The position numbers and the translations under genes were made by a program. DNA of 64,000 nucleotides, taken from a bacterium (GTDB lineage: Bacteria; SZUA-182; DTGQ01). A model generated the notes under the pieces. The model worked only from the letters and a program-made list of their open reading frames with translations, did no database searches and was not told the origin of the DNA. Positions 1-64,000 of this stretch are shown here, piece by piece; positions within the stretch are counted from its first letter, which is position 1; each line of letters opens with the position of its first letter. The stretch covers positions 1 through 64,000 of the forward strand of contig JBFLZW010000087.1 in NCBI GenBank assembly GCA_040755755.1, in the 5' to 3' direction.

Positions 1-7
1 CTGGCAT
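1..7 (-). CDS. Start codon of a gene running off the left edge
   Basis: On the minus strand an ATG lies at 7-5, preceded by an AAGGAG ribosome site with an 8-nt spacer at about 16-21. Only the first two codons are in the window, so no product can be named. The stretch 8-197 would be its leader and promoter. Confidence 0.5.
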
Positions 8-122
8 GATAATCACTCCTTTCAGACCTTTTTTGATACCTCTTCTCTGGTACCAAGGATATTTTACCATGTCCGAACCTCTTTTTGTTTTCTATGTGGT
101 CGCGTATTTATGGCGATCTGTA

Positions 123-150
123 CTTAGGGGCGCACAGCCGTAGCCCCCTG
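123..150. repeat. GC-rich hairpin, dispersed TAGGGGC type
   Basis: GGGGC and GCCCC arms enclose a short loop in an otherwise AT-rich leader. The sequence resembles the GC-rich hairpin at 38129-38181, which also opens with (G)TAGGGGC. It may be a member of a dispersed intergenic repeat family. No riboswitch consensus was recognised around it. Confidence 0.4.
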
Positions 151-197
151 CTGCAATTAAATTTCTGGAAATCTATAGCAGTGTGAGACAGGTAAGA

Positions 198-956
198 TCA
201 CTTCAGAGAAGGGAGGGAATGACCTTCTCGTGAGACATATATAATAGCCTGACCGTTATCTACATCATCAACATGAATAAACAATTCACCATTCCAGGGG
301 ATAATATCCTGCAATTTACCCAGTTCTTCTTCTTTATTAAGATCAACATTGAATTCTAGATCAACGCGGCAAAAAGTACTATGACAATCGAGATTGACTA
401 CTTTGAAATCTTTATTACTATCTCTTTCCTTTTTAGATAATTCTTTTTCCGCCCAATCCGACCATTCAGAATCGACCGGTTCGGCTTGAAGCTTCTCTTC
501 CATCATGTCAATAATGGCTTGGGTTTCTGCCGCAACCTTTGCATCTTCCTGTTCAGGAGTCAGGACAACGTCGTCCTTATCCTCGTCAGATTTATTAACT
601 GCTGCCGATTGTTGCTGGTTCGCCTTAAGATCGGATACTACTGATTCGAGTGCTTCCAATTTTTTCGAAAGATCCGATTGGGTTTGCTGCAGGTTACTCG
701 TTTCCGTGAACTGTTTGTCGATAGCTTGCCTGCCGGAGGGTATCGTCGATTGAGAGCTTTCGGATTCTTCGTGTACCGTTAACGGTGATTTCGCTATTTC
801 CGGGGTTGTTACTTGTGGGGTTGTGATTTGCTCCGGGATAACAATATGTTTTTCCCTCGTTGCCACGAATATCAGGATAGCGATTACAGCTAAGGAACAA
901 CCCAATCCCAGTTTGAATTTTAAAAAATTGACTTTTTTCAAAAATTTCTCTATCAT
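198..956 (-). CDS. Membrane-anchored hypothetical protein with coiled coil and C-x4-C motif
   Basis: This 252-aa protein has one N-terminal membrane segment (about residues 14-33) after a short Lys-rich cytoplasmic tail, so the bulk should be periplasmic. The middle (about 55-130) is Thr/Gln/Ser-rich, with a probable coiled coil around 85-115. The C-terminal third carries a conserved-looking VNLDCHSTFCRVDLEF stretch (Cys-x4-Cys-Arg) of the type found in uncharacterised exported proteins. AAGGA lies about 11 nt before the ATG. No enzyme motif is visible. It stands alone, upstream of the gene that begins at the left edge, and its function is unknown. Confidence 0.65.
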   Translation of the reverse strand: MIEKFLKKVNFLKFKLGLGCSLAVIAILIFVATREKHIVIPEQITTPQVTTPEIAKSPLTVHEESESSQSTIPSGRQAIDKQFTETSNLQQTQSDLSKKLEALESVVSDLKANQQQSAAVNKSDEDKDDVVLTPEQEDAKVAAETQAIIDMMEEKLQAEPVDSEWSDWAEKELSKKERDSNKDFKVVNLDCHSTFCRVDLEFNVDLNKEEELGKLQDIIPWNGELFIHVDDVDNGQAIIYVSREGHSLPSLK

Positions 957-1077
957 TCAGGCATTAATCCTTAAATTATTTAGGTTGATAAGTCCTTGGA
1001 GTTACCCATGATCCGGGCATGGTTTCGTGAGACTTTATATTTCTTTAGATTTACGCCCTTTTGGTATGCACAGTGAA

Positions 1078-1111
1078 ATATAGATACCCCGGCAGAGAAT
1101 GCCGGGGATAC
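1078..1111 (-). terminator. Hairpin terminator after the Cys-rich secreted gene
   Basis: TACCCCGGCA and TGCCGGGGATA pair around a GAGAA loop just past the stop at 1142. On the minus strand it is followed by the T-rich TATCTATATTTC. The U-tract is interrupted, so termination efficiency is uncertain. Confidence 0.6.
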
Positions 1112-1141
1112 TATACTTGCAGCTTTTAATCCTTGCAACTT

Positions 1142-1645
1142 TCAATCATATTCATTCACCTGATAGGTACATATTCCTGATCGATTATTGCTATAGACTG
1201 GTGGAATAGTAATACTATAGTAATAATGGGCATAAGTGCCGCCAGCTAGATCGGTGCCGATGGATAGCTGTTGAGGATTGCAGCTAGATCCCGTAGTTCT
1301 TCTCTCGGAAGAGCAATTCACAGTCCAAGAACAACCAGTACTATTCCGGTAAACGCTGCAGAGCCGAGCTGTAATGTCTTGACTATAATGCTGATCCACG
1401 GCTCTCACCCACCCGCTGTCTATGGAAGAAGAATCTTTTATACAGGGACAGTCCACTCTGAGTGAGGATGTTGAACTGGGATTCCATATTCCACTGTAAC
1501 TCAACGCAGGTGCAGGTTGGGATTCGTTCCAGGGCACACACATCGAACCAGGATAATTCTTAGCATCATTTGCGGATGTTAATGACGGCATGGCAGCGCA
1601 TAATAATACGAACAGTATTGCTAACATCAATGATTTTTGTTTCAT
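1142..1645 (-). CDS. Small secreted cysteine-rich protein
   Basis: I start this at the ATG at 1645, because a GGAGGA ribosome site sits 7 nt ahead of it inside the longer open frame (which would begin at 1660). The 167-aa product opens with a clear Sec signal peptide (MKQKSLMLAILFVLLC..., cleavage near TSA-NDA). The mature part is Ser/Thr/Tyr-rich with about eight cysteines in CxC, CxxY and C-x-W contexts, consistent with a disulfide-stabilised extracellular domain. No named family is recognised. It is a single gene with its own hairpin terminator. Confidence 0.65.
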   Translation of the reverse strand: MKQKSLMLAILFVLLCAAMPSLTSANDAKNYPGSMCVPWNESQPAPALSYSGIWNPSSTSSLRVDCPCIKDSSSIDSGWVRAVDQHYSQDITARLCSVYRNSTGCSWTVNCSSERRTTGSSCNPQQLSIGTDLAGGTYAHYYYSITIPPVYSNNRSGICTYQVNEYD

Positions 1646-2092
1646 TATATTGTCCTCCATGTAATTTTTAATGCCTACGAAAAATAGAAATATTTTTCTT
1701 AATTCTCAAATCTATAATAGATTCACTTCATCACCCTAAGTCTTATATATCCATCCTATCCCCCCTTTTAGTGACCGTTAGATGTTAATGTTAAAGCCAG
1801 GTCTCATCGTTTTAACCTGACCTTACACTTCCACTCCCCTTTGGGAACTCTGTTCTGTAATATCTTTATAAGCAAAAAATATGCCATTTTTATTATGAAC
1901 ATATATTTATATAATATATTATTTATATTTATTAGATATATATTGTTAAAATTAAATCTAATAATAAAATTGAATATTACTTATTTACATCAAGCCGAAA
2001 AATGTGAAAAATATGTAACAGTTATTGAAAAATTTTTCACACCATCTCCACCATCTCCCGCCGCTTTTTCTTGTTCCTGCCGCTTTTTCTTC
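1646..2092. other. AT-rich intergenic stretch, no gene seen
   Basis: About 450 bp of very AT-rich sequence lies between the flippase stop and the Cys-rich gene start. It contains small palindromes (GAAAAATTTTTC near 2033) and a pyrimidine-rich direct repeat, CCGCTTTTTCTT, near 2060-2092. It presumably holds the promoter of the 1142-1645 gene. Nothing else can be supported. Confidence 0.5.
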
Positions 2093-3601
2093 CTATGGCA
2101 CCACATACTTTCGGAGTAACTGACGCTGCAGTGGAGAGAGGATGAAAAAGTAACATACTGGTATAAACAGCACAATCGAGAGACCAGCCGTTACTAAAAT
2201 GTTTATGTAGCTCGGCATGAGGTAGCTCCTTACAAAAAGCCAATATCCCCCAATAGGTATGATAGTCTTGATCGCTGTTACCAATAACGTATCAACAAAA
2301 TATTCTTTCCACTTCAGGTCGATTACCCGGCAAACGTAGAGAGGTTGAAAGACCAACTTGGCAACTGCCAAGGGAATGAGTGTGCCCAGCGCAACACCAT
2401 AAATTCCATAATATCTGACAAGTACAAGGCTTAATACGAGATTGACAATACCTTCACAACTGCTCAAAATTGCAAAGTAGCGATGTTTTGATATGCCGTA
2501 GAGCAATCCGACGCTTGGACTTTGAGCAAGAGCCAAGGCCATGGGAATACATAAAATGAGCAAAACAGAGTAGCTGTCATAGTAGCCTGCCCCCATCCAT
2601 CGTTCGATAAAGACTCTCCCATACATAATCAGGCTGGTTCCCATAAAAACAGCCAAAATTACCCCCGCTTTTGAGGCCTCTAAAAATGCCTTTCTCATGG
2701 TCTGCATATCACCTTTACCCTCATACTGGCTGAAAACAGGGGCCATCATTCCAAGCGCACTTACCATAAATTGATAAAACAGGTCTATCAGCTTGGTAGC
2801 GATAAAATAGTGGGTCACGAGATTAACGCTCAAGAATCCGGCAATCACGAACTCATCGACCCTGAACCTCAGCAGGTCCGCAAGTTCCTGAATAAAGCTG
2901 AACATGCTGTATTGAAATAGGTCCTTGATTTTTCTCATGCTGACCAGGCCCAGGCTGAGCCTGAGCTGCCGGAATTCTCTTACCAACAGCCATAAATAGG
3001 CTATATCACCGATCAGTCCAACGATAAAAGTAATAACCGCCAGGGCCAAAATACCATTCCCGGCCTTGATGAAGTATACGATAAGGACAGTTCGCACCAG
3101 AAGTTTCAGAAGGTCCACACCGGCCAGCAGGTCATATCGCAGTTTCGAATGCAGAACACCCAGAAAACTCCGGGCTGGAAATCCTAAACCCAAACTGAGG
3201 CCTAAAATCGGAATAACTTTCCTGAATAAGACAATTTCACCCGGATCTTTCAGAAACCATGGACACAGCATAGCGAGCAGGAAAGATATTCCTAAAGCCA
3301 CAATCCCGATCAGGCTGAACAGGGCAAGAGAGGTATTGAAAATGTAATTTATTTCCTCAAAATCATTCTGCCCATAAGCTCTCGATACGAATCTTGATAC
3401 AGCGGAAGACAGCCCAAGATCAAGGACACCGTAATATCCCATGAATCTCCCGATCAGCACCCAGAAACCATGCTGCCTGTCCCCAAGGGCATGGACCAGA
3501 AAGGGCACCAGGAAAAATGAGACTCCAATGGTGCAAAAAAGCAGAGTTATCCTGACCAGGGAGCCGGAAATCAATTTTCTCACTATTGTTTTTGAATCCA
3601 T
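2093..3601 (-). CDS. Polysaccharide flippase (MOP superfamily, Wzx-like)
   Basis: A 502-aa protein with about 12-14 hydrophobic helices across its length and an N-terminus typical of oligosaccharide-lipid flippases (ITLLFCTIGVSFFLVPFLVHALGDRQHGFW). Such proteins move undecaprenyl-linked repeat units across the inner membrane. It is the third gene of a minus-strand set, 44 bp after the tyrosine autokinase and downstream of the outer-membrane export protein. This context supports a role in exopolysaccharide or capsule assembly. No polymerase or glycosyltransferase is linked here, so the sugar is unknown. Confidence 0.85.
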   Translation of the reverse strand: MDSKTIVRKLISGSLVRITLLFCTIGVSFFLVPFLVHALGDRQHGFWVLIGRFMGYYGVLDLGLSSAVSRFVSRAYGQNDFEEINYIFNTSLALFSLIGIVALGISFLLAMLCPWFLKDPGEIVLFRKVIPILGLSLGLGFPARSFLGVLHSKLRYDLLAGVDLLKLLVRTVLIVYFIKAGNGILALAVITFIVGLIGDIAYLWLLVREFRQLRLSLGLVSMRKIKDLFQYSMFSFIQELADLLRFRVDEFVIAGFLSVNLVTHYFIATKLIDLFYQFMVSALGMMAPVFSQYEGKGDMQTMRKAFLEASKAGVILAVFMGTSLIMYGRVFIERWMGAGYYDSYSVLLILCIPMALALAQSPSVGLLYGISKHRYFAILSSCEGIVNLVLSLVLVRYYGIYGVALGTLIPLAVAKLVFQPLYVCRVIDLKWKEYFVDTLLVTAIKTIIPIGGYWLFVRSYLMPSYINILVTAGLSIVLFIPVCYFFILSPLQRQLLRKYVVP

Positions 3602-3645
3602 GGAAATAGCAAAAGTTTTCTTGCCGGTTTTCGGTTACCTGCCGC

Positions 3646-6486
3646 TCAAATCTCGTGCTGCTTTTGGTAATAGTCACCATACCGATAGTAGCTGTAGTAG
3701 TAATAGCCATCTTTCTTTAAATCCAGCCGGTTCAGGACCGCACCAAAGATCCTGGCATCGATGCTGTCCAACTGCTGTTTGGCTTTCATAGCCACATTGC
3801 GGTTAACGCGGCCCACGAATACCACCATGATTACCCCATCGGCTAACGAAGCCAGGATGGAAGCGTCAGTTACCGAATTAATGGGGGGGGAATCCATGAT
3901 AACATAGTCAAACCTTCCCTTGAGGATATGCATTAATGCTTTCATGCGCCTTGAACTCAGAAGCTCGGAAGGGTTTGAGGGCAGCGGACCTGAAGTCAAT
4001 ATCTTCATGTTCTCCAGGGGGCCGTTCTGAATAATGGAGAATATGCTTCTTTCCAGAAAGGGAATAGCCTGATTATCGACGATCTCATGCCACGAAGGAA
4101 AACTTTCGTCCAGGTAATTATGAGAACCCTGACCACTGTTTCCCCTTGGATACCCGTCTTTAAAGATAAAATATCCTTTTTCCAGGGTAAATATTCTTTT
4201 CATGACCGATGAGAAGTGAAGTGTCAGCGGACCTTTTATATCCTCAGCGGTTATCAGATTCATATTCAGGAGAATAGATCCGAGTTTCTCCTGGTAATGA
4301 TCCTGCTGCTGCAAGGCCTTTCTCCTCTGCTCTTCGCTGATCCTGCGGCTGGCCACCAGGATAGCCCCTAACCTTTCCTCCTCCGGACGATCTTTCCATT
4401 GGGCTTCGATGAGCTCTCCTCCCTTGAAGGAAAGCTGGAAATTTTCCGAATGACCTGATACGATGCTCAATATCCCGCTTCTTCCCTGGATATTGACCAG
4501 ATTGATAATATCAGCGAGGCTGTATTCCTCCAATGTCCCTTCATGAAGACTGGTGTTGAAAGAATCAACCAGGATATTGGTTAAGCCTTTGCTGTTCCGG
4601 TCCAGCCTAAATTTTTTATGCACTGAAGGTACCCGCAGGTCAGTATCGACCAGAAGGACCCGTGCACCTGCCTGAGACAGGGCAAGTGCCAGGTTGGCAG
4701 CCGTAGTTGATTTTCCTTCCTGAGGGATACTGCTGGTAATCAGGATAACCTTGCTCGGATTCTCACTATTTCCGGAATAGACGAGGTTGGTTCTCAGACT
4801 TCGGTAAGCTTCAGAAAAAGCCGAAGAGCAATGGCCGTCGGTGACAAAGGGGAATTCCCCCGGCTTCATTTTCCTTCGATTCGACCCCGCTCCCCTGCCA
4901 GTTTCAGTATTCTCAGGAATGATGCCTATCACGGGAAGCTGCAGGTAATACTGCACATCTTTTTCAGTCCTGATCTCCGTATCGACATGTTCCAGGAGAA
5001 ATATCAAACCAAAGCCACCCATGAGCCCCAGAATAAAACAACCCAGAACAATAGTCAGTTTTTTCCGTGCACCCGAAGGGGATTCGGGTATCCGTGCAGG
5101 TTCGGTTATCCTGATATTACTTTTCTTCATGGTTTCATTTATTTTGGTTTCCTTGAACTTATTCAGCAGAACTTCATAGAGGGCCTTATTAGTTTCAACC
5201 TCGCGCTCAAGCATGGCGTAGGTAATCTCTACTTTATTGTCAGCCAGGGCTTCCTCTTCCAATTTGACCATGGCTGCCTGAAGGGTATCTTCCCGCGATT
5301 TGAGAACAGCATCCTGCAGGAGAAGACCTTGCAGGGACTTGTCCAGCGTACTGTTAAATTCCTTTTTGAGAATTTCAATCTTGCTGGTCGCATCCAGAAC
5401 TTCCGGATGCTTGTCTTTATAATCGCGCTTCAGATTATCCAGGCGAATGCTCTCAACTGAAAGTTCTTTGCTCAAATCCATAAGGAGCGGATTATCGACG
5501 ATATCCTTGCCCAGGATCCTGTCTTTTCTTCTATTGAGCAGAGTTTCCAGTTCCATGACTTTAGCCCTTATGCCCATCCTTTCCGTATGAGTTTTGATAT
5601 AAGCGTCATTCAGTTCATGGACCTTTCCGGTGATAATATCCTGTCTTTCCTGAATGGAATAAATTTTGTTATTAGCTTTAAAATTGTAAAACTTTTTCTC
5701 GGCATCATCTATTTTTTGCTTCATCTCAGCGACCTGAACCGAGATCCAGTCGATAAACTCCTTGACCGACTTGTATCGTAAAGAGGTGTCATAATCGACA
5801 TAGCTCCTGACGAGAGCGTTAGCTATGGCTGCTGCCCATGATGGACTTTCATCGCTTACCGTGATTGTAACCAGCCGGGTTTCCCGTATGGGCTTCACCT
5901 CGATTTTATCGGCCAGGGCTGACACCAGGGCAGCCATCTCACGGTCAGGTGCGGCCTGGATAAAATCCCGGGGGACGTCCTTATCCGCAAGGACCTTGCC
6001 CTCACAGCTTTCGCCTAATAAGCTCTTTATGCTCTGGATATTATCCCTGATAGCAGTCTTAAACTGCGAGAGAAAGCCATCCTTACCCATAAGTTCCTCC
6101 GCCTTTTTCTTCCGCTCCCGGTCTTGAAGTCCTAATCTGTTGATGACCTGTTCCAGGACCTGATAGCTGGTGATAATTTTCAGTTGGGTATTAAAGCTTA
6201 ACTCTTCTGACAGGGCTGTCTCATAATAAAGATACTCCATGTTCTCTCCGGTTACCGGAGATCTGTTGACTTCCTTATCAATAATGATCTGACAATCAGC
6301 CTGATAGACAGGAACCATTGTCTGAACGAAGATAATTGCCGTCACAATGCTGATCAGGACACAGGCAATTAAAATCCATTTCCTCTTGCGGATGAGGTTC
6401 AGATAATCCAAAAGGTGAACTTCACTGGCTTGATCGATACCATTGAGAAGGTGTTCCTCAAGGTAATCATCTTTCGTTTGTTCCAT
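3646..6486 (-). CDS. Wzz/BY-type tyrosine autokinase with inserted DUF4388-type domain
   Basis: The start is the ATG at 6486, because GGAAGG lies 10 nt upstream; the open frame continues to a TTG at 6504. The 946-aa product has a Wzz domain with TM1 (about 37-55), a long periplasmic coiled-coil region, and TM2 (about 480-502). The cytoplasmic BY-kinase has Walker A (SIPQEGKST, about 590), Walker A' (VLLVDTDLR, about 612) and Walker B (YVIMDSPP, about 860). A DUF4388/PatA-N-like domain (about 650-777) plus linker separates A' from B. The C-terminus is a tyrosine cluster (nine Tyr), the autophosphorylation tail. It is expected to control chain length and export of the polysaccharide with the neighbouring exporter and flippase. 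The insertion is unusual and may sense a signal or partner. Confidence 0.9.
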   Translation of the reverse strand: MEQTKDDYLEEHLLNGIDQASEVHLLDYLNLIRKRKWILIACVLISIVTAIIFVQTMVPVYQADCQIIIDKEVNRSPVTGENMEYLYYETALSEELSFNTQLKIITSYQVLEQVINRLGLQDRERKKKAEELMGKDGFLSQFKTAIRDNIQSIKSLLGESCEGKVLADKDVPRDFIQAAPDREMAALVSALADKIEVKPIRETRLVTITVSDESPSWAAAIANALVRSYVDYDTSLRYKSVKEFIDWISVQVAEMKQKIDDAEKKFYNFKANNKIYSIQERQDIITGKVHELNDAYIKTHTERMGIRAKVMELETLLNRRKDRILGKDIVDNPLLMDLSKELSVESIRLDNLKRDYKDKHPEVLDATSKIEILKKEFNSTLDKSLQGLLLQDAVLKSREDTLQAAMVKLEEEALADNKVEITYAMLEREVETNKALYEVLLNKFKETKINETMKKSNIRITEPARIPESPSGARKKLTIVLGCFILGLMGGFGLIFLLEHVDTEIRTEKDVQYYLQLPVIGIIPENTETGRGAGSNRRKMKPGEFPFVTDGHCSSAFSEAYRSLRTNLVYSGNSENPSKVILITSSIPQEGKSTTAANLALALSQAGARVLLVDTDLRVPSVHKKFRLDRNSKGLTNILVDSFNTSLHEGTLEEYSLADIINLVNIQGRSGILSIVSGHSENFQLSFKGGELIEAQWKDRPEEERLGAILVASRRISEEQRRKALQQQDHYQEKLGSILLNMNLITAEDIKGPLTLHFSSVMKRIFTLEKGYFIFKDGYPRGNSGQGSHNYLDESFPSWHEIVDNQAIPFLERSIFSIIQNGPLENMKILTSGPLPSNPSELLSSRRMKALMHILKGRFDYVIMDSPPINSVTDASILASLADGVIMVVFVGRVNRNVAMKAKQQLDSIDARIFGAVLNRLDLKKDGYYYYSYYRYGDYYQKQHEI

Positions 6487-6542
6487 ATTCGGTTTGCCTT
6501 CCAAGAGAGAATTTCAGACTGAACCTGAGTAGTTACCCAGGA

Positions 6543-7439
6543 TTACCAGAAAGATTCCGGTACATTCAACCTGTCGCCAGGTCTCAGCTTAAAGTCAGCA
6601 GCCTTGCCTCTTTTTATTTTATTGAGGTCTATCTTGTAAACTTTGTCTTCCCCATCGAGATTTCTGATTACCGTGGCCTTGTGAGGGGCTGCACGATCGG
6701 AGAAACCTCCGGCTATTATGCACAGGCTCAGGGCTGTCAAACCGTTTTGATATTCGTATGATCCGGGTTTTGCGAGACAGCCGGTAATATAAACCCGCTG
6801 TTCATTGATGTCAGAATCTTTCTGCGCCTCCACGATAATCAGGTCTCCTGAGGTTACCAGAAAGTCTTTGATAAGGTTGCCGTTTTTCGTAAGTTGATCA
6901 ATATCTATGATAATTGAATCTTTTTTATCGAGTGTTCCGGGAATATCAATCCGGGCATCGTGCAGGGAATCAAGAGCATTATGAAAAAGCGCCACTCTCC
7001 TGCCAGCCTCTTCCGTTAATCCGCCAGCCTGAGCAATAATTTCAAGAAGCGTTGTTCTTCCTGTGAGCACATAAGCCCCCGGTGATTGAACCTCTCCCCA
7101 GACGATAACCTTCTGACTGTTATACTTTTCCATGCTTACATAAACCTTTGGATCGACCAAATAATCTTTGCCCAGCAAGTCCGTAATCTTCCGTTCTATC
7201 TCTTTAACTGTCAGGCCGGAAACCGGGACATCTCCTAACAGGGGAAAATTGATAATCCCATCGGGAGAGACAGGAAAGACTGCATCTATACCCGGTTTTC
7301 CCGCTACGCTGATCCTCAGGATATCCAGCGGGCCGACCTTGTAGGCGCTATCCATGGGTGAAGCATACAGGGTAGCTTGATGAAAATGGGTTAGATATAT
7401 AAGGAATGATATGCAAAACGGCAGAATAATCTTTTTCAT
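6543..7439 (-). CDS. Outer-membrane polysaccharide export protein (Wza-like)
   Basis: A 298-aa protein with a Sec signal peptide, then a polysaccharide-export domain (YKVGPLDILRISVAGKPG... through KVYVSMEKYNSQ) and two SLBB-type segments (QKVIVWGEVQSPGAYVL and RVYITGCLAKPGSYEY). No lipobox cysteine is apparent at the cleavage site, unlike classical Wza lipoproteins. It is the first gene of the export set and is followed 56 bp later by the Wzz/tyrosine kinase, its usual inner-membrane partner. The promoter should lie in the 830-bp gap upstream. Confidence 0.88.
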   Translation of the reverse strand: MKKIILPFCISFLIYLTHFHQATLYASPMDSAYKVGPLDILRISVAGKPGIDAVFPVSPDGIINFPLLGDVPVSGLTVKEIERKITDLLGKDYLVDPKVYVSMEKYNSQKVIVWGEVQSPGAYVLTGRTTLLEIIAQAGGLTEEAGRRVALFHNALDSLHDARIDIPGTLDKKDSIIIDIDQLTKNGNLIKDFLVTSGDLIIVEAQKDSDINEQRVYITGCLAKPGSYEYQNGLTALSLCIIAGGFSDRAAPHKATVIRNLDGEDKVYKIDLNKIKRGKAADFKLRPGDRLNVPESFW

Positions 7440-8270
7440 AGGCTTGGCTGTATCTATATTCTCATTTTAAAAGCTAAAGCTTCGCCCTCTCGATTTCAAG
7501 GATTTCTTCAAATCGATGAATAACTGCTTTCCCTCATACCAGGAGCATACCGTTGTCTGCTGAAAGAATTAATGATTAGGCGGGCTATAAATTTAAGACA
7601 CTCACAGAGGCATACAGAGTAAGAGCCGTGACAGGTTAAACCATCGGCCTTTCCATCCCTCTCCAACCACCGGGATAAACCCTTGGCCAGATGTGACCGT
7701 TATTACCCGGGTTTCTTCACGATGCCTCAGAAGGACTCTCCTTTTAACCCTCTTTCAACTTCTTACTCCTGCTCTCTGTTGACAATAATTTTTTCACAAG
7801 CAATAAAACCGCTTTTTTAATTCTTTAATATGCTTGCAAGACTAATGCCAGCATAATATTATAATTATTGATCTATCTCATAGTTAATAATACTTTTTAA
7901 TATATTTATATTTATTGTAGATATAACAGAAAATATAAAATATCGAACCTTAATCAGGAAACCGCCGGTCTTTTTTTTTATGTGCAAAATATTTACCTGG
8001 TATTAAATGCTTAAATAATCAATATAATATCAAGCTTATATGCAATTAATTTCATATTTAATCCACTCTCTCCGGATGAACTGATCAATGAGCCCCGTAT
8101 CAGTAAACTGTTGAGCAACTCCTCCTGATTTAAAAAAATGGCAGCGAAACCTTGACTTTTTAAGTCCAAATTGCCGAAAAGGGAAAGTAAGGAATAGCCT
8201 GTTCATGGATAAAAACATCAAACAGTACGCAGCGATCAACCATCGGAAAACACTATCAGCGTAAAATACT
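7440..8270. other. 830-bp divergent intergenic region
   Basis: This gap separates the minus-strand polysaccharide export genes from the plus-strand channel genes and should hold both promoters. The half near 7440-7750 has mixed composition and contains a CACAGAGGCATACAGAG stretch (7601-7620) like the repeat at 42219-42255. The half from 7780 to 8040 is very AT-rich. I found no convincing ORF, tRNA or riboswitch. The long AT-rich tract would suit a regulator-bound or curved promoter region. Confidence 0.45.
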
Positions 8271-9317
8271 ATGTCTGCTGAAAGGCAAAATCCCGTCCAG
8301 ACGTTAATCGCCGAATCCCTTGACGGGCAACTCCAGTCGATGGATAAGGGAAAACTCATTCAGACCGTAAAACAGCTTTCTCTGGAACTTGAACAGCAAA
8401 AAGGAATTATTCATTATCAGAGAAGTGAAATCCAAAGCCTGACTGACCGTCTTTTGAATGGAGAAAACCGGATGGGTTCCCGGCCTCAGCATGAGGATAC
8501 CGGGGAAGAGGGAATGCTGCTGCCCCTCCTCGAAGCCATGGAAGATGGTTCCTCACGGAGGGTGGGCAGCAGGCTGCACCGGCTGCTGGCAGATGCCTTT
8601 TTGAACAGAAATTCAAAGCATTACTGCACAGTCAACACTTTTTTGGTCGGGCTGATCCTTTTTTCCGTACTCAGCGTTACTCTGGAATCCGTGCCCTCGA
8701 TTGCAGAGCGATGGGGAGCCTTCTTCCACTGGTCGGAACTGATCATCGTGGGACTTTTCACCATCGAATACCTGATAAACATCTTTGTAGCTGATGATAA
8801 GCCCGGCTATATCTTCGGCGTCTGGGGATTGATCGACCTGGTAGCTATTCTTCCTTCCTATTTCCACCTGATGGATCTTCGGGGAATAAAACTGGCCAGG
8901 ACTCTGCGGATTGTACGCTTCCTGCGGACAATCAGGATGATGCGGATTCTGAAACTCGCTAAAAATACTGCCAGCCAGTACAATCAGAGTGCCAGCCAGC
9001 GTATTAATACTTTAAAACTCGATCTCCAGATATATCTTACCGCCCTCTTCAGCGTAATTATTATTTTCAGTACCCTGATCTACTATGCGGAGCAGAACAC
9101 TCCCGGCACATCCTTTAGCAGCATACCCGCAGCCATGTGGTGGTGCGTGGTCACCATCACCACGGTCGGATATGGAGATATGTACCCCTCCACCCTGGCC
9201 GGAAAGGTCATTGCTGCCGCAGCCATGATTGTGGGTCTGGCTCTGTTCGGCATTCTCATGAATGTCATTGGCAAGGCCATGATGACCTCTCTCTTTGGAA
9301 CCGCGGACCTGGATTGA
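8271..9317 (+). CDS. Voltage-gated potassium channel, copy 1
   Basis: A 348-aa protein of the six-helix voltage-gated cation channel family. Residues about 20-60 form a cytoplasmic coiled coil. Membrane helices start near residue 118. The S4 voltage sensor (RTLRIVRFLRTIRMMRILK, about 209-228) has regularly spaced arginines, and the K+ filter TTVGYGD is at about 296-302. No cyclic-nucleotide or RCK domain follows the pore. A close paralogue lies 168 bp downstream on the same strand. The start has only a weak ribosome site. K+ selectivity is predicted from the filter. Confidence 0.9.
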   Translation: MSAERQNPVQTLIAESLDGQLQSMDKGKLIQTVKQLSLELEQQKGIIHYQRSEIQSLTDRLLNGENRMGSRPQHEDTGEEGMLLPLLEAMEDGSSRRVGSRLHRLLADAFLNRNSKHYCTVNTFLVGLILFSVLSVTLESVPSIAERWGAFFHWSELIIVGLFTIEYLINIFVADDKPGYIFGVWGLIDLVAILPSYFHLMDLRGIKLARTLRIVRFLRTIRMMRILKLAKNTASQYNQSASQRINTLKLDLQIYLTALFSVIIIFSTLIYYAEQNTPGTSFSSIPAAMWWCVVTITTVGYGDMYPSTLAGKVIAAAAMIVGLALFGILMNVIGKAMMTSLFGTADLD

Positions 9318-9485
9318 TTTTTGGACTGATACGGACTGATACTCCTGGTAAAAATTGCGGCTTCCTTAAGACTTCTCGGAAAAAACGTATTCAGCCCGCT
9401 GAGCCGCCGATAAGAAAAGTAGTATACAGCCAGTCGGCAAATCCATTACCCGATTCAAATCCGTCTCAACCAGGATATTTGATCT

Positions 9486-10520
9486 ATGTCGGCCAAAAAG
9501 AGAGCTTCTCTCCCTGAATCCATCGATCCCGGTGTCCAGCCCAAGGACCGGGAAGAGCTCATCAGGACCATCAGCCGCCTCTCTCAGGAAAATGAACGGC
9601 AAAAGGGAATAATCCACTATCAAAAGGAGGAAATCCAGACCCTGACCAGCCGTCTTCTGGATATGAAAAAAGGGGTGAATTCCCAGACCCCAAATACCCT
9701 GACCGAAGAGGAATCGCTGCTGCCGCTGCTTGAATCAATAGAAGAAGAGGAATCACCCCCGCAAAAGGGCAGCAAACTGCACCGGATATTAAGCGAGGCT
9801 TTCCTGAATAAAAGCTCAAAATACTATGCATGGGTCAACAATTTTCTGGTGGGACTGATCCTTTTTTCCGTTCTCGGTGTTACCCTGGAATCCGTGCCTT
9901 CGCTCATGGAGCGGTGGGGAGCTTTTTTCCATTGGTCTGAGCTTATTGTGGTCAGCCTGTTTACCGTCGAATACCTGATCAATATCTATGTTGCCGAAAA
10001 CAAGCTCGGTTACATATTCAGCATCTGGGGACTGATCGACCTGATAGCCATTCTTCCTTCCTACTTTCACCTGATGGATCTTCGTGACGTCAAACTGGCC
10101 AGAACCCTGCGGATCGTCCGATTCCTGCGAACGATCAGAATGTTGCGGATTTTGAAATTGGCCAGGAATGCCTCCGACCAATACCACCAGAGCGCCAGAC
10201 AGCGCGTTCATACCCTGAAGTTAGACCTTGAGATCTACGCCACCGCTCTCCTGAGCGTGGTTATCATTTGCAGCACTCTTATCTATTATGCAGAGCGAAA
10301 CACGCCCGGCACATCCTTCAGCAGCATACCGGCAGCCATGTGGTGGTGCGTTGTTACCATCACCACCGTCGGATATGGAGATATGTACCCTTCCACCCTG
10401 GCGGGGAAACTCATTGCTGCCATAACCATGATCATGGGTCTGGCCCTGTTCGGCATTCTCATGAATGTCATCGGCAAAGCAATGATGACCTCACTCTTTG
10501 GAACTGCGAAACTCGAATAA
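9486..10520 (+). CDS. Voltage-gated potassium channel, copy 2
   Basis: This 344-aa paralogue of the upstream channel has the same coiled-coil N-terminus, the same S4 arginine ladder (KLARTLRIVRFLRTIRMLR) and an identical TTVGYGDMYPSTLAGK pore. Identity is highest from the first membrane helix to the end and lowest in the linker between coiled coil and membrane (about 60-100). This fits a tandem duplication whose products could form homo- or heterotetramers. Two short palindromes follow the gene. Confidence 0.9.
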   Translation: MSAKKRASLPESIDPGVQPKDREELIRTISRLSQENERQKGIIHYQKEEIQTLTSRLLDMKKGVNSQTPNTLTEEESLLPLLESIEEEESPPQKGSKLHRILSEAFLNKSSKYYAWVNNFLVGLILFSVLGVTLESVPSLMERWGAFFHWSELIVVSLFTVEYLINIYVAENKLGYIFSIWGLIDLIAILPSYFHLMDLRDVKLARTLRIVRFLRTIRMLRILKLARNASDQYHQSARQRVHTLKLDLEIYATALLSVVIICSTLIYYAERNTPGTSFSSIPAAMWWCVVTITTVGYGDMYPSTLAGKLIAAITMIMGLALFGILMNVIGKAMMTSLFGTAKLE

Positions 10521-10588
10521 AGCAACTCGCGACCATGACTCTTTTGGAAACACTAAACATAAAAATACGTTGATCTTTTCCCTCTGTT

Positions 10589-10642
10589 GTATTATCCTTC
10601 ATGAAGGATAGACCGAGATAAAATATAAGGGATTATCCTTAT
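10589..10642. repeat. Two adjacent palindromes downstream of the channel genes
   Basis: A perfect 18-bp palindrome (TATCCTTCATGAAGGATA, about 10589-10606) is followed by ATATAAGG-N6-CCTTATAT (about 10621-10642). Neither has a downstream T-run, so they are not typical terminators. The second resembles the stem at 21982-22014. Confidence 0.5.
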
Positions 10643-10714
10643 ATGTCAGGATTATAAGCATAAGACCTTATTTGAGATGGGCCGGGTGATTATAGCCTGT
10701 CCACCACTCAGGGA

Positions 10715-11386
10715 ATGGAACAAAACAGATTCTATGCAGCCATCACTGGAGATGTTGTAGGATCGACCAGGTTTTCAGCGGATCAGCGGGAAAAGGTATT
10801 GTCAACGTTAAAATCTTCCTTTGAGGCCGTGGAAGATACCTTGCCCGGGGCTCTGTGTGCACCTTTCGCCGTGTACCGGGGTGACAGCTTTCAGGGAGTA
10901 CTGGACAGGCCGGAGCTTGCCCTGCGGGCAGTGCTCATTATTCGGGCCGGACTGAACCGGGGTTTTGTGTCCGGAAATCGTCGGCTGCGTATGGATGCCC
11001 GCATGGCTGTCGGAATCGGATCGATTGATTTTCTCCCCAAGGGCTTAAGCTCTGAAGGGGATGGAGAGGCTTTTCGTCTTTCCGGGCCTGCCCTGGATAA
11101 GATGAAAGGAGATCAGCGGCTGGTGATTCGGACCCGATGGCCGGAGGTTAACGCTGAATTCGATGCCGAGTGCGCCCTGCTGGATGTTCTGATCAGCAAG
11201 TGGTCTGCGGAGCAGGCCCAGGCCATAATGGGACAGATCCGGCATCTGACCCAAGGGGCGGCTGCCCGCGAGTATGGCATTTCTCAGCCTGCGGTCCAGC
11301 AGCGTCTGAAGCACGCCGGCGGCTGGGCAGTGGCTGAGCTTTGCCAGCGGTTTCAGGAAGTCATCAGCCGGTTGACTGGGGAGTGA
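10715..11386 (+). CDS. SatD-family protein
   Basis: A 223-aa protein opening with AAITGDVVGSTRF, the GD(I/V) start typical of the SatD family. The middle contains a conserved YRGDSFQG stretch resembling nucleotidyl-cyclase-like folds. The C-terminus has a helix-turn-helix-like segment (AAAREYGISQPAVQQRLKHAG, about 185-205). SatD-family genes are often found beside DUF3307 membrane proteins, as here. The biochemical role is not established; SatD was first described in a streptococcal acid-tolerance locus. The downstream repeat begins at its stop codon. Confidence 0.75.
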   Translation: MEQNRFYAAITGDVVGSTRFSADQREKVLSTLKSSFEAVEDTLPGALCAPFAVYRGDSFQGVLDRPELALRAVLIIRAGLNRGFVSGNRRLRMDARMAVGIGSIDFLPKGLSSEGDGEAFRLSGPALDKMKGDQRLVIRTRWPEVNAEFDAECALLDVLISKWSAEQAQAIMGQIRHLTQGAAAREYGISQPAVQQRLKHAGGWAVAELCQRFQEVISRLTGE

Positions 11387-11414
11387 TGAGTGGCCAGTGA
11401 TCAGTGGTCAGTGG
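11381..11414. repeat. CAGTGGTCAGTG-type dispersed repeat
   Basis: Imperfect copies of (C)AGTG(A/G)(T/C)CAGTGGTCAGTGG begin at the stop codon of the SatD-family gene. Related runs occur at 38208-38225, 60350-60396 and 63028-63072, always between genes. Confidence 0.6.
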
Positions 11415-11465
11415 TACTTACGGGTATGGGGGGGCAGGGGAGGAAAGGAGACGGAAGAATTCATC

Positions 11466-12218
11466 ATGCTACAGCAGGGCAGCGAGGTACTTCTCCTTCG
11501 CCTTATCATGGCCCATCTGGTTGCTGACTTTCTCCTCCAGAGAGAGTGCTGGGTACGGCAGCGATTTCAGAAAAAATGGGCTTCCCTCTGGCTTTACGCT
11601 CACGGAGCCACGGCTGCGGTTTTGGCCTATCTGCTGGCAGGATACTGGAAAGCCTTCTGGCTGCCGGCTGGAATCTTTATCTCTCATGTGCTGCTGGATG
11701 GTTTCAAGGCATACCAGGGAGAGGACAACTGCCGGGCTTTCCTTCTTGATCAGGCAGGGCACCTTCTGGTTCTTCTGCTCTGCTGGGCTTTCCTGGCCGG
11801 AATAAGATTGGCCGATCTGTCGGACTTTCTTCTCTCCTTGAATTCAACGAGAAAATTCTGGATTCTGGCTTTGTCCTACTTTTTTGTCCTCTGGCCGGCA
11901 GGTTTCTGGATCGGCAACATTACCCAGGCATGGCGGAGGGAGTTTGAGGAATCAACCTCTCAGGGGCTGGCCAGGGCAGGGCTTTGGATCGGCTGCCTGG
12001 AAAGGGTTTTGATTCTGACCTTTGTGCTGTTAAACCAGTTTGGGGCCATAGGCTTTCTGATTGCCGCCAAGTCTATATTTCGCTTCAATGAAATCAGTCT
12101 TCCGGAGAGGAGGAAGGAAGCAGAATATATTCTGATCGGAACCATGCTCAGCTTTACGATCGCCATTGGCCTGGGGATACTGGTGCGCCTGATCCTGCAT
12201 TATCCCCTGATACAGTAG
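11466..12218 (+). CDS. DUF3307 membrane protein
   Basis: I start at the ATG at 11466 (MLQQGSEVLLLRLIMAHLVADF), because the frame upstream of it runs through repeat sequence. A GGAAAGGAGACGG purine-rich stretch precedes it. The roughly 250-aa product has the DUF3307 N-terminus (HLVADFLLQ... and SHVLLDGFKAYQ) and six or more hydrophobic helices. The conserved His/Asp pairs in the membrane region suggest a metal- or ion-related membrane function, but this is unproven. It probably forms an operon with the SatD-family gene. Confidence 0.8.
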   Translation: MLQQGSEVLLLRLIMAHLVADFLLQRECWVRQRFQKKWASLWLYAHGATAAVLAYLLAGYWKAFWLPAGIFISHVLLDGFKAYQGEDNCRAFLLDQAGHLLVLLLCWAFLAGIRLADLSDFLLSLNSTRKFWILALSYFFVLWPAGFWIGNITQAWRREFEESTSQGLARAGLWIGCLERVLILTFVLLNQFGAIGFLIAAKSIFRFNEISLPERRKEAEYILIGTMLSFTIAIGLGILVRLILHYPLIQ

Positions 12219-12267
12219 CGGGCAAAGATTCAAAGCCTCCATCAGTACACAGAGAGATTTAAAGACC

Positions 12268-12936
12268 ATGATCTACGATATTACCATGCCGCTTTTTCCC
12301 GGACAGTTGGTCTGGCCGGGAGATCCTGAAATCGAGATTGCTCCCCTTTTGTCCATCTCGTCAGGAGACCCTGCCAATATCTCATTATTGAAGTTTGGAA
12401 CCCATACTGGAACCCACATCGATGCTCCCCGCCATATGCTGGCAGATGGGCCAGGGGTTGACCAGATCGAGCCGGAAAAACTCATCGGCCCCGTGCAGGT
12501 TCTGGATATCACCTCATCCGAAGAAAATCTGATTCTTCCTGAAGCCATCCGTCGGGCAGGATTTTGCCGCACGATTCCGCGGGTGCTCTTTAAAACCGGA
12601 AACTCACAAATTGCCGATGATCAAAAGTTTCATCGGACCTTTGTCTCCCTGGCCAGAGAGTCCGCGGAGTGGCTCGTTCAGGAAGGTGTCTTTCTGATCG
12701 GCATCGATTACCTGTCCATTGAGGCCGCGGATACTTCAGATTATGGCCTGCACCGGATTCTGCTATCACGACAGGTCGTTCTGGTCGAGGGACTTATCCT
12801 GAACAGTGTTCCGGCAGGGATTTACGAGCTTATCTGTGCACCCTTGAAAATCGTTCAGGGAGATGGTGCTCCTGCCCGGGTCTTTCTTAAAACCCTCTCA
12901 AAGAGATCATCCATTATCCCTTCAGCTTCTGGATAG
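12268..12936 (+). CDS. Cyclase-family / kynurenine formamidase-like metal hydrolase
   Basis: A 222-aa protein beginning MIYDITMPLFPGQLVWPGDP, with the metal-binding signature H-x-GTH-x-D-x-P-x-H (HTGTHIDAPRHM, about 46-57) of the cyclase/formamidase family. These are Zn- or Mn-dependent hydrolases acting on N-formyl-kynurenine, isatin or related amides. No tryptophan-degradation genes are linked, so the substrate is open. The 3' end overlaps the convergent HAL2-like gene by 23 bp. Confidence 0.82.
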   Translation: MIYDITMPLFPGQLVWPGDPEIEIAPLLSISSGDPANISLLKFGTHTGTHIDAPRHMLADGPGVDQIEPEKLIGPVQVLDITSSEENLILPEAIRRAGFCRTIPRVLFKTGNSQIADDQKFHRTFVSLARESAEWLVQEGVFLIGIDYLSIEAADTSDYGLHRILLSRQVVLVEGLILNSVPAGIYELICAPLKIVQGDGAPARVFLKTLSKRSSIIPSASG

Positions 12937-13930
12937 CCTCAATAACTGACTGGTGCACCCTTCCATTGGAAGCCGCGATACCCTGGTTGGCCGCAAGCTT
13001 TTTGCCCGTACTGAAGTCGAGAGCCTGTCCGTGAATATCGGTCACTACTCCTCCGGCTTCTTCCACGATGAGTGCACCGGCTGCATGGTCCCAGATCTTC
13101 TCATGATAGTCAGGAGTTCCCGGTGAAGGAAGACGCAGGTAGATATCGGCAGCCCCGCGGGCCAGCATGCCATATTTTGTCTGGCCATCCATCCGGATGG
13201 AGGGGACTGTGTTTTCAAAGCTTCTGAGAATGCGCTGCTGAGTCTCATGGTCGGCATGGCCAGCCTCAACGCTTTCAACAAAGCGGGCATGGCGAAGATC
13301 AGTGGTTGAAGAGACCTGCACAGGGGTGGTCTGTCTGCGATCAAGACTCATCAGGTATGTCCCCTGCCCTGCCACTGCCACATACAGGCTTCCTGAACCG
13401 GGGCTGTCCCAGGTGCGGGTTGCGGGAGAGTCAAACGAAAGGTTCGGACAAGCCAGAATACCAAGCTGTACCTTATGGTCAATGATTAATGCCAGGGCCA
13501 CGGCATATTGTTCCATTCGCAAAAATCCCTTGGTTCCGTCAACAGGATCAAGGGTCCAGAAACGGTTATCCGGCTGTCCATCTCCTGAATCGATCCAGTC
13601 ACAAACCTTTTGCCTGCTGACCTTTATCCCCAGGGCCTGCTCCACATAATGCACTGTGCCATCAAGCAGCGGCAGATTCTCGGAACGATTGAGGATGAAA
13701 GAATTTTCTTCGGCTACAATGGTATCGTCCGGGAAGGCATCTTTCAGGGCATGACAGATGACAGCCTGGGCTCCATAGTCGGCAATGGTAACGGGACTGC
13801 GGTCAACTTTTTCCACTGCTCCTTCCTTCCTGCAGCCAACCATCTCTTTTTGTACCCGCTGACACAAAAATGCAGCCCTGATAAGGGCCTCGATTCCCAC
13901 ATCCCTTTCATGCTCATAGCGTTTTCCCAT
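12914..13930 (-). CDS. HAL2/CysQ-like 3'(2'),5'-bisphosphate nucleotidase
   Basis: A 338-aa inositol-monophosphatase-superfamily protein. Metal site motifs are visible: IVAEEN, LDPVDGTKGFLR and WDHAAGALIVEEAGG. The LDPVDGTKGFLRxEQYAVALALI stretch is more like eukaryotic-type HAL2 than E. coli CysQ. The expected reaction is PAP to AMP plus phosphate in sulfur assimilation or sulfotransfer turnover. A GAGGG ribosome site precedes the ATG. It starts 3 bp after the nitroreductase stop, so the two are co-transcribed. Confidence 0.88.
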   Translation of the reverse strand: MGKRYEHERDVGIEALIRAAFLCQRVQKEMVGCRKEGAVEKVDRSPVTIADYGAQAVICHALKDAFPDDTIVAEENSFILNRSENLPLLDGTVHYVEQALGIKVSRQKVCDWIDSGDGQPDNRFWTLDPVDGTKGFLRMEQYAVALALIIDHKVQLGILACPNLSFDSPATRTWDSPGSGSLYVAVAGQGTYLMSLDRRQTTPVQVSSTTDLRHARFVESVEAGHADHETQQRILRSFENTVPSIRMDGQTKYGMLARGAADIYLRLPSPGTPDYHEKIWDHAAGALIVEEAGGVVTDIHGQALDFSTGKKLAANQGIAASNGRVHQSVIEAIQKLKG

Positions 13931-13933
13931 GGA

Positions 13934-14518
13934 TCAACCCTCGAAATTTCCGGTCAAGATAATACTCTCCAGCAGCCTTTTCGGCACATGATGCCCGGAC
14001 TGACTATCCCGCCAGTACCGTATATCCCCTCCTTCGCCAACATCCTCAAGGAAAACCTGTTCAGCCGGTTTACCAAGAGCTAAAACCAGCAGGATCTTGT
14101 ACTGTTCAGGAATAGACAGTGCCTTCCGTAACCCCTCCCGCTGAATGGACCCTATCATGCATCCTCCCAGCCCCCTTTCCACAGCCCCAAGCAGTATGCT
14201 CTGGCTGGCGATGCCGGTGTCTATATCGAAAGAGGAGGCAAGAGCGGTGTCTCCCAGCACGATAATATATGCCGATGGGCGCTCACCCTCAACTGGACCG
14301 GGCCAGTCCTTCAGATAACCTGCCCAGGCCAGATGGGGGAATATCCGGTTGTTTTCTTCCGGCTCCCAGGATAGATAATACTTCAGCGGCTGCAGATTGG
14401 CAGCCGAAGGGGACAGTCTGGCCAGATTCACCAGGTCCTCCAGATCTTTTCGGCCCAGGCGGAAACTCTGGTCAAATCTCCTCATGCTGCGGTTCTTGGT
14501 AATCAGCTCTTTAAACAT
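13934..14518 (-). CDS. Nitroreductase-family FMN protein
   Basis: A 194-aa protein with the family start (ITKNRSMRRFDQ), FMN contact region (ARLSPSAANLQPLKYYLS) and C-terminal glycine-rich motif (AVERGLGGCMIGSI). It most likely reduces nitro compounds, quinones or other electrophiles with NAD(P)H, but the physiological substrate cannot be read from sequence. It leads a two-gene operon with the nucleotidase. Confidence 0.85.
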   Translation of the reverse strand: MFKELITKNRSMRRFDQSFRLGRKDLEDLVNLARLSPSAANLQPLKYYLSWEPEENNRIFPHLAWAGYLKDWPGPVEGERPSAYIIVLGDTALASSFDIDTGIASQSILLGAVERGLGGCMIGSIQREGLRKALSIPEQYKILLVLALGKPAEQVFLEDVGEGGDIRYWRDSQSGHHVPKRLLESIILTGNFEG

Positions 14519-14651
14519 GGCCTTGTCTCACCCTCTCGTTGATAAGTTTTATGGAGGAAGTTTTACCATGGAGATCATGGTCATCCGCTCCTATTGTATA
14601 ATAGTTCATATGCTCTTTGAAAGCACTTTTCTTTCAATAATCCTTCCCGGT

Positions 14652-15818
14652 TCAGGATATCGCGCAAGCTGCGGCCATTTTCCTTCTTCCTCCGTGCAGG
14701 GGGTGTCCCGATGCATGCTCCTGCAGAAGCTTGAGGGCTGAAAAGATGCGGCCCTTGGCCTTATCCCAGAGGATCACCGGGTCATCATGGGAATTTTTCG
14801 GCTGAGTCTGCTGAACATATTGAACAGCTATTTTCCCCGCCAGATCCTGCAATTGTTTCTCTTCCATTGAAGATATCTGGCTATGAAGGTAAGATGGAAT
14901 CCACTGAATCAAACCGGCAATTTCCGAATCGAGACCTGCCGGGATATGATCTGCAGGAGAGGGTGGTTTTGTAATCGGGTCATCGGGGATGGGTAATGCT
15001 TTCTCCCGCTCGAACATCGAGGCTATGGCCTGAACCATGTCAGCATCAATCTGTCTGACCTGATTGGTTTCTCCTGCCTTCAGGCACAGCTTGGCAAGTT
15101 TATTGACCAGCCGTGGAACACCACGGGAACATGTCCAGATAACCTCGGCTGCCTCTTTGGTGAAAATCTCCGGCGATCCGCCGCAAAGCCGGATGCGGTG
15201 GGCAAGATACTGCCTGATATCTTCCGGCCCGCTCAATCCCTTGATACGGCAGTAGACACCGATTCTCTGATAGAGGTTTTCGAGGGACCTGGACTCAAGC
15301 CGCCTCGCCAGTTCCTTCTGGCCAGCCAGGACGAAGATGACCATATTCTGCTGATCGTCCTGCAAGTTAGTCATAAGCCGCAGATTGTTTAACTGGGCAG
15401 TGGACATGACATTGGCCTCATCGATGAAGATAACCACCTTTTGACCCTGATTGGCACATTCAAAAAGGATAGCGTTGAATTCCTCCATGAGCTGATCCTT
15501 AAAATGAGTAGCCACCTTTTTATTTCTCAACTGGCCGATGATCTCACGCATAAACTGCGACAGGGACAGCTCCGGATTGGTGATGAAGGCAATCCGGTAT
15601 TTCTCTGGATTCAGCTCATTTAAAATAACGCGCAAACTCAGGGTCTTCCCTGTCCCGATATCTCCAACCAGCACAGCCAGACAATCATTTCCATCTTCGA
15701 TAGCAAACAGGATTTCGGAAACAGCATCTTCCACCGAACTGTTTTGACTCCAATAAAGGCCGGGGTCCGGCACATTATCAAAAGGAGCTTTTTGCATTCC
15801 CCAGTATTCGTAATACAT
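14652..15818 (-). CDS. ExeA-like AAA+ ATPase
   Basis: A 388-aa protein starting MYYEYWGMQKAPFDNVPDPG, the classical ExeA/GspA opening. Walker A is GDIGTGKT (about 52-59), Walker B is VVIFIDEA (about 127-134), and an arginine-finger-type region follows (IRQYLAHRIRLCGG). A very strong ribosome site (AAGGAGG) precedes the ATG. No exeB partner, peptidoglycan-binding domain or secretin is linked. It follows a small HTH gene by 19 bp. ExeA-type ATPases occur both in secretion assembly and in transposition modules (TniB/TnsC relatives); the neighbouring operator-like array makes the latter worth considering. Confidence 0.85.
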   Translation of the reverse strand: MYYEYWGMQKAPFDNVPDPGLYWSQNSSVEDAVSEILFAIEDGNDCLAVLVGDIGTGKTLSLRVILNELNPEKYRIAFITNPELSLSQFMREIIGQLRNKKVATHFKDQLMEEFNAILFECANQGQKVVIFIDEANVMSTAQLNNLRLMTNLQDDQQNMVIFVLAGQKELARRLESRSLENLYQRIGVYCRIKGLSGPEDIRQYLAHRIRLCGGSPEIFTKEAAEVIWTCSRGVPRLVNKLAKLCLKAGETNQVRQIDADMVQAIASMFEREKALPIPDDPITKPPSPADHIPAGLDSEIAGLIQWIPSYLHSQISSMEEKQLQDLAGKIAVQYVQQTQPKNSHDDPVILWDKAKGRIFSALKLLQEHASGHPLHGGRRKMAAACAIS

Positions 15819-15837
15819 GACCGGTATTCCTCCTTTT

Positions 15838-16299
15838 TCAATCTTCCGCTGTCTTAGTGAGAGAATTCGAAGATATCCGCCACGTGCGCCCGATTTTCAA
15901 ACCCTGCAAACTGCCCCGATGGAGTCGTCGATAGATGATATCTTTGGATACCTGGCAGATTCTGGCCGCTTCCTCGACCGTCAGAAAATCCTGATTGGAC
16001 TGATCCGAATCGGCCAGTTCCAGGGAAATGCGCATTTTCAGGGGTTTTTCGAGTCCCGAGACGATTTCCACCATAAACTGATGCCTGTTGATTTGAAGGA
16101 GGCTCACCTTCTCACGAATCAGAGAGCCTAAAGATCGAGATTGTACTTCAGGAGCTGGCAATTCTCGATGAGCGGGTGATGATTCCATTCCGGGAAGGGG
16201 CATACATGCTTCCCTTCTCGATGGAGCGGGATCGGTTTGTAGGGAAAAGAAGGGCTTCTGCTGTTCCCATCGCCGGCGGGCAATACTGATCTTCTCCAT
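15838..16299 (-). CDS. Small helix-turn-helix (excisionase/MerR-like) DNA-binding protein
   Basis: A 153-aa protein whose last 50 residues form an HTH_17/excisionase-type domain (FLTVEEAARICQVSKDIIYRR, then a wing GLKIGRTWRIS). The N-terminal hundred residues are Pro/Ser-rich and unrecognised. AAAGGAG precedes the ATG. It is the first gene of a pair with the ExeA-like ATPase. Directly upstream lies a 550-bp stretch with five related palindrome-like sites, which could be its binding sites. Confidence 0.75.
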   Translation of the reverse strand: MEKISIARRRWEQQKPFFSLQTDPAPSRREACMPLPGMESSPAHRELPAPEVQSRSLGSLIREKVSLLQINRHQFMVEIVSGLEKPLKMRISLELADSDQSNQDFLTVEEAARICQVSKDIIYRRLHRGSLQGLKIGRTWRISSNSLTKTAED

Positions 16300-16848
16300 A
16301 TGGTCTATCTCCTTTGCACAAACTCATGGGTTGAATAAAAGGCCTCTTGTTCTGGAAAATGATGCAAAAGGGATGCCACGTGAGAGAAAAGAAGGTATTC
16401 CCCGATCCTGACAGAGAAAAAGCAAGAAAAACAATCAGCTACCGGATAAAAAGAGATCGCGGGAAAATCTCTCTCACCGCAGCCGATTTCACTTTTGTAT
16501 ATCCTGATTTCATTTTTGTCATATCAACCGAAAAATGAGCTCAATTTTGTAATCGCCTGGCAATCAACCGCATCTTTCTGAAAATATTGAGAGGCCTTTT
16601 ATTTCCCCGGTGCGCTCAGCGAGACGCCACACCTGCCATTAAGTACTGCAAAAGCAATGCCACTTTTGATTTCTCCCGCGACCATGAGGAGTACCTTATT
16701 GAAAAATAACGTGTTCAAATCAGGAGTAAGTTTATCTTCGGAAAAACGCCAACCCTGGGACCAGATTACAGATTTGTAATCGGACAACAGAAAGGAATTA
16801 CAATTTTGGTATTCGGTAACCATTCATCACAGGGCAAAACCTCTCTCC
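16300..16848. promoter_or_regulatory. Non-coding regulatory stretch with repeated operator-like sites
   Basis: No convincing gene is present. Five related sites lie at 16485-16503, 16506-16525, 16537-16555, 16764-16781 and 16795-16816. The best is a perfect inverted repeat, GATTACA-N4-TGTAATC (16764-16781); the common core is CA-N-TTTTGT. The first three sites start 21 and 31 bp apart, i.e. on one helix face. A perfect 14-bp inverted repeat AATAAAAGGCCTCT occurs at 16336-16349 and 16591-16604. A direct repeat TGCAAAAG-N2-ATGCCAC occurs near 16363 and 16647. Confidence 0.6.
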
Positions 16849-16890
16849 CAAAAAAAGAGGCAGGGGCCTTGGTAAAGGCCCCTGCCTCTT
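16849..16890 (-). terminator. Strong rho-independent terminator after the cohesin-bearing gene
   Basis: A 15-bp perfect stem (AGAGGCAGGGGCCTT paired with AAGGCCCCTGCCTCT) with a 4-nt loop is followed on the minus strand by seven T's. It lies 29 bp past the stop at 16919. Confidence 0.93.
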
Positions 16891-16918
16891 TCAGTCAGTT
16901 CTTTGGATGTCAAAAAAG

Positions 16919-19030
16919 CTATTTCTGAAAAAATCCCGGACGAATCGCTTTGATAAAGCATTCGTACCAGTGATCACCCTCTGATTTCTTGGGCGGCTTC
17001 GTGGTAGTCGCGGTTGTTGTTGTCTGTTCGGGCTCCTCCACTACTTCCTCCTCAACAGCGGTAAACCAGTCACTCGTATGCTTGGTCGTTACCCTGGCAA
17101 AGAGTAGCTTGTCATGATATCTCAGCTCGATACCTTCCCCCCAGGAGGTATTGGGGATAAAAAGCTCAGCCTTCTTTCCAGCTCGCTGGAAATAGATCCC
17201 GTATCGCTTGGGGGCAGTTGATTCAGGTTTCACATAATCAGGAGATGCCGGATTGTGTGACTCCTCGGTTCTCAAACAATGAGCGTAGATTTCCTCCAGG
17301 GTGGCAGATTCAAGAGAATCAGGCAATGAAGTGTCAGGATAATAATGCTGCTTGAGGTAAGTTTGAAGCCCTTTGTGCAAGGGGACCTCAATGATGATCG
17401 GACCTGCTGAAGCCCTTACCTCTTCAGGCGGATCATACTCAAACGATTTTCCGTTTTCATCCGTGAAATCGATTTTAACAACAGTAATGTCAGTCTTTGC
17501 TTCAAGAGGCTTAAACTCGACCGCCAGATTAAACCTCGTTTGACTCAGTTTATTCGGGTCAATATAATCACCTGCCTGACCCGCTGCCGGGGCAGTCCCC
17601 TTAAGGTAGTTGAGACTCATTTCATTGGCCTTGAATTCGGTTACGATTTCCTGATGGGTATTCTGATTAAGGTAAAAATTACCCTTGACCGTCATTTCAC
17701 CCACTGAGGCAATTTCACTCCCGGTGAAGGTGTTGGTGGCCTGGGCAATACTCACCCTGGTCATGTCAATACTCCCGGCAGAAACGGGCACCTCCACTTC
17801 AATTGTACTCGTAAACCTTTCGACCCCTTCGGTTAATGTTCCTGTTTCAAAGGAAATCGTATATACTATTTTGTTACTCTTGATCTCCTTTGTTACATAA
17901 TAAGCATTGGGATCGATAGTCATGGAGATGTATTTTGCCTGCCCGAATAAGCCGCCTCCGGTTGGAGGGGTAATGATTTGCGGGAAACCGTAAGACACAA
18001 ATGCACTGGCACTTGGACTATAAACTCCAGTTCGCGGATTCAATGTCACTGAGGGACCTGCCTTGCCATCCCTTCCGGTAAAATTCACCGCCAGGGTATT
18101 GGCGTCATTTTCAGGCCAGCTAACTATCTGCCCCCTGCTATTTCTATATCCAAAACCGAGCTCCAGCTTTTTCTCCGTTGTGACCTTTCGGACTACAGCA
18201 ATCCGTGACTTGATCGCTGTCATTGCAAAGTCGTAGTTCGGCTTGGATGTTTCGGCAGGACCTATTACGATCTTCTGCAATGTGCTGCTTTGGTAGCCAA
18301 TGCTCTCCACGACCGCCCAGTAGGTATTGCCCGGTTTCAATTCAAAAGTACTGTAGCCGGAAATGTTCGTATCCTTTTTACGCTCTATCGTTCTGTCTGC
18401 ACTCCAGAGTCTGATGGTATACGGATGATTCTCCGGCAGACCAGTCGGTTTAATATTCACCGTACACAAGACATCGGAAAAATTGACTTTTACCGTTGTG
18501 GGGGTCAATTCCTGAATCTGATTCTGGCCGACAAAGCCTTCAATGGTGATGTAGGTACTTTTACCGGCTTTGGCCATACTATCAACATCTTTGTTAATAG
18601 TAAAAGGAAGGGTCAGGAACTTGCCTGCTGGCTGGGCAGTATCCAGAGACCATGCCTCCAGCATATTTTCCGCTTTCATTCTGACACAGGCACCGATCAT
18701 GACGGCATTGGCCCTCGTCCCTCCATCGGTCCGTTCAATTACCTTGTTTATCGCCAGGTGCAGGCTATCATATGATGTAATGTCACTTCCCTGTAAATTA
18801 CCCAGGGTCACGAAATTCGGGTCATAGGACACGCTCAGGGTAAAGTGCTGTACCCCAACATACGGGGAAAATCTGAGGGGTATGTTTACTGCGGTGTCAC
18901 TTACTCTGACGTCGATCGACGGGTTCTCTGCAAGCAGACAGTAAGTTGTCGCTGCCCATCCGGAGCTGCAGACCAAATGCAGTACCAGACCTAAAATCAT
19001 TGGTATTGACCAAAATTTTATTTTAGCCAA
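16919..19030 (-). CDS. Secreted protein with N-terminal cohesin-like domain
   Basis: I start at TTG 19030, because GAGAGGAGGA lies 7 nt upstream and the product then opens with a perfect signal peptide (MAKIKFWSIPMILGLVLHLVC..., cleavage after GWA). The open frame extends to 19081. The 703-aa product carries a cohesin-like beta-sandwich at about 30-175 (VNIPLRFSPYVGVQHFTLSVSYDPNF, later GKFLTLPFTINKDV). A CarboxypepD-regulatory-like domain follows at about 180-270 (TIRLWSADRT...SGYSTFELKPG). After that come unassigned beta-rich modules and a Thr-rich linker near the C-terminus (EQTTTTATTTKPPKK). The neighbour immediately upstream ends in a dockerin-like module, so the pair may interact outside the cell. 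A strong terminator follows. Confidence 0.72.
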   Translation of the reverse strand: MAKIKFWSIPMILGLVLHLVCSSGWAATTYCLLAENPSIDVRVSDTAVNIPLRFSPYVGVQHFTLSVSYDPNFVTLGNLQGSDITSYDSLHLAINKVIERTDGGTRANAVMIGACVRMKAENMLEAWSLDTAQPAGKFLTLPFTINKDVDSMAKAGKSTYITIEGFVGQNQIQELTPTTVKVNFSDVLCTVNIKPTGLPENHPYTIRLWSADRTIERKKDTNISGYSTFELKPGNTYWAVVESIGYQSSTLQKIVIGPAETSKPNYDFAMTAIKSRIAVVRKVTTEKKLELGFGYRNSRGQIVSWPENDANTLAVNFTGRDGKAGPSVTLNPRTGVYSPSASAFVSYGFPQIITPPTGGGLFGQAKYISMTIDPNAYYVTKEIKSNKIVYTISFETGTLTEGVERFTSTIEVEVPVSAGSIDMTRVSIAQATNTFTGSEIASVGEMTVKGNFYLNQNTHQEIVTEFKANEMSLNYLKGTAPAAGQAGDYIDPNKLSQTRFNLAVEFKPLEAKTDITVVKIDFTDENGKSFEYDPPEEVRASAGPIIIEVPLHKGLQTYLKQHYYPDTSLPDSLESATLEEIYAHCLRTEESHNPASPDYVKPESTAPKRYGIYFQRAGKKAELFIPNTSWGEGIELRYHDKLLFARVTTKHTSDWFTAVEEEVVEEPEQTTTTATTTKPPKKSEGDHWYECFIKAIRPGFFQK

Positions 19031-19085
19031 GGCTAAATCCTCCTCTCTTATTTTCTTCAGCGATTCGCACAATTTTTTCAACTAC

Positions 19086-20687
19086 CTACTCTCCATCTAA
19101 CACATCTACCAGACTGTTTATTGGGTTACGGTCAGGATCAGCAACAGAATCCTTCAAAATGGCATCGATATCGTCATCGTCGATGACCTCGTCGCCAAGA
19201 CCACGGACACGATCAGCGGCAATGATCTGAGGGCCGTTTAACTCAACCAGTCCTGCATGTGCCTTGACAATTTCCAGCGCATTATAGGCAGTAATATTTC
19301 CCGCCTTGGTAACGTCACCCTCCTTGCAGCCATAATAAAGGGCCAGGATCGCCTCGCTATTGCGATCGACCCGAGGTACCGCATATTCACCGGTGGAAGT
19401 ATAATCCATACGGTCTACGAACACCTCATACTCGTCAGGAACTGAGGCCATCATGGATTTAATCAGGTAGTTAAGACCCCAGTAGGTACCTTTGTAGAGA
19501 TCGCGTTTTTTCCAACTGGTCTGAAAATTGTTGGCCATGGCCCTGATTCCGTAGCATTGATCCTCCAGGGAGATTCCGTTCCAGGGGGATAATCGTCCGT
19601 CTCTCGTCTCTCCTCCCCAGTAAAATAAACCGCACGATGGATCGACCTTGGTTGAGGTAAACTGGAGGCCCTTCAGATAGGCCAATCCCGCCTTGAGATT
19701 AGCCTTGCGTGTGGCATCGTGAGAGTAGAACCGCTTGAGCACTTCGACCGCCTTGGCCTGCCCCGCGGTCCGCACATAGTTACTGCTCCCGCTCTGATGG
19801 TAGAAAAATCCGCCTGCGCTGTCCAGGCAGGTACTACTGCAGAGTTTATCCATTAAATCATCGGCCCACTGATCGAACGTTGTACCTACCAGGCCGGATG
19901 TTCTGAGACGGTATAATTTGGCGGCTTCAACCCACGTGGCTAACTGCCAGATTTTGAGCTGCTTGAGATTGATATCGGCACTATTATAAAGATCATATAC
20001 CTTTGCTGCGGTATCGTACTTTTGAACAAAAGCCCGCAGGCCCTTCAGACCCGCCTGATAGTACTCGCTCTTATCAGCGGTATCAACAGCCGGAACCTTG
20101 GACAGAGCGTGAAGGAAGATGATATCCGTCGATACCAGGTTAGGATCGGATTCAGCCCTCTCAACCAGCTTATCCCCTGCCTTGCAGGCAGCAGCAAGAT
20201 ATGAGCTTCCCTGACGCCTTTGGATTATAAGACTACCTTCACACCGATCCGCTGTAACATCCATGTCATAGGCTGCCAGCAAGCTCAGGCCGACGATTCC
20301 ATAGTTGTTTGGCAGCAGATTAGCCGGATTTTTCGTCGAGTCGCTCAAATCTCTCGGCCATCCATTGTTCCCGTTCGTCCCGGTTATCTGGATCTGCACC
20401 AGCCTGTCAGCTACATTGGTCACAATGGCGGATATATCAGCCATAGTCTGAGACCTTCTTCCCGGAGTGACCGTGACCTGATTGGCATAGAGCTCTTTGG
20501 CTCTGCTCGGACTGACCGGTGTATTGTCTCTATCTATTGGCTGCACTTCTGTCTGTCCAGGGTCAATGGTAGCTCCCACTCTGGCACGATAAATCGGCTC
20601 TTCGGCTGATGGGGCTTTCAGGGTAGTTCCTAAAAATGCAGGAATAACAGCCAGAAATAAAAGTGTTCGAAGCCATCTACTTTTCAC
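19086..20687 (-). CDS. Secreted alpha-helical (toroid-like) protein with C-terminal dockerin-like module
   Basis: A GTG start at 20687 is preceded by GAGGAGGA. The 533-aa product has a signal peptide, a linker, and a helical region (about 95-440) with repeated W/Y-rich helices (e.g. IWQLATWVEAAKLYR, GLFYWGGETRDGR, DQCYGIRAMA) resembling alpha/alpha-toroid glycan-acting enzymes. No catalytic family can be named. Residues about 457-525 form a dockerin-like pair: GDVTKAGNITAYNALEIV and ADRVRGLGDEVIDDDDIDAIL. The second repeat keeps its acidic residues; the first is partly degenerate. The cohesin-bearing gene follows 55 bp downstream. Confidence 0.7.
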   Translation of the reverse strand: MKSRWLRTLLFLAVIPAFLGTTLKAPSAEEPIYRARVGATIDPGQTEVQPIDRDNTPVSPSRAKELYANQVTVTPGRRSQTMADISAIVTNVADRLVQIQITGTNGNNGWPRDLSDSTKNPANLLPNNYGIVGLSLLAAYDMDVTADRCEGSLIIQRRQGSSYLAAACKAGDKLVERAESDPNLVSTDIIFLHALSKVPAVDTADKSEYYQAGLKGLRAFVQKYDTAAKVYDLYNSADINLKQLKIWQLATWVEAAKLYRLRTSGLVGTTFDQWADDLMDKLCSSTCLDSAGGFFYHQSGSSNYVRTAGQAKAVEVLKRFYSHDATRKANLKAGLAYLKGLQFTSTKVDPSCGLFYWGGETRDGRLSPWNGISLEDQCYGIRAMANNFQTSWKKRDLYKGTYWGLNYLIKSMMASVPDEYEVFVDRMDYTSTGEYAVPRVDRNSEAILALYYGCKEGDVTKAGNITAYNALEIVKAHAGLVELNGPQIIAADRVRGLGDEVIDDDDIDAILKDSVADPDRNPINSLVDVLDGE

Positions 20688-20936
20688 GTATTCTTCCTCC
20701 TCTCAGCGATTCAGATGTTTTGATTATAGATAGCGATCTTGCGGCAAAGTAATTGATACCATCTAAACTGCGATAACAAATCCATCCTGTGACTAACCAG
20801 ATATTTGACCGTGCGGCTCAGAGAGTTTGGCCACTCTTTTTGAGAAGCTGAAAACAAAGAGGAAAAAATAAGAATGGGAACTAAACATTGTTGAAAATTT
20901 GAATATGCTCCATGCCCCACTCACTTCAATAAAAAA

Positions 20937-21548
20937 TTACCAGTAAGGGCTTGCCCATGCCCATGGTGACTGCTGTCCATACGAGGCATTCCAGGGCAAA
21001 TTGATAATATACGGACCTCCCTGATACGGCAAATAGCTATTGGGCGCACTTTGAGAAGGATTTACTACCAGGCCGGAGAGCCGTCCTTCCACCCGTTCCC
21101 TCAATCGTGCCCCGCTGGCGGTTATCCCCTGAGAGCCGACATTCACTGGCAGGATACTTAAGGCGATAACTTCACCCCGCCCCACTTTGCGGGTTCTTTG
21201 ACCTGAAACCGCTTCGATCGACCCGGACAGGCATCTGAATTCCCTGTTTGTTTCTGACTCATAGGCCATCTCGTCACCCTTGTCGAGAATCAGTTGGGCA
21301 TTCTCAACTTCAATAACGGATGTACCTTCCAGGGATATAATTCTTGCCTGAGGAGTGAGAGGAAGGTCTTTTTCCCCTTTCTCACAGAAAATTTTTTTCC
21401 CCTCAGCAGTAATCAAAAGCAATTTCCCGGTATTTACCCTCACCATGCCCGTAACCATTCCCTGGATTGCAAAGGCCGGAGCAGACAATGCCGCCGCGAG
21501 CAATACAATCACCAACACAATACCTGATTTTTCCCTTCTCTTTCTCAT
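20937..21548 (-). CDS. Secreted FecR-like or beta-rich small protein
   Basis: AAGGAGGTAAC precedes the ATG, so this start is firm. The 203-aa product has a signal peptide (LVIVLLAAALSAPAFA) followed by beta-rich sequence (GMVRVNTGKLLLITAEGKKIF, GEVIALSILPVNVGSQG), loosely like FecR domains. The C-terminus is rich in Pro/Tyr/Trp and ends SPWAWASPYW. No firm family assignment is possible. It sits between the dockerin gene and the large paralogous surface proteins, and is probably part of the same extracellular programme. Confidence 0.65.
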   Translation of the reverse strand: MRKRREKSGIVLVIVLLAAALSAPAFAIQGMVTGMVRVNTGKLLLITAEGKKIFCEKGEKDLPLTPQARIISLEGTSVIEVENAQLILDKGDEMAYESETNREFRCLSGSIEAVSGQRTRKVGRGEVIALSILPVNVGSQGITASGARLRERVEGRLSGLVVNPSQSAPNSYLPYQGGPYIINLPWNASYGQQSPWAWASPYW

Positions 21549-22045
21549 GTTACCTCCTTGCTTGATAATGATTTTGTGTTAAGTTCAATACGCTTGCTAA
21601 AATCCACCGTCAGCAACCCGCTTATGAGAGGTTATCGAACTCTCGGCACCACTCTCCTTCCCTATCACCAACAATAAGCCAGTCAGTGCAATTGTATTCT
21701 AAATTCTATTCTCTCGTATGCTTCACTCAATTCCTTTTTCCTTTTCCTGGTTGATCAACAGTGCCCGCCCGCTTGTTTCTCTGGGTATCACTATCTGGAT
21801 AAGGTCTTGATTTATTTGATTGATAGTCATGGAAGCAGCCTTTTGAGGAAAGTCTTTTCCTGAATATTTTCTAAACCCTAAACTCTTTATCGGAGCAAAG
21901 CACGGTTTTCATCGTGAAAAGGTGAATCACAATAATCAAGCTATTTTAATCTGCAAGTCTACAAAGGAGAGAAAAAAATATCGGGCAGTATAAGGATAAT
22001 CCTTATCCTGCCCGAAGAAGGATGATAGGATGTTGGAGCAGGTGG
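21549..22045. other. 500-bp gap with terminator, otherwise no gene
   Basis: The gap holds the terminator of the upstream 22046-24301 gene (21972-22014) and presumably the promoter for the FecR-like, dockerin and cohesin genes. No ORF with a ribosome site was found. Confidence 0.45.
21972..22014 (-). terminator. Rho-independent terminator after surface paralogue 2
   Basis: CGGGCAG and CTGCCCG arms enclose a second near-perfect ATAAGGAT/ATCCTTAT arm. This gives a 16-bp stem with one mismatch, followed on the minus strand by seven T's. Confidence 0.88.
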
Positions 22046-24301
22046 TCAATACGCCCACCAGGGCTGGACATCGATGGGGAACACCGACTGTGTCCATCCG
22101 CCCCGCGGGTCGAAAGCGGTAATTTCCACAAAATAGAAGCCGGGTAAATTGGTCTGGAAGGTCCAGTAAGCTCTGGCTATGCCGTCATCGTCCTTATCAA
22201 GGATAATGGATCCGATGTTGCAGGAGTAATACAGCTCATCTCCATCCGGATCATGAAAGTCGAGCATGGGCGGACCGAGAATAAAAAGCTGGCCTGCCTT
22301 GATAACCAAGGGTGCAGCATCATTAAAATCTCCCATGATATACGGGCTATGGTTGAGCCAGGTTCCGGGAGAGGTGCATAAAATACCGATGTGGGAGGTG
22401 GCAGATAATCCCCGGGAATCGGTCACCTGCACCCGGACATGAGCTACTCCCTCGAATTGGGGAGTAAAGGTAATCTCTCCGGTGTGAGGATTGATAATCG
22501 ACTCTGACCAGGGGCCATACTGGTAGGAAGGCAATCCGCTGATGGTTGCACTCCAGGTGAGATTCAACTGATCCGCGGTGAACGATCCATCCGGACTGAA
22601 CCAGTCCTGATCCGTAGCCACCATCTGGTAGCGGTAGACTTCTCCCACAGCCACTGCCTGCTCATCGACATTTTCCATCTTGGGCGGGTAATTGGTCACT
22701 GGATAGTTAGTCACTGAAAGAGGAAAGGTTTCAAGATCCGTCCGGCCATGCGCATCCTGTACTCTTACCGTCACTACCAGGTCTTCCATGACCTGGGGAA
22801 CGAAGAAGAGGCGGGCGATATCCGGCCAGGTTTTAAAGCCCAGACCGAGAAGGTAATTCCCGTAAGCAGCTACAGCTTTCGGATGATAAATTCTCACCCC
22901 GCCGGTACCGGGCTTGAGGTGAGGAATGGTTTCAGGGTCATAGTCAGAAATCCGTTCAGGATCCCGGGCTATCAGTGCAGGATCATACGGAGTAGGCAGA
23001 TCCACCATGCAGGGCTTGTAGGGACTCAGCCAGAGCTGAGGGATCAGGGCAATGATATTGGGATCGCAGTAATCGGCAATTCCGTCAGCATTGCTGTCCC
23101 TGTTGGCTATGGGCACTTCGCTGAGGAGGCTGGCTGGTGCTCCGTGTGCTCCCCATCCCCCGACGGTAGCTGTCCAGAACAGCCGGTCACGGGCTGGATC
23201 GATTTGCTCCGGATCGCTGATGTGGCCACTGTGGCCCTCATCCTGTGCGCTGCGGATAAAGATATCGGTCAGCTTCCTGACATAATTCGGGTCAGGCTCC
23301 GATCCTCCTCCCATCTCGTATTCATTTTGCCAGATATCGAGAAACACCCGATAAGCCAGATCCGGGTCCCTGGCATAGCAGTAATACTCGAATGGGCTGA
23401 AAAGCTGGACAAACTGAGGTCCGATCTTGAAGAAATAGGGCGGCTCCCCTTCGATAGGAACAGTATCTTTCATCAGCCAGATATTGTCAAGGCGATATTT
23501 ATTGCCGCAGATTATGATCCTGTTCACTTTTCCGAGCACAAGGTCAGGGTCCTGGCTCGCCCTGTTGACTATGGCCGAGAGGTCGGCTTTCAGGGTATGC
23601 CAGGAGCCATCCTGATAGTTTCGGCCCATTGGCACTTGAATCATGGCGGGGTTGGTATCCTGGGAGTTTCGAAAGTCAATCGTCCCCGCTCTTACCATAT
23701 CCAGCCCGGTCTGCCCATCCATGCCAACGGGCGTAAAACTGATGGCGAAGGGATAGTTTTCCCTGTCCGGGTCGCTTTCAGCTTTTGACCTGGTAGTTCC
23801 CACGACAATCAACCGCCACTGGGCAAATTGCTCGATCTCCAATGGCGCCCGGATGCTGACCCAGAGCACGTTGGCCTGTACGCCTTCCTGTCCGGTATCA
23901 GGATCTTTGATCGCCTTTTGAATCTGTAATTGCCAGCCATTCATTGGTAAGAAGACCGAGTAGGGCATCTCCACATCCAGAACCCGGCTTATGATTCTGG
24001 AATCGATCAAAGTCCGCAAACTTCCATAGCCGATGCCTGCGCCCCAGACCGGATAAGGAGGTTCGCTGGCTGTCCATCCATGATTCCGGGGACTGTCCCA
24101 GTATTCGAAGTTATCTACCAGAACATCTCCCCGCTCGTTTGAAACAGGTGTTACCAAGGGAGTATCGGTGCTGAGTACATGGTCATAAGTGAGGTATTGA
24201 GCCTGAACAGGATTACCTCTGCCGAAAACTCCTACTGCCAGAATAATTACAATGAATGTCATCTCTCCAAGCCTTTTCCCTCTGAACCTTCTCTTCTCCA
24301 T
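22046..24301 (-). CDS. Large secreted multidomain protein, paralogue 2 (CBM-like plus cadherin-like repeats)
   Basis: The start at ATG 24301 is set by GAGGAG five bases upstream; the open frame runs to 24325. The 751-aa product has a signal peptide and then a beta-sandwich region (about 45-275). This begins VLVDNFEYWDSPRNHGW and closes with SWHTLKADLS...KYRLDNIWLM, a pattern typical of carbohydrate-binding or galactose-binding-like folds. C-terminal cadherin/PKD-like repeats follow (MENVDEQAVAVGEVYRYQMV, GEITFTPQFEGVAHVRVQV, FHDPDGDELYYSC). It ends with PWWAY. A paralogue lies upstream on the same strand. No dockerin, LPXTG or PEP-CTERM signal is seen. Confidence 0.75.
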   Translation of the reverse strand: MEKRRFRGKRLGEMTFIVIILAVGVFGRGNPVQAQYLTYDHVLSTDTPLVTPVSNERGDVLVDNFEYWDSPRNHGWTASEPPYPVWGAGIGYGSLRTLIDSRIISRVLDVEMPYSVFLPMNGWQLQIQKAIKDPDTGQEGVQANVLWVSIRAPLEIEQFAQWRLIVVGTTRSKAESDPDRENYPFAISFTPVGMDGQTGLDMVRAGTIDFRNSQDTNPAMIQVPMGRNYQDGSWHTLKADLSAIVNRASQDPDLVLGKVNRIIICGNKYRLDNIWLMKDTVPIEGEPPYFFKIGPQFVQLFSPFEYYCYARDPDLAYRVFLDIWQNEYEMGGGSEPDPNYVRKLTDIFIRSAQDEGHSGHISDPEQIDPARDRLFWTATVGGWGAHGAPASLLSEVPIANRDSNADGIADYCDPNIIALIPQLWLSPYKPCMVDLPTPYDPALIARDPERISDYDPETIPHLKPGTGGVRIYHPKAVAAYGNYLLGLGFKTWPDIARLFFVPQVMEDLVVTVRVQDAHGRTDLETFPLSVTNYPVTNYPPKMENVDEQAVAVGEVYRYQMVATDQDWFSPDGSFTADQLNLTWSATISGLPSYQYGPWSESIINPHTGEITFTPQFEGVAHVRVQVTDSRGLSATSHIGILCTSPGTWLNHSPYIMGDFNDAAPLVIKAGQLFILGPPMLDFHDPDGDELYYSCNIGSIILDKDDDGIARAYWTFQTNLPGFYFVEITAFDPRGGWTQSVFPIDVQPWWAY

Positions 24302-24504
24302 AACTTCTCCTCTTCGCTGGGGCATTATCGCTTCCTCGTACTACCCACATCCTCACTCTTCAATCACACGTCGAGAACTTTTCTCCTGTTTCCGGGGGCC
24401 GGTAAACCACTTTGTCCAATAACTCTCGATATACGTTTTCCCGTGTATAATTCCTATACACCGGTCAACGAATAGAAATTATGCATGAAAATGGGTGATG
24501 ATTT

Positions 24505-25023
24505 TCAGGAGATAATTACTGAGGTATTGAGAATTGTTTGATTGAATGGGAGAAAAAGCGGCTCCCCGGTCTTCAATAAGCCTGGTTTGGCAATTAAGGG
24601 AGCAAGCTTCCAAAACCATAGAAGAATAAAGGAAGGGGAGGGGATGATATTATCTCCGGTAAAATCATCCTTGTATCGGGGAACCAGATGATATGCCTGC
24701 TGCTGATGATGCTTTTTCAGTTCATAATTTGGGGTGCGAGGATGAATCAGGGAAGGATGAATAAGATCGAGTATCGAAAAAGGCGGGGGCACCTCCCAGC
24801 GAGCTTTTTCGGCAGATTCGCCTGAATTGAAAGATTCATTCGTCCCTATAATGTCCAGGAATTCGCAGATTCCCAAATCGCTGCATTGTGCGTAAGCGGA
24901 GGCATCAGCCAGGTAGAGGAAGGGCATGAGTATAATCAGAACCAATGAGATTCCAAGATATACGGTAATGTTCCCCTGGGTACCAGGACGGAGCATGCAT
25001 TGACCCTGCTGATACTGTGCCAT
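24505..25023 (-). CDS. Hypothetical membrane/exported protein between the two paralogues
   Basis: GGGGAG lies 8 nt before the ATG. The 172-aa product has one strong hydrophobic segment (VYLGISLVLIILMPFLYL, about 21-38) followed by a small-residue stretch (ADASAYA). This could be a signal anchor or a cleavable signal with a long n-region. The remainder is Pro/His-rich without recognised domains. Its position between the two surface paralogues suggests a shared role, but nothing specific is visible. Confidence 0.5.
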   Translation of the reverse strand: MAQYQQGQCMLRPGTQGNITVYLGISLVLIILMPFLYLADASAYAQCSDLGICEFLDIIGTNESFNSGESAEKARWEVPPPFSILDLIHPSLIHPRTPNYELKKHHQQQAYHLVPRYKDDFTGDNIIPSPSFILLWFWKLAPLIAKPGLLKTGEPLFLPFNQTILNTSVIIS

Positions 25024-25128
25024 CTGTTTTTCTCCCCAAAAACTTACTCACCCGCCATCCACATCCGGTTACCTTATTGACAGCATAGTTGATGCCAGTG
25101 TGCCAGCCCTGGCGTCGAGTATAGTATG

Positions 25129-25189
25129 AAAAGAAAATCCCCAGCCGGCAGGCAGCGCAGTTTCCTGCATGCCTGGCCAGGTGGGGATT
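25129..25189 (-). terminator. Terminator-like hairpin after surface paralogue 1
   Basis: AATCCCCA and TGGGGATT form the base of a large stem with inner GC-rich pairing. On the minus strand it is followed by TTTTCTTTT. Confidence 0.75.
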
Positions 25190-25219
25190 CCTATTACCGG
25201 ACTTCAGCCCGATGTTGGG

Positions 25220-27427
25220 TTACATCGACCACCAGGGCCGGACCTCGAGGTGGATGGTAAATACCGTAAAGGCTCCGTGGGTATCCATGGCAAAGATGTT
25301 GGCCGCGTAGAACCCTGGAAACTGGGTCTGAAATGACCAGATAGCATGACCGTTGGCATCTACTCCGATAGCGCCGATATCACAGGTGTAATAGACCTTG
25401 TCTCCATCCGGATCCACAACATCCAGGGTCGGTTCAGATAAAATAAACATCTCTCCTGCCCGGCAAACTTGAGGATGGTCCCAATCACCCAGTACAACCG
25501 GCGGATGATTCAGCCAGGTCCCCCTGTTGACGCAATGGAGGACAAACCGTCCGATATTGAACAACCCCCGGTCATCCTGAACGGTTACCACCACGGGGTA
25601 GACTCCCTCAAACTGCGGGGTAAAACGGATCAGTCCGGTGCGGGGATCGATAAGCTGCTCATTCCAGGGGCCAAATTGATAAGATGGCAGACTGGCGATG
25701 GTCATACTCCAGGTTAAATTGAATTGATCGAATCTGGGATGGGTCGGTGAGTAGATGCAGCTATCCGGATCGACAGCGGAAAGGGCATATTCAAAAACTT
25801 CACCGACGTAGGCGATTTGATCATCCAGGTCCTCCATGCAGGGAGGGTAATTTTCAACCGGATAGTTGACCACCGAGACCGGAAAGGTTTCTATATCGTT
25901 GGTTCTCCCGTCGCTTACCTCCACGGTAACGATCAGGTCTTCCAGTACCTGAGGGCAAAATTCCAGGACAGCTACTCTCGGCCAATATTTATAGCCGGCA
26001 TGCTGGAGGGCCAGCTCGATGTTCCTCACCCGCTCAGGAGGATAATAGAAGGTACCTTCCGAGCCAAGGCTGCAGCCGCAGGCATGTTCCACCACGGGAT
26101 CTCCCTCATCACCCGTCAGCCGGTAGTAGGCCGGGAGAAAGAGAGGATATTCGTCATCGGGATTGACTTCCAGAGGGCGGATCATACCTGGTGCCAGGCT
26201 CCCGTGCGCTCCTCCTTTGCCGATATACGCATAAAAGCGAAGCATGTCTTCCTCATGGTTGTTCCTGCTTGTTCTCATATTACAGTCAGCCAGCACTGGC
26301 CTGGTGGTATCGATAAGGGCTGCATACCTGGTTCTGAGCCTGAGGTAATCCTTATCGGGATCGGCATCCCAGTCGCGGGCGATGTTAGGATCGATGAATC
26401 CAGCGCGGGAATCCTGGATATAAGCATCACAGATCTCATTGGGGTCAATCAGGACATCGTTCTGGTTGCAGACATCATCAGTGGCATAGACAAGCCTTTG
26501 AGTCCGGGTAAATAACTGAGCAAAGAGAGGGCCGATCTTAAAGATGTAGGGAGGCTCTTCGGCTCTATGATCATGGGTGTGGAAGATGATATCATCCAGC
26601 CGGTACCGGTTCCCCTGAATGGTTATAAAATCGATGCTGCGCAGATACTTGCCGGTTGTTCCGAGGGATTGGGTAATAGTATCCTGGATATCGACATAAA
26701 TGGTGTGCCAGGTCCAATCAGCGTACTGTCGTCCGATTTCTACATTAATCACCCCAGGTTTTTTGGGGTCATCGGTTGGATCGCTGACCAGGACCGGGTC
26801 CATTTGATAATCATCACAGCCTGGACAGTTCTCTCGCGGAATCAGACGGATAGCATAGTAATATACTTTGTCCCGGTAGAGGGGATCCTTGAGCGTGCCC
26901 TGAATTATAAAGGTAAAGCTGTCAAACATTTCAACAGTCAGGGGAGCCCGGATTTTAAAACTCAGGTGAGTGCATTGCGGCGATTGCGAGGGATTATTGT
27001 TCGGATCCGGGTTGACAAAATCTGCAGGATCGGGACTGGCAAGGGCTTTCGAAATGGCGAATCTTTGAAAGTTTGGAAGAAACACCGAAGGAGGCATATA
27101 GACATTCAGTACCCTGCTTACTTCAATGGTATCCAGGACCGTCATCAGTCTGCCATAGCCGATATCCTCCCCCCAGATGGGGTAAGGTGGTTCATTCGTG
27201 GTCCATCCGTGATTGAGCGGATTGTCCCAGTATTCAAAATTATCAACAATTACATCACCGTTCGGCAGTGAAAAAGGAAGAGACGTAGCCTGGTAGAGTT
27301 GTTCCGGCTGTGCCCAGGTGTCACCGGATGAAACCGCAACCTGGTGGCTGAAAATCAATAAAAACAGCAAAATCATCATTGAAAAAGTTATTATCGTGAG
27401 TTTGATATTCCTGCCAGTTTTTACCAT
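25220..27427 (-). CDS. Large secreted multidomain protein, paralogue 1 (CBM-like plus cadherin-like repeats)
   Basis: The ATG at 27427 has GAGGAG 10 nt upstream and gives a proper signal peptide (MVKTGRNIKLTIITFSMMILLFLLIF); the open frame extends to 27499. The 735-aa product matches paralogue 2 along its length: VIVDNFEYWDNPLNHGWT near the N-terminus, a closing YRLDDIIFH in the sandwich domain, cadherin-like ENYPPCMEDLDDQIAYVGEVF, and terminal RPWWSM. The region between (about 280-480) has more cysteines than the paralogue and is less conserved. It is probably an extracellular glycan-binding or structural protein. Function is unproven. Confidence 0.75.
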   Translation of the reverse strand: MVKTGRNIKLTIITFSMMILLFLLIFSHQVAVSSGDTWAQPEQLYQATSLPFSLPNGDVIVDNFEYWDNPLNHGWTTNEPPYPIWGEDIGYGRLMTVLDTIEVSRVLNVYMPPSVFLPNFQRFAISKALASPDPADFVNPDPNNNPSQSPQCTHLSFKIRAPLTVEMFDSFTFIIQGTLKDPLYRDKVYYYAIRLIPRENCPGCDDYQMDPVLVSDPTDDPKKPGVINVEIGRQYADWTWHTIYVDIQDTITQSLGTTGKYLRSIDFITIQGNRYRLDDIIFHTHDHRAEEPPYIFKIGPLFAQLFTRTQRLVYATDDVCNQNDVLIDPNEICDAYIQDSRAGFIDPNIARDWDADPDKDYLRLRTRYAALIDTTRPVLADCNMRTSRNNHEEDMLRFYAYIGKGGAHGSLAPGMIRPLEVNPDDEYPLFLPAYYRLTGDEGDPVVEHACGCSLGSEGTFYYPPERVRNIELALQHAGYKYWPRVAVLEFCPQVLEDLIVTVEVSDGRTNDIETFPVSVVNYPVENYPPCMEDLDDQIAYVGEVFEYALSAVDPDSCIYSPTHPRFDQFNLTWSMTIASLPSYQFGPWNEQLIDPRTGLIRFTPQFEGVYPVVVTVQDDRGLFNIGRFVLHCVNRGTWLNHPPVVLGDWDHPQVCRAGEMFILSEPTLDVVDPDGDKVYYTCDIGAIGVDANGHAIWSFQTQFPGFYAANIFAMDTHGAFTVFTIHLEVRPWWSM

Positions 27428-27815
27428 ACCTGTTTTTCTCCTCAAGGACTTTTCTCGAACCTGAATTGTTGTAGAATATTTTTTACCAAGATTAATCATC
27501 GCATAATATTGATGCGTTATCGTATTGATGAAGCATGAGTAAACAAGTTTATTCCGGGGAAAATTTCAGTTTGGTAATCCAAAAGGAGGGACAATCGGAA
27601 GTAACGCACTGCCGATATACTTCTCTTTTTGACTATGGAGGGCTGGACAGTCCTCCAATACAAATCAAACCATACTTCCGTATAATGCTTGCTGGGCCAC
27701 TTCTTTCAGAACCACCAAAATCGTACTACCTATTCACCAATAAAAATGATATATAAAGGGTTATTCTTATGTCAAGTAAAATTTGTCAAAATTTGCTTTC
27801 AGCGGAGAAGAGGAG
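27428..27815. other. Intergenic stretch, promoter of the surface-protein block
   Basis: About 390 bp lies between the surface paralogue and the membrane hydrolase, both on the minus strand. It should contain the promoter for 27427 and downstream genes. No supported gene or strong hairpin was seen. Confidence 0.4.
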
Positions 27816-28826
27816 TTAGTGGGCGACAGCATCTCTCAATCCTCTGGCCCACCTGCGCACGTCCCAGTTGCGATGGAAATACTGGGAGCTCACCTGCCCG
27901 TCGGGATTAAAATCAACCACATAGACAAAGGGAAGTTTTCCCTTAAATCCTTCGAACCGATAATCAGAGAAGGAAATGCGATGGGTATTCTGAACAAAGC
28001 CATGATACTTCATCACCGGAAACCGGGCAAACCAGAGGTAAGTCTTGACCTCTGGAAGCTCCATCGCCTTCCGGAGCCAGGCGGAATTCTCCCGCGAGGA
28101 TTGATAGCTGACCTTTGGCCACATCTGGTAATCCCTTTGACCGGAGTGCCGGGTCAGAGTATTGACACCAGCCTTATAAATGTAGTCCTCGGTCTCAATC
28201 AGATTCCTCCACCGGAAGGGGGAAAAATGGGTGGGCAGTGAAGCGGATTTGGCAGCCTTGAGGCAGTTCGCACTGATGTAGTGCTGATTATGTCGGCAGG
28301 CCCGCTCATGGTTGATAAAGCGAAAAATGATATAGAGGGACAGGCATACCAGAGAGCCGACGCAGATTAGCCTGCCGTGCTCCGGCTGGGTATAAGAAGC
28401 AATCAGCGGGAAGAGGAGCAGGCTGGTAAAGATGATATCGACGATATAAACCACGTCCCAGGAAAAGCGATAGTTTGAAAATGGGGCAAAGATCATGGTC
28501 CCGAACGGATTCAGGGTATCGAAGAATATGTGACTAGCCAGGGCGATAAAAGTCAATGTCGCGAAGGCAGGAAATTTATGGAGGCCGGACAGCCAGTTGA
28601 AGAGAAAACCCCACAGCAGCGAAAGTGGAATGAGGCAGAAAAGTGAATTGGCAAGGCTGCGGTGATACTTAATGTAAAGCTGCTTATTGACAAATTTCAG
28701 GAGAAAATCGACGTCCGGCAGCAGAGATACGGCTACACCGGTGATTACACCCCATTTTCCCAACGATGGCTCAAACGCAGCCCTGGCAATGACTATTCCG
28801 GCTAGACTGTGGGTAAAAGCATCCAT
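27816..28826 (-). CDS. Membrane-bound metal-dependent hydrolase (YdjM/DUF457-like)
   Basis: A 336-aa protein starting MDAFTHSLAGIVIARAAF, with LLPDVDFLLKF and the conserved HIFFDTLNPFG. This is the His/Asp arrangement of the YdjM family. Four to six membrane helices lie in the first 180 residues and a soluble tail follows. Its start overlaps the end of hflX by 56 bp, so they are translated from one message. The family is predicted to be hydrolytic, but its substrate is unknown. Confidence 0.8.
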   Translation of the reverse strand: MDAFTHSLAGIVIARAAFEPSLGKWGVITGVAVSLLPDVDFLLKFVNKQLYIKYHRSLANSLFCLIPLSLLWGFLFNWLSGLHKFPAFATLTFIALASHIFFDTLNPFGTMIFAPFSNYRFSWDVVYIVDIIFTSLLLFPLIASYTQPEHGRLICVGSLVCLSLYIIFRFINHERACRHNQHYISANCLKAAKSASLPTHFSPFRWRNLIETEDYIYKAGVNTLTRHSGQRDYQMWPKVSYQSSRENSAWLRKAMELPEVKTYLWFARFPVMKYHGFVQNTHRISFSDYRFEGFKGKLPFVYVVDFNPDGQVSSQYFHRNWDVRRWARGLRDAVAH

Positions 28827-30450
28827 ACTCTTCGAGTATCCTCTCTATCTGGCAGGTGAGGGGAGCAAGGGTATCGACAGACCGGGCGGAAATGAAAATT
28901 CCCTGATATCTTTTTCGGTATGCGGTGAGTGTATCTTCAGGAATTTTATCAATTTTGTTAAAAACCTGAAGGACTGGAATATGAGACAGGTTCAAATCAT
29001 GCAAAATCTGCTCTACCGCTTTCATCTGTTCATGAAACTGCGGATTACTGATATCGATGACGTGCAGCAGTAAATTGGCATCCTCCAGCTCCTCCAGAGT
29101 CGAGCGGAACGCTCCGAGCAGGTCTGGCGGCAGCGAGCGAAGGAAGCCGACAGTGTCAGTGACGATCACTTCCCGCTCCCTGGGAAAGCGGAGTCTGCGC
29201 GATGAGGTGTCGAGAGTGGCAAAATACAGGTCTTCGACCAGGACCTGACTATTCGTCAGAGCATTCAACAGGGTGGATTTCCCGGCATTGGTATAGCCGA
29301 TAATGGACACAATCGGCAGGCAGGAGTTAGACCTTTTGGCTCTCCTTTGCCTGCGGCTCCTGCTGGAAGCCTCCAGTTTCTTCTCAAGATACGAGATGCG
29401 ATTGCGGATATGCCTTCTGTCGGTTTCCAGTTTTTGCTCGCCAGGGCCTCTTCCGCCGATGCCTCCGGCCAGCCGGGAAAAGGCGGCCGTGTTCTCCTTG
29501 AGCCGGGGAAGAATATATTTTAATTGCGCCAGCTCCACCTGGATTTTCCCATCGGGGGTGTGAGCATGCCGGGCAAAGATGTCCAGAATGAGCTGGCTGC
29601 GGTCCACAACTTTCATTTCCGTAATTTCACTGATCGACCGGACCTGGGCAGGAGTCAGTTCCCGGTCAAAAATCAGGAGGCTGGCACCCAATTGCAGTGC
29701 CCGGATAATCAACTCCTTGAGTTTTCCCTTTCCCAGCAGGTACTTGGGATTCATCCGGTCAGCATTTTGGATGATAGTATCCAGAACCTGCACCGAGCTG
29801 GTCCGGGCCAGTTCTTTCATCTCCTCGATTGAATTTTCAACTGCATTGATCCCCTGGCCATCACGCACTCCGACCAGAATAGCCCGTTCATCGCTGCCGA
29901 CCTCATGAGATCCTTTTTCCGCATGGGCGATTTCCCGCTCCAGCTCACCAATAAGCTGTTCAAAGTCAAGATCGATGTGGTGAACGTCGCGAGGCGGCAG
30001 AAGCTCATATTGCCTGCCCTCTCCGTTGAGCGGAAGAAGGTGGGCCAGAAGTATCTGCGAGGGCAGACCCGCATCTCCGACGCCGATGCTGCCAACAAGA
30101 TCGAAGCGGGACAGGGCCAGATCCGCCAGATCGTCCCGGGACAGCGGCTCTCCCTTAAGATGCGTATGAATGAACCGTAAGCCCCGCAGCCGGCGGTGCC
30201 CAAGCCGGTAATCATCGAGCGGCGGGATGGATATTTCCTTTTGATTTCCGACAACCACGGAGGCGACTTCACCTCTTCTGGTGATCAGGATGCCGATCTG
30301 GCGGCCAAGATCAAATGACAGCTCAGTCAAGTACCGGCACAGCTCAGGGGTGATAACCTCCTGAGCGGGAACCCGTCGGCGGTAGACTCTCTCCAGCCGC
30401 TTCAGGCTGCCGGGACCTAACCCTTGAATTTCTCCATAAATGTTTTTGAT
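28771..30450 (-). CDS. hflX: GTPase HflX, apparent non-ATG start
   Basis: HflX binds ribosomes and rescues stalled or heat-damaged ones. G-motifs are GYTNAGKST (G1), DTVGF (G3), NKID (G4) and SARS (G5), with the HflX N-terminal glycine-rich domain before them. The first conventional start in frame is TTG 30330, which would cut into conserved sequence. Upstream in frame, to 30450, one reads KNIYGEIQGLGPGSLKRLER-VYRRRVP..., the usual HflX N-terminus. Its first residue falls on an ATC codon with AGGTGA 6 nt upstream. I therefore extend to 30450, but the conservative start is 30330. The membrane hydrolase gene overlaps its 3' end. Confidence 0.88.
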   Translation of the reverse strand: MKNIYGEIQGLGPGSLKRLERVYRRRVPAQEVITPELCRYLTELSFDLGRQIGILITRRGEVASVVVGNQKEISIPPLDDYRLGHRRLRGLRFIHTHLKGEPLSRDDLADLALSRFDLVGSIGVGDAGLPSQILLAHLLPLNGEGRQYELLPPRDVHHIDLDFEQLIGELEREIAHAEKGSHEVGSDERAILVGVRDGQGINAVENSIEEMKELARTSSVQVLDTIIQNADRMNPKYLLGKGKLKELIIRALQLGASLLIFDRELTPAQVRSISEITEMKVVDRSQLILDIFARHAHTPDGKIQVELAQLKYILPRLKENTAAFSRLAGGIGGRGPGEQKLETDRRHIRNRISYLEKKLEASSRSRRQRRAKRSNSCLPIVSIIGYTNAGKSTLLNALTNSQVLVEDLYFATLDTSSRRLRFPREREVIVTDTVGFLRSLPPDLLGAFRSTLEELEDANLLLHVIDISNPQFHEQMKAVEQILHDLNLSHIPVLQVFNKIDKIPEDTLTAYRKRYQGIFISARSVDTLAPLTCQIERILEEYGCFYPQSSRNSHCQGCV

Positions 30451-30493
30451 TTTTATTCACCTTCTTAGTGTAAAACCTTACTGGCTCCCGGAC

Positions 30494-31357
30494 TTACCGC
30501 ACTGCGCCCTCTGGACCATGAACCTCCTTCAGCAGGCCCTGAATAGAGCCCAAAAAAATCTCACTCTGCATCTTGACCGGGATCTTGAGATGGTCATTGG
30601 TTACCCAGATATGAAGCTTTGCATTGACCTTTTTATTGAATACGCCTTCCAGCTTCTGCATTTTCGGTTCAATCTTCAGGCAGTCATAATAGCCTGTCCA
30701 GGCTTTGACCCTCTCACGCTTTAAGACATTGATCTGCATCAGATACATCGCCATTCCATCCGTAACCCGGGCATTGATCTGATCTCCCACCCGCAGATTC
30801 ATTCCTCTTACATAATATAGCACACCAAAAGGGTCGAGTAAATCTTCATCTTGCCGTATTTTCATAGTATTCTTAAGCTTGCCCCCCCGGTTCAGGATCG
30901 CCATCTCTCTTCGGTAATCAATAACCAGTTCATCATCCCGGCGAAACGATCCCTCCTCCTGCTTCTTGCGGTAATATTGCGACCTCTTCAATGAGGTTTC
31001 GATCAGGGACCCTATCGAATCACGAACTTTGTGGATATTATCCAAAAATGAATTTGTCCTGGTAGTAATCTTTACCCAGTAGCAATCCACGCCATCCCAT
31101 CGCACCAGGGAATCAACTTCAAGAATGGCTGTGCCAGCCGGCACGACTCCCCAGGTTAAAGTATAAACGAGCTTCTCTCCGACTCTCAAACTGGCTGAAG
31201 CCGATGGTTGCTCTGTAAGGGATGCTGACGCCGGTACCAACATATCCTCTCTGGAAATCGCAGGGCTTTCCGGCGCTACTCCGGAAGCGGGCAAAGGACA
31301 GGACCGAAATAGAACGATAAAGAAAAGCAAGCTGATGGCAAATCCAATTCTTTTCAT
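30494..31357 (-). CDS. DUF3108 periplasmic protein
   Basis: A 287-aa protein with a signal peptide (GFAISLLFFIVLFRSCPLPASG) and the DUF3108 pattern: LRVGEKLVYTLTWGVVPAGTA, LLDPFGVLYYVRG, and KLHIWVTNDHLKIPVKM. These are barrel-like periplasmic proteins of unknown function, sometimes linked to lipid or envelope maintenance. It lies upstream of hflX, separated by a 43-bp gap, on the same strand. It is divergent from the receiver gene. Confidence 0.82.
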   Translation of the reverse strand: MKRIGFAISLLFFIVLFRSCPLPASGVAPESPAISREDMLVPASASLTEQPSASASLRVGEKLVYTLTWGVVPAGTAILEVDSLVRWDGVDCYWVKITTRTNSFLDNIHKVRDSIGSLIETSLKRSQYYRKKQEEGSFRRDDELVIDYRREMAILNRGGKLKNTMKIRQDEDLLDPFGVLYYVRGMNLRVGDQINARVTDGMAMYLMQINVLKRERVKAWTGYYDCLKIEPKMQKLEGVFNKKVNAKLHIWVTNDHLKIPVKMQSEIFLGSIQGLLKEVHGPEGAVR

Positions 31358-31613
31358 GTTACCTCACGATCGAGCGCTCAGGATTATGGTGAGCACTCAA
31401 GATGCATCTATAGCCCAATTCAGGGTCCTCAATCAGGAGATTATTTTATCGTATTTTCCCCATAAAGCAAAAAAATTTTTTTCATAAGAGAATCATTCCT
31501 TTCATCGTCTTTTCCAGGAAAAACAGGTTAGAGCAGGATATGAGAAACAGCAAAAGATAAAAAACAGCAGGAAATGAGACAGAGCGAACTTTTACTATTT
31601 GGAGAATGCAATA

Positions 31614-31991
31614 ATGAACGATTATAAATCGCCGGTTATCCTTGTCGTTGATGATGAAGAAGATTTACGCGAAAGCCTTGCTGAGATTTTAGAGCTGGAA
31701 GGATTGCAGGTCTTACAGGCTCAGGATGGATATGTTGCTGTTGAAAAGGCTAAAGCAAACATGTTCGATATTGCTTTGATTGATATCAAGATGCCCGGAA
31801 TGAACGGTCTGGAAACCCTTAATCAGGTGAAATCCCTTCAGCCGCATATCAAAGCCATTATGATGACCGGCCACCCCATGGAAAGTACCAGGAGTAATCT
31901 GGTAAAAGGGATCCACGGAATTCTCCAAAAACCCTTCTCCATTGCCAAACTCCTGTCCATGATTCAGCAGATCACCTGTGTCCTGGCTTGA
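31614..31991 (+). CDS. Single-domain response regulator (receiver only)
   Basis: The ATG at 31614 is preceded by GGAG with a 9-nt spacer; the open frame starts at a TTG at 31599. The 125-aa product is a complete receiver: acidic pair VDDEED, phosphoacceptor Asp in ALIDIKMPGMNG, Thr in MMTGHP, Lys in LQKPF. There is no output domain. It could relay phosphate or act by protein contact. No kinase is adjacent; the closest kinase in the window is at 58206-59336. Confidence 0.9.
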   Translation: MNDYKSPVILVVDDEEDLRESLAEILELEGLQVLQAQDGYVAVEKAKANMFDIALIDIKMPGMNGLETLNQVKSLQPHIKAIMMTGHPMESTRSNLVKGIHGILQKPFSIAKLLSMIQQITCVLA

Positions 31992-32035
31992 TTGGCTATT
32001 CCGCATGAGCCGGTATCGGAATTATTCATGGGGAA

Positions 32036-33070
32036 TCATCCAATAGCCAGAGTCAATATCTTTCTTTCGAGAATCCGCAGTGGCGCATAGCGGGGAAGGT
32101 TTGATTTCAGGTACTGAACTCCCGTTGGAATGTATTGCTCGAATTGCTTTTTCTTTTTATTCCGGGAAAGAAAACTGAAGGCACCCAGGGCCTGCATATT
32201 TCTCTGAAGTGCAGCCCGAAGGTATAAATCCTTAAATTCCTCCTCTCCCTGCGTAATTCCCAGCCGCTGCTGCCGTTGCACAAGATAGTAGGAAATGAGG
32301 GATTCGCGCGTCTGATCGTCCAAAACAAGGTAGCAGTCGTTCAAGAGAGAGGCAAGGTCATAAGCGGCTATCCCCATTCTTGCACCTTGAAAATCAATAA
32401 GATACGGTTCACCTGATTTGAGCATGATATTCTGGGACTGAAAATCCCGGTGCATCAATGCCAGGGGCTCTCCCGAAAAACTTGCTGCCAGACAGTGAAA
32501 TCCCTCCTCCAATTCTTCCTCCTCGATAGGGAGTTGACAATATTCCCTGAGAAAGAAGCGGGTGAAATAAGCGGTTTCCCATCTCAACTGCCCGTAATCA
32601 AAGACCCTGTTTTTGATCGGAGCACAGGCAGCTATCCGGTCTGTTGAAACTCCCTGCACGGCAATGAGAATATCGATGATTTTCCGGTAATATTCCTGCA
32701 ATAGGCGGGTATTGTGACACGATATCCCTCTCAGGTAGAAACTCTCATCCCCCAGATCCTCCAGCAGGGCTTTGCCGGACTGATCATCATAGCTGTAGAT
32801 ACGGGGAACGGGAAGGCGGTTTTCGGAAAGAAACCGGCCAACTTGAATATAGGCTGAAAATTCCGTCGGATTGGGGTCGATAAGGAGAATAAGGCTGCGC
32901 TCCCCCTCCCTGATCCGGCAAAAAATCCGGTCCGATCCACCGGCAGTAAGGGCGGATATGACCGCCGAATTACTGAAACTGCCGCCAGGTGCATCCTTGA
33001 AAAGAGGCTCCTGGAGAATCACCTCTCGGCACAGGTTTTCCTGATGCAGGCTCTGCTGTTCTATCATCAC
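32036..33070 (-). CDS. amgK: AmgK-like anomeric sugar kinase (aminoglycoside-phosphotransferase fold)
   Basis: A 344-aa APH-fold kinase with catalytic loop LMHRDFQSQNIMLK and metal motif LIDFQGARMG, the arrangement in AmgK (MurNAc/GlcNAc 1-kinase). It follows a MurU-like nucleotidyltransferase by 84 bp and a NamZ-like gene before that. In the anabolic recycling route AmgK makes MurNAc-1-phosphate for MurU. The context makes this a better call than drug resistance. Sugar specificity is inferred. Confidence 0.78.
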   Translation of the reverse strand: MMIEQQSLHQENLCREVILQEPLFKDAPGGSFSNSAVISALTAGGSDRIFCRIREGERSLILLIDPNPTEFSAYIQVGRFLSENRLPVPRIYSYDDQSGKALLEDLGDESFYLRGISCHNTRLLQEYYRKIIDILIAVQGVSTDRIAACAPIKNRVFDYGQLRWETAYFTRFFLREYCQLPIEEEELEEGFHCLAASFSGEPLALMHRDFQSQNIMLKSGEPYLIDFQGARMGIAAYDLASLLNDCYLVLDDQTRESLISYYLVQRQQRLGITQGEEEFKDLYLRAALQRNMQALGAFSFLSRNKKKKQFEQYIPTGVQYLKSNLPRYAPLRILERKILTLAIG

Positions 33071-33123
33071 GGTATTTCCTTCTCACAGACTTTCGATACT
33101 ATTTGAGTTTCAATGAACAGTAC

Positions 33124-33145
33124 TTTTCGTGTGTTTCGTGGTTAA
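33124..33145. repeat. Single arm of the TTCGTGTGTTTCGTGGTTAA repeat
   Basis: It matches the inverted arms at 54531-54560 and 54750-54780, which flank a GxxExxY remnant. Here only one arm is present, between the amgK-like and murU-like genes. Confidence 0.6.
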
Positions 33146-33154
33146 TATTCTTTA

Positions 33155-34165
33155 TTATCTCTCCCGGCAGATAAAGCCATTACCCAATACAGCCCGCTGC
33201 GCCCGGGTGTCAGCCGACACCCTGGTCCCTGGCCAGAGGACGCAATCTTCTAAAAAGACATTATCTTCGATAATGCATCCATCTCCGATGGATACAAAAC
33301 CCCGTAACTGAGCCCGGCTGGAAATCACTATCCCCGCACCGGCCCGATGGACACATCCGACACATCCGGTTGTATGCCCGGATGTCTGCGTAAGCCTGGC
33401 TGCCGGTACTTTCCTCTGAGAGCGATCGATCACAAGATGGCGATGGACATCGAGGTAACTGGTAATGGTTCCAAAATCCGCCCAGTAATGTCCCTGTCCC
33501 CTGAAACCGCAGATTTTTCCCATGCCCTCAGAGGCAATGATATCCTGATATATCCCTGGCATTTCGGAATATCCCTGTGGTATATAATCCAGGATCCGGG
33601 GGCTGAGGATCGAAATGCCGGTAAAGGTTAATGAGGTAGTGTGGCAATCCCTGCCAGCGGGCTCTGCACCGGGCTTTGCAAACAGGCTGACGATGTTCCC
33701 CCCCCGGTCCACAGAGACCGTATTGATCGGCGGATAATCCCAGAGGATCAAAGTTGCCAGGGCTCCTCTGGCCTGATGAAAATGCAGGGCGGAGGCAAGG
33801 TCAAGATCGGAAATAATGTCTCCGTTATAAACCCAGAATGGTTCCTCTCCCCGGAGGAAATCCCGGAAATTATCCAGCGCCCCGCCGGTGCCGAGTATTT
33901 CTTCCTCACGAGAGATACTGATTTTGATATTTTTTTTTAAGCGGCAGCCTGATGCCAGGCAGACATCAGATTCCAAATGCTCCCTGATCTGCTCAGCCCG
34001 GTAGTGCACATTGACTCCCACCTGCCGGATACCCTGATCATGCAGCCGCCAGAGCACATGATCTATGGCCGGGATGCCTAATATCGGCACCAGGACCTTG
34101 GGAAGATGGTCTGTCAGAGGCCGCAGCCTCTTCCCGAACCCGGCAGCCAGAACAATAGCCTTCAT
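33155..34165 (-). CDS. murU: MurU-like sugar-1-phosphate nucleotidyltransferase with left-handed helix tail
   Basis: A 336-aa protein with the nucleotidyltransferase signature LAAGFGKRLRPLTDHLPKVLVP and catalytic VYNGDI. Residues about 270-330 add hexapeptide-repeat sequence (ISSRAQLRGFVSIGDGCIIE), which short MurU proteins lack. Position between NamZ-like and AmgK-like genes argues for UDP-MurNAc formation. The extra tail resembles GDP-mannose pyrophosphorylases, so a different sugar remains possible. Confidence 0.72.
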   Translation of the reverse strand: MKAIVLAAGFGKRLRPLTDHLPKVLVPILGIPAIDHVLWRLHDQGIRQVGVNVHYRAEQIREHLESDVCLASGCRLKKNIKISISREEEILGTGGALDNFRDFLRGEEPFWVYNGDIISDLDLASALHFHQARGALATLILWDYPPINTVSVDRGGNIVSLFAKPGAEPAGRDCHTTSLTFTGISILSPRILDYIPQGYSEMPGIYQDIIASEGMGKICGFRGQGHYWADFGTITSYLDVHRHLVIDRSQRKVPAARLTQTSGHTTGCVGCVHRAGAGIVISSRAQLRGFVSIGDGCIIEDNVFLEDCVLWPGTRVSADTRAQRAVLGNGFICRER

Positions 34166-34177
34166 CCCAATGTCCTG

Positions 34178-35350
34178 CTATTCATAATGAAGATAATTCC
34201 TGCGGGTGGCCAGGAATTCGTCCAGTCCAGCAGCCCAGCCCGCTTCCATGTCGGTGAGTGGGGTATGCTCTTCGATCTGGCGGCGGACCTGATCTGTACC
34301 ACAGAGGATATCGATGGGCAGCTTTTCGTACTCATATTCATAGGGAGGCGGTTTCCACTTCAGGCGGTCAGGATACAAGCGGTGAATTGCCTGGAGAATG
34401 GCGATTGCAGTCAGGTATGGTTTGAAGGAAGCCCAGTTTGTTACATGCAACTGGGCCCCTGCGCACAGCTCGCCCTGGAATTTATGGAACGTGGGTTGAA
34501 AATAGCAGGGCCGGAATACTACTCCCGGCAGGGAATGATCACGCAACTCGCGGACAAGGTTCCAGGGCTGGATAAAGGGGGCCCCGAAGATTTCGAACGG
34601 CAGCGTGGTTCCCCTTCCTTCCGAGACATTCGTTCCTTCCAGCAGACACATGCCCGGATAAACCCGGGCTGTTTGCAGGCCGGGCATATTCGGCGAAGGG
34701 GCCACCCAGGGCAGTCCTGTGTCGGCAAAGCTCATCCGGCGATTCCATCCTTCCATCCAGACTACCGTAAGATGAGCATCGAGCCGATGTTCCCGGTTCA
34801 GCAGACAGGCCAGCTCTCCAATGGTCAGGCCATAGCAGGCCGGGAGAGGAAAGAGCCCGACAAAGGACAGGAAATCCCCCTGTGAGACATTCCCCTCGAC
34901 CTTCAGCCCCCCCAGGGGATTTGGCCGGTCCAGAACCACCACCTTCACATTCGTCTCCGCACAGGCTTCAAGACACAGGGCCATAGTCCAGATAAAGGTG
35001 TAGTAGCGGGCGCCAACATCCTGTAAATCGATAACCAGGGTATCGATGGTATCGAGAATATGCTTGTGCGGCTTCCGGATCTTTCCATACAGGCTGTACA
35101 CCGGGAGCCCGAAGGTCGCCTCATGAAAGTCTTCCCACTCGATCATATTATCCTGGGTCTCTCCGTACAGCCCATGCTGGGGACCCATCAGGCAAACCAG
35201 CCGCCCGCCCAGCTTTTCCGTGAAGATTTCAACCGCATGGGTAAGGTCCGAAGCCACCGAAGCCGGATGAATCAGCAACCCGACTTTTTGGCCCAAGCCG
35301 TGAAAACCGTTTTTGAGAAGAACCTCTAAGCCTGAAAGAACCCTGTTCAT
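34178..35350 (-). CDS. namZ: NamZ-like exo-beta-N-acetylmuramidase (DUF1343)
   Basis: A 390-aa DUF1343 protein: GQKVGLLIHPASV, GPQHGLYGETQDNM, TLVIDLQDVGARYYTFIWTM, VLDRPNPLGG, SEGRGTTLPFEIFGAPF. The family founder in Bacillus releases MurNAc from non-reducing ends of peptidoglycan fragments. There is no signal peptide here (MNRVLSGLEVLLKNGF), so it should act in the cytoplasm on imported fragments. It is the first gene of a trio with murU-like and amgK-like genes, 12 bp from the next gene. Confidence 0.82.
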   Translation of the reverse strand: MNRVLSGLEVLLKNGFHGLGQKVGLLIHPASVASDLTHAVEIFTEKLGGRLVCLMGPQHGLYGETQDNMIEWEDFHEATFGLPVYSLYGKIRKPHKHILDTIDTLVIDLQDVGARYYTFIWTMALCLEACAETNVKVVVLDRPNPLGGLKVEGNVSQGDFLSFVGLFPLPACYGLTIGELACLLNREHRLDAHLTVVWMEGWNRRMSFADTGLPWVAPSPNMPGLQTARVYPGMCLLEGTNVSEGRGTTLPFEIFGAPFIQPWNLVRELRDHSLPGVVFRPCYFQPTFHKFQGELCAGAQLHVTNWASFKPYLTAIAILQAIHRLYPDRLKWKPPPYEYEYEKLPIDILCGTDQVRRQIEEHTPLTDMEAGWAAGLDEFLATRRNYLHYE

Positions 35351-35810
35351 AAGAGAACCTTTTTCCTTGAGAATTCAGGAGCCGGAAGCCAGGAGTCAGG
35401 AGTTAAAGAAAGTGGTCAGTAGTCAATATCCAGAATAACGGTCGTTTTTACTTCTGGCTCCTGACTTCTGACTCCTGCCGTAGTATAGCTATCTATTTAA
35501 CCTATTCCTATGAGTCAAGTCAACTGGTTTCGTGTGCATGGTGAATCAAAGGGGCAATCGAGGGAAAAGCATTGACAAGGTGAAAAAACGAGATTACCAT
35601 CCTTTTATGGAGCATAAAATATCCTTGAGGAGTTAATTCTTGGAGTTTATCAAAAACATCAGGGTATTTCTGGTAATCAATTTGGGGTGATTCCACCATT
35701 TTTTTATGCCTCCTTTACTACTTTTTTGAGGCATAAAGGATAAAAATTCACCTCATATAGCAAAATTTATTCCGATCTCGAGGGGTAAGTTCTGTATGGT
35801 GGGCCTGGTC
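35351..35810. other. 460-bp intergenic region with dispersed repeats
   Basis: It contains the inverted TCAGGAGTCAGGAG-type pair (35371-35479). Further on is a TTTATGCCTC/GAGGCATAAA hairpin (about 35705-35744) without a T-run in either sense. No ORF with a ribosome site is visible. It separates the sirtuin gene, which ends here, from the namZ-like gene start. Confidence 0.45.
35371..35479. repeat. Inverted pair of TCAGGAGTCAGGAG-type repeats
   Basis: The left arm, GAATTCAGGAGCC...CAGGAGTCAGGAG (35371-35404), and the right arm, CTTCTGGCTCCTGACTTCTGACTCCTG (35451-35477), are near-complements around a 45-nt loop. The same design occurs at 58137-58203, and a one-armed copy at 62969-63000. Confidence 0.65.
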
Positions 35811-36584
35811 TTATGGCAGCCTTCCGAAGGCCTCTTGAGCCAGTTCAGCGCTGATTTCATCACAGTTTCCCAGCAGCAATTCCATTTTCCGCCGGAATGC
35901 CGGGGGTGGAGCGGTCTTGTTAACCATGATGATAGGGCAATCCGGCGCTACTACATCGACCAGGCCTGCAACCGGATAAACATTGAGCGATGTTCCCATG
36001 ACCAGCAGGAGATCAGCCTGGGGGATGTCCAGGGCAGCCGATTTAAAAAAGGCATCCGGCAATGCCTCGCCGAAAAAGACTATGTCCGGCTTGATAACGG
36101 ATTGCGGATGACAGGTACACGAGGGCACTTTTCCTGCTCCTATATCTTTTTCGATATCGCTCAGTTGATACTTCCTGCCGCAGGACAGGCAGGTAGCGGT
36201 CTGGAAAGTGCCGTGGCAGGCTATGACCCGCTGGATATGGGCTGCCTTTTCAAGGCCGTCGATGTTTTGCGTGTAGTTGCGCAGGAGCTTTCCTTCTTCT
36301 TCCAGCATCCGGATAAACCGATGAGCAATGGTGGGCTGGTAATTGCCGGGTAAAAGCTCTCTGGCCAGCTCGAAAAAAGGTTCCGGATGATGAACAAAAT
36401 AGTCGATATCAAAAATGGCCTCCGGATACGGGAGATGATACTTTTGCAGGTTGTAATAAAGCCCTGTTCCCGGTGACCGGAAATCGGGGATTCCCGCTGC
36501 CGTAGAGATTCCGGCTCCGGTTATGACGATAATACTCCATGCTTCCCGGATACGAGAAGCGCATTCTTTTATCTGATCGGACAT
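35811..36584 (-). CDS. Sir2-family NAD-dependent protein deacylase
   Basis: A 257-aa sirtuin: GAGISTAAGIPDFRS (about 22-36), YTQNIDGLEKAAH with the family's NID segment, catalytic His in ACHGTF, and a zinc site CLSC...CTC. It removes acyl groups from lysines using NAD+. Length and motifs are complete. It is divergent from the Rieske-like gene, with the sigma-54-type promoter between them facing the other way. Confidence 0.92.
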   Translation of the reverse strand: MSDQIKECASRIREAWSIIVITGAGISTAAGIPDFRSPGTGLYYNLQKYHLPYPEAIFDIDYFVHHPEPFFELARELLPGNYQPTIAHRFIRMLEEEGKLLRNYTQNIDGLEKAAHIQRVIACHGTFQTATCLSCGRKYQLSDIEKDIGAGKVPSCTCHPQSVIKPDIVFFGEALPDAFFKSAALDIPQADLLLVMGTSLNVYPVAGLVDVVAPDCPIIMVNKTAPPPAFRRKMELLLGNCDEISAELAQEAFGRLP

Positions 36585-36726
36585 GGATTTCTCAGCACTC
36601 CGGTATTATTGTCTTTTTATCCCAAGCCATTATAGCCCTGAACGCAGTGAGAAGTCAAACTGAAACCTCTCCTCGCGGGAAGGGACAGCAGGAGTTGCCC
36701 TGCTTGACAGGGAGGAATTTCACACC

Positions 36727-36741
36727 TGGCACGATCTTTGC
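36727..36741 (+). promoter_or_regulatory. Sigma-54-type -24/-12 promoter
   Basis: TGGCACG-N4-TTGC matches the consensus at every fixed base (TGGCACGATCTTTGC). It points at the degenerate Rieske gene, with a predicted transcript start near 36753 and a 5' leader of about 125 nt. A short inverted repeat (AGCAGG-N6-CCTGCT) lies just upstream. Confidence 0.72.
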
Positions 36742-36877
36742 TTCATTAAGAATCAGGACATAGAGCATTGACCTTGCGGGTAAAAAATTTCCCCTGGCCG
36801 GCTTTCTGGTTGCAGGAGAATGCAATACCGGTGTTTTTCAGCGATACAGTCCCAAAGAGGCAGAAGGAGTCAGGAGT

Positions 36878-37345
36878 ATGAGTTATCAATCAGGAGTTAT
36901 TTATTCAGTAGCAGGAGATATATACGTAAAAAAAACCGCTTTTCGCAAGGTTATTGTTCGATGGGTGATCGCCCTGGCAATGCTCACTCTTTTCCTCTAT
37001 CCTCTCATTCGCTATCTGATTGCTCCTCCAAGCCAGGTCAGGTACCTGGAAGCTATCCAGATTCCGCTGGCCAGTCTCCCGGAAGGGGCTTTTCAGTTGA
37101 TCGCTTACCGCGGCCAGCCGGTAATCGTCATTAATAATCATGGGAATATCAAAGCTCTTTCCGCCCTGTGCACGTATAGTGACTCGCTCCTGCAATGGGA
37201 CAAGGATCGGGAAGAGCTGGTTTGCCCATCTCATGATGCCCTGTTTGATATCAATGGAAATGTGAAAGCCGGTCTGGCTCCCAGGCCCCTGGAGCGATTT
37301 AAACTCATGGTTGTAGAGGACCATATTGTCATTGGTGAGCTATAG
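36878..37345 (+). CDS. Membrane-anchored Rieske-like protein with a missing cluster ligand
   Basis: A 155-aa protein with one N-terminal membrane helix (about 26-49) and a Rieske fold. The first motif reads C98-T-Y100-S-D where C-T-H-L-G-C is expected, so the histidine ligand is tyrosine and the disulfide cysteine is absent. The second motif C116-P-S-H119-D also lacks the usual CPCHG cysteine. The end AGLAPRPLERF matches the Rieske proline loop. It may bind no cluster or an altered one. No cytochrome b is adjacent. A sigma-54-type promoter lies upstream. Confidence 0.75.
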   Translation: MSYQSGVIYSVAGDIYVKKTAFRKVIVRWVIALAMLTLFLYPLIRYLIAPPSQVRYLEAIQIPLASLPEGAFQLIAYRGQPVIVINNHGNIKALSALCTYSDSLLQWDKDREELVCPSHDALFDINGNVKAGLAPRPLERFKLMVVEDHIVIGEL

Positions 37346-37496
37346 CCTCGGAGAGATGCCAATCAACCAAATGCCAGAGCAGGGGGAGAATTCCCGACAA
37401 GTTGTCTGGCGGATACTGAACAGGTATAATTTATGACAGGATCGTAAATTATCCGGCTCCCTCGATTGAGTTAAGAGGCTAATTCCCTCCTGATGG

Positions 37497-38072
37497 TTAG
37501 AATTCCACTTTCGGAACCCGCTTTTCCTCTTCTGGCACCTGGTAATATACTCCCTTTTCAAAGCCAAAGAGCCCGGCAAAAATGCGGTCGGGAAATCTGC
37601 CGATAGTGGTATTGTACTCCTTGACCACGTCATTGTAGCGCATTCTTTCCACAGCGAGGCGATTCTCCGTACCGGCCAGCTCATCCATAAGCCGGTTGAA
37701 ACTCTCATTGGCCTTCAATTCGGGATATCGCTCCACGATGACCAGTAATCTTCCGAGAGCGGACCCCATTTCCTGCGCTCCCTGGATTTTCTCCGGAATG
37801 GTTTGCGCGCCGGCCAGCTTTGCCCGTGCCTCGGCGATCTTGATGAATATTTCCTTCTCGTGAGCAGCATATCCCTTGACCGTATTCACCAGGTTGGGAA
37901 TAAGATCGTTTCTCCTTTTGAGTTGATTATCGACCTGAGCCCATGCTCCGTCGATATTTTCTCTCAGGGTCACGAGTTTGTTGTAATGAGACACTCCCCA
38001 GCCAGCCAGCAGGACAAAAAATATGGCTATTGCGGCCAAAACCGCCAGAAAAATGCCAAGACCTCGCTTCAT
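37497..38072 (-). CDS. lemA: LemA-family protein
   Basis: A 191-aa protein with an N-terminal membrane helix and the LemA core (YNKLVTLRENIDGAWAQVDNQLKRRNDLIPNLV, then ERMRYNDVVKEYNTTIGRFP). AGGAG precedes the ATG. It is downstream of a TPM-domain protein, a common genomic pair. The molecular function of LemA proteins is not settled. Confidence 0.93.
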   Translation of the reverse strand: MKRGLGIFLAVLAAIAIFFVLLAGWGVSHYNKLVTLRENIDGAWAQVDNQLKRRNDLIPNLVNTVKGYAAHEKEIFIKIAEARAKLAGAQTIPEKIQGAQEMGSALGRLLVIVERYPELKANESFNRLMDELAGTENRLAVERMRYNDVVKEYNTTIGRFPDRIFAGLFGFEKGVYYQVPEEEKRVPKVEF

Positions 38073-38128
38073 TTGTATCTCCTCCGTGAAAAGAAGTTAG
38101 TACCCTCCGCAGCAATTCCAGGTCAGTT

Positions 38129-38225
38129 GTAGGGGCAGGCCCCTGTGCCTGCCTTTGGGCGGCCACAGGGGGCCGCCCCTCCAGATTATTAAGCTGCCTG
38201 TTGTCTTCACTGACCACTGACCACT
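38129..38225. repeat. GC-rich hairpin plus CAGTGGTCAGTG-type repeat
   Basis: TAGGGGCAGGCCCCTG and CAGGGGGCCGCCCC form nested hairpins (38129-38181). Copies of CACTGACCACTGACCACT follow (38208-38225). Both lie in the gap between the TPM and lemA genes. Confidence 0.6.
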
Positions 38226-38238
38226 CTCCCCACTCCCC

Positions 38239-39084
38239 TTACCATCTGCCCGTTGCTCCACCGCCCCCGCTCGATCCTCCGCCGAACCCGCCGAACCCGC
38301 CGCTGCCCCAGCCGCCGAACCCGCCTCCACCGAACCCGCCGCCTCCCCTGCGGCCCCAGTAGCCGCCGCCTCGCGGGCCTAAGAGCCAATAGCACAGGAG
38401 GCCGCTCTTCCATCCCAGAAGAAGAACCAGGAGAAGCAGAGTGAATAAGAGTTCCACTCCGGCAGAATCAGGGGCTTTTTGATCTTCCGCTTCCGGCATT
38501 TCCGGCAGGCCGGTAATCCGGACCTGATACTCCCTGGCCACCTGGAAAACAACAGCCCTTGTTCCGGCTATGATTCCCTGTCCGTAGTTCTCTTTTTTAA
38601 AGGATGGGATCATGTACTTTCGGATGATTTCACCGGCCAGACCGTCAGGTAATATTCCCTCCAGTCCATAGCCGACCTCGATCCGGACTTCGCGCTCCTT
38701 CAGGGCCAGCAGGATGAGGACGCCGTTATCCTTGTCTTTGGTCCCGATGCCCCATTTTTCAAAGAGCTTGACTGCATAAAGGTTGATATCGTACGGGGCC
38801 ACGCTCTCCAGGGTAACGAGCGCGATTTCGGCAGTGGTTTTCCGGTGAAGCTCCCGGATGATCCCGCTGATGGCCTCTTCTTCCCGGGGAGACAGAATCT
38901 GTGCATAATCATTGACATACCCCACAGGCTCAGGGAATTTCATCTCCTGACTGTCCGGCTGCGGTGACAGTGCAAGGGCCGGGGTGCTTTTCCCTCCTGC
39001 TGTCAGACACAGGAGACAAAGGAGAAGGGTTGCCAGGAAGAGCCGTGTCGGCAGGGCTTTAATCCGAGCGTGTGGATGGATCAT
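38239..39084 (-). CDS. TPM-domain (YgcG-like) exported membrane protein
   Basis: A 281-aa protein with a signal peptide, then a TPM domain (VGYVNDYAQILSPREEEAI... NGVLILLALKEREVRIEVGYGLEGILPD). A C-terminal membrane helix (VELLFTLLLLVLLLGW) is followed by a long Gly-rich tail ending GGGGATGRW. TPM/LemA pairs are common, and envelope roles have been proposed. It overlaps the upstream nucleotidyltransferase-like gene by 4 bp (ATGA). Confidence 0.88.
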   Translation of the reverse strand: MIHPHARIKALPTRLFLATLLLCLLCLTAGGKSTPALALSPQPDSQEMKFPEPVGYVNDYAQILSPREEEAISGIIRELHRKTTAEIALVTLESVAPYDINLYAVKLFEKWGIGTKDKDNGVLILLALKEREVRIEVGYGLEGILPDGLAGEIIRKYMIPSFKKENYGQGIIAGTRAVVFQVAREYQVRITGLPEMPEAEDQKAPDSAGVELLFTLLLLVLLLGWKSGLLCYWLLGPRGGGYWGRRGGGGFGGGGFGGWGSGGFGGFGGGSSGGGGATGRW

Positions 39085-39836
39085 AGAACCACCGGCAGGG
39101 TATCGACTTTTTGAGCCAGCACCTGAAGGTTATGGAGATAGGCATCCATGATGCTCTCCAGTTCCTGCTTTTTCATCCCGACTCTTCCTTCCTTAAGATC
39201 CAGCACCTTCATAAATACCTCAGCCTGAAGCTGGAAGCTTTCGGCTGTCTGCTGAATGATCCTTTCCCTGGACTGGGGAGGAATGCCTCCCTGAAGGCGG
39301 ATAATGCTGCGAAAGACAGGGATGAGGGAGGTCAGGGAATAGGACAAAAGGTGCTCAAGCGGCTTTTTACATAATCCTGTTTCCAGGTAGGTCTGACGGA
39401 TCCTGATCAGTTTGCCTTTGATTTCCTGCTCGCACTGAAGGCGGAGATTGGATTGATCGATGGTAAGCTTCTGGAAGATATCCTCACCATAGAGAGTGAC
39501 ATGCTTTTCCTTGATCTCGATGAATTCAATGGGGAAGGTATCACATGAAGAGAGAATGTGCTCCTCGGTGAAAAAGAGAGGTGCCGGAATTTTTCCCTTC
39601 CTGCCGGAGGCGATAAGCTTCAGGCTGTTTTGTAATGTGGAAAAGGGAATATCCTGAAAGATGAATACGAGATTGATATTGGATTTTTTGGGAATATAGC
39701 CTTCTCCGGCAGCGCTGCCATAGACGGTAACTGATCTCAGGTTTGCCTGGTGGATCTGAATCATGTCCTGGCAGTACCGGCTCACTGCCGACTGAATGCC
39801 GGGAGGCAATTTGTCCAGATTTTTCAGCTCGATCAC
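39081..39836 (-). CDS. Nucleotidyltransferase-domain protein
   Basis: The GTG at 39836 follows AAGGAG by 7 nt; the open frame extends to a TTG at 39875. The roughly 251-aa product has a nucleotidyltransferase-like start (SVTVYGSAAGEGYIPKKSNIN), in which the usual G-S-x-A-R-G/D-x-D acidic pair is altered (SNIN). Catalysis is therefore doubtful. The C-terminal half is helical. It is first in the operon with the TPM and lemA genes. Confidence 0.7.
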   Translation of the reverse strand: MIELKNLDKLPPGIQSAVSRYCQDMIQIHQANLRSVTVYGSAAGEGYIPKKSNINLVFIFQDIPFSTLQNSLKLIASGRKGKIPAPLFFTEEHILSSCDTFPIEFIEIKEKHVTLYGEDIFQKLTIDQSNLRLQCEQEIKGKLIRIRQTYLETGLCKKPLEHLLSYSLTSLIPVFRSIIRLQGGIPPQSRERIIQQTAESFQLQAEVFMKVLDLKEGRVGMKKQELESIMDAYLHNLQVLAQKVDTLPVVL

Positions 39837-40020
39837 CCTTTTTCTCCTTTGGGTTACACGGTGTTTGATGCACAAAAAAAGATAAAATCAGAGAGATTTT
39901 ATTATTTATCAATCCGATTGTCAACTGAGGCCGAAGTCTTCCGGTTTTCTGTCGTGATATTTTTCCTGATTGCCCGAAAAGCAGATCAACATATAGTTGC
40001 CAGATGAGAAAGGAAGATTT

Positions 40021-41073
40021 ATGCAAGAGATGGAAACAAAATACCGGGACGATTTTTGTCAGCGATGCGGGGAAATTTCCTGTACTCTCGACTTTAATGA
40101 GGCCCTTGAAACAATTCTCAACAATGTGGAGCGTTGTCTGGATATTCAGGCCTCTTCCATTCATCTTGTTGATAAGGCTTCGCAGACAATGGCGGTTGTG
40201 GCCGCCAGAAATCTGTCGAAGGAATATGCCGGTCAGGGGTATCTGCGGCTCGAAGATAATCCGGTGGAACGGGAAGTGCTCAAGGGAAAGGTCATTACCA
40301 TTGCCGATGCCAGGGAGAATCCGGCATACCGGAAACTGGCCGAATCGGAAGGCATCCGCTCCATCCTCTGTGCTCCGCTGAAATCAAGGGACGTCATAAT
40401 CGGCAGCCTCTGGGTTTTCACCCGCACGGAGCGGTCGTTCGATCCGGGAGAGATCAGCTACCTCACTACCCTGGCCAGCCAGGCAGGCGTGGTGCTGAGT
40501 AATGCCAAAATGTACCAGAGCCTGCACGCCCTGTCTGAAATAGGCAGAGCCATAACTTCCCGGCTGGATCTCCCGGAGGTCCTGCAGATGATTGCCGAAA
40601 AGGCTACTCAGCTCATGGGCGGCAGGGGAGCTTCTATCCTGCTGGTTGCGCGGCAGGAAGAGACCCTGGAGGTTGGCGCTACCTATGGCCTGAGTGAAAA
40701 ATTCCTGAAAAAAGGGCCGGTGCATATTCAAAAATCACTCCGGGAATGCCTGGATCACCTGCTGGTTATTCCCGATGTTTCGAAAAGCCCGGATGTGCAG
40801 TATCCGGAGCACCTTGAGGAAGAGGGCATTCGCTCCATTTTCTGCATACCCTTGAAGGTCAGGGAAAGACCTATCGGCACGCTGAGAGTGTATATGGTTC
40901 ATCCCCGGGAATTTTCCGCCGAGGATCTGGAGCTGCTGCAGATCTTCGCTGATTTCGGTGGCATTGCTATTGAAAATGCCAGGTTATTCAATCACATAAA
41001 AAGAGACTATGAAGATTTGACGCAAGATGTATGGCAATGGTATGACTGGGGCAAGAGATCACCGAATATATGA
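40021..41073 (+). CDS. Double-GAF-domain sensor protein
   Basis: The ATG at 40021 has AAGGA 6-7 nt upstream. The 350-aa product consists of two GAF domains (about 10-160 and 175-330), with no kinase, cyclase or HTH output. Cysteines are few. It lies 18 bp before hydB on the same strand, so it is likely co-transcribed with the hydrogenase. A redox or small-molecule sensing role for the operon is an inference. Confidence 0.82.
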   Translation: MQEMETKYRDDFCQRCGEISCTLDFNEALETILNNVERCLDIQASSIHLVDKASQTMAVVAARNLSKEYAGQGYLRLEDNPVEREVLKGKVITIADARENPAYRKLAESEGIRSILCAPLKSRDVIIGSLWVFTRTERSFDPGEISYLTTLASQAGVVLSNAKMYQSLHALSEIGRAITSRLDLPEVLQMIAEKATQLMGGRGASILLVARQEETLEVGATYGLSEKFLKKGPVHIQKSLRECLDHLLVIPDVSKSPDVQYPEHLEEEGIRSIFCIPLKVRERPIGTLRVYMVHPREFSAEDLELLQIFADFGGIAIENARLFNHIKRDYEDLTQDVWQWYDWGKRSPNI

Positions 41074-41091
41074 AAACCCCTTGTTAACAAC

Positions 41092-42189
41092 ATGACGCTC
41101 AGGATAGAGAGAATGCAGTATCAGGCTTTTGTGATTGAAAAGATAAGTTTTTTCTCCTGGCTGGAGGAACTGGGGCAGGAATTCCAGTTAATCGGGCCAC
41201 GAGAGCGGGAGGGAGGCCCTGCCTTCAGCCGGATTGAATCCATCAAGGATCTGAATTTGGACTACGGGCTTACCATGATGGGGCCGCAAGTCCATCTCTA
41301 CCACCCTGAAGAGCAAATCTGCACCATTGAGGAGAGGGGTGCAGGGTTTGAAGTCTCGGTCAGGCAGGAGGTTCCCCGGCAGGTTCTGATCGGTGTTCAT
41401 TCCTGTGACCTTCACGCCATTCTGGTGCTTGACAGGGCTTTTTTGAAAGCGGGAATGGAGGACCGCAATTACCGGCTGTGGCGTGAAAATACCGTCGTGA
41501 TCGGCCTTCACTGCCCCCATGTATGTCCCCAGTGCTTTTGCGCTTCCATGGGCACCGGGCCGTTTTTCGAGCCGAAGCAGGGATATGACTTCCTGCTGAC
41601 CGATCTTGGGGACAGTTACCTGACCGAAACTCTGGGGAACCGGGCACTGAAACTTATCGCTCACCTGAATCCGCACCTGGCCACCCAGGACCACTTTGAC
41701 CGGAAAAGCCAGCTTGGCCTGGAATTGCTCAACCAGTTTCAAAAGAGCATAGATACGACTCACCTGGTTGAGATCCTGCTGCGGAATCAGAATCACCCGG
41801 TCTGGTCCCAGACCGCCGACCAGCGATGCCTGAACTGTACCAATTGCACCAAAGTCTGCCCGACGTGCTTTTGCTACAACGTGAAGGATACCATCAGCTT
41901 TGACCTGACGCGGTGTGAACGAAGCCGGTACAAGGATTCCTGCCAGGAGCTGCATTTTGCCGAAGTGCACGGGGCAAATTTCCGCTCTACCCGGACAGCG
42001 CGGCTGCGTCAGTTTGTGACTCACAAGCTGGCTACCTGGGTGGAGCAGTTTGGCTGCTTTGGCTGCATCGGCTGCGGCCGGTGCATGACCTGGTGTCCGA
42101 CCAAGATCGATCTGACGGATATGGCCAGGGAGATTATGGCTTCCGAGGGGCTTTATACAGCCGGGAGAGTGAAGAAGAGAGCGGATTGA
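41092..42189 (+). CDS. hydB: [NiFe]-hydrogenase beta subunit, 4Fe-4S dicluster (HydB)
   Basis: A 365-aa iron-sulfur protein like the beta subunit of group 3b hydrogenases and AsrA. Cysteine-rich motifs occur at about 245-265 (CLNCTNCTKVCPTCFC) and about 323-345 (CFGCIGCGRCMTWCP), consistent with two [4Fe-4S] clusters. Further cysteines (HSCDLH, HCPHVCPQCFC) lie earlier. It passes electrons between the small subunit and the flavoprotein HydG. A second possible start is ATG 41113. The gene order after it (hydG, hydD, hydA) supports the hydrogenase assignment. Confidence 0.85.
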   Translation: MTLRIERMQYQAFVIEKISFFSWLEELGQEFQLIGPREREGGPAFSRIESIKDLNLDYGLTMMGPQVHLYHPEEQICTIEERGAGFEVSVRQEVPRQVLIGVHSCDLHAILVLDRAFLKAGMEDRNYRLWRENTVVIGLHCPHVCPQCFCASMGTGPFFEPKQGYDFLLTDLGDSYLTETLGNRALKLIAHLNPHLATQDHFDRKSQLGLELLNQFQKSIDTTHLVEILLRNQNHPVWSQTADQRCLNCTNCTKVCPTCFCYNVKDTISFDLTRCERSRYKDSCQELHFAEVHGANFRSTRTARLRQFVTHKLATWVEQFGCFGCIGCGRCMTWCPTKIDLTDMAREIMASEGLYTAGRVKKRAD

Positions 42190-42218
42190 CAAGGCGCGAG
42201 ACGCCAAAAAACAAAGGA

Positions 42219-42262
42219 AACCACAGAGACACAGAGACACAGAGACACTGAGATACTTAAGG
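42219..42262. repeat. CACAGAGA tandem repeat inside the hydrogenase operon
   Basis: CCACAGAGACACAGAGACAC repeats with an 8-bp unit in the 126-bp gap between hydB and hydG. A diverged copy lies near 7601-7620. Confidence 0.65.
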
Positions 42263-42315
42263 CAGATACCGGGATTAAGGCACAGAGAAAAGCAACGGAG
42301 TGAGATAAACGGCTT

Positions 42316-43143
42316 ATGGATCATCCACATTATCGAACCGCCAGGCTGGTAGAGGTTCAACCGGAGACAGCGGATACCAGCTCCTATGAATTTATTCTGG
42401 AAGATGGGCAGGATTTGCGGTTTTCACCCGGACAGTTTAATATGCTTGGTCTTCCGGGTGCAGGGGAGGCAGCTCTCTCATTCAGCTCCCTTTCGGCACC
42501 GGGCAGCAGCCGGTTCGTTCATACTATCCGCAGGGCAGGAAACGTAACCGGCCTGATCGAGGAGCTTCAACCCGGCCAGAGACTGATGGTCAGGGGACCT
42601 TTCGGGAATGGCTGGCCCATTGAACAGGCCGTGGGGTGTGACATCCTGCTGGTTGCCGGCGGGATCGGGCTGGCACCCATCAGACCCTTGCTTCTCCATT
42701 GTCTGGAGAAGAGAAACCGGATCAGAAACCTGGTTTTGATCTTCGGGGCCAGAACACCTGGCGAGATGATCTTTCAGCAGGATCTGGCCACCTGGCAGGA
42801 GCAGGATGAGGTAACCACGATCTACTGCGTTGACCGGCTGAGCGGAGAATCCTCCCTGCCGCTGCGGCAGGGACTGGTGACCCACTTCATGGAAGGGCTG
42901 GGCCTCGATCTTCGAAACACGGTGGCCTGTATCTGCGGCCCGGAGATCATGATGCGCTTTGTGGCCCGCAACCTCATGCTGCAAGGATACCGGGAAGAGC
43001 GGATTTTCGTTTCGATGGAAAGAAGAATGCGCTGCGGCACTGCCCATTGCGGCCATTGCCAGATTGGTTCCAAATTTGTCTGCCAGGACGGGCCGGTCTT
43101 TTCTTATCCCGATATCCAGCGATTTGCGGATACGGTCTTATAG
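42316..43143 (+). CDS. hydG: [NiFe]-hydrogenase gamma subunit, FAD/NAD(P)-binding (HydG)
   Basis: A 275-aa ferredoxin-reductase-type flavoprotein. The FAD domain spans about 5-100 (FSPGQFNMLGLPG), the NAD(P) domain has LLVAGGIGLAPIRPLL (about 112-127), and the C-terminal [2Fe-2S] motif is RCGTAHCGHCQIGSKFVC (about 235-252). It exchanges electrons with NAD(P)(H). Whether NADP or NAD is preferred cannot be read reliably. It is part of the hydB-G-D-A operon. Confidence 0.9.
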   Translation: MDHPHYRTARLVEVQPETADTSSYEFILEDGQDLRFSPGQFNMLGLPGAGEAALSFSSLSAPGSSRFVHTIRRAGNVTGLIEELQPGQRLMVRGPFGNGWPIEQAVGCDILLVAGGIGLAPIRPLLLHCLEKRNRIRNLVLIFGARTPGEMIFQQDLATWQEQDEVTTIYCVDRLSGESSLPLRQGLVTHFMEGLGLDLRNTVACICGPEIMMRFVARNLMLQGYREERIFVSMERRMRCGTAHCGHCQIGSKFVCQDGPVFSYPDIQRFADTVL

Positions 43144-43194
43144 AAATATGTCAGGCAGGGCAGGGCGCAGAACAAAAGACAGGGAGTCAGGATC

Positions 43195-43992
43195 ATGCTG
43201 ATGAAAAAAAAGAAACTCCGGCTGGGAGTCTTTAAATATAGCTGTTGTGCAGGGTGTGAATTTGAACTGATCTATTTTCAGAAACATATTCAGGAAACGT
43301 TCGACAATTCGGAAGTTGTCTATTTCCGGATGGGGGAGAGCGGCGGATCGGAGGATGGTCCCTTCGATCTTGTCCTGATCGATGGAGCCATTACCGAGGC
43401 CTGGCAGGCGGACCAGTTGAAAAGGGTGCGTCAGGCCACCAGGTTCCTGCTTCCGATTGGCTCCTGCGCGGTCAATGGAGGAATTCCGGCTATCAAGAAC
43501 CATACCTCGGAACTGGAGATGGAAAAAAGAGTCTATCAGGATATTACCCCTGTTCATTCCATGAAGACCCATCCGGTGGATGATTATGTCCAGGTAGATG
43601 GGTATATCAAGGGGTGCCCTATAGGCAGGAGGGACCTGTACGAGGCTTTCACTTCTCTGCTGCTGGGGAAAAAACCTGATTTTTTCAACTATTCAGTCTG
43701 TGTGGAGTGCAAGATCAGGGGAAATACCTGTGTGCTGGTATCCTACGGCTGGCCCTGCATGGGGCCGGTCACCAATGCAGGCTGCGGAGCCTTATGTCCA
43801 TCCTATAACCGTGCCTGCTACGCCTGCTGGGGTCCGATGGAAGATGCCAACGCACCGGCCCTGGCCCGGCAGTTTGAAGCGATGGGCCTGACCCCGGATG
43901 ATATATTCCGCAGATTCACCCAGTATGGATCACCAAAACCGGAATTCCGCAGGGGAGCAGAACTCTATGGATCGACAACAAAACCCTTCTAA
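43195..43992 (+). CDS. hydD: [NiFe]-hydrogenase small (delta) subunit (HydD)
   Basis: A 265-aa small subunit. The proximal cluster cysteines are C18-x2-C21 (CAGCE), with IGSCA and KGCPIG. The C-terminal part carries further cysteines (CVECKIRGNTC, CGALCPSYNRACYAC) for medial and distal [4Fe-4S] clusters. There is no Tat signal, so the enzyme is cytoplasmic. The gene overlaps hydA by 26 bp. Confidence 0.92.
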   Translation: MLMKKKKLRLGVFKYSCCAGCEFELIYFQKHIQETFDNSEVVYFRMGESGGSEDGPFDLVLIDGAITEAWQADQLKRVRQATRFLLPIGSCAVNGGIPAIKNHTSELEMEKRVYQDITPVHSMKTHPVDDYVQVDGYIKGCPIGRRDLYEAFTSLLLGKKPDFFNYSVCVECKIRGNTCVLVSYGWPCMGPVTNAGCGALCPSYNRACYACWGPMEDANAPALARQFEAMGLTPDDIFRRFTQYGSPKPEFRRGAELYGSTTKPF

Positions 43993-45262
43993 ACCCAAGA
44001 TCATAACTATCGATTATCTGGCCCGGACCGAAGGCGAAAGCGACCTGGTGGTAAAGCTCGAAGACAGCGATGTCAAGGAGGTCAGATTGAAAGTTTTCGA
44101 GCCACCCCGGTTTTTCGAGGGATTTTTGGTCGGTCGAAAATATAGTGAGGCAGGAGACATTGTCTCCCGCATTTGCGGCATCTGCCCCATTTCCCACATG
44201 ACCACATCCCTCCAGGCGGTCGAGGATGCAATGGGTATTGTACCAAGCGTTCAGACCAAGCGGCTTCGCAGGCTGATGTGCGTGTCTCAGGTAGTGGCCA
44301 GCCATATTATCCACCTCTATATGCTTGCCCTGCCCGACTATTACGGGTATCCGGGATTTCCCGAGATGATGCATAAGTTCGAGAAGGAAACCAATTACTT
44401 TCTCAAAATGAAGGATGCACTCAACAACGTGGCCGAGCAGATCGGCGGACGGCCTCTCCATCCTGTCTCCATGGTGGTCAACGGCTTTACCAGGGTTCCG
44501 GCCAGGGAAACCCTGCTTTCCCTGGCTGACGGAATCAGGGCCGTATTGCCTATGGCTCATTATACCGCCCGGATGATAAGCGGCCTTTCATATCCTGACC
44601 TGGAAACGGAAGCCGAGTTTGTGTCTCTTCGAAAAGAGGATGAATACGGCTCAGAATATGCCATCAACGAAGGACGGCTGGTTTCCTCAAATGGGCTGAA
44701 CCTGGAAATTCACAGCTACTCTTCCGCCTTTCATGAAGAGGAGCAGGAGTACGCTCATACCAAAAAATCTTTCCTGAGGGGAGGGAGCACGGTTATGTCG
44801 GGTGCCCTGGCCAGAGTAAATCTCAAGTTCGACCAGTTCCACGAGGAGACCAAAGACCTGGCCCGGGAAATAGGCTTCAGCGTGCCGGATAAAAATCCTT
44901 TCCATAACAATGTGGCTCAGGCTTTGGAAATCTACGATGGAATGCTGGAGAGCATTAAACTCCTTTCGGAAATCAATCCCCACCGGGAAGAGCCTGCGGT
45001 GAAAATCAGGGCAGGGGAGGGCATGGCAATTACCGAGGCACCAAGAGGGCTTCTCATGCACAGCTATGTCATCAACCGGCAGGGGGTAATCGAGAAGGCC
45101 AATCTGGTTACTCCCACTTCTCATAACTTTGCCAATATCGAAAAGGACATTCGCGCATTGGCCTTACGATACGCACACAGCGATGATGAGGATGCCCTTC
45201 GGTTGAAATGCGAGCAGCTCGTCCGGGCGTATGACCCGTGCTTTTCCTGCTCCGTGCATTGA
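43967..45262 (+). CDS. hydA: [NiFe]-hydrogenase large subunit (HydA), no C-terminal extension
   Basis: The ATG at 43967 has GGGGAG about 9 nt upstream and overlaps hydD; the frame is open to 43898. The 431-aa product has the L1 motif RICGICPISH (68-77) and the L2 motif DPCFSCSVH (423-431). The four Ni-binding cysteines are present. The stop codon follows His431 directly, so there is no peptide for the usual maturation endopeptidase to remove. Gene set and motifs fit a bidirectional group 3b cytoplasmic hydrogenase (sulfhydrogenase type). No hyp maturation genes lie in the window. Confidence 0.92.
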   Translation: MDRQQNPSKPKIITIDYLARTEGESDLVVKLEDSDVKEVRLKVFEPPRFFEGFLVGRKYSEAGDIVSRICGICPISHMTTSLQAVEDAMGIVPSVQTKRLRRLMCVSQVVASHIIHLYMLALPDYYGYPGFPEMMHKFEKETNYFLKMKDALNNVAEQIGGRPLHPVSMVVNGFTRVPARETLLSLADGIRAVLPMAHYTARMISGLSYPDLETEAEFVSLRKEDEYGSEYAINEGRLVSSNGLNLEIHSYSSAFHEEEQEYAHTKKSFLRGGSTVMSGALARVNLKFDQFHEETKDLAREIGFSVPDKNPFHNNVAQALEIYDGMLESIKLLSEINPHREEPAVKIRAGEGMAITEAPRGLLMHSYVINRQGVIEKANLVTPTSHNFANIEKDIRALALRYAHSDDEDALRLKCEQLVRAYDPCFSCSVH

Positions 45263-45267
45263 GCCTG

Positions 45268-46782
45268 TCAGGGACGTTTCTCCAGGGCAAAGAGAAAGAA
45301 GCTGCACTTTTTAAACTGCCGGGTGCCTAACAGCTTATAATTTTTCTCCAGGTGCTGGAGAAATTCCTGAGAGGGATATTTGTGGCCGATGAGATACCAT
45401 AAAAACCTTTTCCCGGATCCTTGCGCCAGAGCTTCGAAGGCCGGAATATCTTCCGCATTCTCATAGATGTGGCTGACCCTGAAGGGACTGGCTGCCTGCT
45501 GAAAGTAGTAGTCGAAATAACCGGCATTCCAGGCGCTGGCAATAATCAGGGACTGATCGCTGATCTCTTTGTTTTCCAGGACCACGTCAGCCACTTCGCG
45601 AAACTGGTCCTTGGTTATCCGGTAATAATACTCGTTTGTAAGTAAAAGACTCGAACACCCGGCGATGACAACGGCTGCCAGCAGGGCAGCCGACAGGTCT
45701 TTATTCTTTATGCTGGTTATCCCTCTGGCCATCATCAGTATCAGGGGAGGGAGGATGATAATCGTATTCCTGTCTGTCAGAACCGGGGTTGACAGGATCG
45801 ACCGGGCATAAGCTGTAACCAGGGGAACTATCACCCAGACCAGGACAAGTGCTGATCGGTTGAACCCGGGTTGGGTATCGTTTTCCCCTTCATTTTTCCG
45901 GAAATACCAGAAACAAAAAAGGCACAGCGAAGCAAGGAGGAAAAAAGTCTCGCTCCTGCCCCAATACTCGTGAAAATACTGGATGAAAAAATCGACACGC
46001 GGTCTGGGTATCCATGTTTCGGCAAGCTGCATCTTGGCTCTGATGACTGAAATCTGCGGCAGATAGAGGATACCGATACCAAGCTGACTGGCCAGTATCT
46101 TCAGATAACCTTTCTCTCCTCTGCGGCCTCCATAGGCAAGCGCCATCAGGATAAAGACAAATTGGGAAAAGAGAACCAGGATTCCAAAGTAATGCGTGTA
46201 GATCAGCATGGTGGTGGAGAGAATATACAGGATATATGAAAGAACCAGACCGCTCTGACTGCGTGAGGCCGTGCTCTGGGGCTGAATTTTCAGGAAAAAC
46301 AGATATGAGCAGATTGACAGCAGAAGCAGCAGGCTGTAGCTTCTCACCTCCTGGGAATAGTAAATGCCGAACTGGGAGATCGCGAGGATCAGGGCGCTGA
46401 TCAGGGCCTCCCGCGCGGTGTACAGCGTGCGGCCAAGGAAAAAGATGGCCGCGATAGCGAGTACTCCGAAAAGGGCGGATAATGCCCTGACCGAAAATGG
46501 ACTGCTTCCGATATTTTTTCGCCACAGATAGAGCAGGCAGTAGTAGAGCGGCGGATGAACATCCGATTTGCTCGATTCGATTACTTCACCCAGGCTGTTG
46601 AAATCAGTCCTGACCACGCTGCTCAGCTCGTCGTTCCACAGCGATTGATAATCCAGTTTCGCAAACCGGAGTATTCCTCCGATCAGGATGATAACCAGGA
46701 GGAACATGATGGTTCTGTTACCTTTGTCTTTCCCGTTACCTGTGTTTTGGGTATCCAATGACTTTCCGGTATGTTCTGCCAT
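45268..46782 (-). CDS. Glycosyltransferase family 39-like membrane protein
   Basis: A 504-aa multi-spanning protein with the early luminal acidic motif LWNDELSSVVR and SDVHPPLYYCLLYLWRK, typical of ArnT/PMT-type (GT-C) enzymes that use lipid-linked sugars. About 11-12 membrane helices precede a soluble tail. It ends 5 bp from the hydA stop, in convergent orientation. The acceptor is unknown. Confidence 0.82.
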   Translation of the reverse strand: MAEHTGKSLDTQNTGNGKDKGNRTIMFLLVIILIGGILRFAKLDYQSLWNDELSSVVRTDFNSLGEVIESSKSDVHPPLYYCLLYLWRKNIGSSPFSVRALSALFGVLAIAAIFFLGRTLYTAREALISALILAISQFGIYYSQEVRSYSLLLLLSICSYLFFLKIQPQSTASRSQSGLVLSYILYILSTTMLIYTHYFGILVLFSQFVFILMALAYGGRRGEKGYLKILASQLGIGILYLPQISVIRAKMQLAETWIPRPRVDFFIQYFHEYWGRSETFFLLASLCLFCFWYFRKNEGENDTQPGFNRSALVLVWVIVPLVTAYARSILSTPVLTDRNTIIILPPLILMMARGITSIKNKDLSAALLAAVVIAGCSSLLLTNEYYYRITKDQFREVADVVLENKEISDQSLIIASAWNAGYFDYYFQQAASPFRVSHIYENAEDIPAFEALAQGSGKRFLWYLIGHKYPSQEFLQHLEKNYKLLGTRQFKKCSFFLFALEKRP

Positions 46783-46922
46783 ATAATTCCAGCAATCCTT
46801 TCTATTTTTTTACCCTACTATACTACACAATGAGTTTCCAAGGCAAGGCAGCATCAGCAGCAGTAGAGATAAATGTTTCGCATCCGAGTCATTATCAGAA
46901 TTCGAGGTATAATAATGAAAAG

Positions 46923-47270
46923 TTATGTTTTGAATTGCAGGTCTGTTGAAGTGTCTTTTTTTGCTTTTACCTGGATAAAAACCTGGTAGAGAGAGTAGAG
47001 AGATTCGATTGAAATCCAGATTAAGACAAAAGCGCCTACAAGCATAAATACATGGCGCTCCTGATATTTATCTGGAGTGAGAAGAACTCCGGGGGATATT
47101 AATATCTCATATAACATGTTGCAGGCAGCAGTGATGCCTGTACATGATAAAATTATTTTTATCGCACTATTGAGGTCTGGTCTTATGTTATCACGTGAAC
47201 AACAATAAAGATAATACCCAATTAAAGCAAATCCAATACATACACCCAAAAACCAATGACAGGGGGTCAT
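46923..47270 (-). CDS. Small hypothetical four-helix membrane protein
   Basis: A roughly 115-aa protein with about three to four hydrophobic helices (FLGVCIGFALIGYYLYCC, IKIILSCTGITAACNMLYEIL, VFMLVGAFVLIWISIESLY) and a basic C-terminus. The ATG at 47270 is preferred over the TTG directly before it. No family is recognised. It follows a 58-aa membrane protein by 16 bp on the same strand. Confidence 0.5.
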   Translation of the reverse strand: MTPCHWFLGVCIGFALIGYYLYCCSRDNIRPDLNSAIKIILSCTGITAACNMLYEILISPGVLLTPDKYQERHVFMLVGAFVLIWISIESLYSLYQVFIQVKAKKDTSTDLQFKT

Positions 47271-47286
47271 CAAAAAACCATACTAG

Positions 47287-47463
47287 TTAATTATTCTCAT
47301 TTTTTAAATTTTTTTTCCATAAATTCGCTATATGATAATCTGATCCGACCAGAAATCCTAATATCCCCCCAATCAGTACTCCCCAAGGGTAAAATATTTT
47401 CCCGCCGAGGAAAGCCCCACCACTAATACAAGCTAAAATTATGGTTGACCTATGTTCTTTCAT
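47287..47463 (-). CDS. 58-aa glycine-rich small membrane protein
   Basis: A short ORF with AAGGA 9 nt before the ATG at 47463. The product (MKEHRSTIILACISGGAFLG...) has a single Gly-rich hydrophobic stretch (GVLILGGILGFLVG-like, about 28-41) and a Lys/Asn-rich tail. It is probably co-transcribed with the 46923-47270 gene. No family recognised; both genes could be an AT-rich accessory pair. Confidence 0.45.
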   Translation of the reverse strand: MKEHRSTIILACISGGAFLGGKIFYPWGVLIGGILGFLVGSDYHIANLWKKNLKNENN

Positions 47464-47688
47464 AAATTATTATCCTTAGTTTTAATAAATTAATATTTAA
47501 ATACATTGCGGTTTCCTATTTAAGAAGACGGAAAACATATTTTTCTCTTATCGTAGTTTTTAGCTTGTATATAGTATACACAGATAAAAAATCTGATGTC
47601 AAATTAAAATACAAAAAATTTGATACTAAAAATATTAAATAATGACAGATGGACGGACTTTTCTCCCTGCAAAACCTGCGGGGACAAG
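47464..47688. other. AT-rich stretch without gene
   Basis: Strongly AT-rich sequence between the small membrane genes and the MITE-like element. No supported feature beyond a probable promoter for 47463. Confidence 0.35.
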
Positions 47689-47811
47689 CTTAATATTACA
47701 ACGAGACTTTTTCCTTTCCCCTCACATAAGAGGAGTGGTTAGAGGACTCCAGGGGGTGATGTATTATGACCATTCCTCTTTCATTAAGTGAAAGTCTCGT
47801 TGTAATATTAA
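47689..47811. mobile_element. 123-bp MITE-like palindromic element
   Basis: Perfect 22-bp terminal inverted repeats (47689-47710 and 47790-47811, outer end CTTAATATTACAACGAGAC) enclose about 79 bp. An inner near-palindrome (AGAGGAGTGGT / ACCATTCCTCT) makes the whole element foldable. There is no coding capacity and no clear target duplication. It lies directly before a broken gene. Confidence 0.7.
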
Positions 47812-47817
47812 GAGTGT

Positions 47818-48116
47818 ATGCTACAAGGACAGAAACAACTTTTTATCAACCGGGAATTGGTGAAACAATGCTTCGGCAACACCTGCACGTATCGAGGTGA
47901 TTCTTATCCTGACGGATTTGAATACTCCATCAAGTACAAGAGTTCAAAAGGTGAATCCCTGGCAACGCCCCCTTTACCACGTGTTATTCTCCAACCAGTG
48001 ATCAGGATGGAGACGGGATTGTTGATGCCGGGGATAACTGTCCTTTCTCACCGAACCCTGATCAGCAGGACATTGATAATTTCATTTGCGGCACTAGTTG
48101 GCATCGGCGCTCTCAC
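47818..48116 (+). pseudogene. Remnant of a thrombospondin-type-3 / calcium-binding repeat gene
   Basis: One frame reads GNTCTYRGDSYPDGFEYSI. A different frame from about 47958 reads DQDGDGIVDAGDNCPFSPNP-DQQD (48000 onward), a textbook type-3 repeat. A frameshift therefore separates the halves, and no full-length ORF or signal peptide remains. The remnant runs into the 3' end of the convergent chemoreceptor gene and starts just after the MITE-like element. Confidence 0.6.
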
Positions 48117-50136
48117 TGAGTTGAAATTTATCGACAATTGACACCATATTCTGAGCATTGCCGGCGTTTTGCTGGGTGACTCTGCTGATATTGAATAATG
48201 CCTGGTTAATCTGCTCGATCCCTTTGACCTGTTCTTCGGAGGCCAGGGATATCTCCTGAACCATATCGCTGGCTTTGCAGATACGATTGGAGACCTCGGA
48301 AAAAATTGTGCTTGTTGTACTGAGCAGGGTATGGCCATTTTCGATTTCCCTGACTGTTTTCTCGATTATTTCCGCCGTGTTTTTTGCAGCTTCCGAAGCC
48401 CTCATGGCCAGGTTCCTCACCTCATCCGCTACCACGGCAAAACCGGCTCCGGACTCTCCCGCTCTGGCTGCTTCAACTGCGGCATTCAGGGCCAGCAGAT
48501 TGGTTTGAAAAGCAATCTCGTCAATTGTTTTAATAATGTTTTTCGTCTTTTGGCTGGCATCGGAAACATGCTTCATGGACTCGGTCAATTCGATCATAGC
48601 TGTATTGGCCTGCCCGATGGTTTCTTTCGTTTCCGACATCAATATATTGCCCTGGCTGGCATTTTCAGCATTTTGCTTTGTCATGGCCGTTATTTCTTCC
48701 AGAGAAGCGGAAGTCTGCTCCAGCGATGCAGCCTGCTCGGATGATCCATCTGACAGGCTCCTGGAGGCGGCGACGATTTCACCGATGGTCTTTTTGAGAT
48801 ATATGCCCATCTGCCGGAGTGATAAGGCCAATTGACCGACTTCATCCCTGCTTTCAACTTCAATATCGGTACCATCGAGGTTCCCGGAGCTGATCCGTTC
48901 GGCAAATTCGGAACAGGCCCGTAAGGGAGTGGTAATTTTTTTGGCCATAATCCAGAACGCGAAGAACGCAATAATGGAAACAATTAAGCTAACAGCCATT
49001 ATTTTCAAGAAGATACCTTTGATCTGGCCTCTCAGGGCGGATGCTTTTTCAGCTACCGCTACATCTATGGAATCGATATAAACACCAGTGCCGATTATCC
49101 AGCCAAGGGGCTTATATAGCCTGACATACGACAATTTAGGCTGTTCTTGTGTCAGCCCGTCTTTAGTAGGCTTGGGCCAGAGGTAATCCACAAATCCTTC
49201 GCCATCTTTGGCGCACACATCGACAAAGGCTGCGAAAAGGTTTTTCTTCTCCCCCAGGGCACAGTTGTATTTTGCATCATCCAGAACCTTCCCATCAAGC
49301 TCCGGCACCGTAGGATGCATTATCATCCTGGGATATGGCCGTCCCATATCGTTTATCCAGAAGTAGCCGATCTTGTTGTCATATCTCATTTTACCGATAT
49401 CTATCTTTACTTTCTCGATAGCATCCCGGACAGCGTCATCCACATATATGCCGGTGCCGATTATCCACCCCCAGTCGGGAATCAGTCTGACATAGGACAA
49501 TTTGGGCTGCTCCTGGGTCAGCCCGCCTTTAGTAGGCTTGGGCCAGAGGTAATCCACAAACCCTTCGCCATCTTTGGCGCACACATCGACAAAGGCTGCG
49601 AAAAGGTTTTTCTTCTCCCCCAGGGCACAGTTGTATTTTGCATCATCCAGAACCTTCCCATCAAGGTCCGGCACCGTAGGATGCATTATCATCCTGGGAT
49701 ATGGCCGTCCCATATCGTTTATCCAGACATAACCCGTTCCCTGCGCATAGCGGATCCTTCTGACATTTTCAATCGCCCGCTGCTGTGCCTGTTCAAGTGT
49801 CAGATCACCCTTTGCAACTAAGGATTTTGCATCCTCGATAAAATCATTGGCAACGTCGATAATATTTTTTAACTCCTGGCCATATCTCTTTTGGAGATAT
49901 TCTCTGTCCTGAGCATGCTGGTAATTCGAGTTGACGGTTTCAAAGGCGATATCAATATAGTTTTTCAGGGTCTCTTTTACTTTATTCAGTTCTTCCGCTC
50001 TAAATTCTTCGATTTCCGTTTCAACATTTTTTTTCACGGTGTGAACTAAAGATAAGGAAATGAGCAGGGAGGACATCGCCATCACTGAACATAAAATAAT
50101 CAGGAATTTCCAATGCATTTTGATATTTTTCAGCAT
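48094..50136 (-). CDS. Methyl-accepting chemotaxis protein with duplicated Cache segment
   Basis: The ATG at 50136 has AAGGAG 6 nt upstream; the open frame extends to 50226. The 680-aa product has an N-terminal TM (about 8-30) and a periplasmic region with two tandem Cache-type modules containing nearly identical segments (each with [14 protein letters not shown] and [13 protein letters not shown]). TM2 (about 390-410), HAMP, and a signalling domain with hairpin tip [21 protein letters not shown] follow. The conserved Cache cores are those of small-organic-acid sensors. No CheR-tethering pentapeptide is at the C-terminus. No other che genes are linked. Confidence 0.92.
49075..49726. repeat. 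366-bp-period direct duplication inside the chemoreceptor gene
   Basis: Copies at about 49075-49360 and 49441-49726 are nearly identical at DNA level, including synonymous positions. The period of 366 bp equals 122 codons. Confidence 0.88.
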
Positions 50137-50339
50137 ATCCAGCTCCTTATGCCTCTTGTGAAATGTAGCGTTCATCCACGTGCCCAAATGGTGACTCTCA
50201 TCTGGCGTAAATCTTGATATTCCCAATAACCATACTTTTCTTATCGAGTAAACCTTTATCCTGCTTGGGTAGACTCACATACCTGCAAAATTCGATCTAC
50301 CTGAATCCAGAGCGAACGACTTATACATGGTAAGCTCCA

Positions 50340-51606
50340 GCGTTTTTCCCCTGAATTTTTGTAACTACTCAGGCATAGGCAGGAGATGGTTATAGTTTTC
50401 ATGATTTTTGTAGATTATCCGATAAGGTATAAAGGAGAGATGAAAAAGTAATTGAATATGAAAAGCGTCAAGTATTTGATATTGCCCCTATTCGGGTGGA
50501 AGTGACGGAGCATCGGGCAGAAATCAAGGATTGCCCTCATTGTGGTAAACGCAACAGGGCAGAGTTTCCATCCGAGGTGAGCCAGCCAGTACAGTATGGG
50601 AGTGGCATCAAGGCATGGGCTGTGTATTTCAACCAGTATCATTTTATCCCACTGGAGCGTACGTGTGAGATCTTTGAGGATCTGGTTGATCATCGGCTTT
50701 GCGAGGCATCTGTGTTGCAGGCGAATACAGAGTTGGCAGAGTGTGTAAAACCAGCTTGTGAGGCGATCAAGCAGCGGTTGATAGCATCTGAGGTGGTCAA
50801 CTTTGATGAATCCGGCTTACGAGTAGAAGGCAAGCTTAACTGGCTGCATGTGGCCAGTACTGCAAAACTTACTTATTACCAGGTCCATCGCAAGAGGGGT
50901 AAAGAGGCAATGGATCAGATAGGTATCTTGCCTGAATTTAAAGGAGTTGCCGTTCATGACCACTGGGCACCGTATTCTAACTACGACCAATGCCGTCATA
51001 GTCTGTGTAATGCTCATCATTTACGAGAGCTTATCTTCATTCATGAGTGCTACCACCAGGAATGGGCAGAGCAGATGAAGGAGCTGCTGGTGGAGATTAA
51101 AGGGCAAGTGGATCATAGCCGTCTACAAAGCAATCAGCTCAATCCCAAAGAGGTTGAAAAGTTTGAAACCATTTATAGTAAGCTTATTGAGAAAGGATTA
51201 GAGGTCAATCACCCTCCTCCCCAGGAGCAGGTGCCAAAAAAGAAAAGAGGCAAGGTCAAGCAATCTCCCCCTAAAAACCTCCTTGACCGATTAAAGGAGC
51301 ACAAACAGCAGGTGCTGACCTTTATGTATGACTTCCGTGTACCTTTTGATAACAATCAGGGAGAAAGGGATGTCCGGATGGTGAAAGTCAAGCAGAAAGT
51401 GTCAGGTTCTTTCCGAACACGAGAAAGAGCAGATAATTTCTGTTGTAGTCGTAGTTATATCTCTACAGTAAGGAAAAATAGTCTCAGGGTCATCGATGCT
51501 ATCAAAGATGCTTTCAAGGGAGTTCTCTTTATCCCCTCCCTCGTCGAATAAATCTCAATGAATCTCTATATCCAGGCTGAGTAGTTACGAATTTTTAAAA
51601 AAACGC
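50340..51606 (+). mobile_element. Internally deleted IS66-like element
   Basis: Both ends share an outer GCGTTTTT and an inner GTAACTACTCAG in inverted orientation (50340-50373 and 51577-51606). Only a 5'-truncated tnpC lies inside; tnpA and tnpB are absent. No 8-bp target duplication is visible. Exact outer boundaries are uncertain. Confidence 0.65.
50442..51551 (+). pseudogene. IS66-family transposase TnpC, 5'-truncated
   Basis: The frame is open from the codon after TAA at 50433-50435 and reads DEKVIEYEKRQVFDIAP... before the GTG at 50496. The zinc-finger segment CPHCGKRNRAEFP and the DDE core are present (VNFDESGLRVEG, AVHDHWAPY, NNQGERDVRMVKVKQKVSG). The N-terminal coiled coil and leading region of intact TnpC (normally about 450-520 aa) are missing. 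An ATG after GGAG near 50442 is out of frame. The 351-aa ORF from 50496 may be expressed, but it is unlikely to transpose alone. Confidence 0.8.
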
Positions 51607-52572
51607 ACCGCGTTCCTCAAAATAAGATAAAAAATTGCAGGATTATGTCATTGTCTTCACCTTGACGATGAAAAGTTACATTCTCCAGGCATACCTATCT
51701 CCTCACACCTGGCGATTAGCGGTGTATCAGGGAGCCAGGGATAGCCAATATGCCTATACCGGCAATGGATTCAGTACCCGATACAGCCGTAGCAGATGAA
51801 GTGATCATAGTCTAAGTCCTTGATGTTGAGCTCGATCTTGGCCCGCTTATTGTAGTCTTCCCACACCTCTTCGGGGGCTCATATCCAGTTGGTTATGGCA
51901 AATGATCTGATAGCGCCATCTGGGAAAGAGAATCCCCTGGCCGTTATCCTCATGACCTGCTAACTTTTTTACTGCTACAAAATCACGGGGATGTTCCCAG
52001 TTATGCAGGCAGAAGGAGAAGGATGCTCCATAGATAGTAAGGTCAGGGTCTCAGGATCAGGATAGGCACAGATACCAAGCTTTTTCTTCAGTACATCGTC
52101 CAGGTTTAATGCCCGGCTGCTCTCGATGCGATCATAACCCAGGATATTCTGCACAATCAAAATATGTACCTGCTCTTTCGAAATCCCCGGCAGACCAATC
52201 ACATGCACAAAATCCACCAAAAACTGTGGACCCAGTGCAGAAAGGGTCGCATTTTTGTCATCTGCTCTATAGGTGAAGTCTGATAATTGGAGTTGCTTGG
52301 TGAGCTTTGCCTTATCTTTTTTTTCCTGCCGCTCTTGTGCTCTTCTTACTTGTCGTGATATACTCATTGTCGGGCTCCTTTCAAGGTTTACTTAACGATT
52401 TCAATATCATACCTGATCGGAGCCCTCTCTGCAACAAATTATTTTAGATTTGTTCTATTATTTCAAATAATTATCCTGCTGCCTCTGGTTTCAGGTTTAA
52501 ATGATCATAATTGTCAAAAATAAAGATTTGACCCCAATATTCCAGGAGGCTCTGGAGAAGCTGATTTGCCTC
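51552..52572. other. IS graveyard before the ABC exporter
   Basis: This 1-kb gap holds the right end of the IS66 derivative and the decayed DDE transposase. An untranslated-looking stretch (52501-52570) encodes KNKDLTPIF in frame with the ABC gene but lacks a good ribosome site. Nothing else supported. Confidence 0.4.
51760..52367 (-). pseudogene. Decayed DDE transposase (IS1380/IS4-like)
   Basis: The N-terminal part (51975-52367, 130 codons) carries a Lys/Arg-rich start and VQNILGYDRIESSRALNLDDVLKKKLG, as in IS1380/IS1634-type transposases. Further on (about 51790-51895) another frame reads APEEVWEDYNKRAKIELNIK-DLDYDHF, the typical C-terminal Y-x-x-RA-x-x-E motif. The catalytic middle is deleted and stops interrupt the rest. 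No matching terminal repeats were found. Confidence 0.65.
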
Positions 52573-53640
52573 ATGTGCCCGGCAATTGAAACCTTTCAGA
52601 TAACCAAAAAGTTCTATCAGACAAGGCGCTTGCGGGATTTGCTCTCTGCTCCCTTCTCCTGGAAGGAGATTTGTGCCCTTCAGGGCGTGTCCCTGAAGGT
52701 TAACCAGGGGGAAGTATTCTGCCTGCTGGGGCCAAACGGGGCCGGAAAGACAACCCTTATCAAGATTCTCTGCACCCTGATGCTGCCGACCGAAGGCCGT
52801 GCCCTGGTCAATGGGCTCGATGTAACTGCCAGCCCCGGTGAGGTGAGGCGGGCCATCGGCTATGTCATCAGCGAGGAGCGCAGTTTTTACTGGCGGCTCA
52901 CTGCCTGGCAGAACCTGAAATTTTTCGGCATCCTGAATAATATTCCGGCCACGGAACTGGATCGGCGGATTACCAGTGTGCTGAAGCTCGTTGACCTTGA
53001 GGGGAAGGCACAGACCCTGTTCAAGGATTTCTCCCTGGGGATGAAGCAGAGACTGGCTATTGCCCGCGCCCTTTTGACCGATCCGCTCATCCTGTTTATG
53101 GATGAGCCCACCCGCTCCCTGGACCCTGCCAGTGCCGACTCCCTGAGACGCTTCATCCGGAGGCAGATCGTTGACCGGGAGGGCAAAACCGTTTTTCTGG
53201 CTACCCACAATCTGAAGGAAGTCGAAGAGATCGGCCACCGCATGGCCATCATTCACGGGGGGAAGGTCAAAGCCTGCGGCACTCCGGCGGAGATGCATCC
53301 CGTGCTTGAGCGGCTGGACCGATATGTGATCCGCTTACAGGCACTTCCCTCTGACTTTATCGGGAGATTGAACCGGCAGCTTGGAGGAAGGATCGGCATC
53401 CGGGTGATTACCGGAACAGGGCAGGACTCAAATGGGGCAGGGCAGGGGACGGCAGGGCAGGGAGCAGCAGGGCAGGGGGCCGAACTGGAGGTCAGCCTTG
53501 GTGAGGCAGACGGACACGACCGGCTGGAAATCCCGGATGTGATCTCCTGTATGGTCGCTCTGGGTGCCCGCATAGAAGGCTGCCTGAAAAAGGAAATCCC
53601 GCTTTATGAAATCTACTCAGTCTATACCAGGGGTGAATAG
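52573..53640 (+). CDS. ABC-2 type transporter ATP-binding protein
   Basis: Walker A GPNGAGKTT, signature SLGMKQRLAIARAL, Walker B LILFMDEPTRSLDP and switch His THN are all present. I prefer ATG 52573 (MCPAIETFQITKKFY), where family similarity begins; the frame is open back to ATG 52501, giving 379 aa. Near residue 290 a low-complexity GQGTAGQGAAGQGAE linker, coded by a GGGCAGG microsatellite, interrupts the C-terminal domain. It pairs with the permease 26 bp downstream. Substrate unknown; the pair resembles drug/polysaccharide exporters. Confidence 0.88.
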   Translation: MCPAIETFQITKKFYQTRRLRDLLSAPFSWKEICALQGVSLKVNQGEVFCLLGPNGAGKTTLIKILCTLMLPTEGRALVNGLDVTASPGEVRRAIGYVISEERSFYWRLTAWQNLKFFGILNNIPATELDRRITSVLKLVDLEGKAQTLFKDFSLGMKQRLAIARALLTDPLILFMDEPTRSLDPASADSLRRFIRRQIVDREGKTVFLATHNLKEVEEIGHRMAIIHGGKVKACGTPAEMHPVLERLDRYVIRLQALPSDFIGRLNRQLGGRIGIRVITGTGQDSNGAGQGTAGQGAAGQGAELEVSLGEADGHDRLEIPDVISCMVALGARIEGCLKKEIPLYEIYSVYTRGE

Positions 53641-53666
53641 AGCAGGGGAGGGGGGCAGACAAACGT

Positions 53667-54524
53667 GTGTATGGTGAAGATTATCAGACAATTGAGCGGA
53701 GCAGCGGCGGCATGAGTTTTCCCAGAAAGGCCCTGGCCTTTATCCGGCGAGATTTCATTGAGGAGACGAGCTATAAGTTTTCCTTCTTTCTCCAGTTCTT
53801 TAGCATCTTCATCTCGGTCATGGTTTACTATTTTATTGCCAGACTCTTTGGAGCAGCGGCCGTTCCCTACCTGAAGCCCTATGGCGGAGACTATTTCTCC
53901 TTTGTCCTGATCGGCGTGGCTTTCACCAACTATCTGGAGATCGCCCTGCACAGTTTTTCCTCCAGCATCAGAAACGCCCAGATGACCGGCACCCTGGAAG
54001 CTGTTCTGGTTACCCAGACCGAGATACCGACCATCATTGTTTCTTCCGCGCTCTACAGCTTTATCTGGACCTCGTTCCGGGTTATCGTTTACCTGATGAT
54101 CGGCATCTTCCTGTTCAAGGTCAATATCAGTCAGGCAAATTTTGCCGGTGCAGCCGTGATTCTGCTCCTGACCATTACCACCTTCAGCAGTATCGGCATC
54201 ATCTCGGCCAGTTTCATTATGGTTCTGAAGAAAGGGGACCCGGTGGCCAGCATATTTTCAGGCCTGTCCTGGTTTCTGGGCGGGGTGTATTACCCGATTG
54301 CGGTCCTGCCGTCCTGGCTCAGGAGATTTTCGTATATCATCCCGCTGACCTATTCTCTTGAGGGGATGCGGTTTGCCCTGCTCAAGGGCTACTCCCTGAA
54401 AGAGCTGAGCCCGAATATCATGGGCCTGGGACTTTTCTCGATGATCATGCTGCCCTTCAGCATCCTTGGCTTTCGCCTGGCCGTAAACAAGGCCAAGCGG
54501 GACGGCAGCCTTACGCATTATTAA
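53667..54524 (+). CDS. ABC-2 type transporter permease
   Basis: A roughly 285-aa protein (or 270 aa from ATG 53712, MSFPRKALAFIRRDF) with six hydrophobic helices and the ABC-2 ending typical of drug/polysaccharide exporters (GVYYPIAVLPSWLRRFSYIIPLTYSLEGMR). The GTG at 53667 follows a G-rich stretch, so either start is possible. It works with the ATPase encoded upstream. Confidence 0.88.
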   Translation: MYGEDYQTIERSSGGMSFPRKALAFIRRDFIEETSYKFSFFLQFFSIFISVMVYYFIARLFGAAAVPYLKPYGGDYFSFVLIGVAFTNYLEIALHSFSSSIRNAQMTGTLEAVLVTQTEIPTIIVSSALYSFIWTSFRVIVYLMIGIFLFKVNISQANFAGAAVILLLTITTFSSIGIISASFIMVLKKGDPVASIFSGLSWFLGGVYYPIAVLPSWLRRFSYIIPLTYSLEGMRFALLKGYSLKELSPNIMGLGLFSMIMLPFSILGFRLAVNKAKRDGSLTHY

Positions 54525-54530
54525 AAAATT

Positions 54531-54781
54531 TTAACCACGAAACACACGAAACACACGAAAGTATTTTATAAAACAATTCTTTCTATTTGTACCTTGGGGT
54601 AGTGCCCAAAGTTTACCAGCAGGCCAAGGCGCAGACCTGTTGCTTTCAGGTAATTAAAAACCTGTGCTTTGTGCTCATCTGCAAGTTCTTTTACCGCCTT
54701 TAATTCGATTCCTTGAATAGCGTAACATTCCTCCCTGTAAAGAATCTTTTTTTCGTGTATTTCGTGTGTTTCGTGGTTCAT
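54531..54781 (-). pseudogene. Internally deleted GxxExxY-family gene flanked by inverted repeats
   Basis: A 71-codon ORF (54566-54781) starts MNHETHEIHEKKILYREECYAI, the usual opening of GxxExxY proteins (PD-(D/E)xK-like fold, normally about 125-135 aa). It then jumps to IELKAVKELADEHKAQVFNY-LKATGLRLGLLVNFG, the usual ending. The central half, including the GxxExxY signature, is missing without loss of frame. Arms ACCACGAAACACACGAA (54531-54560) and its inverse (54750-54780) bracket the gene; the left arm encodes its first residues. Confidence 0.75.
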
Positions 54782-54801
54782 ACAAGCTTTTTGCCTGTCG
54801 T

Positions 54802-55257
54802 CTAGACGGTCATCTTCATGATTATCCAGTTCTTGCCCTGGGTGTGGATCAGGGCATACCTGCCCGTAAGTCGCTGGCCGCTCAGTTCGAAGACGATCTT
54901 TTTTCCGCTCCGCTCTTCCAGCCGGTATTCTCCCCGGTCCCAGATTTCGACTGTGCCTGCGCCGTAATTGCCTTCAGGAATGATGCCTTCAAAGGAGATG
55001 TAGTCCAGGGGGTGATCCTCGGTCTCGACTGCCAGCCGTTTGATTTTGGGTTCATCAGGCACGCCTTTGGGCACGGCCCAGCTTTTCAGGACTCCATCCA
55101 TCTCCAGCCGGAAATCGTAGTGAAGATGGGTGGCCTGATGCCTGTGCACCACGAATCGCAGCCGTGCAGGGTCGCTGATCTGCTGATCGCCCGCGGGTTC
55201 CGGCGTGGCCGGGAAATTCCTTTTCTTTCGGTATTCATCCAGGGAGATAAGCCTCAC
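54802..55257 (-). CDS. Stand-alone LigD-type 3'-phosphoesterase
   Basis: A 151-aa protein (GTG start) covering only the 3'-phosphoesterase domain of LigD: FVVHRHQATHLHYDFRLEMDG with the His/His/Asp Mn-site pattern, SWAVPKGVP, DYISFEGIIPEGNYGAG and ALIHTQGKNWIIMK. It would trim 3'-phosphate or 3'-ribonucleotide ends in DNA repair. No ligase, polymerase or Ku gene is nearby. It follows metF by 40 bp on the same strand. Confidence 0.9.
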   Translation of the reverse strand: MRLISLDEYRKKRNFPATPEPAGDQQISDPARLRFVVHRHQATHLHYDFRLEMDGVLKSWAVPKGVPDEPKIKRLAVETEDHPLDYISFEGIIPEGNYGAGTVEIWDRGEYRLEERSGKKIVFELSGQRLTGRYALIHTQGKNWIIMKMTV

Positions 55258-55297
55258 CTCCTGCTTTTCTCAAGTGCCTCCGGGCTTCTCCGGCTGC

Positions 55298-56164
55298 TTA
55301 TTTCCGTTCCTTAAGGGCTTGCACAAACTCGATGATTTCATTGGTGCCGTCGATATTTCCCAGGGCCATGATGTGAATCCCGTTGACATACGGGTATATC
55401 TGCTGGATAAGCTCACAGGCGATCCTGACACCGGCCTTACCATCCTGCCGCAGCCTGTCCATGACCTGTTCCGGGATATCGACCCCGGCCACGTTTTTTT
55501 GCATGTACTCGGCCATCTTCAAGCCCTTGAGAGGCATAATACCCAGAATTACCGGCACCTGCAGGGGGCTCATCTCCTGCATGAAAGCAATGGCCTTCTC
55601 GGCATCATAGACCGGCTGGGTCTGGAAAAAATGCGCACCGGCCTGTATTTTATCCTGAACTCTTCTGAATTCGATCTCCCTGTTTCTGGCCGAAGGTGCT
55701 GCGGTGGCGGAAATGGTAAAATCCGTGCAGCCGCCAAATTCCTTTTCATTATAATCGACCCCGCGGTTCATGTTTCTGATGAGGGAGATCAGCCCCAGGG
55801 TGTCGAGGTCATAGACAGGTTTCGATGGATACGGCCCATGCTGAGGGCCATCTCCCGTAGTCGGCAGAATGAAGCGAATCCCCAGGGCATGAGCGCCGAG
55901 AAGGTCTGCCTGAGTACCCAGGAGGCTCCGGTCCCGGCAGGTAAAATGGGGGATAGTCTCAATCCCCAGCTCGGTCTGAACGATATGCGACAGGGCAATC
56001 GAGTTGATCCGCAGATTGGCCATAGGACAATCATGAATGTTGACTGCATCAAGGGGCAGATATCTGCGTGCCTTCTCTAACGTTTCCTCGACATTCACCC
56101 CATTGGTAGGGCCCAGCTCGGTGGTGATTACAAATTGCTTTCCCAGTTTCTCTTTAAAGCTCAT
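55298..56164 (-). CDS. metF: Methylenetetrahydrofolate reductase (MetF-like)
   Basis: A 288-aa TIM-barrel protein: VITTELGPTNGVN (catalytic-Glu region), IPHFTCRDRS, LPTTGDGPQHG (flavin/folate site) and GAHFFQTQPVYD. AGAAGGAG precedes the ATG. It reduces methylene-THF to methyl-THF for methionine synthesis or C1 pathways. No MetV or corrinoid partner is adjacent. It lies between the B12/radical-SAM gene and the LigD-type gene. Confidence 0.88.
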   Translation of the reverse strand: MSFKEKLGKQFVITTELGPTNGVNVEETLEKARRYLPLDAVNIHDCPMANLRINSIALSHIVQTELGIETIPHFTCRDRSLLGTQADLLGAHALGIRFILPTTGDGPQHGPYPSKPVYDLDTLGLISLIRNMNRGVDYNEKEFGGCTDFTISATAAPSARNREIEFRRVQDKIQAGAHFFQTQPVYDAEKAIAFMQEMSPLQVPVILGIMPLKGLKMAEYMQKNVAGVDIPEQVMDRLRQDGKAGVRIACELIQQIYPYVNGIHIMALGNIDGTNEIIEFVQALKERK

Positions 56165-56179
56165 TCCCGCTGACTCCTT

Positions 56180-57973
56180 CTAAGCGTGGGTTATGCCTTC
56201 GACCCACTGGCCGTAACAGGCATTGAGAGAACTTTCCAGGGTACGGAGCGACTCTTCCACCAGATGACGAAAGTCCTTGTCGATCTTGAGATATTCTTTG
56301 TGTAGATCCTTCAGGAGATTGTCTTTGGCAATTCGGAGGTCCTTCATGGCCTTCTCCAGTTCAAGAGAATAGGCATCGACAACCTTTTGCCGGTATGAAT
56401 CTATCATCAGCCTGACCTGGCTCTTGAAATCATCCACAGCGAGAATCTCCCGGGTGATTTTAAAGAAATGATACCCCATAATCGCCTGCCGCACCGCTTC
56501 CGAAAACATCCGTGGATTAATGAACACAGACTTCACGAGGTAGTTCAGGTAATGGTGCCCATAGGAAGAAAAGGTCTGCCTGGTGAGCGACAGAAAGAAA
56601 GCATACATCTCTCTGGTCCTTACCCGGCGGGAGGAATTCTGATGGGGGTGAATGTTGCGCAGGAAATTCAGGCAGCGGTCAAAGTATGATTTGGGTTGGT
56701 AAATTTGAGCAATAACCCGCTTATATCCGTCGAGAAGGGTTGAAATATCCATTCTGGGCGTAAAGTTCAACTGGAGGTCATGGGTATTGTTCCCTGTGGA
56801 ATCCTGCAGGAGCCTGCCTTCATTTTGCAGACGGCGATAGAGCTGGGTGCCGGGCAGAGCGGTCAGCAGCCCCACCATGGCCAGGACAATTCCCGACTCC
56901 TGAATGAATTGGACCTGACGTTCGAAAATGTCCGGCGGATCGGTATCAAAGCCAACGATAAAGCCGCCAGCCACCTCGATCCCCTTATTCTGGATTTTGA
57001 TCACGCTGTCAAACAGATCCTGTCTCACATTCTGAGATTTGCCCGCCTCGATGAGCGTTTCCCTGACCGGCGTTTCGATTCCCAAAAATACCATGTTGAA
57101 CCCGGCAGCACCCATCATATCCATAAGCTCTTCATCACCAGCCATATCCACCGAAGCTTCCGTAAATAAGTCGAATGGATAGCCGTGCTGTTTCTGCCAG
57201 GCGGCAATCAGGGGCAAAAGCTGTTTAACCTGCTGCTTATTGCCGATGAAGTTATCATCCACGATAAATACAGACCCCCGCCAGCCAAGAGAATACAGGA
57301 GGTTAATCTCACTCATAAACTGCTGATTGGTTTTCGTGCGCAGCTTGCGGCCAAACATCTCGATGATATCACAGAATTCACAGTTAAACGGGCATCCGCG
57401 AGAGTATTGCAGGGCCATACTGCCGTAATCATGGATGGAGGAAAGCAGGTCGAATCGCGGCAAGGGTGTAGTCGTAATATCCGCTCTGTCCTGGGCAGTA
57501 TAAATATGCCTGGCCTGTCCTCTTTCAAAATCGGATAAAAATAGCGGCAGAGTCACTTCAGCTTCATTCAGGATAAAGTAGTCGACATTTTCTATTTTTT
57601 CATAGGAAGAGGTGGGATAGGGGCCTCCTGCCGCCAGCGGAACAGCCAATCGCCGGCACCGTGCCGCCAGCCTGGCAAAAGATTCCTTTTGCACGATCAT
57701 GGCTGAGGTAAGTACCAGATCTGCCTGGGCAATCATTTCATCATCCAGCGGCATCACATTCATATCAACAAACTTGAGCTCATAGGAGGGGGGAAGCATG
57801 GCTGCTACGGTCAAAAGACCAAGTGGCGGAATCGCTGCCTTCTTGCCGACAAACGGCAGAGCATACCGGAAGCTCCAGTAAGTAGGCGGAATCTCCGGGT
57901 AAACAAGTAAAACCTGTTTGGAGGGCTGTGCCCCTCTGGCATTTCTTTTATCTTTTTTCAGGACATTTGTCAT
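56180..57973 (-). CDS. B12-binding radical SAM protein (DUF4070 type) with long C-terminal coiled coil
   Basis: A 597-aa protein. A cobalamin-binding-like domain spans about 20-160 (VLLVYPEIPPTYW, PPLGLLTVAAMLP). The radical SAM core follows with the cluster motif RGCPFNCEFCD (about 191-201) and IFIVDDNFIGN-like strands. A DUF4070 region follows (about 380-480). The last 95 residues are helical and highly charged (LELEKAMKDLRIAKDNLLKDL), an extension not typical of this architecture. HpnP and other methylases share this layout, but the substrate is not predictable. Confidence 0.88.
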   Translation of the reverse strand: MTNVLKKDKRNARGAQPSKQVLLVYPEIPPTYWSFRYALPFVGKKAAIPPLGLLTVAAMLPPSYELKFVDMNVMPLDDEMIAQADLVLTSAMIVQKESFARLAARCRRLAVPLAAGGPYPTSSYEKIENVDYFILNEAEVTLPLFLSDFERGQARHIYTAQDRADITTTPLPRFDLLSSIHDYGSMALQYSRGCPFNCEFCDIIEMFGRKLRTKTNQQFMSEINLLYSLGWRGSVFIVDDNFIGNKQQVKQLLPLIAAWQKQHGYPFDLFTEASVDMAGDEELMDMMGAAGFNMVFLGIETPVRETLIEAGKSQNVRQDLFDSVIKIQNKGIEVAGGFIVGFDTDPPDIFERQVQFIQESGIVLAMVGLLTALPGTQLYRRLQNEGRLLQDSTGNNTHDLQLNFTPRMDISTLLDGYKRVIAQIYQPKSYFDRCLNFLRNIHPHQNSSRRVRTREMYAFFLSLTRQTFSSYGHHYLNYLVKSVFINPRMFSEAVRQAIMGYHFFKITREILAVDDFKSQVRLMIDSYRQKVVDAYSLELEKAMKDLRIAKDNLLKDLHKEYLKIDKDFRHLVEESLRTLESSLNACYGQWVEGITHA

Positions 57974-58136
57974 CGCTTTTCCTCTTCATACAAAATCATA
58001 CATCATACAAAATCATACATCGAGAGAAGGGCAGAAGGTTTCCAATATTGAATATATCGTCAGGAGCTGCCTTATCCTTCTGCCTGTTTCAGGTACTTGA
58101 GTATAACGCAGGGATGAGCATGTGGTCACTTTTTGA

Positions 58137-58203
58137 GAATTCAGGAGTCAGGAGCCAGAATAAAGGCTGTCTTTTCTCCTGACTTCTGAATTCTGACTCC
58201 TGG
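58137..58203. repeat. TCAGGAGTCAGGAG-type inverted repeat pair
   Basis: ATTCAGGAGTCAGGAGCCAG and CTCCTGACTTCTGAATTCTG-type arms form a hairpin just past the histidine kinase stop (58206). It may double as a terminator-like structure. Confidence 0.65.
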
Positions 58204-58205
58204 AG

Positions 58206-59336
58206 TTATGAATGCGGCAGCACCATGGTACATCTTGTTCCCTGTCCCGGCATACTGTCAAAGAGAATATGGCCATTATGGGCTTCAATTATCCGTTGGG
58301 CAATTGTAAGACCCAATCCAATATTTCGGGTTTTGGTAGTAAAAAAAGCCTCAGTGATATGGGGTAGATACTTCGGGTCAATCCCTGTTCCCTGATCGAT
58401 GATCCTGACCTCCAGGGTTTTTTTGGCATACGCGGTCTGGATGGTGAGCTCTCCCCCTTCAGGCATGGCCTGAATTGAGTTTCGGATGACCTGGGAAAAG
58501 GCAATCTGCATCTGTTCAGGATCGATCATGCTGACCGGGATAAGCGGATCCAATTGAAAATTGACTTTAATCTTTTGAGAGATTGGGATATGATGAACGG
58601 TTTCCGTTAAAATTTCATTCACCTGCGAGGGCACCGGATTGGTCTGTATCTTCCTGGTAACAGACAGGAGAGTTGAGAGAAACCTGTTCGAGCTGGCGAT
58701 TTCATTTTCGACGATGTGAATATACTTGGGGAAAACAGGATCAGCCTGATCAGGTATCTTTTTCTGGAGGAAATACAGCGCATTGTTGATCGTGGTAAAA
58801 GGGTTTTTCAACTCATGGGCGATAAAAGAAGTAAGCCGATCCAGAATCTTAAGTTTCTCCTCGTAAACGAGGGGAGGTTGCTCTTTTTCAGCGGGGAGGG
58901 GCGCCTCCGCCGCTCTTGTCTCACCTCGTCTGGCCTGCCTGGCTCTTCTCTCCTGAGATGAGAGGAATTGAATCATCCGGCTGACAAGCTGAAGAACGAC
59001 TGCCGGGGATTCCAGGTCGTCAACATAATAGGAGAATGCTCCTTCCATGATGGCCTGGTTAAGAACCTTCTCGTTGCCCGGAGGGGCGATGACCAGCATC
59101 TCAGCAGGGAAGTTTTTTGAAACCACAGCCCGAACCAGGCGAAGGATGTCAATAGCCGGAGGATGATGATAGATAATAACAATATCACAGAGGTGAGACT
59201 CCAATTTACTGAGACAGATATCTTCCGATTCAGCTATGTCAATTGTCATTTGAATCTTCTGAAAGTCCAGAGGAGTAATGATCCTTTGAATAAACTGGCT
59301 AGAATCGGCAACGAAAATTCCCTGAAAATTTATCAT
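58206..59336 (-). CDS. Sensor histidine kinase with pseudo-receiver N-terminus
   Basis: A 376-aa cytoplasmic kinase. Residues about 1-125 follow a receiver-like alternation, but the phosphoacceptor position in CDIVIIYHHPP is not Asp, so it is probably a pseudo-receiver. The H-box is FIAHELKNPFTTINN (about 175); N-box VIRNSIQAM, G1 DQGTGI, F-box and G2 GLGLTIAQRIIEAH are intact. There is no cognate regulator adjacent; the lone receiver at 31614-31991 is a possible partner. Confidence 0.88.
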   Translation of the reverse strand: MINFQGIFVADSSQFIQRIITPLDFQKIQMTIDIAESEDICLSKLESHLCDIVIIYHHPPAIDILRLVRAVVSKNFPAEMLVIAPPGNEKVLNQAIMEGAFSYYVDDLESPAVVLQLVSRMIQFLSSQERRARQARRGETRAAEAPLPAEKEQPPLVYEEKLKILDRLTSFIAHELKNPFTTINNALYFLQKKIPDQADPVFPKYIHIVENEIASSNRFLSTLLSVTRKIQTNPVPSQVNEILTETVHHIPISQKIKVNFQLDPLIPVSMIDPEQMQIAFSQVIRNSIQAMPEGGELTIQTAYAKKTLEVRIIDQGTGIDPKYLPHITEAFFTTKTRNIGLGLTIAQRIIEAHNGHILFDSMPGQGTRCTMVLPHS

Positions 59337-59775
59337 CTTCTATCTTTATTTACACTGACAATTTTGGTATAAAAGCCTTAAACTGCTGGATGCCGGAGGC
59401 GACAGCCAGGAACTTGAGCTCGTCTATCTAATTAGCATACATCATTAGAATAAAATTTGCACTACAAAACTTGCGATGTTGATTAAATACCTGAAATTCT
59501 CATTCAGAAAGCAAGAATTTCCCATGCCTGTTTTCATCTGTTTCGGAATATATTTTTTTATTGACTACCTTTTCATACCTATTTTAATTGGATTGATCCT
59601 GCATAAGGAGTTGGCATCAAAACAAGCCTATATTTAATGATGAATCCTGGGGTATTATTCCGAAACTTATTAAGAGGAATGTCGCAAGGATATTTTTTCC
59701 TCAATAAGCATATTTTTTGTCTCTCTCTCATTGATCTCATGGCATATCGGGGAAGGGATAAAGGGGGCTGTGTTT
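59337..59775. other. 440-bp AT-rich divergent region
   Basis: It separates the histidine kinase start from the UPF0158 gene and should carry both promoters. TTGACT near 59563 could be a -35 element, but no clear -10 was fixed. No gene or terminator seen. Confidence 0.4.
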
Positions 59776-60201
59776 ATGAGAAAGGTATGCATTGAGCTTG
59801 CTGATTTGATCGAAGCCTTTGAAAATGAGGCTGAAGGCATTTTTTATTATCTGGATTTATTGAGTGGCGAGATTGTTAAAGTCTCCGAAGACTATTGTGC
59901 TGACGAGACGATCTCACAGATTGATTATAATGATCCTGACCGTTTTTTAAAAATTGATCCTCTGTCATCGGATGAGCTGCACAAGGTACGGGAAGATTTT
60001 CTGGAATCAGTTGAAGATGAACGTATTCGGGACAAACTGGAGGTCGCCCTCATGCACAGGGGACCAATCAGGAAGTTTTCCGAGGTTATCGAGAATTATC
60101 CGGAGTACCACCAAAAGTGGAATCAGTTTCAAAAACAGCAGATGAAAGCTTACGCTCAGAAATGGGCAAGCACTCTCGATTTAGCTGTTGAGTTTATCTG
60201 A
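59776..60201 (+). CDS. UPF0158-family protein
   Basis: The ATG at 59776 follows AGGGGG; the frame is open to 59731. The 141-aa acidic protein has the UPF0158 pattern (LIEAFENEAEGIFYYLDLLSGEIV, DRFLKIDPLSSDEL, GPIRKFSEVIENYPEYHQKW). Function is unknown for the family. Confidence 0.85.
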   Translation: MRKVCIELADLIEAFENEAEGIFYYLDLLSGEIVKVSEDYCADETISQIDYNDPDRFLKIDPLSSDELHKVREDFLESVEDERIRDKLEVALMHRGPIRKFSEVIENYPEYHQKWNQFQKQQMKAYAQKWASTLDLAVEFI

Positions 60202-60349
60202 TCAGAAGCACAAAAATGGCTTCCCCGAAAATTACTGGCTTGTTTAAACTGCCGGCCAATGGCTGCTCATCCGGGTATTGCCATTTAGTTTGAATTCGAG
60301 TACCATAGTATGGTTTGAGAGAACCGGGCGACCTGCAAAGTCGCCGAAT

Positions 60350-60396
60350 ACTGATCACTGACCACTGATCACTGAATGCTGATCACTGGCCACTTG
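60350..60396. repeat. CAGTGGTCAGTG-type dispersed repeat
   Basis: Alternating ACTGATCACTGACCACTGATCACT units directly upstream of the FmdB gene's ribosome site. Confidence 0.6.
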
Positions 60397-60417
60397 AAGA
60401 CAAGAGAGGAAAGACCA

Positions 60418-60654
60418 ATGCCGATCTATGAATACCAGTGTCTGGATTGTCACCAGGACTTTGAAAAGCTCGTCACGTTCGGCCACAAGGAGGCGGTTGC
60501 CTGTCCCCATTGTCATGGGTATCATGTGGACAAACAACTGTCAACCTTTGGCGCGAAAATTTCCAGGGGAAAGAATTCCCTTGCCGAGGGGAAATTTTCT
60601 TCCTCGGCTGGTTGCGGCTCCTGCACCAGCAAAAATTGCAGTACCTGCAGATAG
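60418..60654 (+). CDS. FmdB-family zinc ribbon protein
   Basis: AGAGGAAAG precedes the ATG at 60418. The 78-aa product has MPIYEYQCLDCHQDFEKLV and CPHCHG, the paired CxxC knuckles of FmdB regulators, plus a Cys-rich tail (CGSCTSKNCSTC). It is a putative small regulatory or metal-binding protein. Confidence 0.9.
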   Translation: MPIYEYQCLDCHQDFEKLVTFGHKEAVACPHCHGYHVDKQLSTFGAKISRGKNSLAEGKFSSSAGCGSCTSKNCSTCR

Positions 60655-60711
60655 AGCTTTTCCCGTAAAAACAGGCAGCGATTCTTCAGTGGACAAAATT
60701 AGGAGGGATGG

Positions 60712-61074
60712 TCAGAGAAATTTTTCCTGCTTTTCCTGGAGCTCCTTACAGTGTACACACAAGGTGACGAACGGCCGGGCTACGAGACGTTTTAATCCTA
60801 TCTCTTCTCCGCAGTTGTCACAGATTCCGAATGTTCCATCTTCAATGCGCTCCAGAGCATGGTCGATTTTAACCAGGAGCTTTCTCTCCCTGTCTCTCAT
60901 CCTCAGCATAAAATTCCTGTCCGATTCAAATGAAGATTGATCGGCAAAATCCGGCAAATCTTCAGGATTCTGCTGTAAACCATTTTCAATGGTTTTATCT
61001 CCGGCGGTAAGGATTCGAGTCCGTTCCTTCAGTAACTCTTTTTTGATAGTCGCCAGATCCTCTGCACTGATCAT
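60712..61074 (-). CDS. TraR/DksA-family transcription factor
   Basis: A 120-aa protein with an N-terminal coiled coil, an acidic tip (DLPDFADQSSFES) and a four-cysteine zinc finger (CDNCGEEI...CVHCKE). DksA-type proteins enter the RNA polymerase secondary channel. GGAGG precedes the ATG. It is downstream of accC on the same strand. Confidence 0.92.
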   Translation of the reverse strand: MISAEDLATIKKELLKERTRILTAGDKTIENGLQQNPEDLPDFADQSSFESDRNFMLRMRDRERKLLVKIDHALERIEDGTFGICDNCGEEIGLKRLVARPFVTLCVHCKELQEKQEKFL

Positions 61075-61101
61075 CTCTCTAATTCCTCCTGCTTATTGAC
61101 A

Positions 61102-62442
61102 TTAACCAACATCCAATCGATGCAAAATTTCGGTATTGATATTTCCATCAATAAAATCCTTATTCTTCAACATCTCGATATGAAAAGGGATAGTAGTATC
61201 AATCCCCTCGATAATAAATTCCTCCAGAGCACGATGCATTCTGCTGATAGCCTCCTGCCGGTTACTGCCGTGAGCGATGAGCTTGGCGATAAGAGAATCA
61301 TAGTAGGGAGTAATCCTGCAATTGAGATACGCTGCCGTATCCACTCTCACCCCAGGCCCTCCCGGTAAATGAAAACTGCTGATCGTACCGGGGCAGGGGG
61401 TAAATGATTTGGGATTTTCAGCATTGATCCGGCATTCGATAGCATGACCCCGTATCAGGATATCGTCCTGGGAAAAGGATAACCGCTCACCGGCAGCCAC
61501 CTTGATCTGCTCCTTGATAAGGTCGATTCCGGTAACCAGCTCAGTGACCGGGTGTTCGACCTGTATCCTGGTATTCATCTCCATAAAATAGAAGTTGCCA
61601 TTTTTATCGAGAAGAAATTCGATCGTGCCGGTACTGTAATAGTTAACCGCCCTGGCAGCTTTGATGGCAGCTTCACCCATTTTCTCCCGCAGTTTGGGAG
61701 TCAGGCCGGTCGAAGGGGATTCTTCGATCAATTTTTGGTACCGCCGCTGAGTGGAGCAGTCTCTTTCTCCGAGGTGAATAATGTTACCGTAGTGATCACC
61801 GAGAATCTGAAATTCGATATGCCTGGGCTGTTCGACGAGCTTTTCTATATAGAGTCTGGGATTGTCGAAGGAGCTGATGGCCTCAGCCTGGGCAGTCATA
61901 AAGGCGTTCAGGAAACTGGCATCGGTATGGACTACCCGCATCCCTTTTCCTCCTCCTCCTCCAGCCGCTTTGATGATAACCGGAAACCCGATTCCATGTG
62001 CGATTTCAGAGGCCTCTCGATCATTATCCACCGCATTCCCGCTGCCGGGAATGACGGGAATTCCGGCAGATTCCATAATCTCCCTGGCCCGTGCCTTGTC
62101 TCCCATCTGCTTGATACTCTCAAGGCTGGGACCGATAAACTTGATTTTGCAGGTTTCACAGATTTCCACAAAACGATGATTTTCGGATAAGAAACCATAT
62201 CCCGGATGAATGGCTTCAGCATCAGTAATTTCGGCGGCACTGATAATAGACGGAATATTCAAGTAACTCTTATATGCTTCCGGAGGGCCGATGCAGATAG
62301 CTTCGTCAGCGAATCGAACATGCAGAGAGTTAATGTCACTTTCGGAATAGACAGCTACGGTTTTAATACCGAGCTCTTTGCATGCCCGGATAACCCTCAG
62401 TGCAATCTCTCCCCGGTTAGCAATTAATATTTTTGAAAACAT
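61102..62442 (-). CDS. accC: Acetyl-CoA carboxylase biotin carboxylase subunit
   Basis: A 446-aa ATP-grasp enzyme: [31 protein letters not shown] (ATP lid), [14 protein letters not shown] (catalytic). Length is standard. It carboxylates biotin on AccB, encoded 25 bp upstream, as the first step of fatty-acid synthesis. Confidence 0.96.
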
Positions 62443-62467
62443 AGATGCTCAGTCCTCATCAGGGGAA

Positions 62468-62902
62468 TCAGCTCTTTTCAATCAGAAAGAGCGGCTCTCC
62501 GTATTCAACCGGTTGGGCATTTTCAACAAATATGGAAACAACCTTCCCTTCTGCCTCGGCTTCAACCTCATTCATCAGCTTCATGGCCTCAACGATACAT
62601 AAGACCTGCCCTTTTTTAACCACATCTCCCACCTCGATAAAAGGGGGAGCGTTAGGCGACGGGGCCCGGTAAAAGGTTCCAACCAGCGGAGATCGGGTAA
62701 TGAAACAATTATCATTTTCCGTGACGATGCTTTTGCAGGCCATCTTGGTTTGAACTTCCGGTTTCATTTCCGTCTTCGGAACCAAAGGTGATGAAATTCC
62801 TTTTCTGGCTTTAATCCGAAGACCGGCCTCCTCTACTTCGACCTCTATAAAACCGGTTTTTTCAATGAGACTTAATACTTTTTCAATTTTTTGAATGTCC
62901 AT
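62468..62902 (-). CDS. accB: Biotin carboxyl carrier protein
   Basis: The ATG at 62902 follows AGAGAG; the frame is open to a TTG at 62920. The 144-aa product has an N-terminal helical region, a short linker, and a biotinyl domain with the biotinylated Lys in VEAMKLMNE. It pairs with accC. Confidence 0.95.
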
Positions 62903-62968
62903 TGTCTCTCTTTTGCTCAAGAGTTTTAAATTAACTTCCGTTGCTCTCTCTTACTTCACTACTGATAA

Positions 62969-63072
62969 GAATTCAGGAGTCAGGAGTCAGGAGTCAGAAT
63001 ACCTGCTTCGCGCTCCTGGTTTCTTTTCACTGGCCACTGATCCTGACCACCGACCACTGGCCACTGGCCACT
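62969..63072. repeat. Mixed dispersed repeats between pepP/Q-like and accB genes
   Basis: ATTCAGGAGTCAGGAGTCAG copies (62969-63000) are followed by CACTGGCCACTGATCC... units (63028-63072). The latter start at the stop codon of the peptidase gene. Confidence 0.65.
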
Positions 63073-64000
63073 AACTGCCGACTACTACCATTTCTCTTGC
63101 AATGGCCGAGCTGAGAATCTGACAGCCCTGCGGAGTCACCAGGACCATGTCTTCCAGCCGCAGTCCCAGCCGTCCGGGCAAGTATATTCCCGGCTCTACG
63201 GTAAAAACCATGCCCTCCTCCAGCACGGTCTCACTGGGAGGAGCGATCCGGGGAAGTTCATGAACTTCGATTCCGACGCCGTGGCCAGTGCCGTGTCCGA
63301 AGAACTGACCATACCCTGCCTGGTCAATGACCTGGCGGGCTGCGGCATCGACGTCCCTGGCCGATACTCCGGGCCGGACATGATCAATGGCCGCCTGTTG
63401 AGCTGACTTCAAAATGTGGAACAGCTCTTTTGCCTCTTTTGATTCCTCTCCCAGCCAGAAGGTGCGGGTTACATCGGAATGGTAGCCTTCAAAGGCGGCT
63501 CCCAGGTCGATGAGCACCACCTCCTGAGGCCGCAGCTTCCGGTCAACAGGTGCGGCATGCGGCATGGCTGCCCGCTCTCCTGAAGCGACGATAATGTCAA
63601 AAGCGGTCCGCTCCGCTCCACCTCGTTTCATTAAATACTCGATTTCCAGACTAACATCTCTTTCGGTAATTTGCAAAAAGTTGCTGAACAGGTCCGGTAT
63701 CTTTTCGATAACTTTGGCCACAATATCGATCGCCTGCAGAATGAGCTGAACTTCAGCCTCGTCCTTGCGTATCCTGGCATTTTCAACCATGCCCCGGCAG
63801 GGGATGAGCTGACCGGAAATCTTCTCCTGCCAGGTAAAAAAATTATGGTAAGAAACGAAATCAGATTCGATACCGATCCGGTGCAGGTTGTGGCTGCTGA
63901 GCCAGTCGGCAATGGTTTGATATTTATCTTTGAACTGGATTACCTCGACCGGAAAGGGAAGTTCCCTCTCCTGAGCCTCCAGGAGATAGCGGGAATCGAC
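63071..64000 (-). CDS. Xaa-Pro aminopeptidase/dipeptidase (M24), 5' end outside window
   Basis: The frame is open to the right edge; the visible 309 codons include the end of the creatinase-like N-domain ([20 protein letters not shown]) and the whole pita-bread domain. All five metal ligands are visible: two Asp ([18 protein letters not shown]), His (GHGTGHGVG), Glu (FTVEPGIY) and Glu (LRLEDMV). It releases N-terminal residues before proline. It precedes accB-accC, an arrangement often seen with efp between them; efp is absent here. Confidence 0.93.

Follow-up and report, generated by a model that had tools for sequence, protein, structure and literature searches.

Cohesin and dockerin domains that act outside cellulosomes are widespread, and their partners are rarely known. 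Two adjacent genes in a 64,000-nucleotide stretch of bacterial DNA, hereafter the window, raise the question of whether a cohesin-bearing and a dockerin-bearing protein encoded side by side are dedicated partners. Non-cellulosomal cohesin–dockerin systems have been described before (PMC9012536, citing Peer et al. 2009, FEMS Microbiol Lett 291:1-16; PMC8542988), so the pair in the window does not constitute a new category. Our literature search found no description of this version of the pairing.

Organization and conservation of the gene pair

The locus comprises three genes and a terminator, at the following positions of the window.

16919-19030, minus strand: gene for a 703-aa protein (open reading frame with a TTG start; orthologs in genomes G001, G003 and G004)
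19086-20687, minus strand: gene for a 533-aa protein with a helical, toroid-like domain and a C-terminal divergent dockerin (open reading frame, orthologs)
20937-21548, minus strand: gene for a 203-aa exported protein (open reading frame; FecR-like by eye)
about 16846-16892, minus strand: intrinsic terminator 3' of the cohesin gene (RNA folding)

The 533-aa gene starts with GTG and has GAGGAGG upstream. The longest open reading frame of the cohesin gene spans 16919-19081 and encodes 720 aa from its first TTG. The TTG at 19030, which yields 703 aa, was preferred over the first because it is preceded by a good ribosome site, AGGAGGA. With this start, the 533-aa gene ends 55 nt before the 703-aa gene begins, and the two adjacent minus-strand genes are placed and spaced as an earlier note on this DNA had claimed. 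The single strong terminator claimed there was borne out as well: the second gene is followed by a near-perfect hairpin and seven T residues (−36.4 kcal/mol, z = −6.1), and none of 200 shuffled sequences folded as well. A promoter/terminator scan had not reported this terminator; folding confirmed it. An Rfam search of 14-28 kb of the window yielded no matches. The two genes are probably co-transcribed. Signal-peptide-like N-termini were recognized by eye on both the 533-aa and the 703-aa protein, which we infer to be exported.

Of nine genomes in the class, four carry orthologous pairs, with the two genes adjacent and in the same order each time: the genome of the window (G000), one of the same genus (G001), one of the same family (G003) and one of the same order (G004), together representing two families. 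The 533-aa protein is 64%, 38% and 31% identical to its orthologs in G001, G003 and G004, respectively, and the 703-aa protein is 57% identical to that in G001. In G003, the dockerin-bearing gene contains an in-frame TGA. When the whole collection was scanned with a two-ortholog alignment, only the congeneric genome was matched. The 203-aa protein, which had no significant Pfam or NCBIfam match, is conserved at the position just before the dockerin-bearing gene in the window's own genome, G001 and G003; in G004 only 35 bases of the contig precede the pair, and a homolog at this position would lie outside it. That the pair is retained in four genomes and two families supports the cohesin and dockerin homology, the adjacency and a putative dedicated complex.

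Homology of the cohesin- and dockerin-like domains

The earlier note had assigned an N-terminal cohesin-like domain to the 703-aa protein and two dockerin-like repeats to the end of the 533-aa protein. These domains map as follows.

18470-18949, minus strand: cohesin-like domain, residues ~28-187 of the 703-aa protein (profile-profile comparison; G004 ortholog over the PF00963 cut-off)
19140-19328, minus strand: divergent dockerin, residues ~454-516 of the 533-aa protein (profile-profile comparison, alignment)

Neither domain was found by the curated models. At E ≤ 1, the 703-aa protein of the window did not match PF00963 and the 533-aa protein did not match PF00404. In direct Pfam and NCBIfam scans both proteins fell below all curated thresholds, and whole-genome searches with the two Pfam models missed the locus.

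Profile-profile comparisons against the genome's own domains were positive. The cohesin-like domain matched the 25 cohesins with P = 4.9e-8 when four orthologs were used and with P = 3.6e-4 for the window and G001 sequences only. The dockerin-like domain matched the 28 dockerins over both repeats, with P = 3.5e-7 for four orthologs and P = 1.7e-4 for the two congeneric sequences only. Column shuffling was applied to the window sequence alone and to the window and G001 sequences together; for either domain, 60 shuffles gave no score as high as the observed one. The cohesin region of G003 alone did not stand out from its shuffled controls, 7 of 60 scoring as well. Crossed controls, in which cohesin was compared with dockerin profiles, were negative.

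The most distant genome, G004, provided a direct match. Its cohesin ortholog passes the PF00963 cut-off (33.9 versus 24.1 bits), and its dockerin scores sub-threshold against PF00404 (12.3 bits; cut-off, 22.9). The best dockerin match of the latter in the PDB was a ScaB dockerin (4uyq), with both repeats aligned at a non-significant E of 0.16-0.57; other PDB sequence searches returned noise only. In addition, a profile of the 533-aa protein run over 386 genomes matched unrelated dockerin proteins through exactly its C-terminal region. Cohesins have a nine-stranded jelly-roll fold; an AlphaFold2 model of the cohesin-like domain, built from a two-sequence alignment, was of low confidence and uninformative (mean pLDDT 41), and a structure search with it returned generic multi-domain beta proteins and no cohesin. 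According to the profile comparisons, the cohesin and dockerin domains are real but diverged. Both assignments of the earlier note therefore hold as homology, over both repeats in the case of the dockerin, but not as matches of the window proteins to the Pfam models, and the calcium loops of the dockerin are degenerate.

The pair and the genome's main set

The genome (5.26 Mb in 88 contigs; genome-wide tests rest on the searched regions) has 29 dockerin and 25 cohesin places elsewhere, as found by the PF00404 and PF00963 models, and cross-binding is therefore possible. Cohesin and dockerin genes often lie next to each other in this genome, which favours a dedicated pair: 35 of these genes include four cases of same-strand neighbours no more than 1 kb apart, versus 0.13 expected at random placement, an expectation that ignores any general clustering of secreted-protein genes. 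One of the four, on contig C27, repeats the arrangement of the window pair: the gene of a dockerin-bearing CotH protein is followed after ~60 nt by that of a cohesin protein ending in SCFLTSISHY, a CF-type tail.

The dockerin-bearing proteins scanned carry beta-helix, HYR, MopE, NHL, CotH, von Willebrand, C25 peptidase, deacetylase and prismane/CO-dehydrogenase-type domains. No glycoside hydrolase family was found in these 15 proteins, one of which was scanned in part; one is a polysaccharide deacetylase. Among the matches in the genome, a protein has at most two Pfam-detectable cohesins, unlike a many-cohesin scaffoldin. A cellulosome was rejected, as neither a scaffoldin nor a glycoside hydrolase was seen in the proteins scanned.

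The main set of 28 aligned dockerins mostly reads GDLNGDGxITPADALIAFRCYL..CPxCADVNxDGxVTPADALCLF..SCLD, with conserved cysteines. The family of the window dockerin reads GDVTKAGNITAYNALEIVKAHAGL..AADRVRGLGDEVIDDDDIDAIL and lacks the P-x-D and four-cysteine signature. PMC4728124 places the contact positions of dockerins at 11, 12, 18 and 19; in applying its numbering, we took the Ca2+ loop to start at 2. At these positions the window family has A, Y, V and K versus mainly P, x, F and R/K in the main set, which suggests a recognition separate from that of the main set.

These comparisons bear on the best of the alternatives, in which the modules are genuine but not private: they would belong to an exchangeable, genome-wide cohesin–dockerin network, and adjacency would reflect shared regulation only. 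The numerous cohesin and dockerin places elsewhere speak for such a network, as do two further cohesin genes that follow the pair in G004, succeeded by type II secretion genes. Against it, the signature that almost all of the genome's other dockerins share is missing from the window dockerin, and the window cohesin has diverged beyond the reach of the Pfam model. We consider an exchangeable network unlikely. Because the window dockerin differs from the main set, the self-contained complex proposed in the earlier note is plausible.

Degenerate calcium loops

Type I dockerins are recognized by two 12-residue Ca2+ loops with D or N at positions 1, 3, 5 and 12. In the window protein, the loop of repeat 1, DVTKAGNITAYN, has D458, T460, A462 and N469 at these positions, and only D458 and N469 are kept as ligands; repeat 2, ADRVRGLGDEVIDDDD, contains an insertion. 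The position-5 ligand is absent from all four orthologs. A canonical second loop occurs only in G004, which also has the best-preserved loop, DRNGDGDILSGD. Nine residues distributed over the core of both repeats (D458, V459, G463, A467, A470, L471, G479, I510 and L511) do not vary among the four orthologs.

A dockerin that loses its Ca2+ does not usually fold properly, and the degenerate loops count against a dedicated pair. The modules could be vestigial, descended from a working pair whose calcium ligands and binding were lost, with the two proteins now acting separately. The two remaining ligands of loop 1, the insertion in loop 2 and the retention of the best loop in the most distant ortholog fit such decay, as does G003, which has lost more and carries the in-frame stop. 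This explanation is nevertheless quite improbable given the nine invariant residues and the kept synteny. If the pair does bind, it may do so independently of calcium.

That there is no cohesin–dockerin relation at all, only a generic Ig/adhesin-like beta sandwich at the N-terminus of the 703-aa protein and an EF-hand-like coincidence in the helical C-terminus of the 533-aa protein, is strongly disfavoured and very improbable: it would fit the missing Pfam matches and the generic structure hits, but not the profile-profile scores beyond all shuffles with their negative cross-controls, the 33.9 bits of the G004 cohesin or the dockerin proteins reached in the 386-genome search.

The helical domain of the 533-aa protein

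Most of the dockerin-bearing protein is formed by a further domain.

19326-20606, minus strand: helical, toroid-like region, residues ~28-454 of the 533-aa protein

An AlphaFold2 model from two sequences was helical and of low confidence (mean pLDDT 34), and a structure search with it yielded nothing significant. PF06662 (C5-epimerase C-terminal) scored 14.2 bits against the 533-aa protein, below its cut-off. In the 386-genome profile scan, the helical domain picked out L057, a 350-aa squalene-cyclase-like protein; a profile match to it covers 94 columns with P = 5.2e-7. L057 itself scored 17.4 bits against PF13243, which is below cut-off. The low-confidence model, the L057 match and the sub-threshold PF06662 match are consistent with an alpha/alpha toroid, and to that extent the toroid-like fold named in the earlier note is hinted at. 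Six residues, D188, E254, D276, R306, E315 and D376, are invariant across the four orthologs and compatible with an active site. The domain may be an enzyme or a ligand binder.

The C-terminal region and tail of the 703-aa protein

The cohesin-bearing protein consists of the cohesin-like domain, a sub-threshold carboxypeptidase-regulatory-like region, a C-terminal beta region, a Thr/Pro/Lys linker and a CFI tail. The beta region and the tail are located as follows.

17000-17590, minus strand: class-specific C-terminal beta region, residues ~480-677, common to larger proteins of the class (23-37% identity)
16922-16963, minus strand: C-terminal tail ECFIKAIRPGFFQK, a CFI-box-like putative sorting tail (CFI invariant in four orthologs)

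In G001, a homolog of the C-terminal region carries a canonical dockerin after it instead. In each of the four cohesin partners, C-F-I and a few further residues form the C-terminus. The G003 tail passes the NCBIfam model NF041763, "CFI-box putative sorting motif" (19.1 versus 15.9 bits), and scores highest among the matches in G003. The window tail, in which C-F-I starts 13 residues from the end, had no match at E ≤ 10. Weak matches carry little weight, since at that threshold the model also matches 11 of 14 control genomes, one of them above the cut-off. What speaks for the tail is its C-terminal position and conserved linker. CFI-type tails are present on many other secreted proteins of the class (GGCFINSLWP, SSCFISALLY, KSCFISSL, GGCFINTLMRHFR and others), usually following an acidic, Ser- or Gly-rich linker. 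A literature search on the CFI-box putative sorting motif found no paper. The 703-aa protein may be anchored to the cell surface through this tail. The tail and the degenerate dockerin loops are observations beyond the earlier note.

Discussion

Our preferred reading, which we hold to be somewhat more probable than its negation, is a dedicated non-cellulosomal cohesin–dockerin pair that has drifted from the main set: a surface-anchored receptor and a docked helical cargo. The 703-aa protein would act as a receptor at the cell surface, with a C-terminal CFI tail that is processed or anchored. Its beta domains would form a stalk from which the N-terminal cohesin points outward, and the helical, probably alpha/alpha-toroid, 533-aa cargo would be held by its C-terminal dockerin. 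The apparent drift of the pair, in lost Ca2+ ligands and other contact residues, would be consistent with private recognition. The two proteins are predicted to bind each other, and recognition within the pair may be private. A more specific version, in which a calcium-independent, one-to-one pair displays a new toroid family via a CFI-box-anchored receptor and is one of several such operons in the class, is tentative and, taken as a whole, doubtful.

Known systems share parts of this arrangement. Work on ANME archaea suggested that cohesin and dockerin hold functional proteins at the cell surface (PMC9012536). As in these archaea, the window encodes cohesin and dockerin proteins, likewise exported by prediction, without cellulose-degrading partners. 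The window pair differs from such non-cellulosomal systems in that its two adjacent genes have orthologs in other genomes, its modules have diverged strongly and its cohesin protein ends in a CFI tail. As in cellulosomes, for example that of Clostridium thermocellum, the cohesin resides in the putatively anchored partner, and the dockerin forms the C-terminal end of the one that docks. By contrast, the window partner has a single cohesin, the Ca2+ loops are degenerate, and no glycoside hydrolase was found among the dockerin proteins scanned. Candidatus Stygibacter, also uncultured, has a cellulosome-like system with exported dockerin proteins that, like those of the window's genome, include a C25 peptidase; its scaffoldin is a multi-cohesin protein of 3,755 aa (PMC8542988), whereas no protein among the matches in the window's genome has more than two Pfam-detectable cohesins. 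Finally, the tail resembles the CFI-box of NF041763 in being a short C-terminal CFI motif that follows a linker on a protein with predicted export, but it scores below the cut-off and no processing enzyme was identified.

The conserved adjacent pair provides a concrete prediction of partners. Binding with degenerate loops, if true, would show how far the Ca2+ scaffold of a dockerin can erode and yet work. The CFI tail, in turn, would tie a putative sorting motif to a receptor–cargo arrangement.

Cohesin and dockerin genes elsewhere in the genome and in G003

Further dockerin-bearing genes of the window's own genome, G000, include those at three loci:
L048:3627-7607 (contig C27): second adjacent pair, a CotH/LTD-dockerin gene followed by a cohesin gene
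L042:959-9073 (contig C67): run of three genes encoding dockerin (beta-helix/HYR), double-cohesin (HYR) and dockerin (MopE) proteins
L025:3674-5968 (G000:C55:103673-105967): dockerin-bearing protein of the prismane/CO-dehydrogenase family (PF03063, 482 bits)

The genes of the C27 pair are separated by ~60 nt, and its cohesin protein carries a C-terminal tail of the CF type. Prismane/CO-dehydrogenase-type metalloenzymes are, as a rule, cytoplasmic. The N-terminus of the C55 protein is Tat-like (SRRNFIKLA) and its dockerin lies at the C-terminus; the protein seems to be exported and docked.

In the G003 ortholog of the 533-aa dockerin-bearing gene, from a genome of the same family (L034:6475-8013), a conserved stretch is interrupted by an in-frame TGA (DQSA*ISAMA), possibly reflecting decay, recoding or sequence error.

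Neighboring genes and protein termini

Other genes in the window included:
14652-15818: AAA ATPase
15838-16299: excisionase-like HTH gene, adjoining the ATPase gene
22046-24325 and 25220-27499: two 759-aa exported proteins, upstream of the 533-aa/703-aa pair

The ATPase resembles the XrtA/PEP-CTERM system ATPase, scoring 155.9 bits, below the model's cut-off of 324.5. The 759-aa proteins contain Ig-like regions, have motifs in common and look like paralogs of each other. Aromatic-rich C-termini (WFTWF, SWYLLY, LTSWSF, WASPYW) occurred in several exported proteins, including cohesin proteins (L042:2801-6001; L018:3135-9104; L049:4521-5624; window 20937-21548).

Most G000 dockerins carry conserved cysteines, form the very end of the protein and finish near SCLD. 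A dockerin is also present in 14 of 21 cohesin proteins of G000, mostly immediately after the cohesin. Proteins containing both modules could possibly bind themselves or chain head-to-tail.
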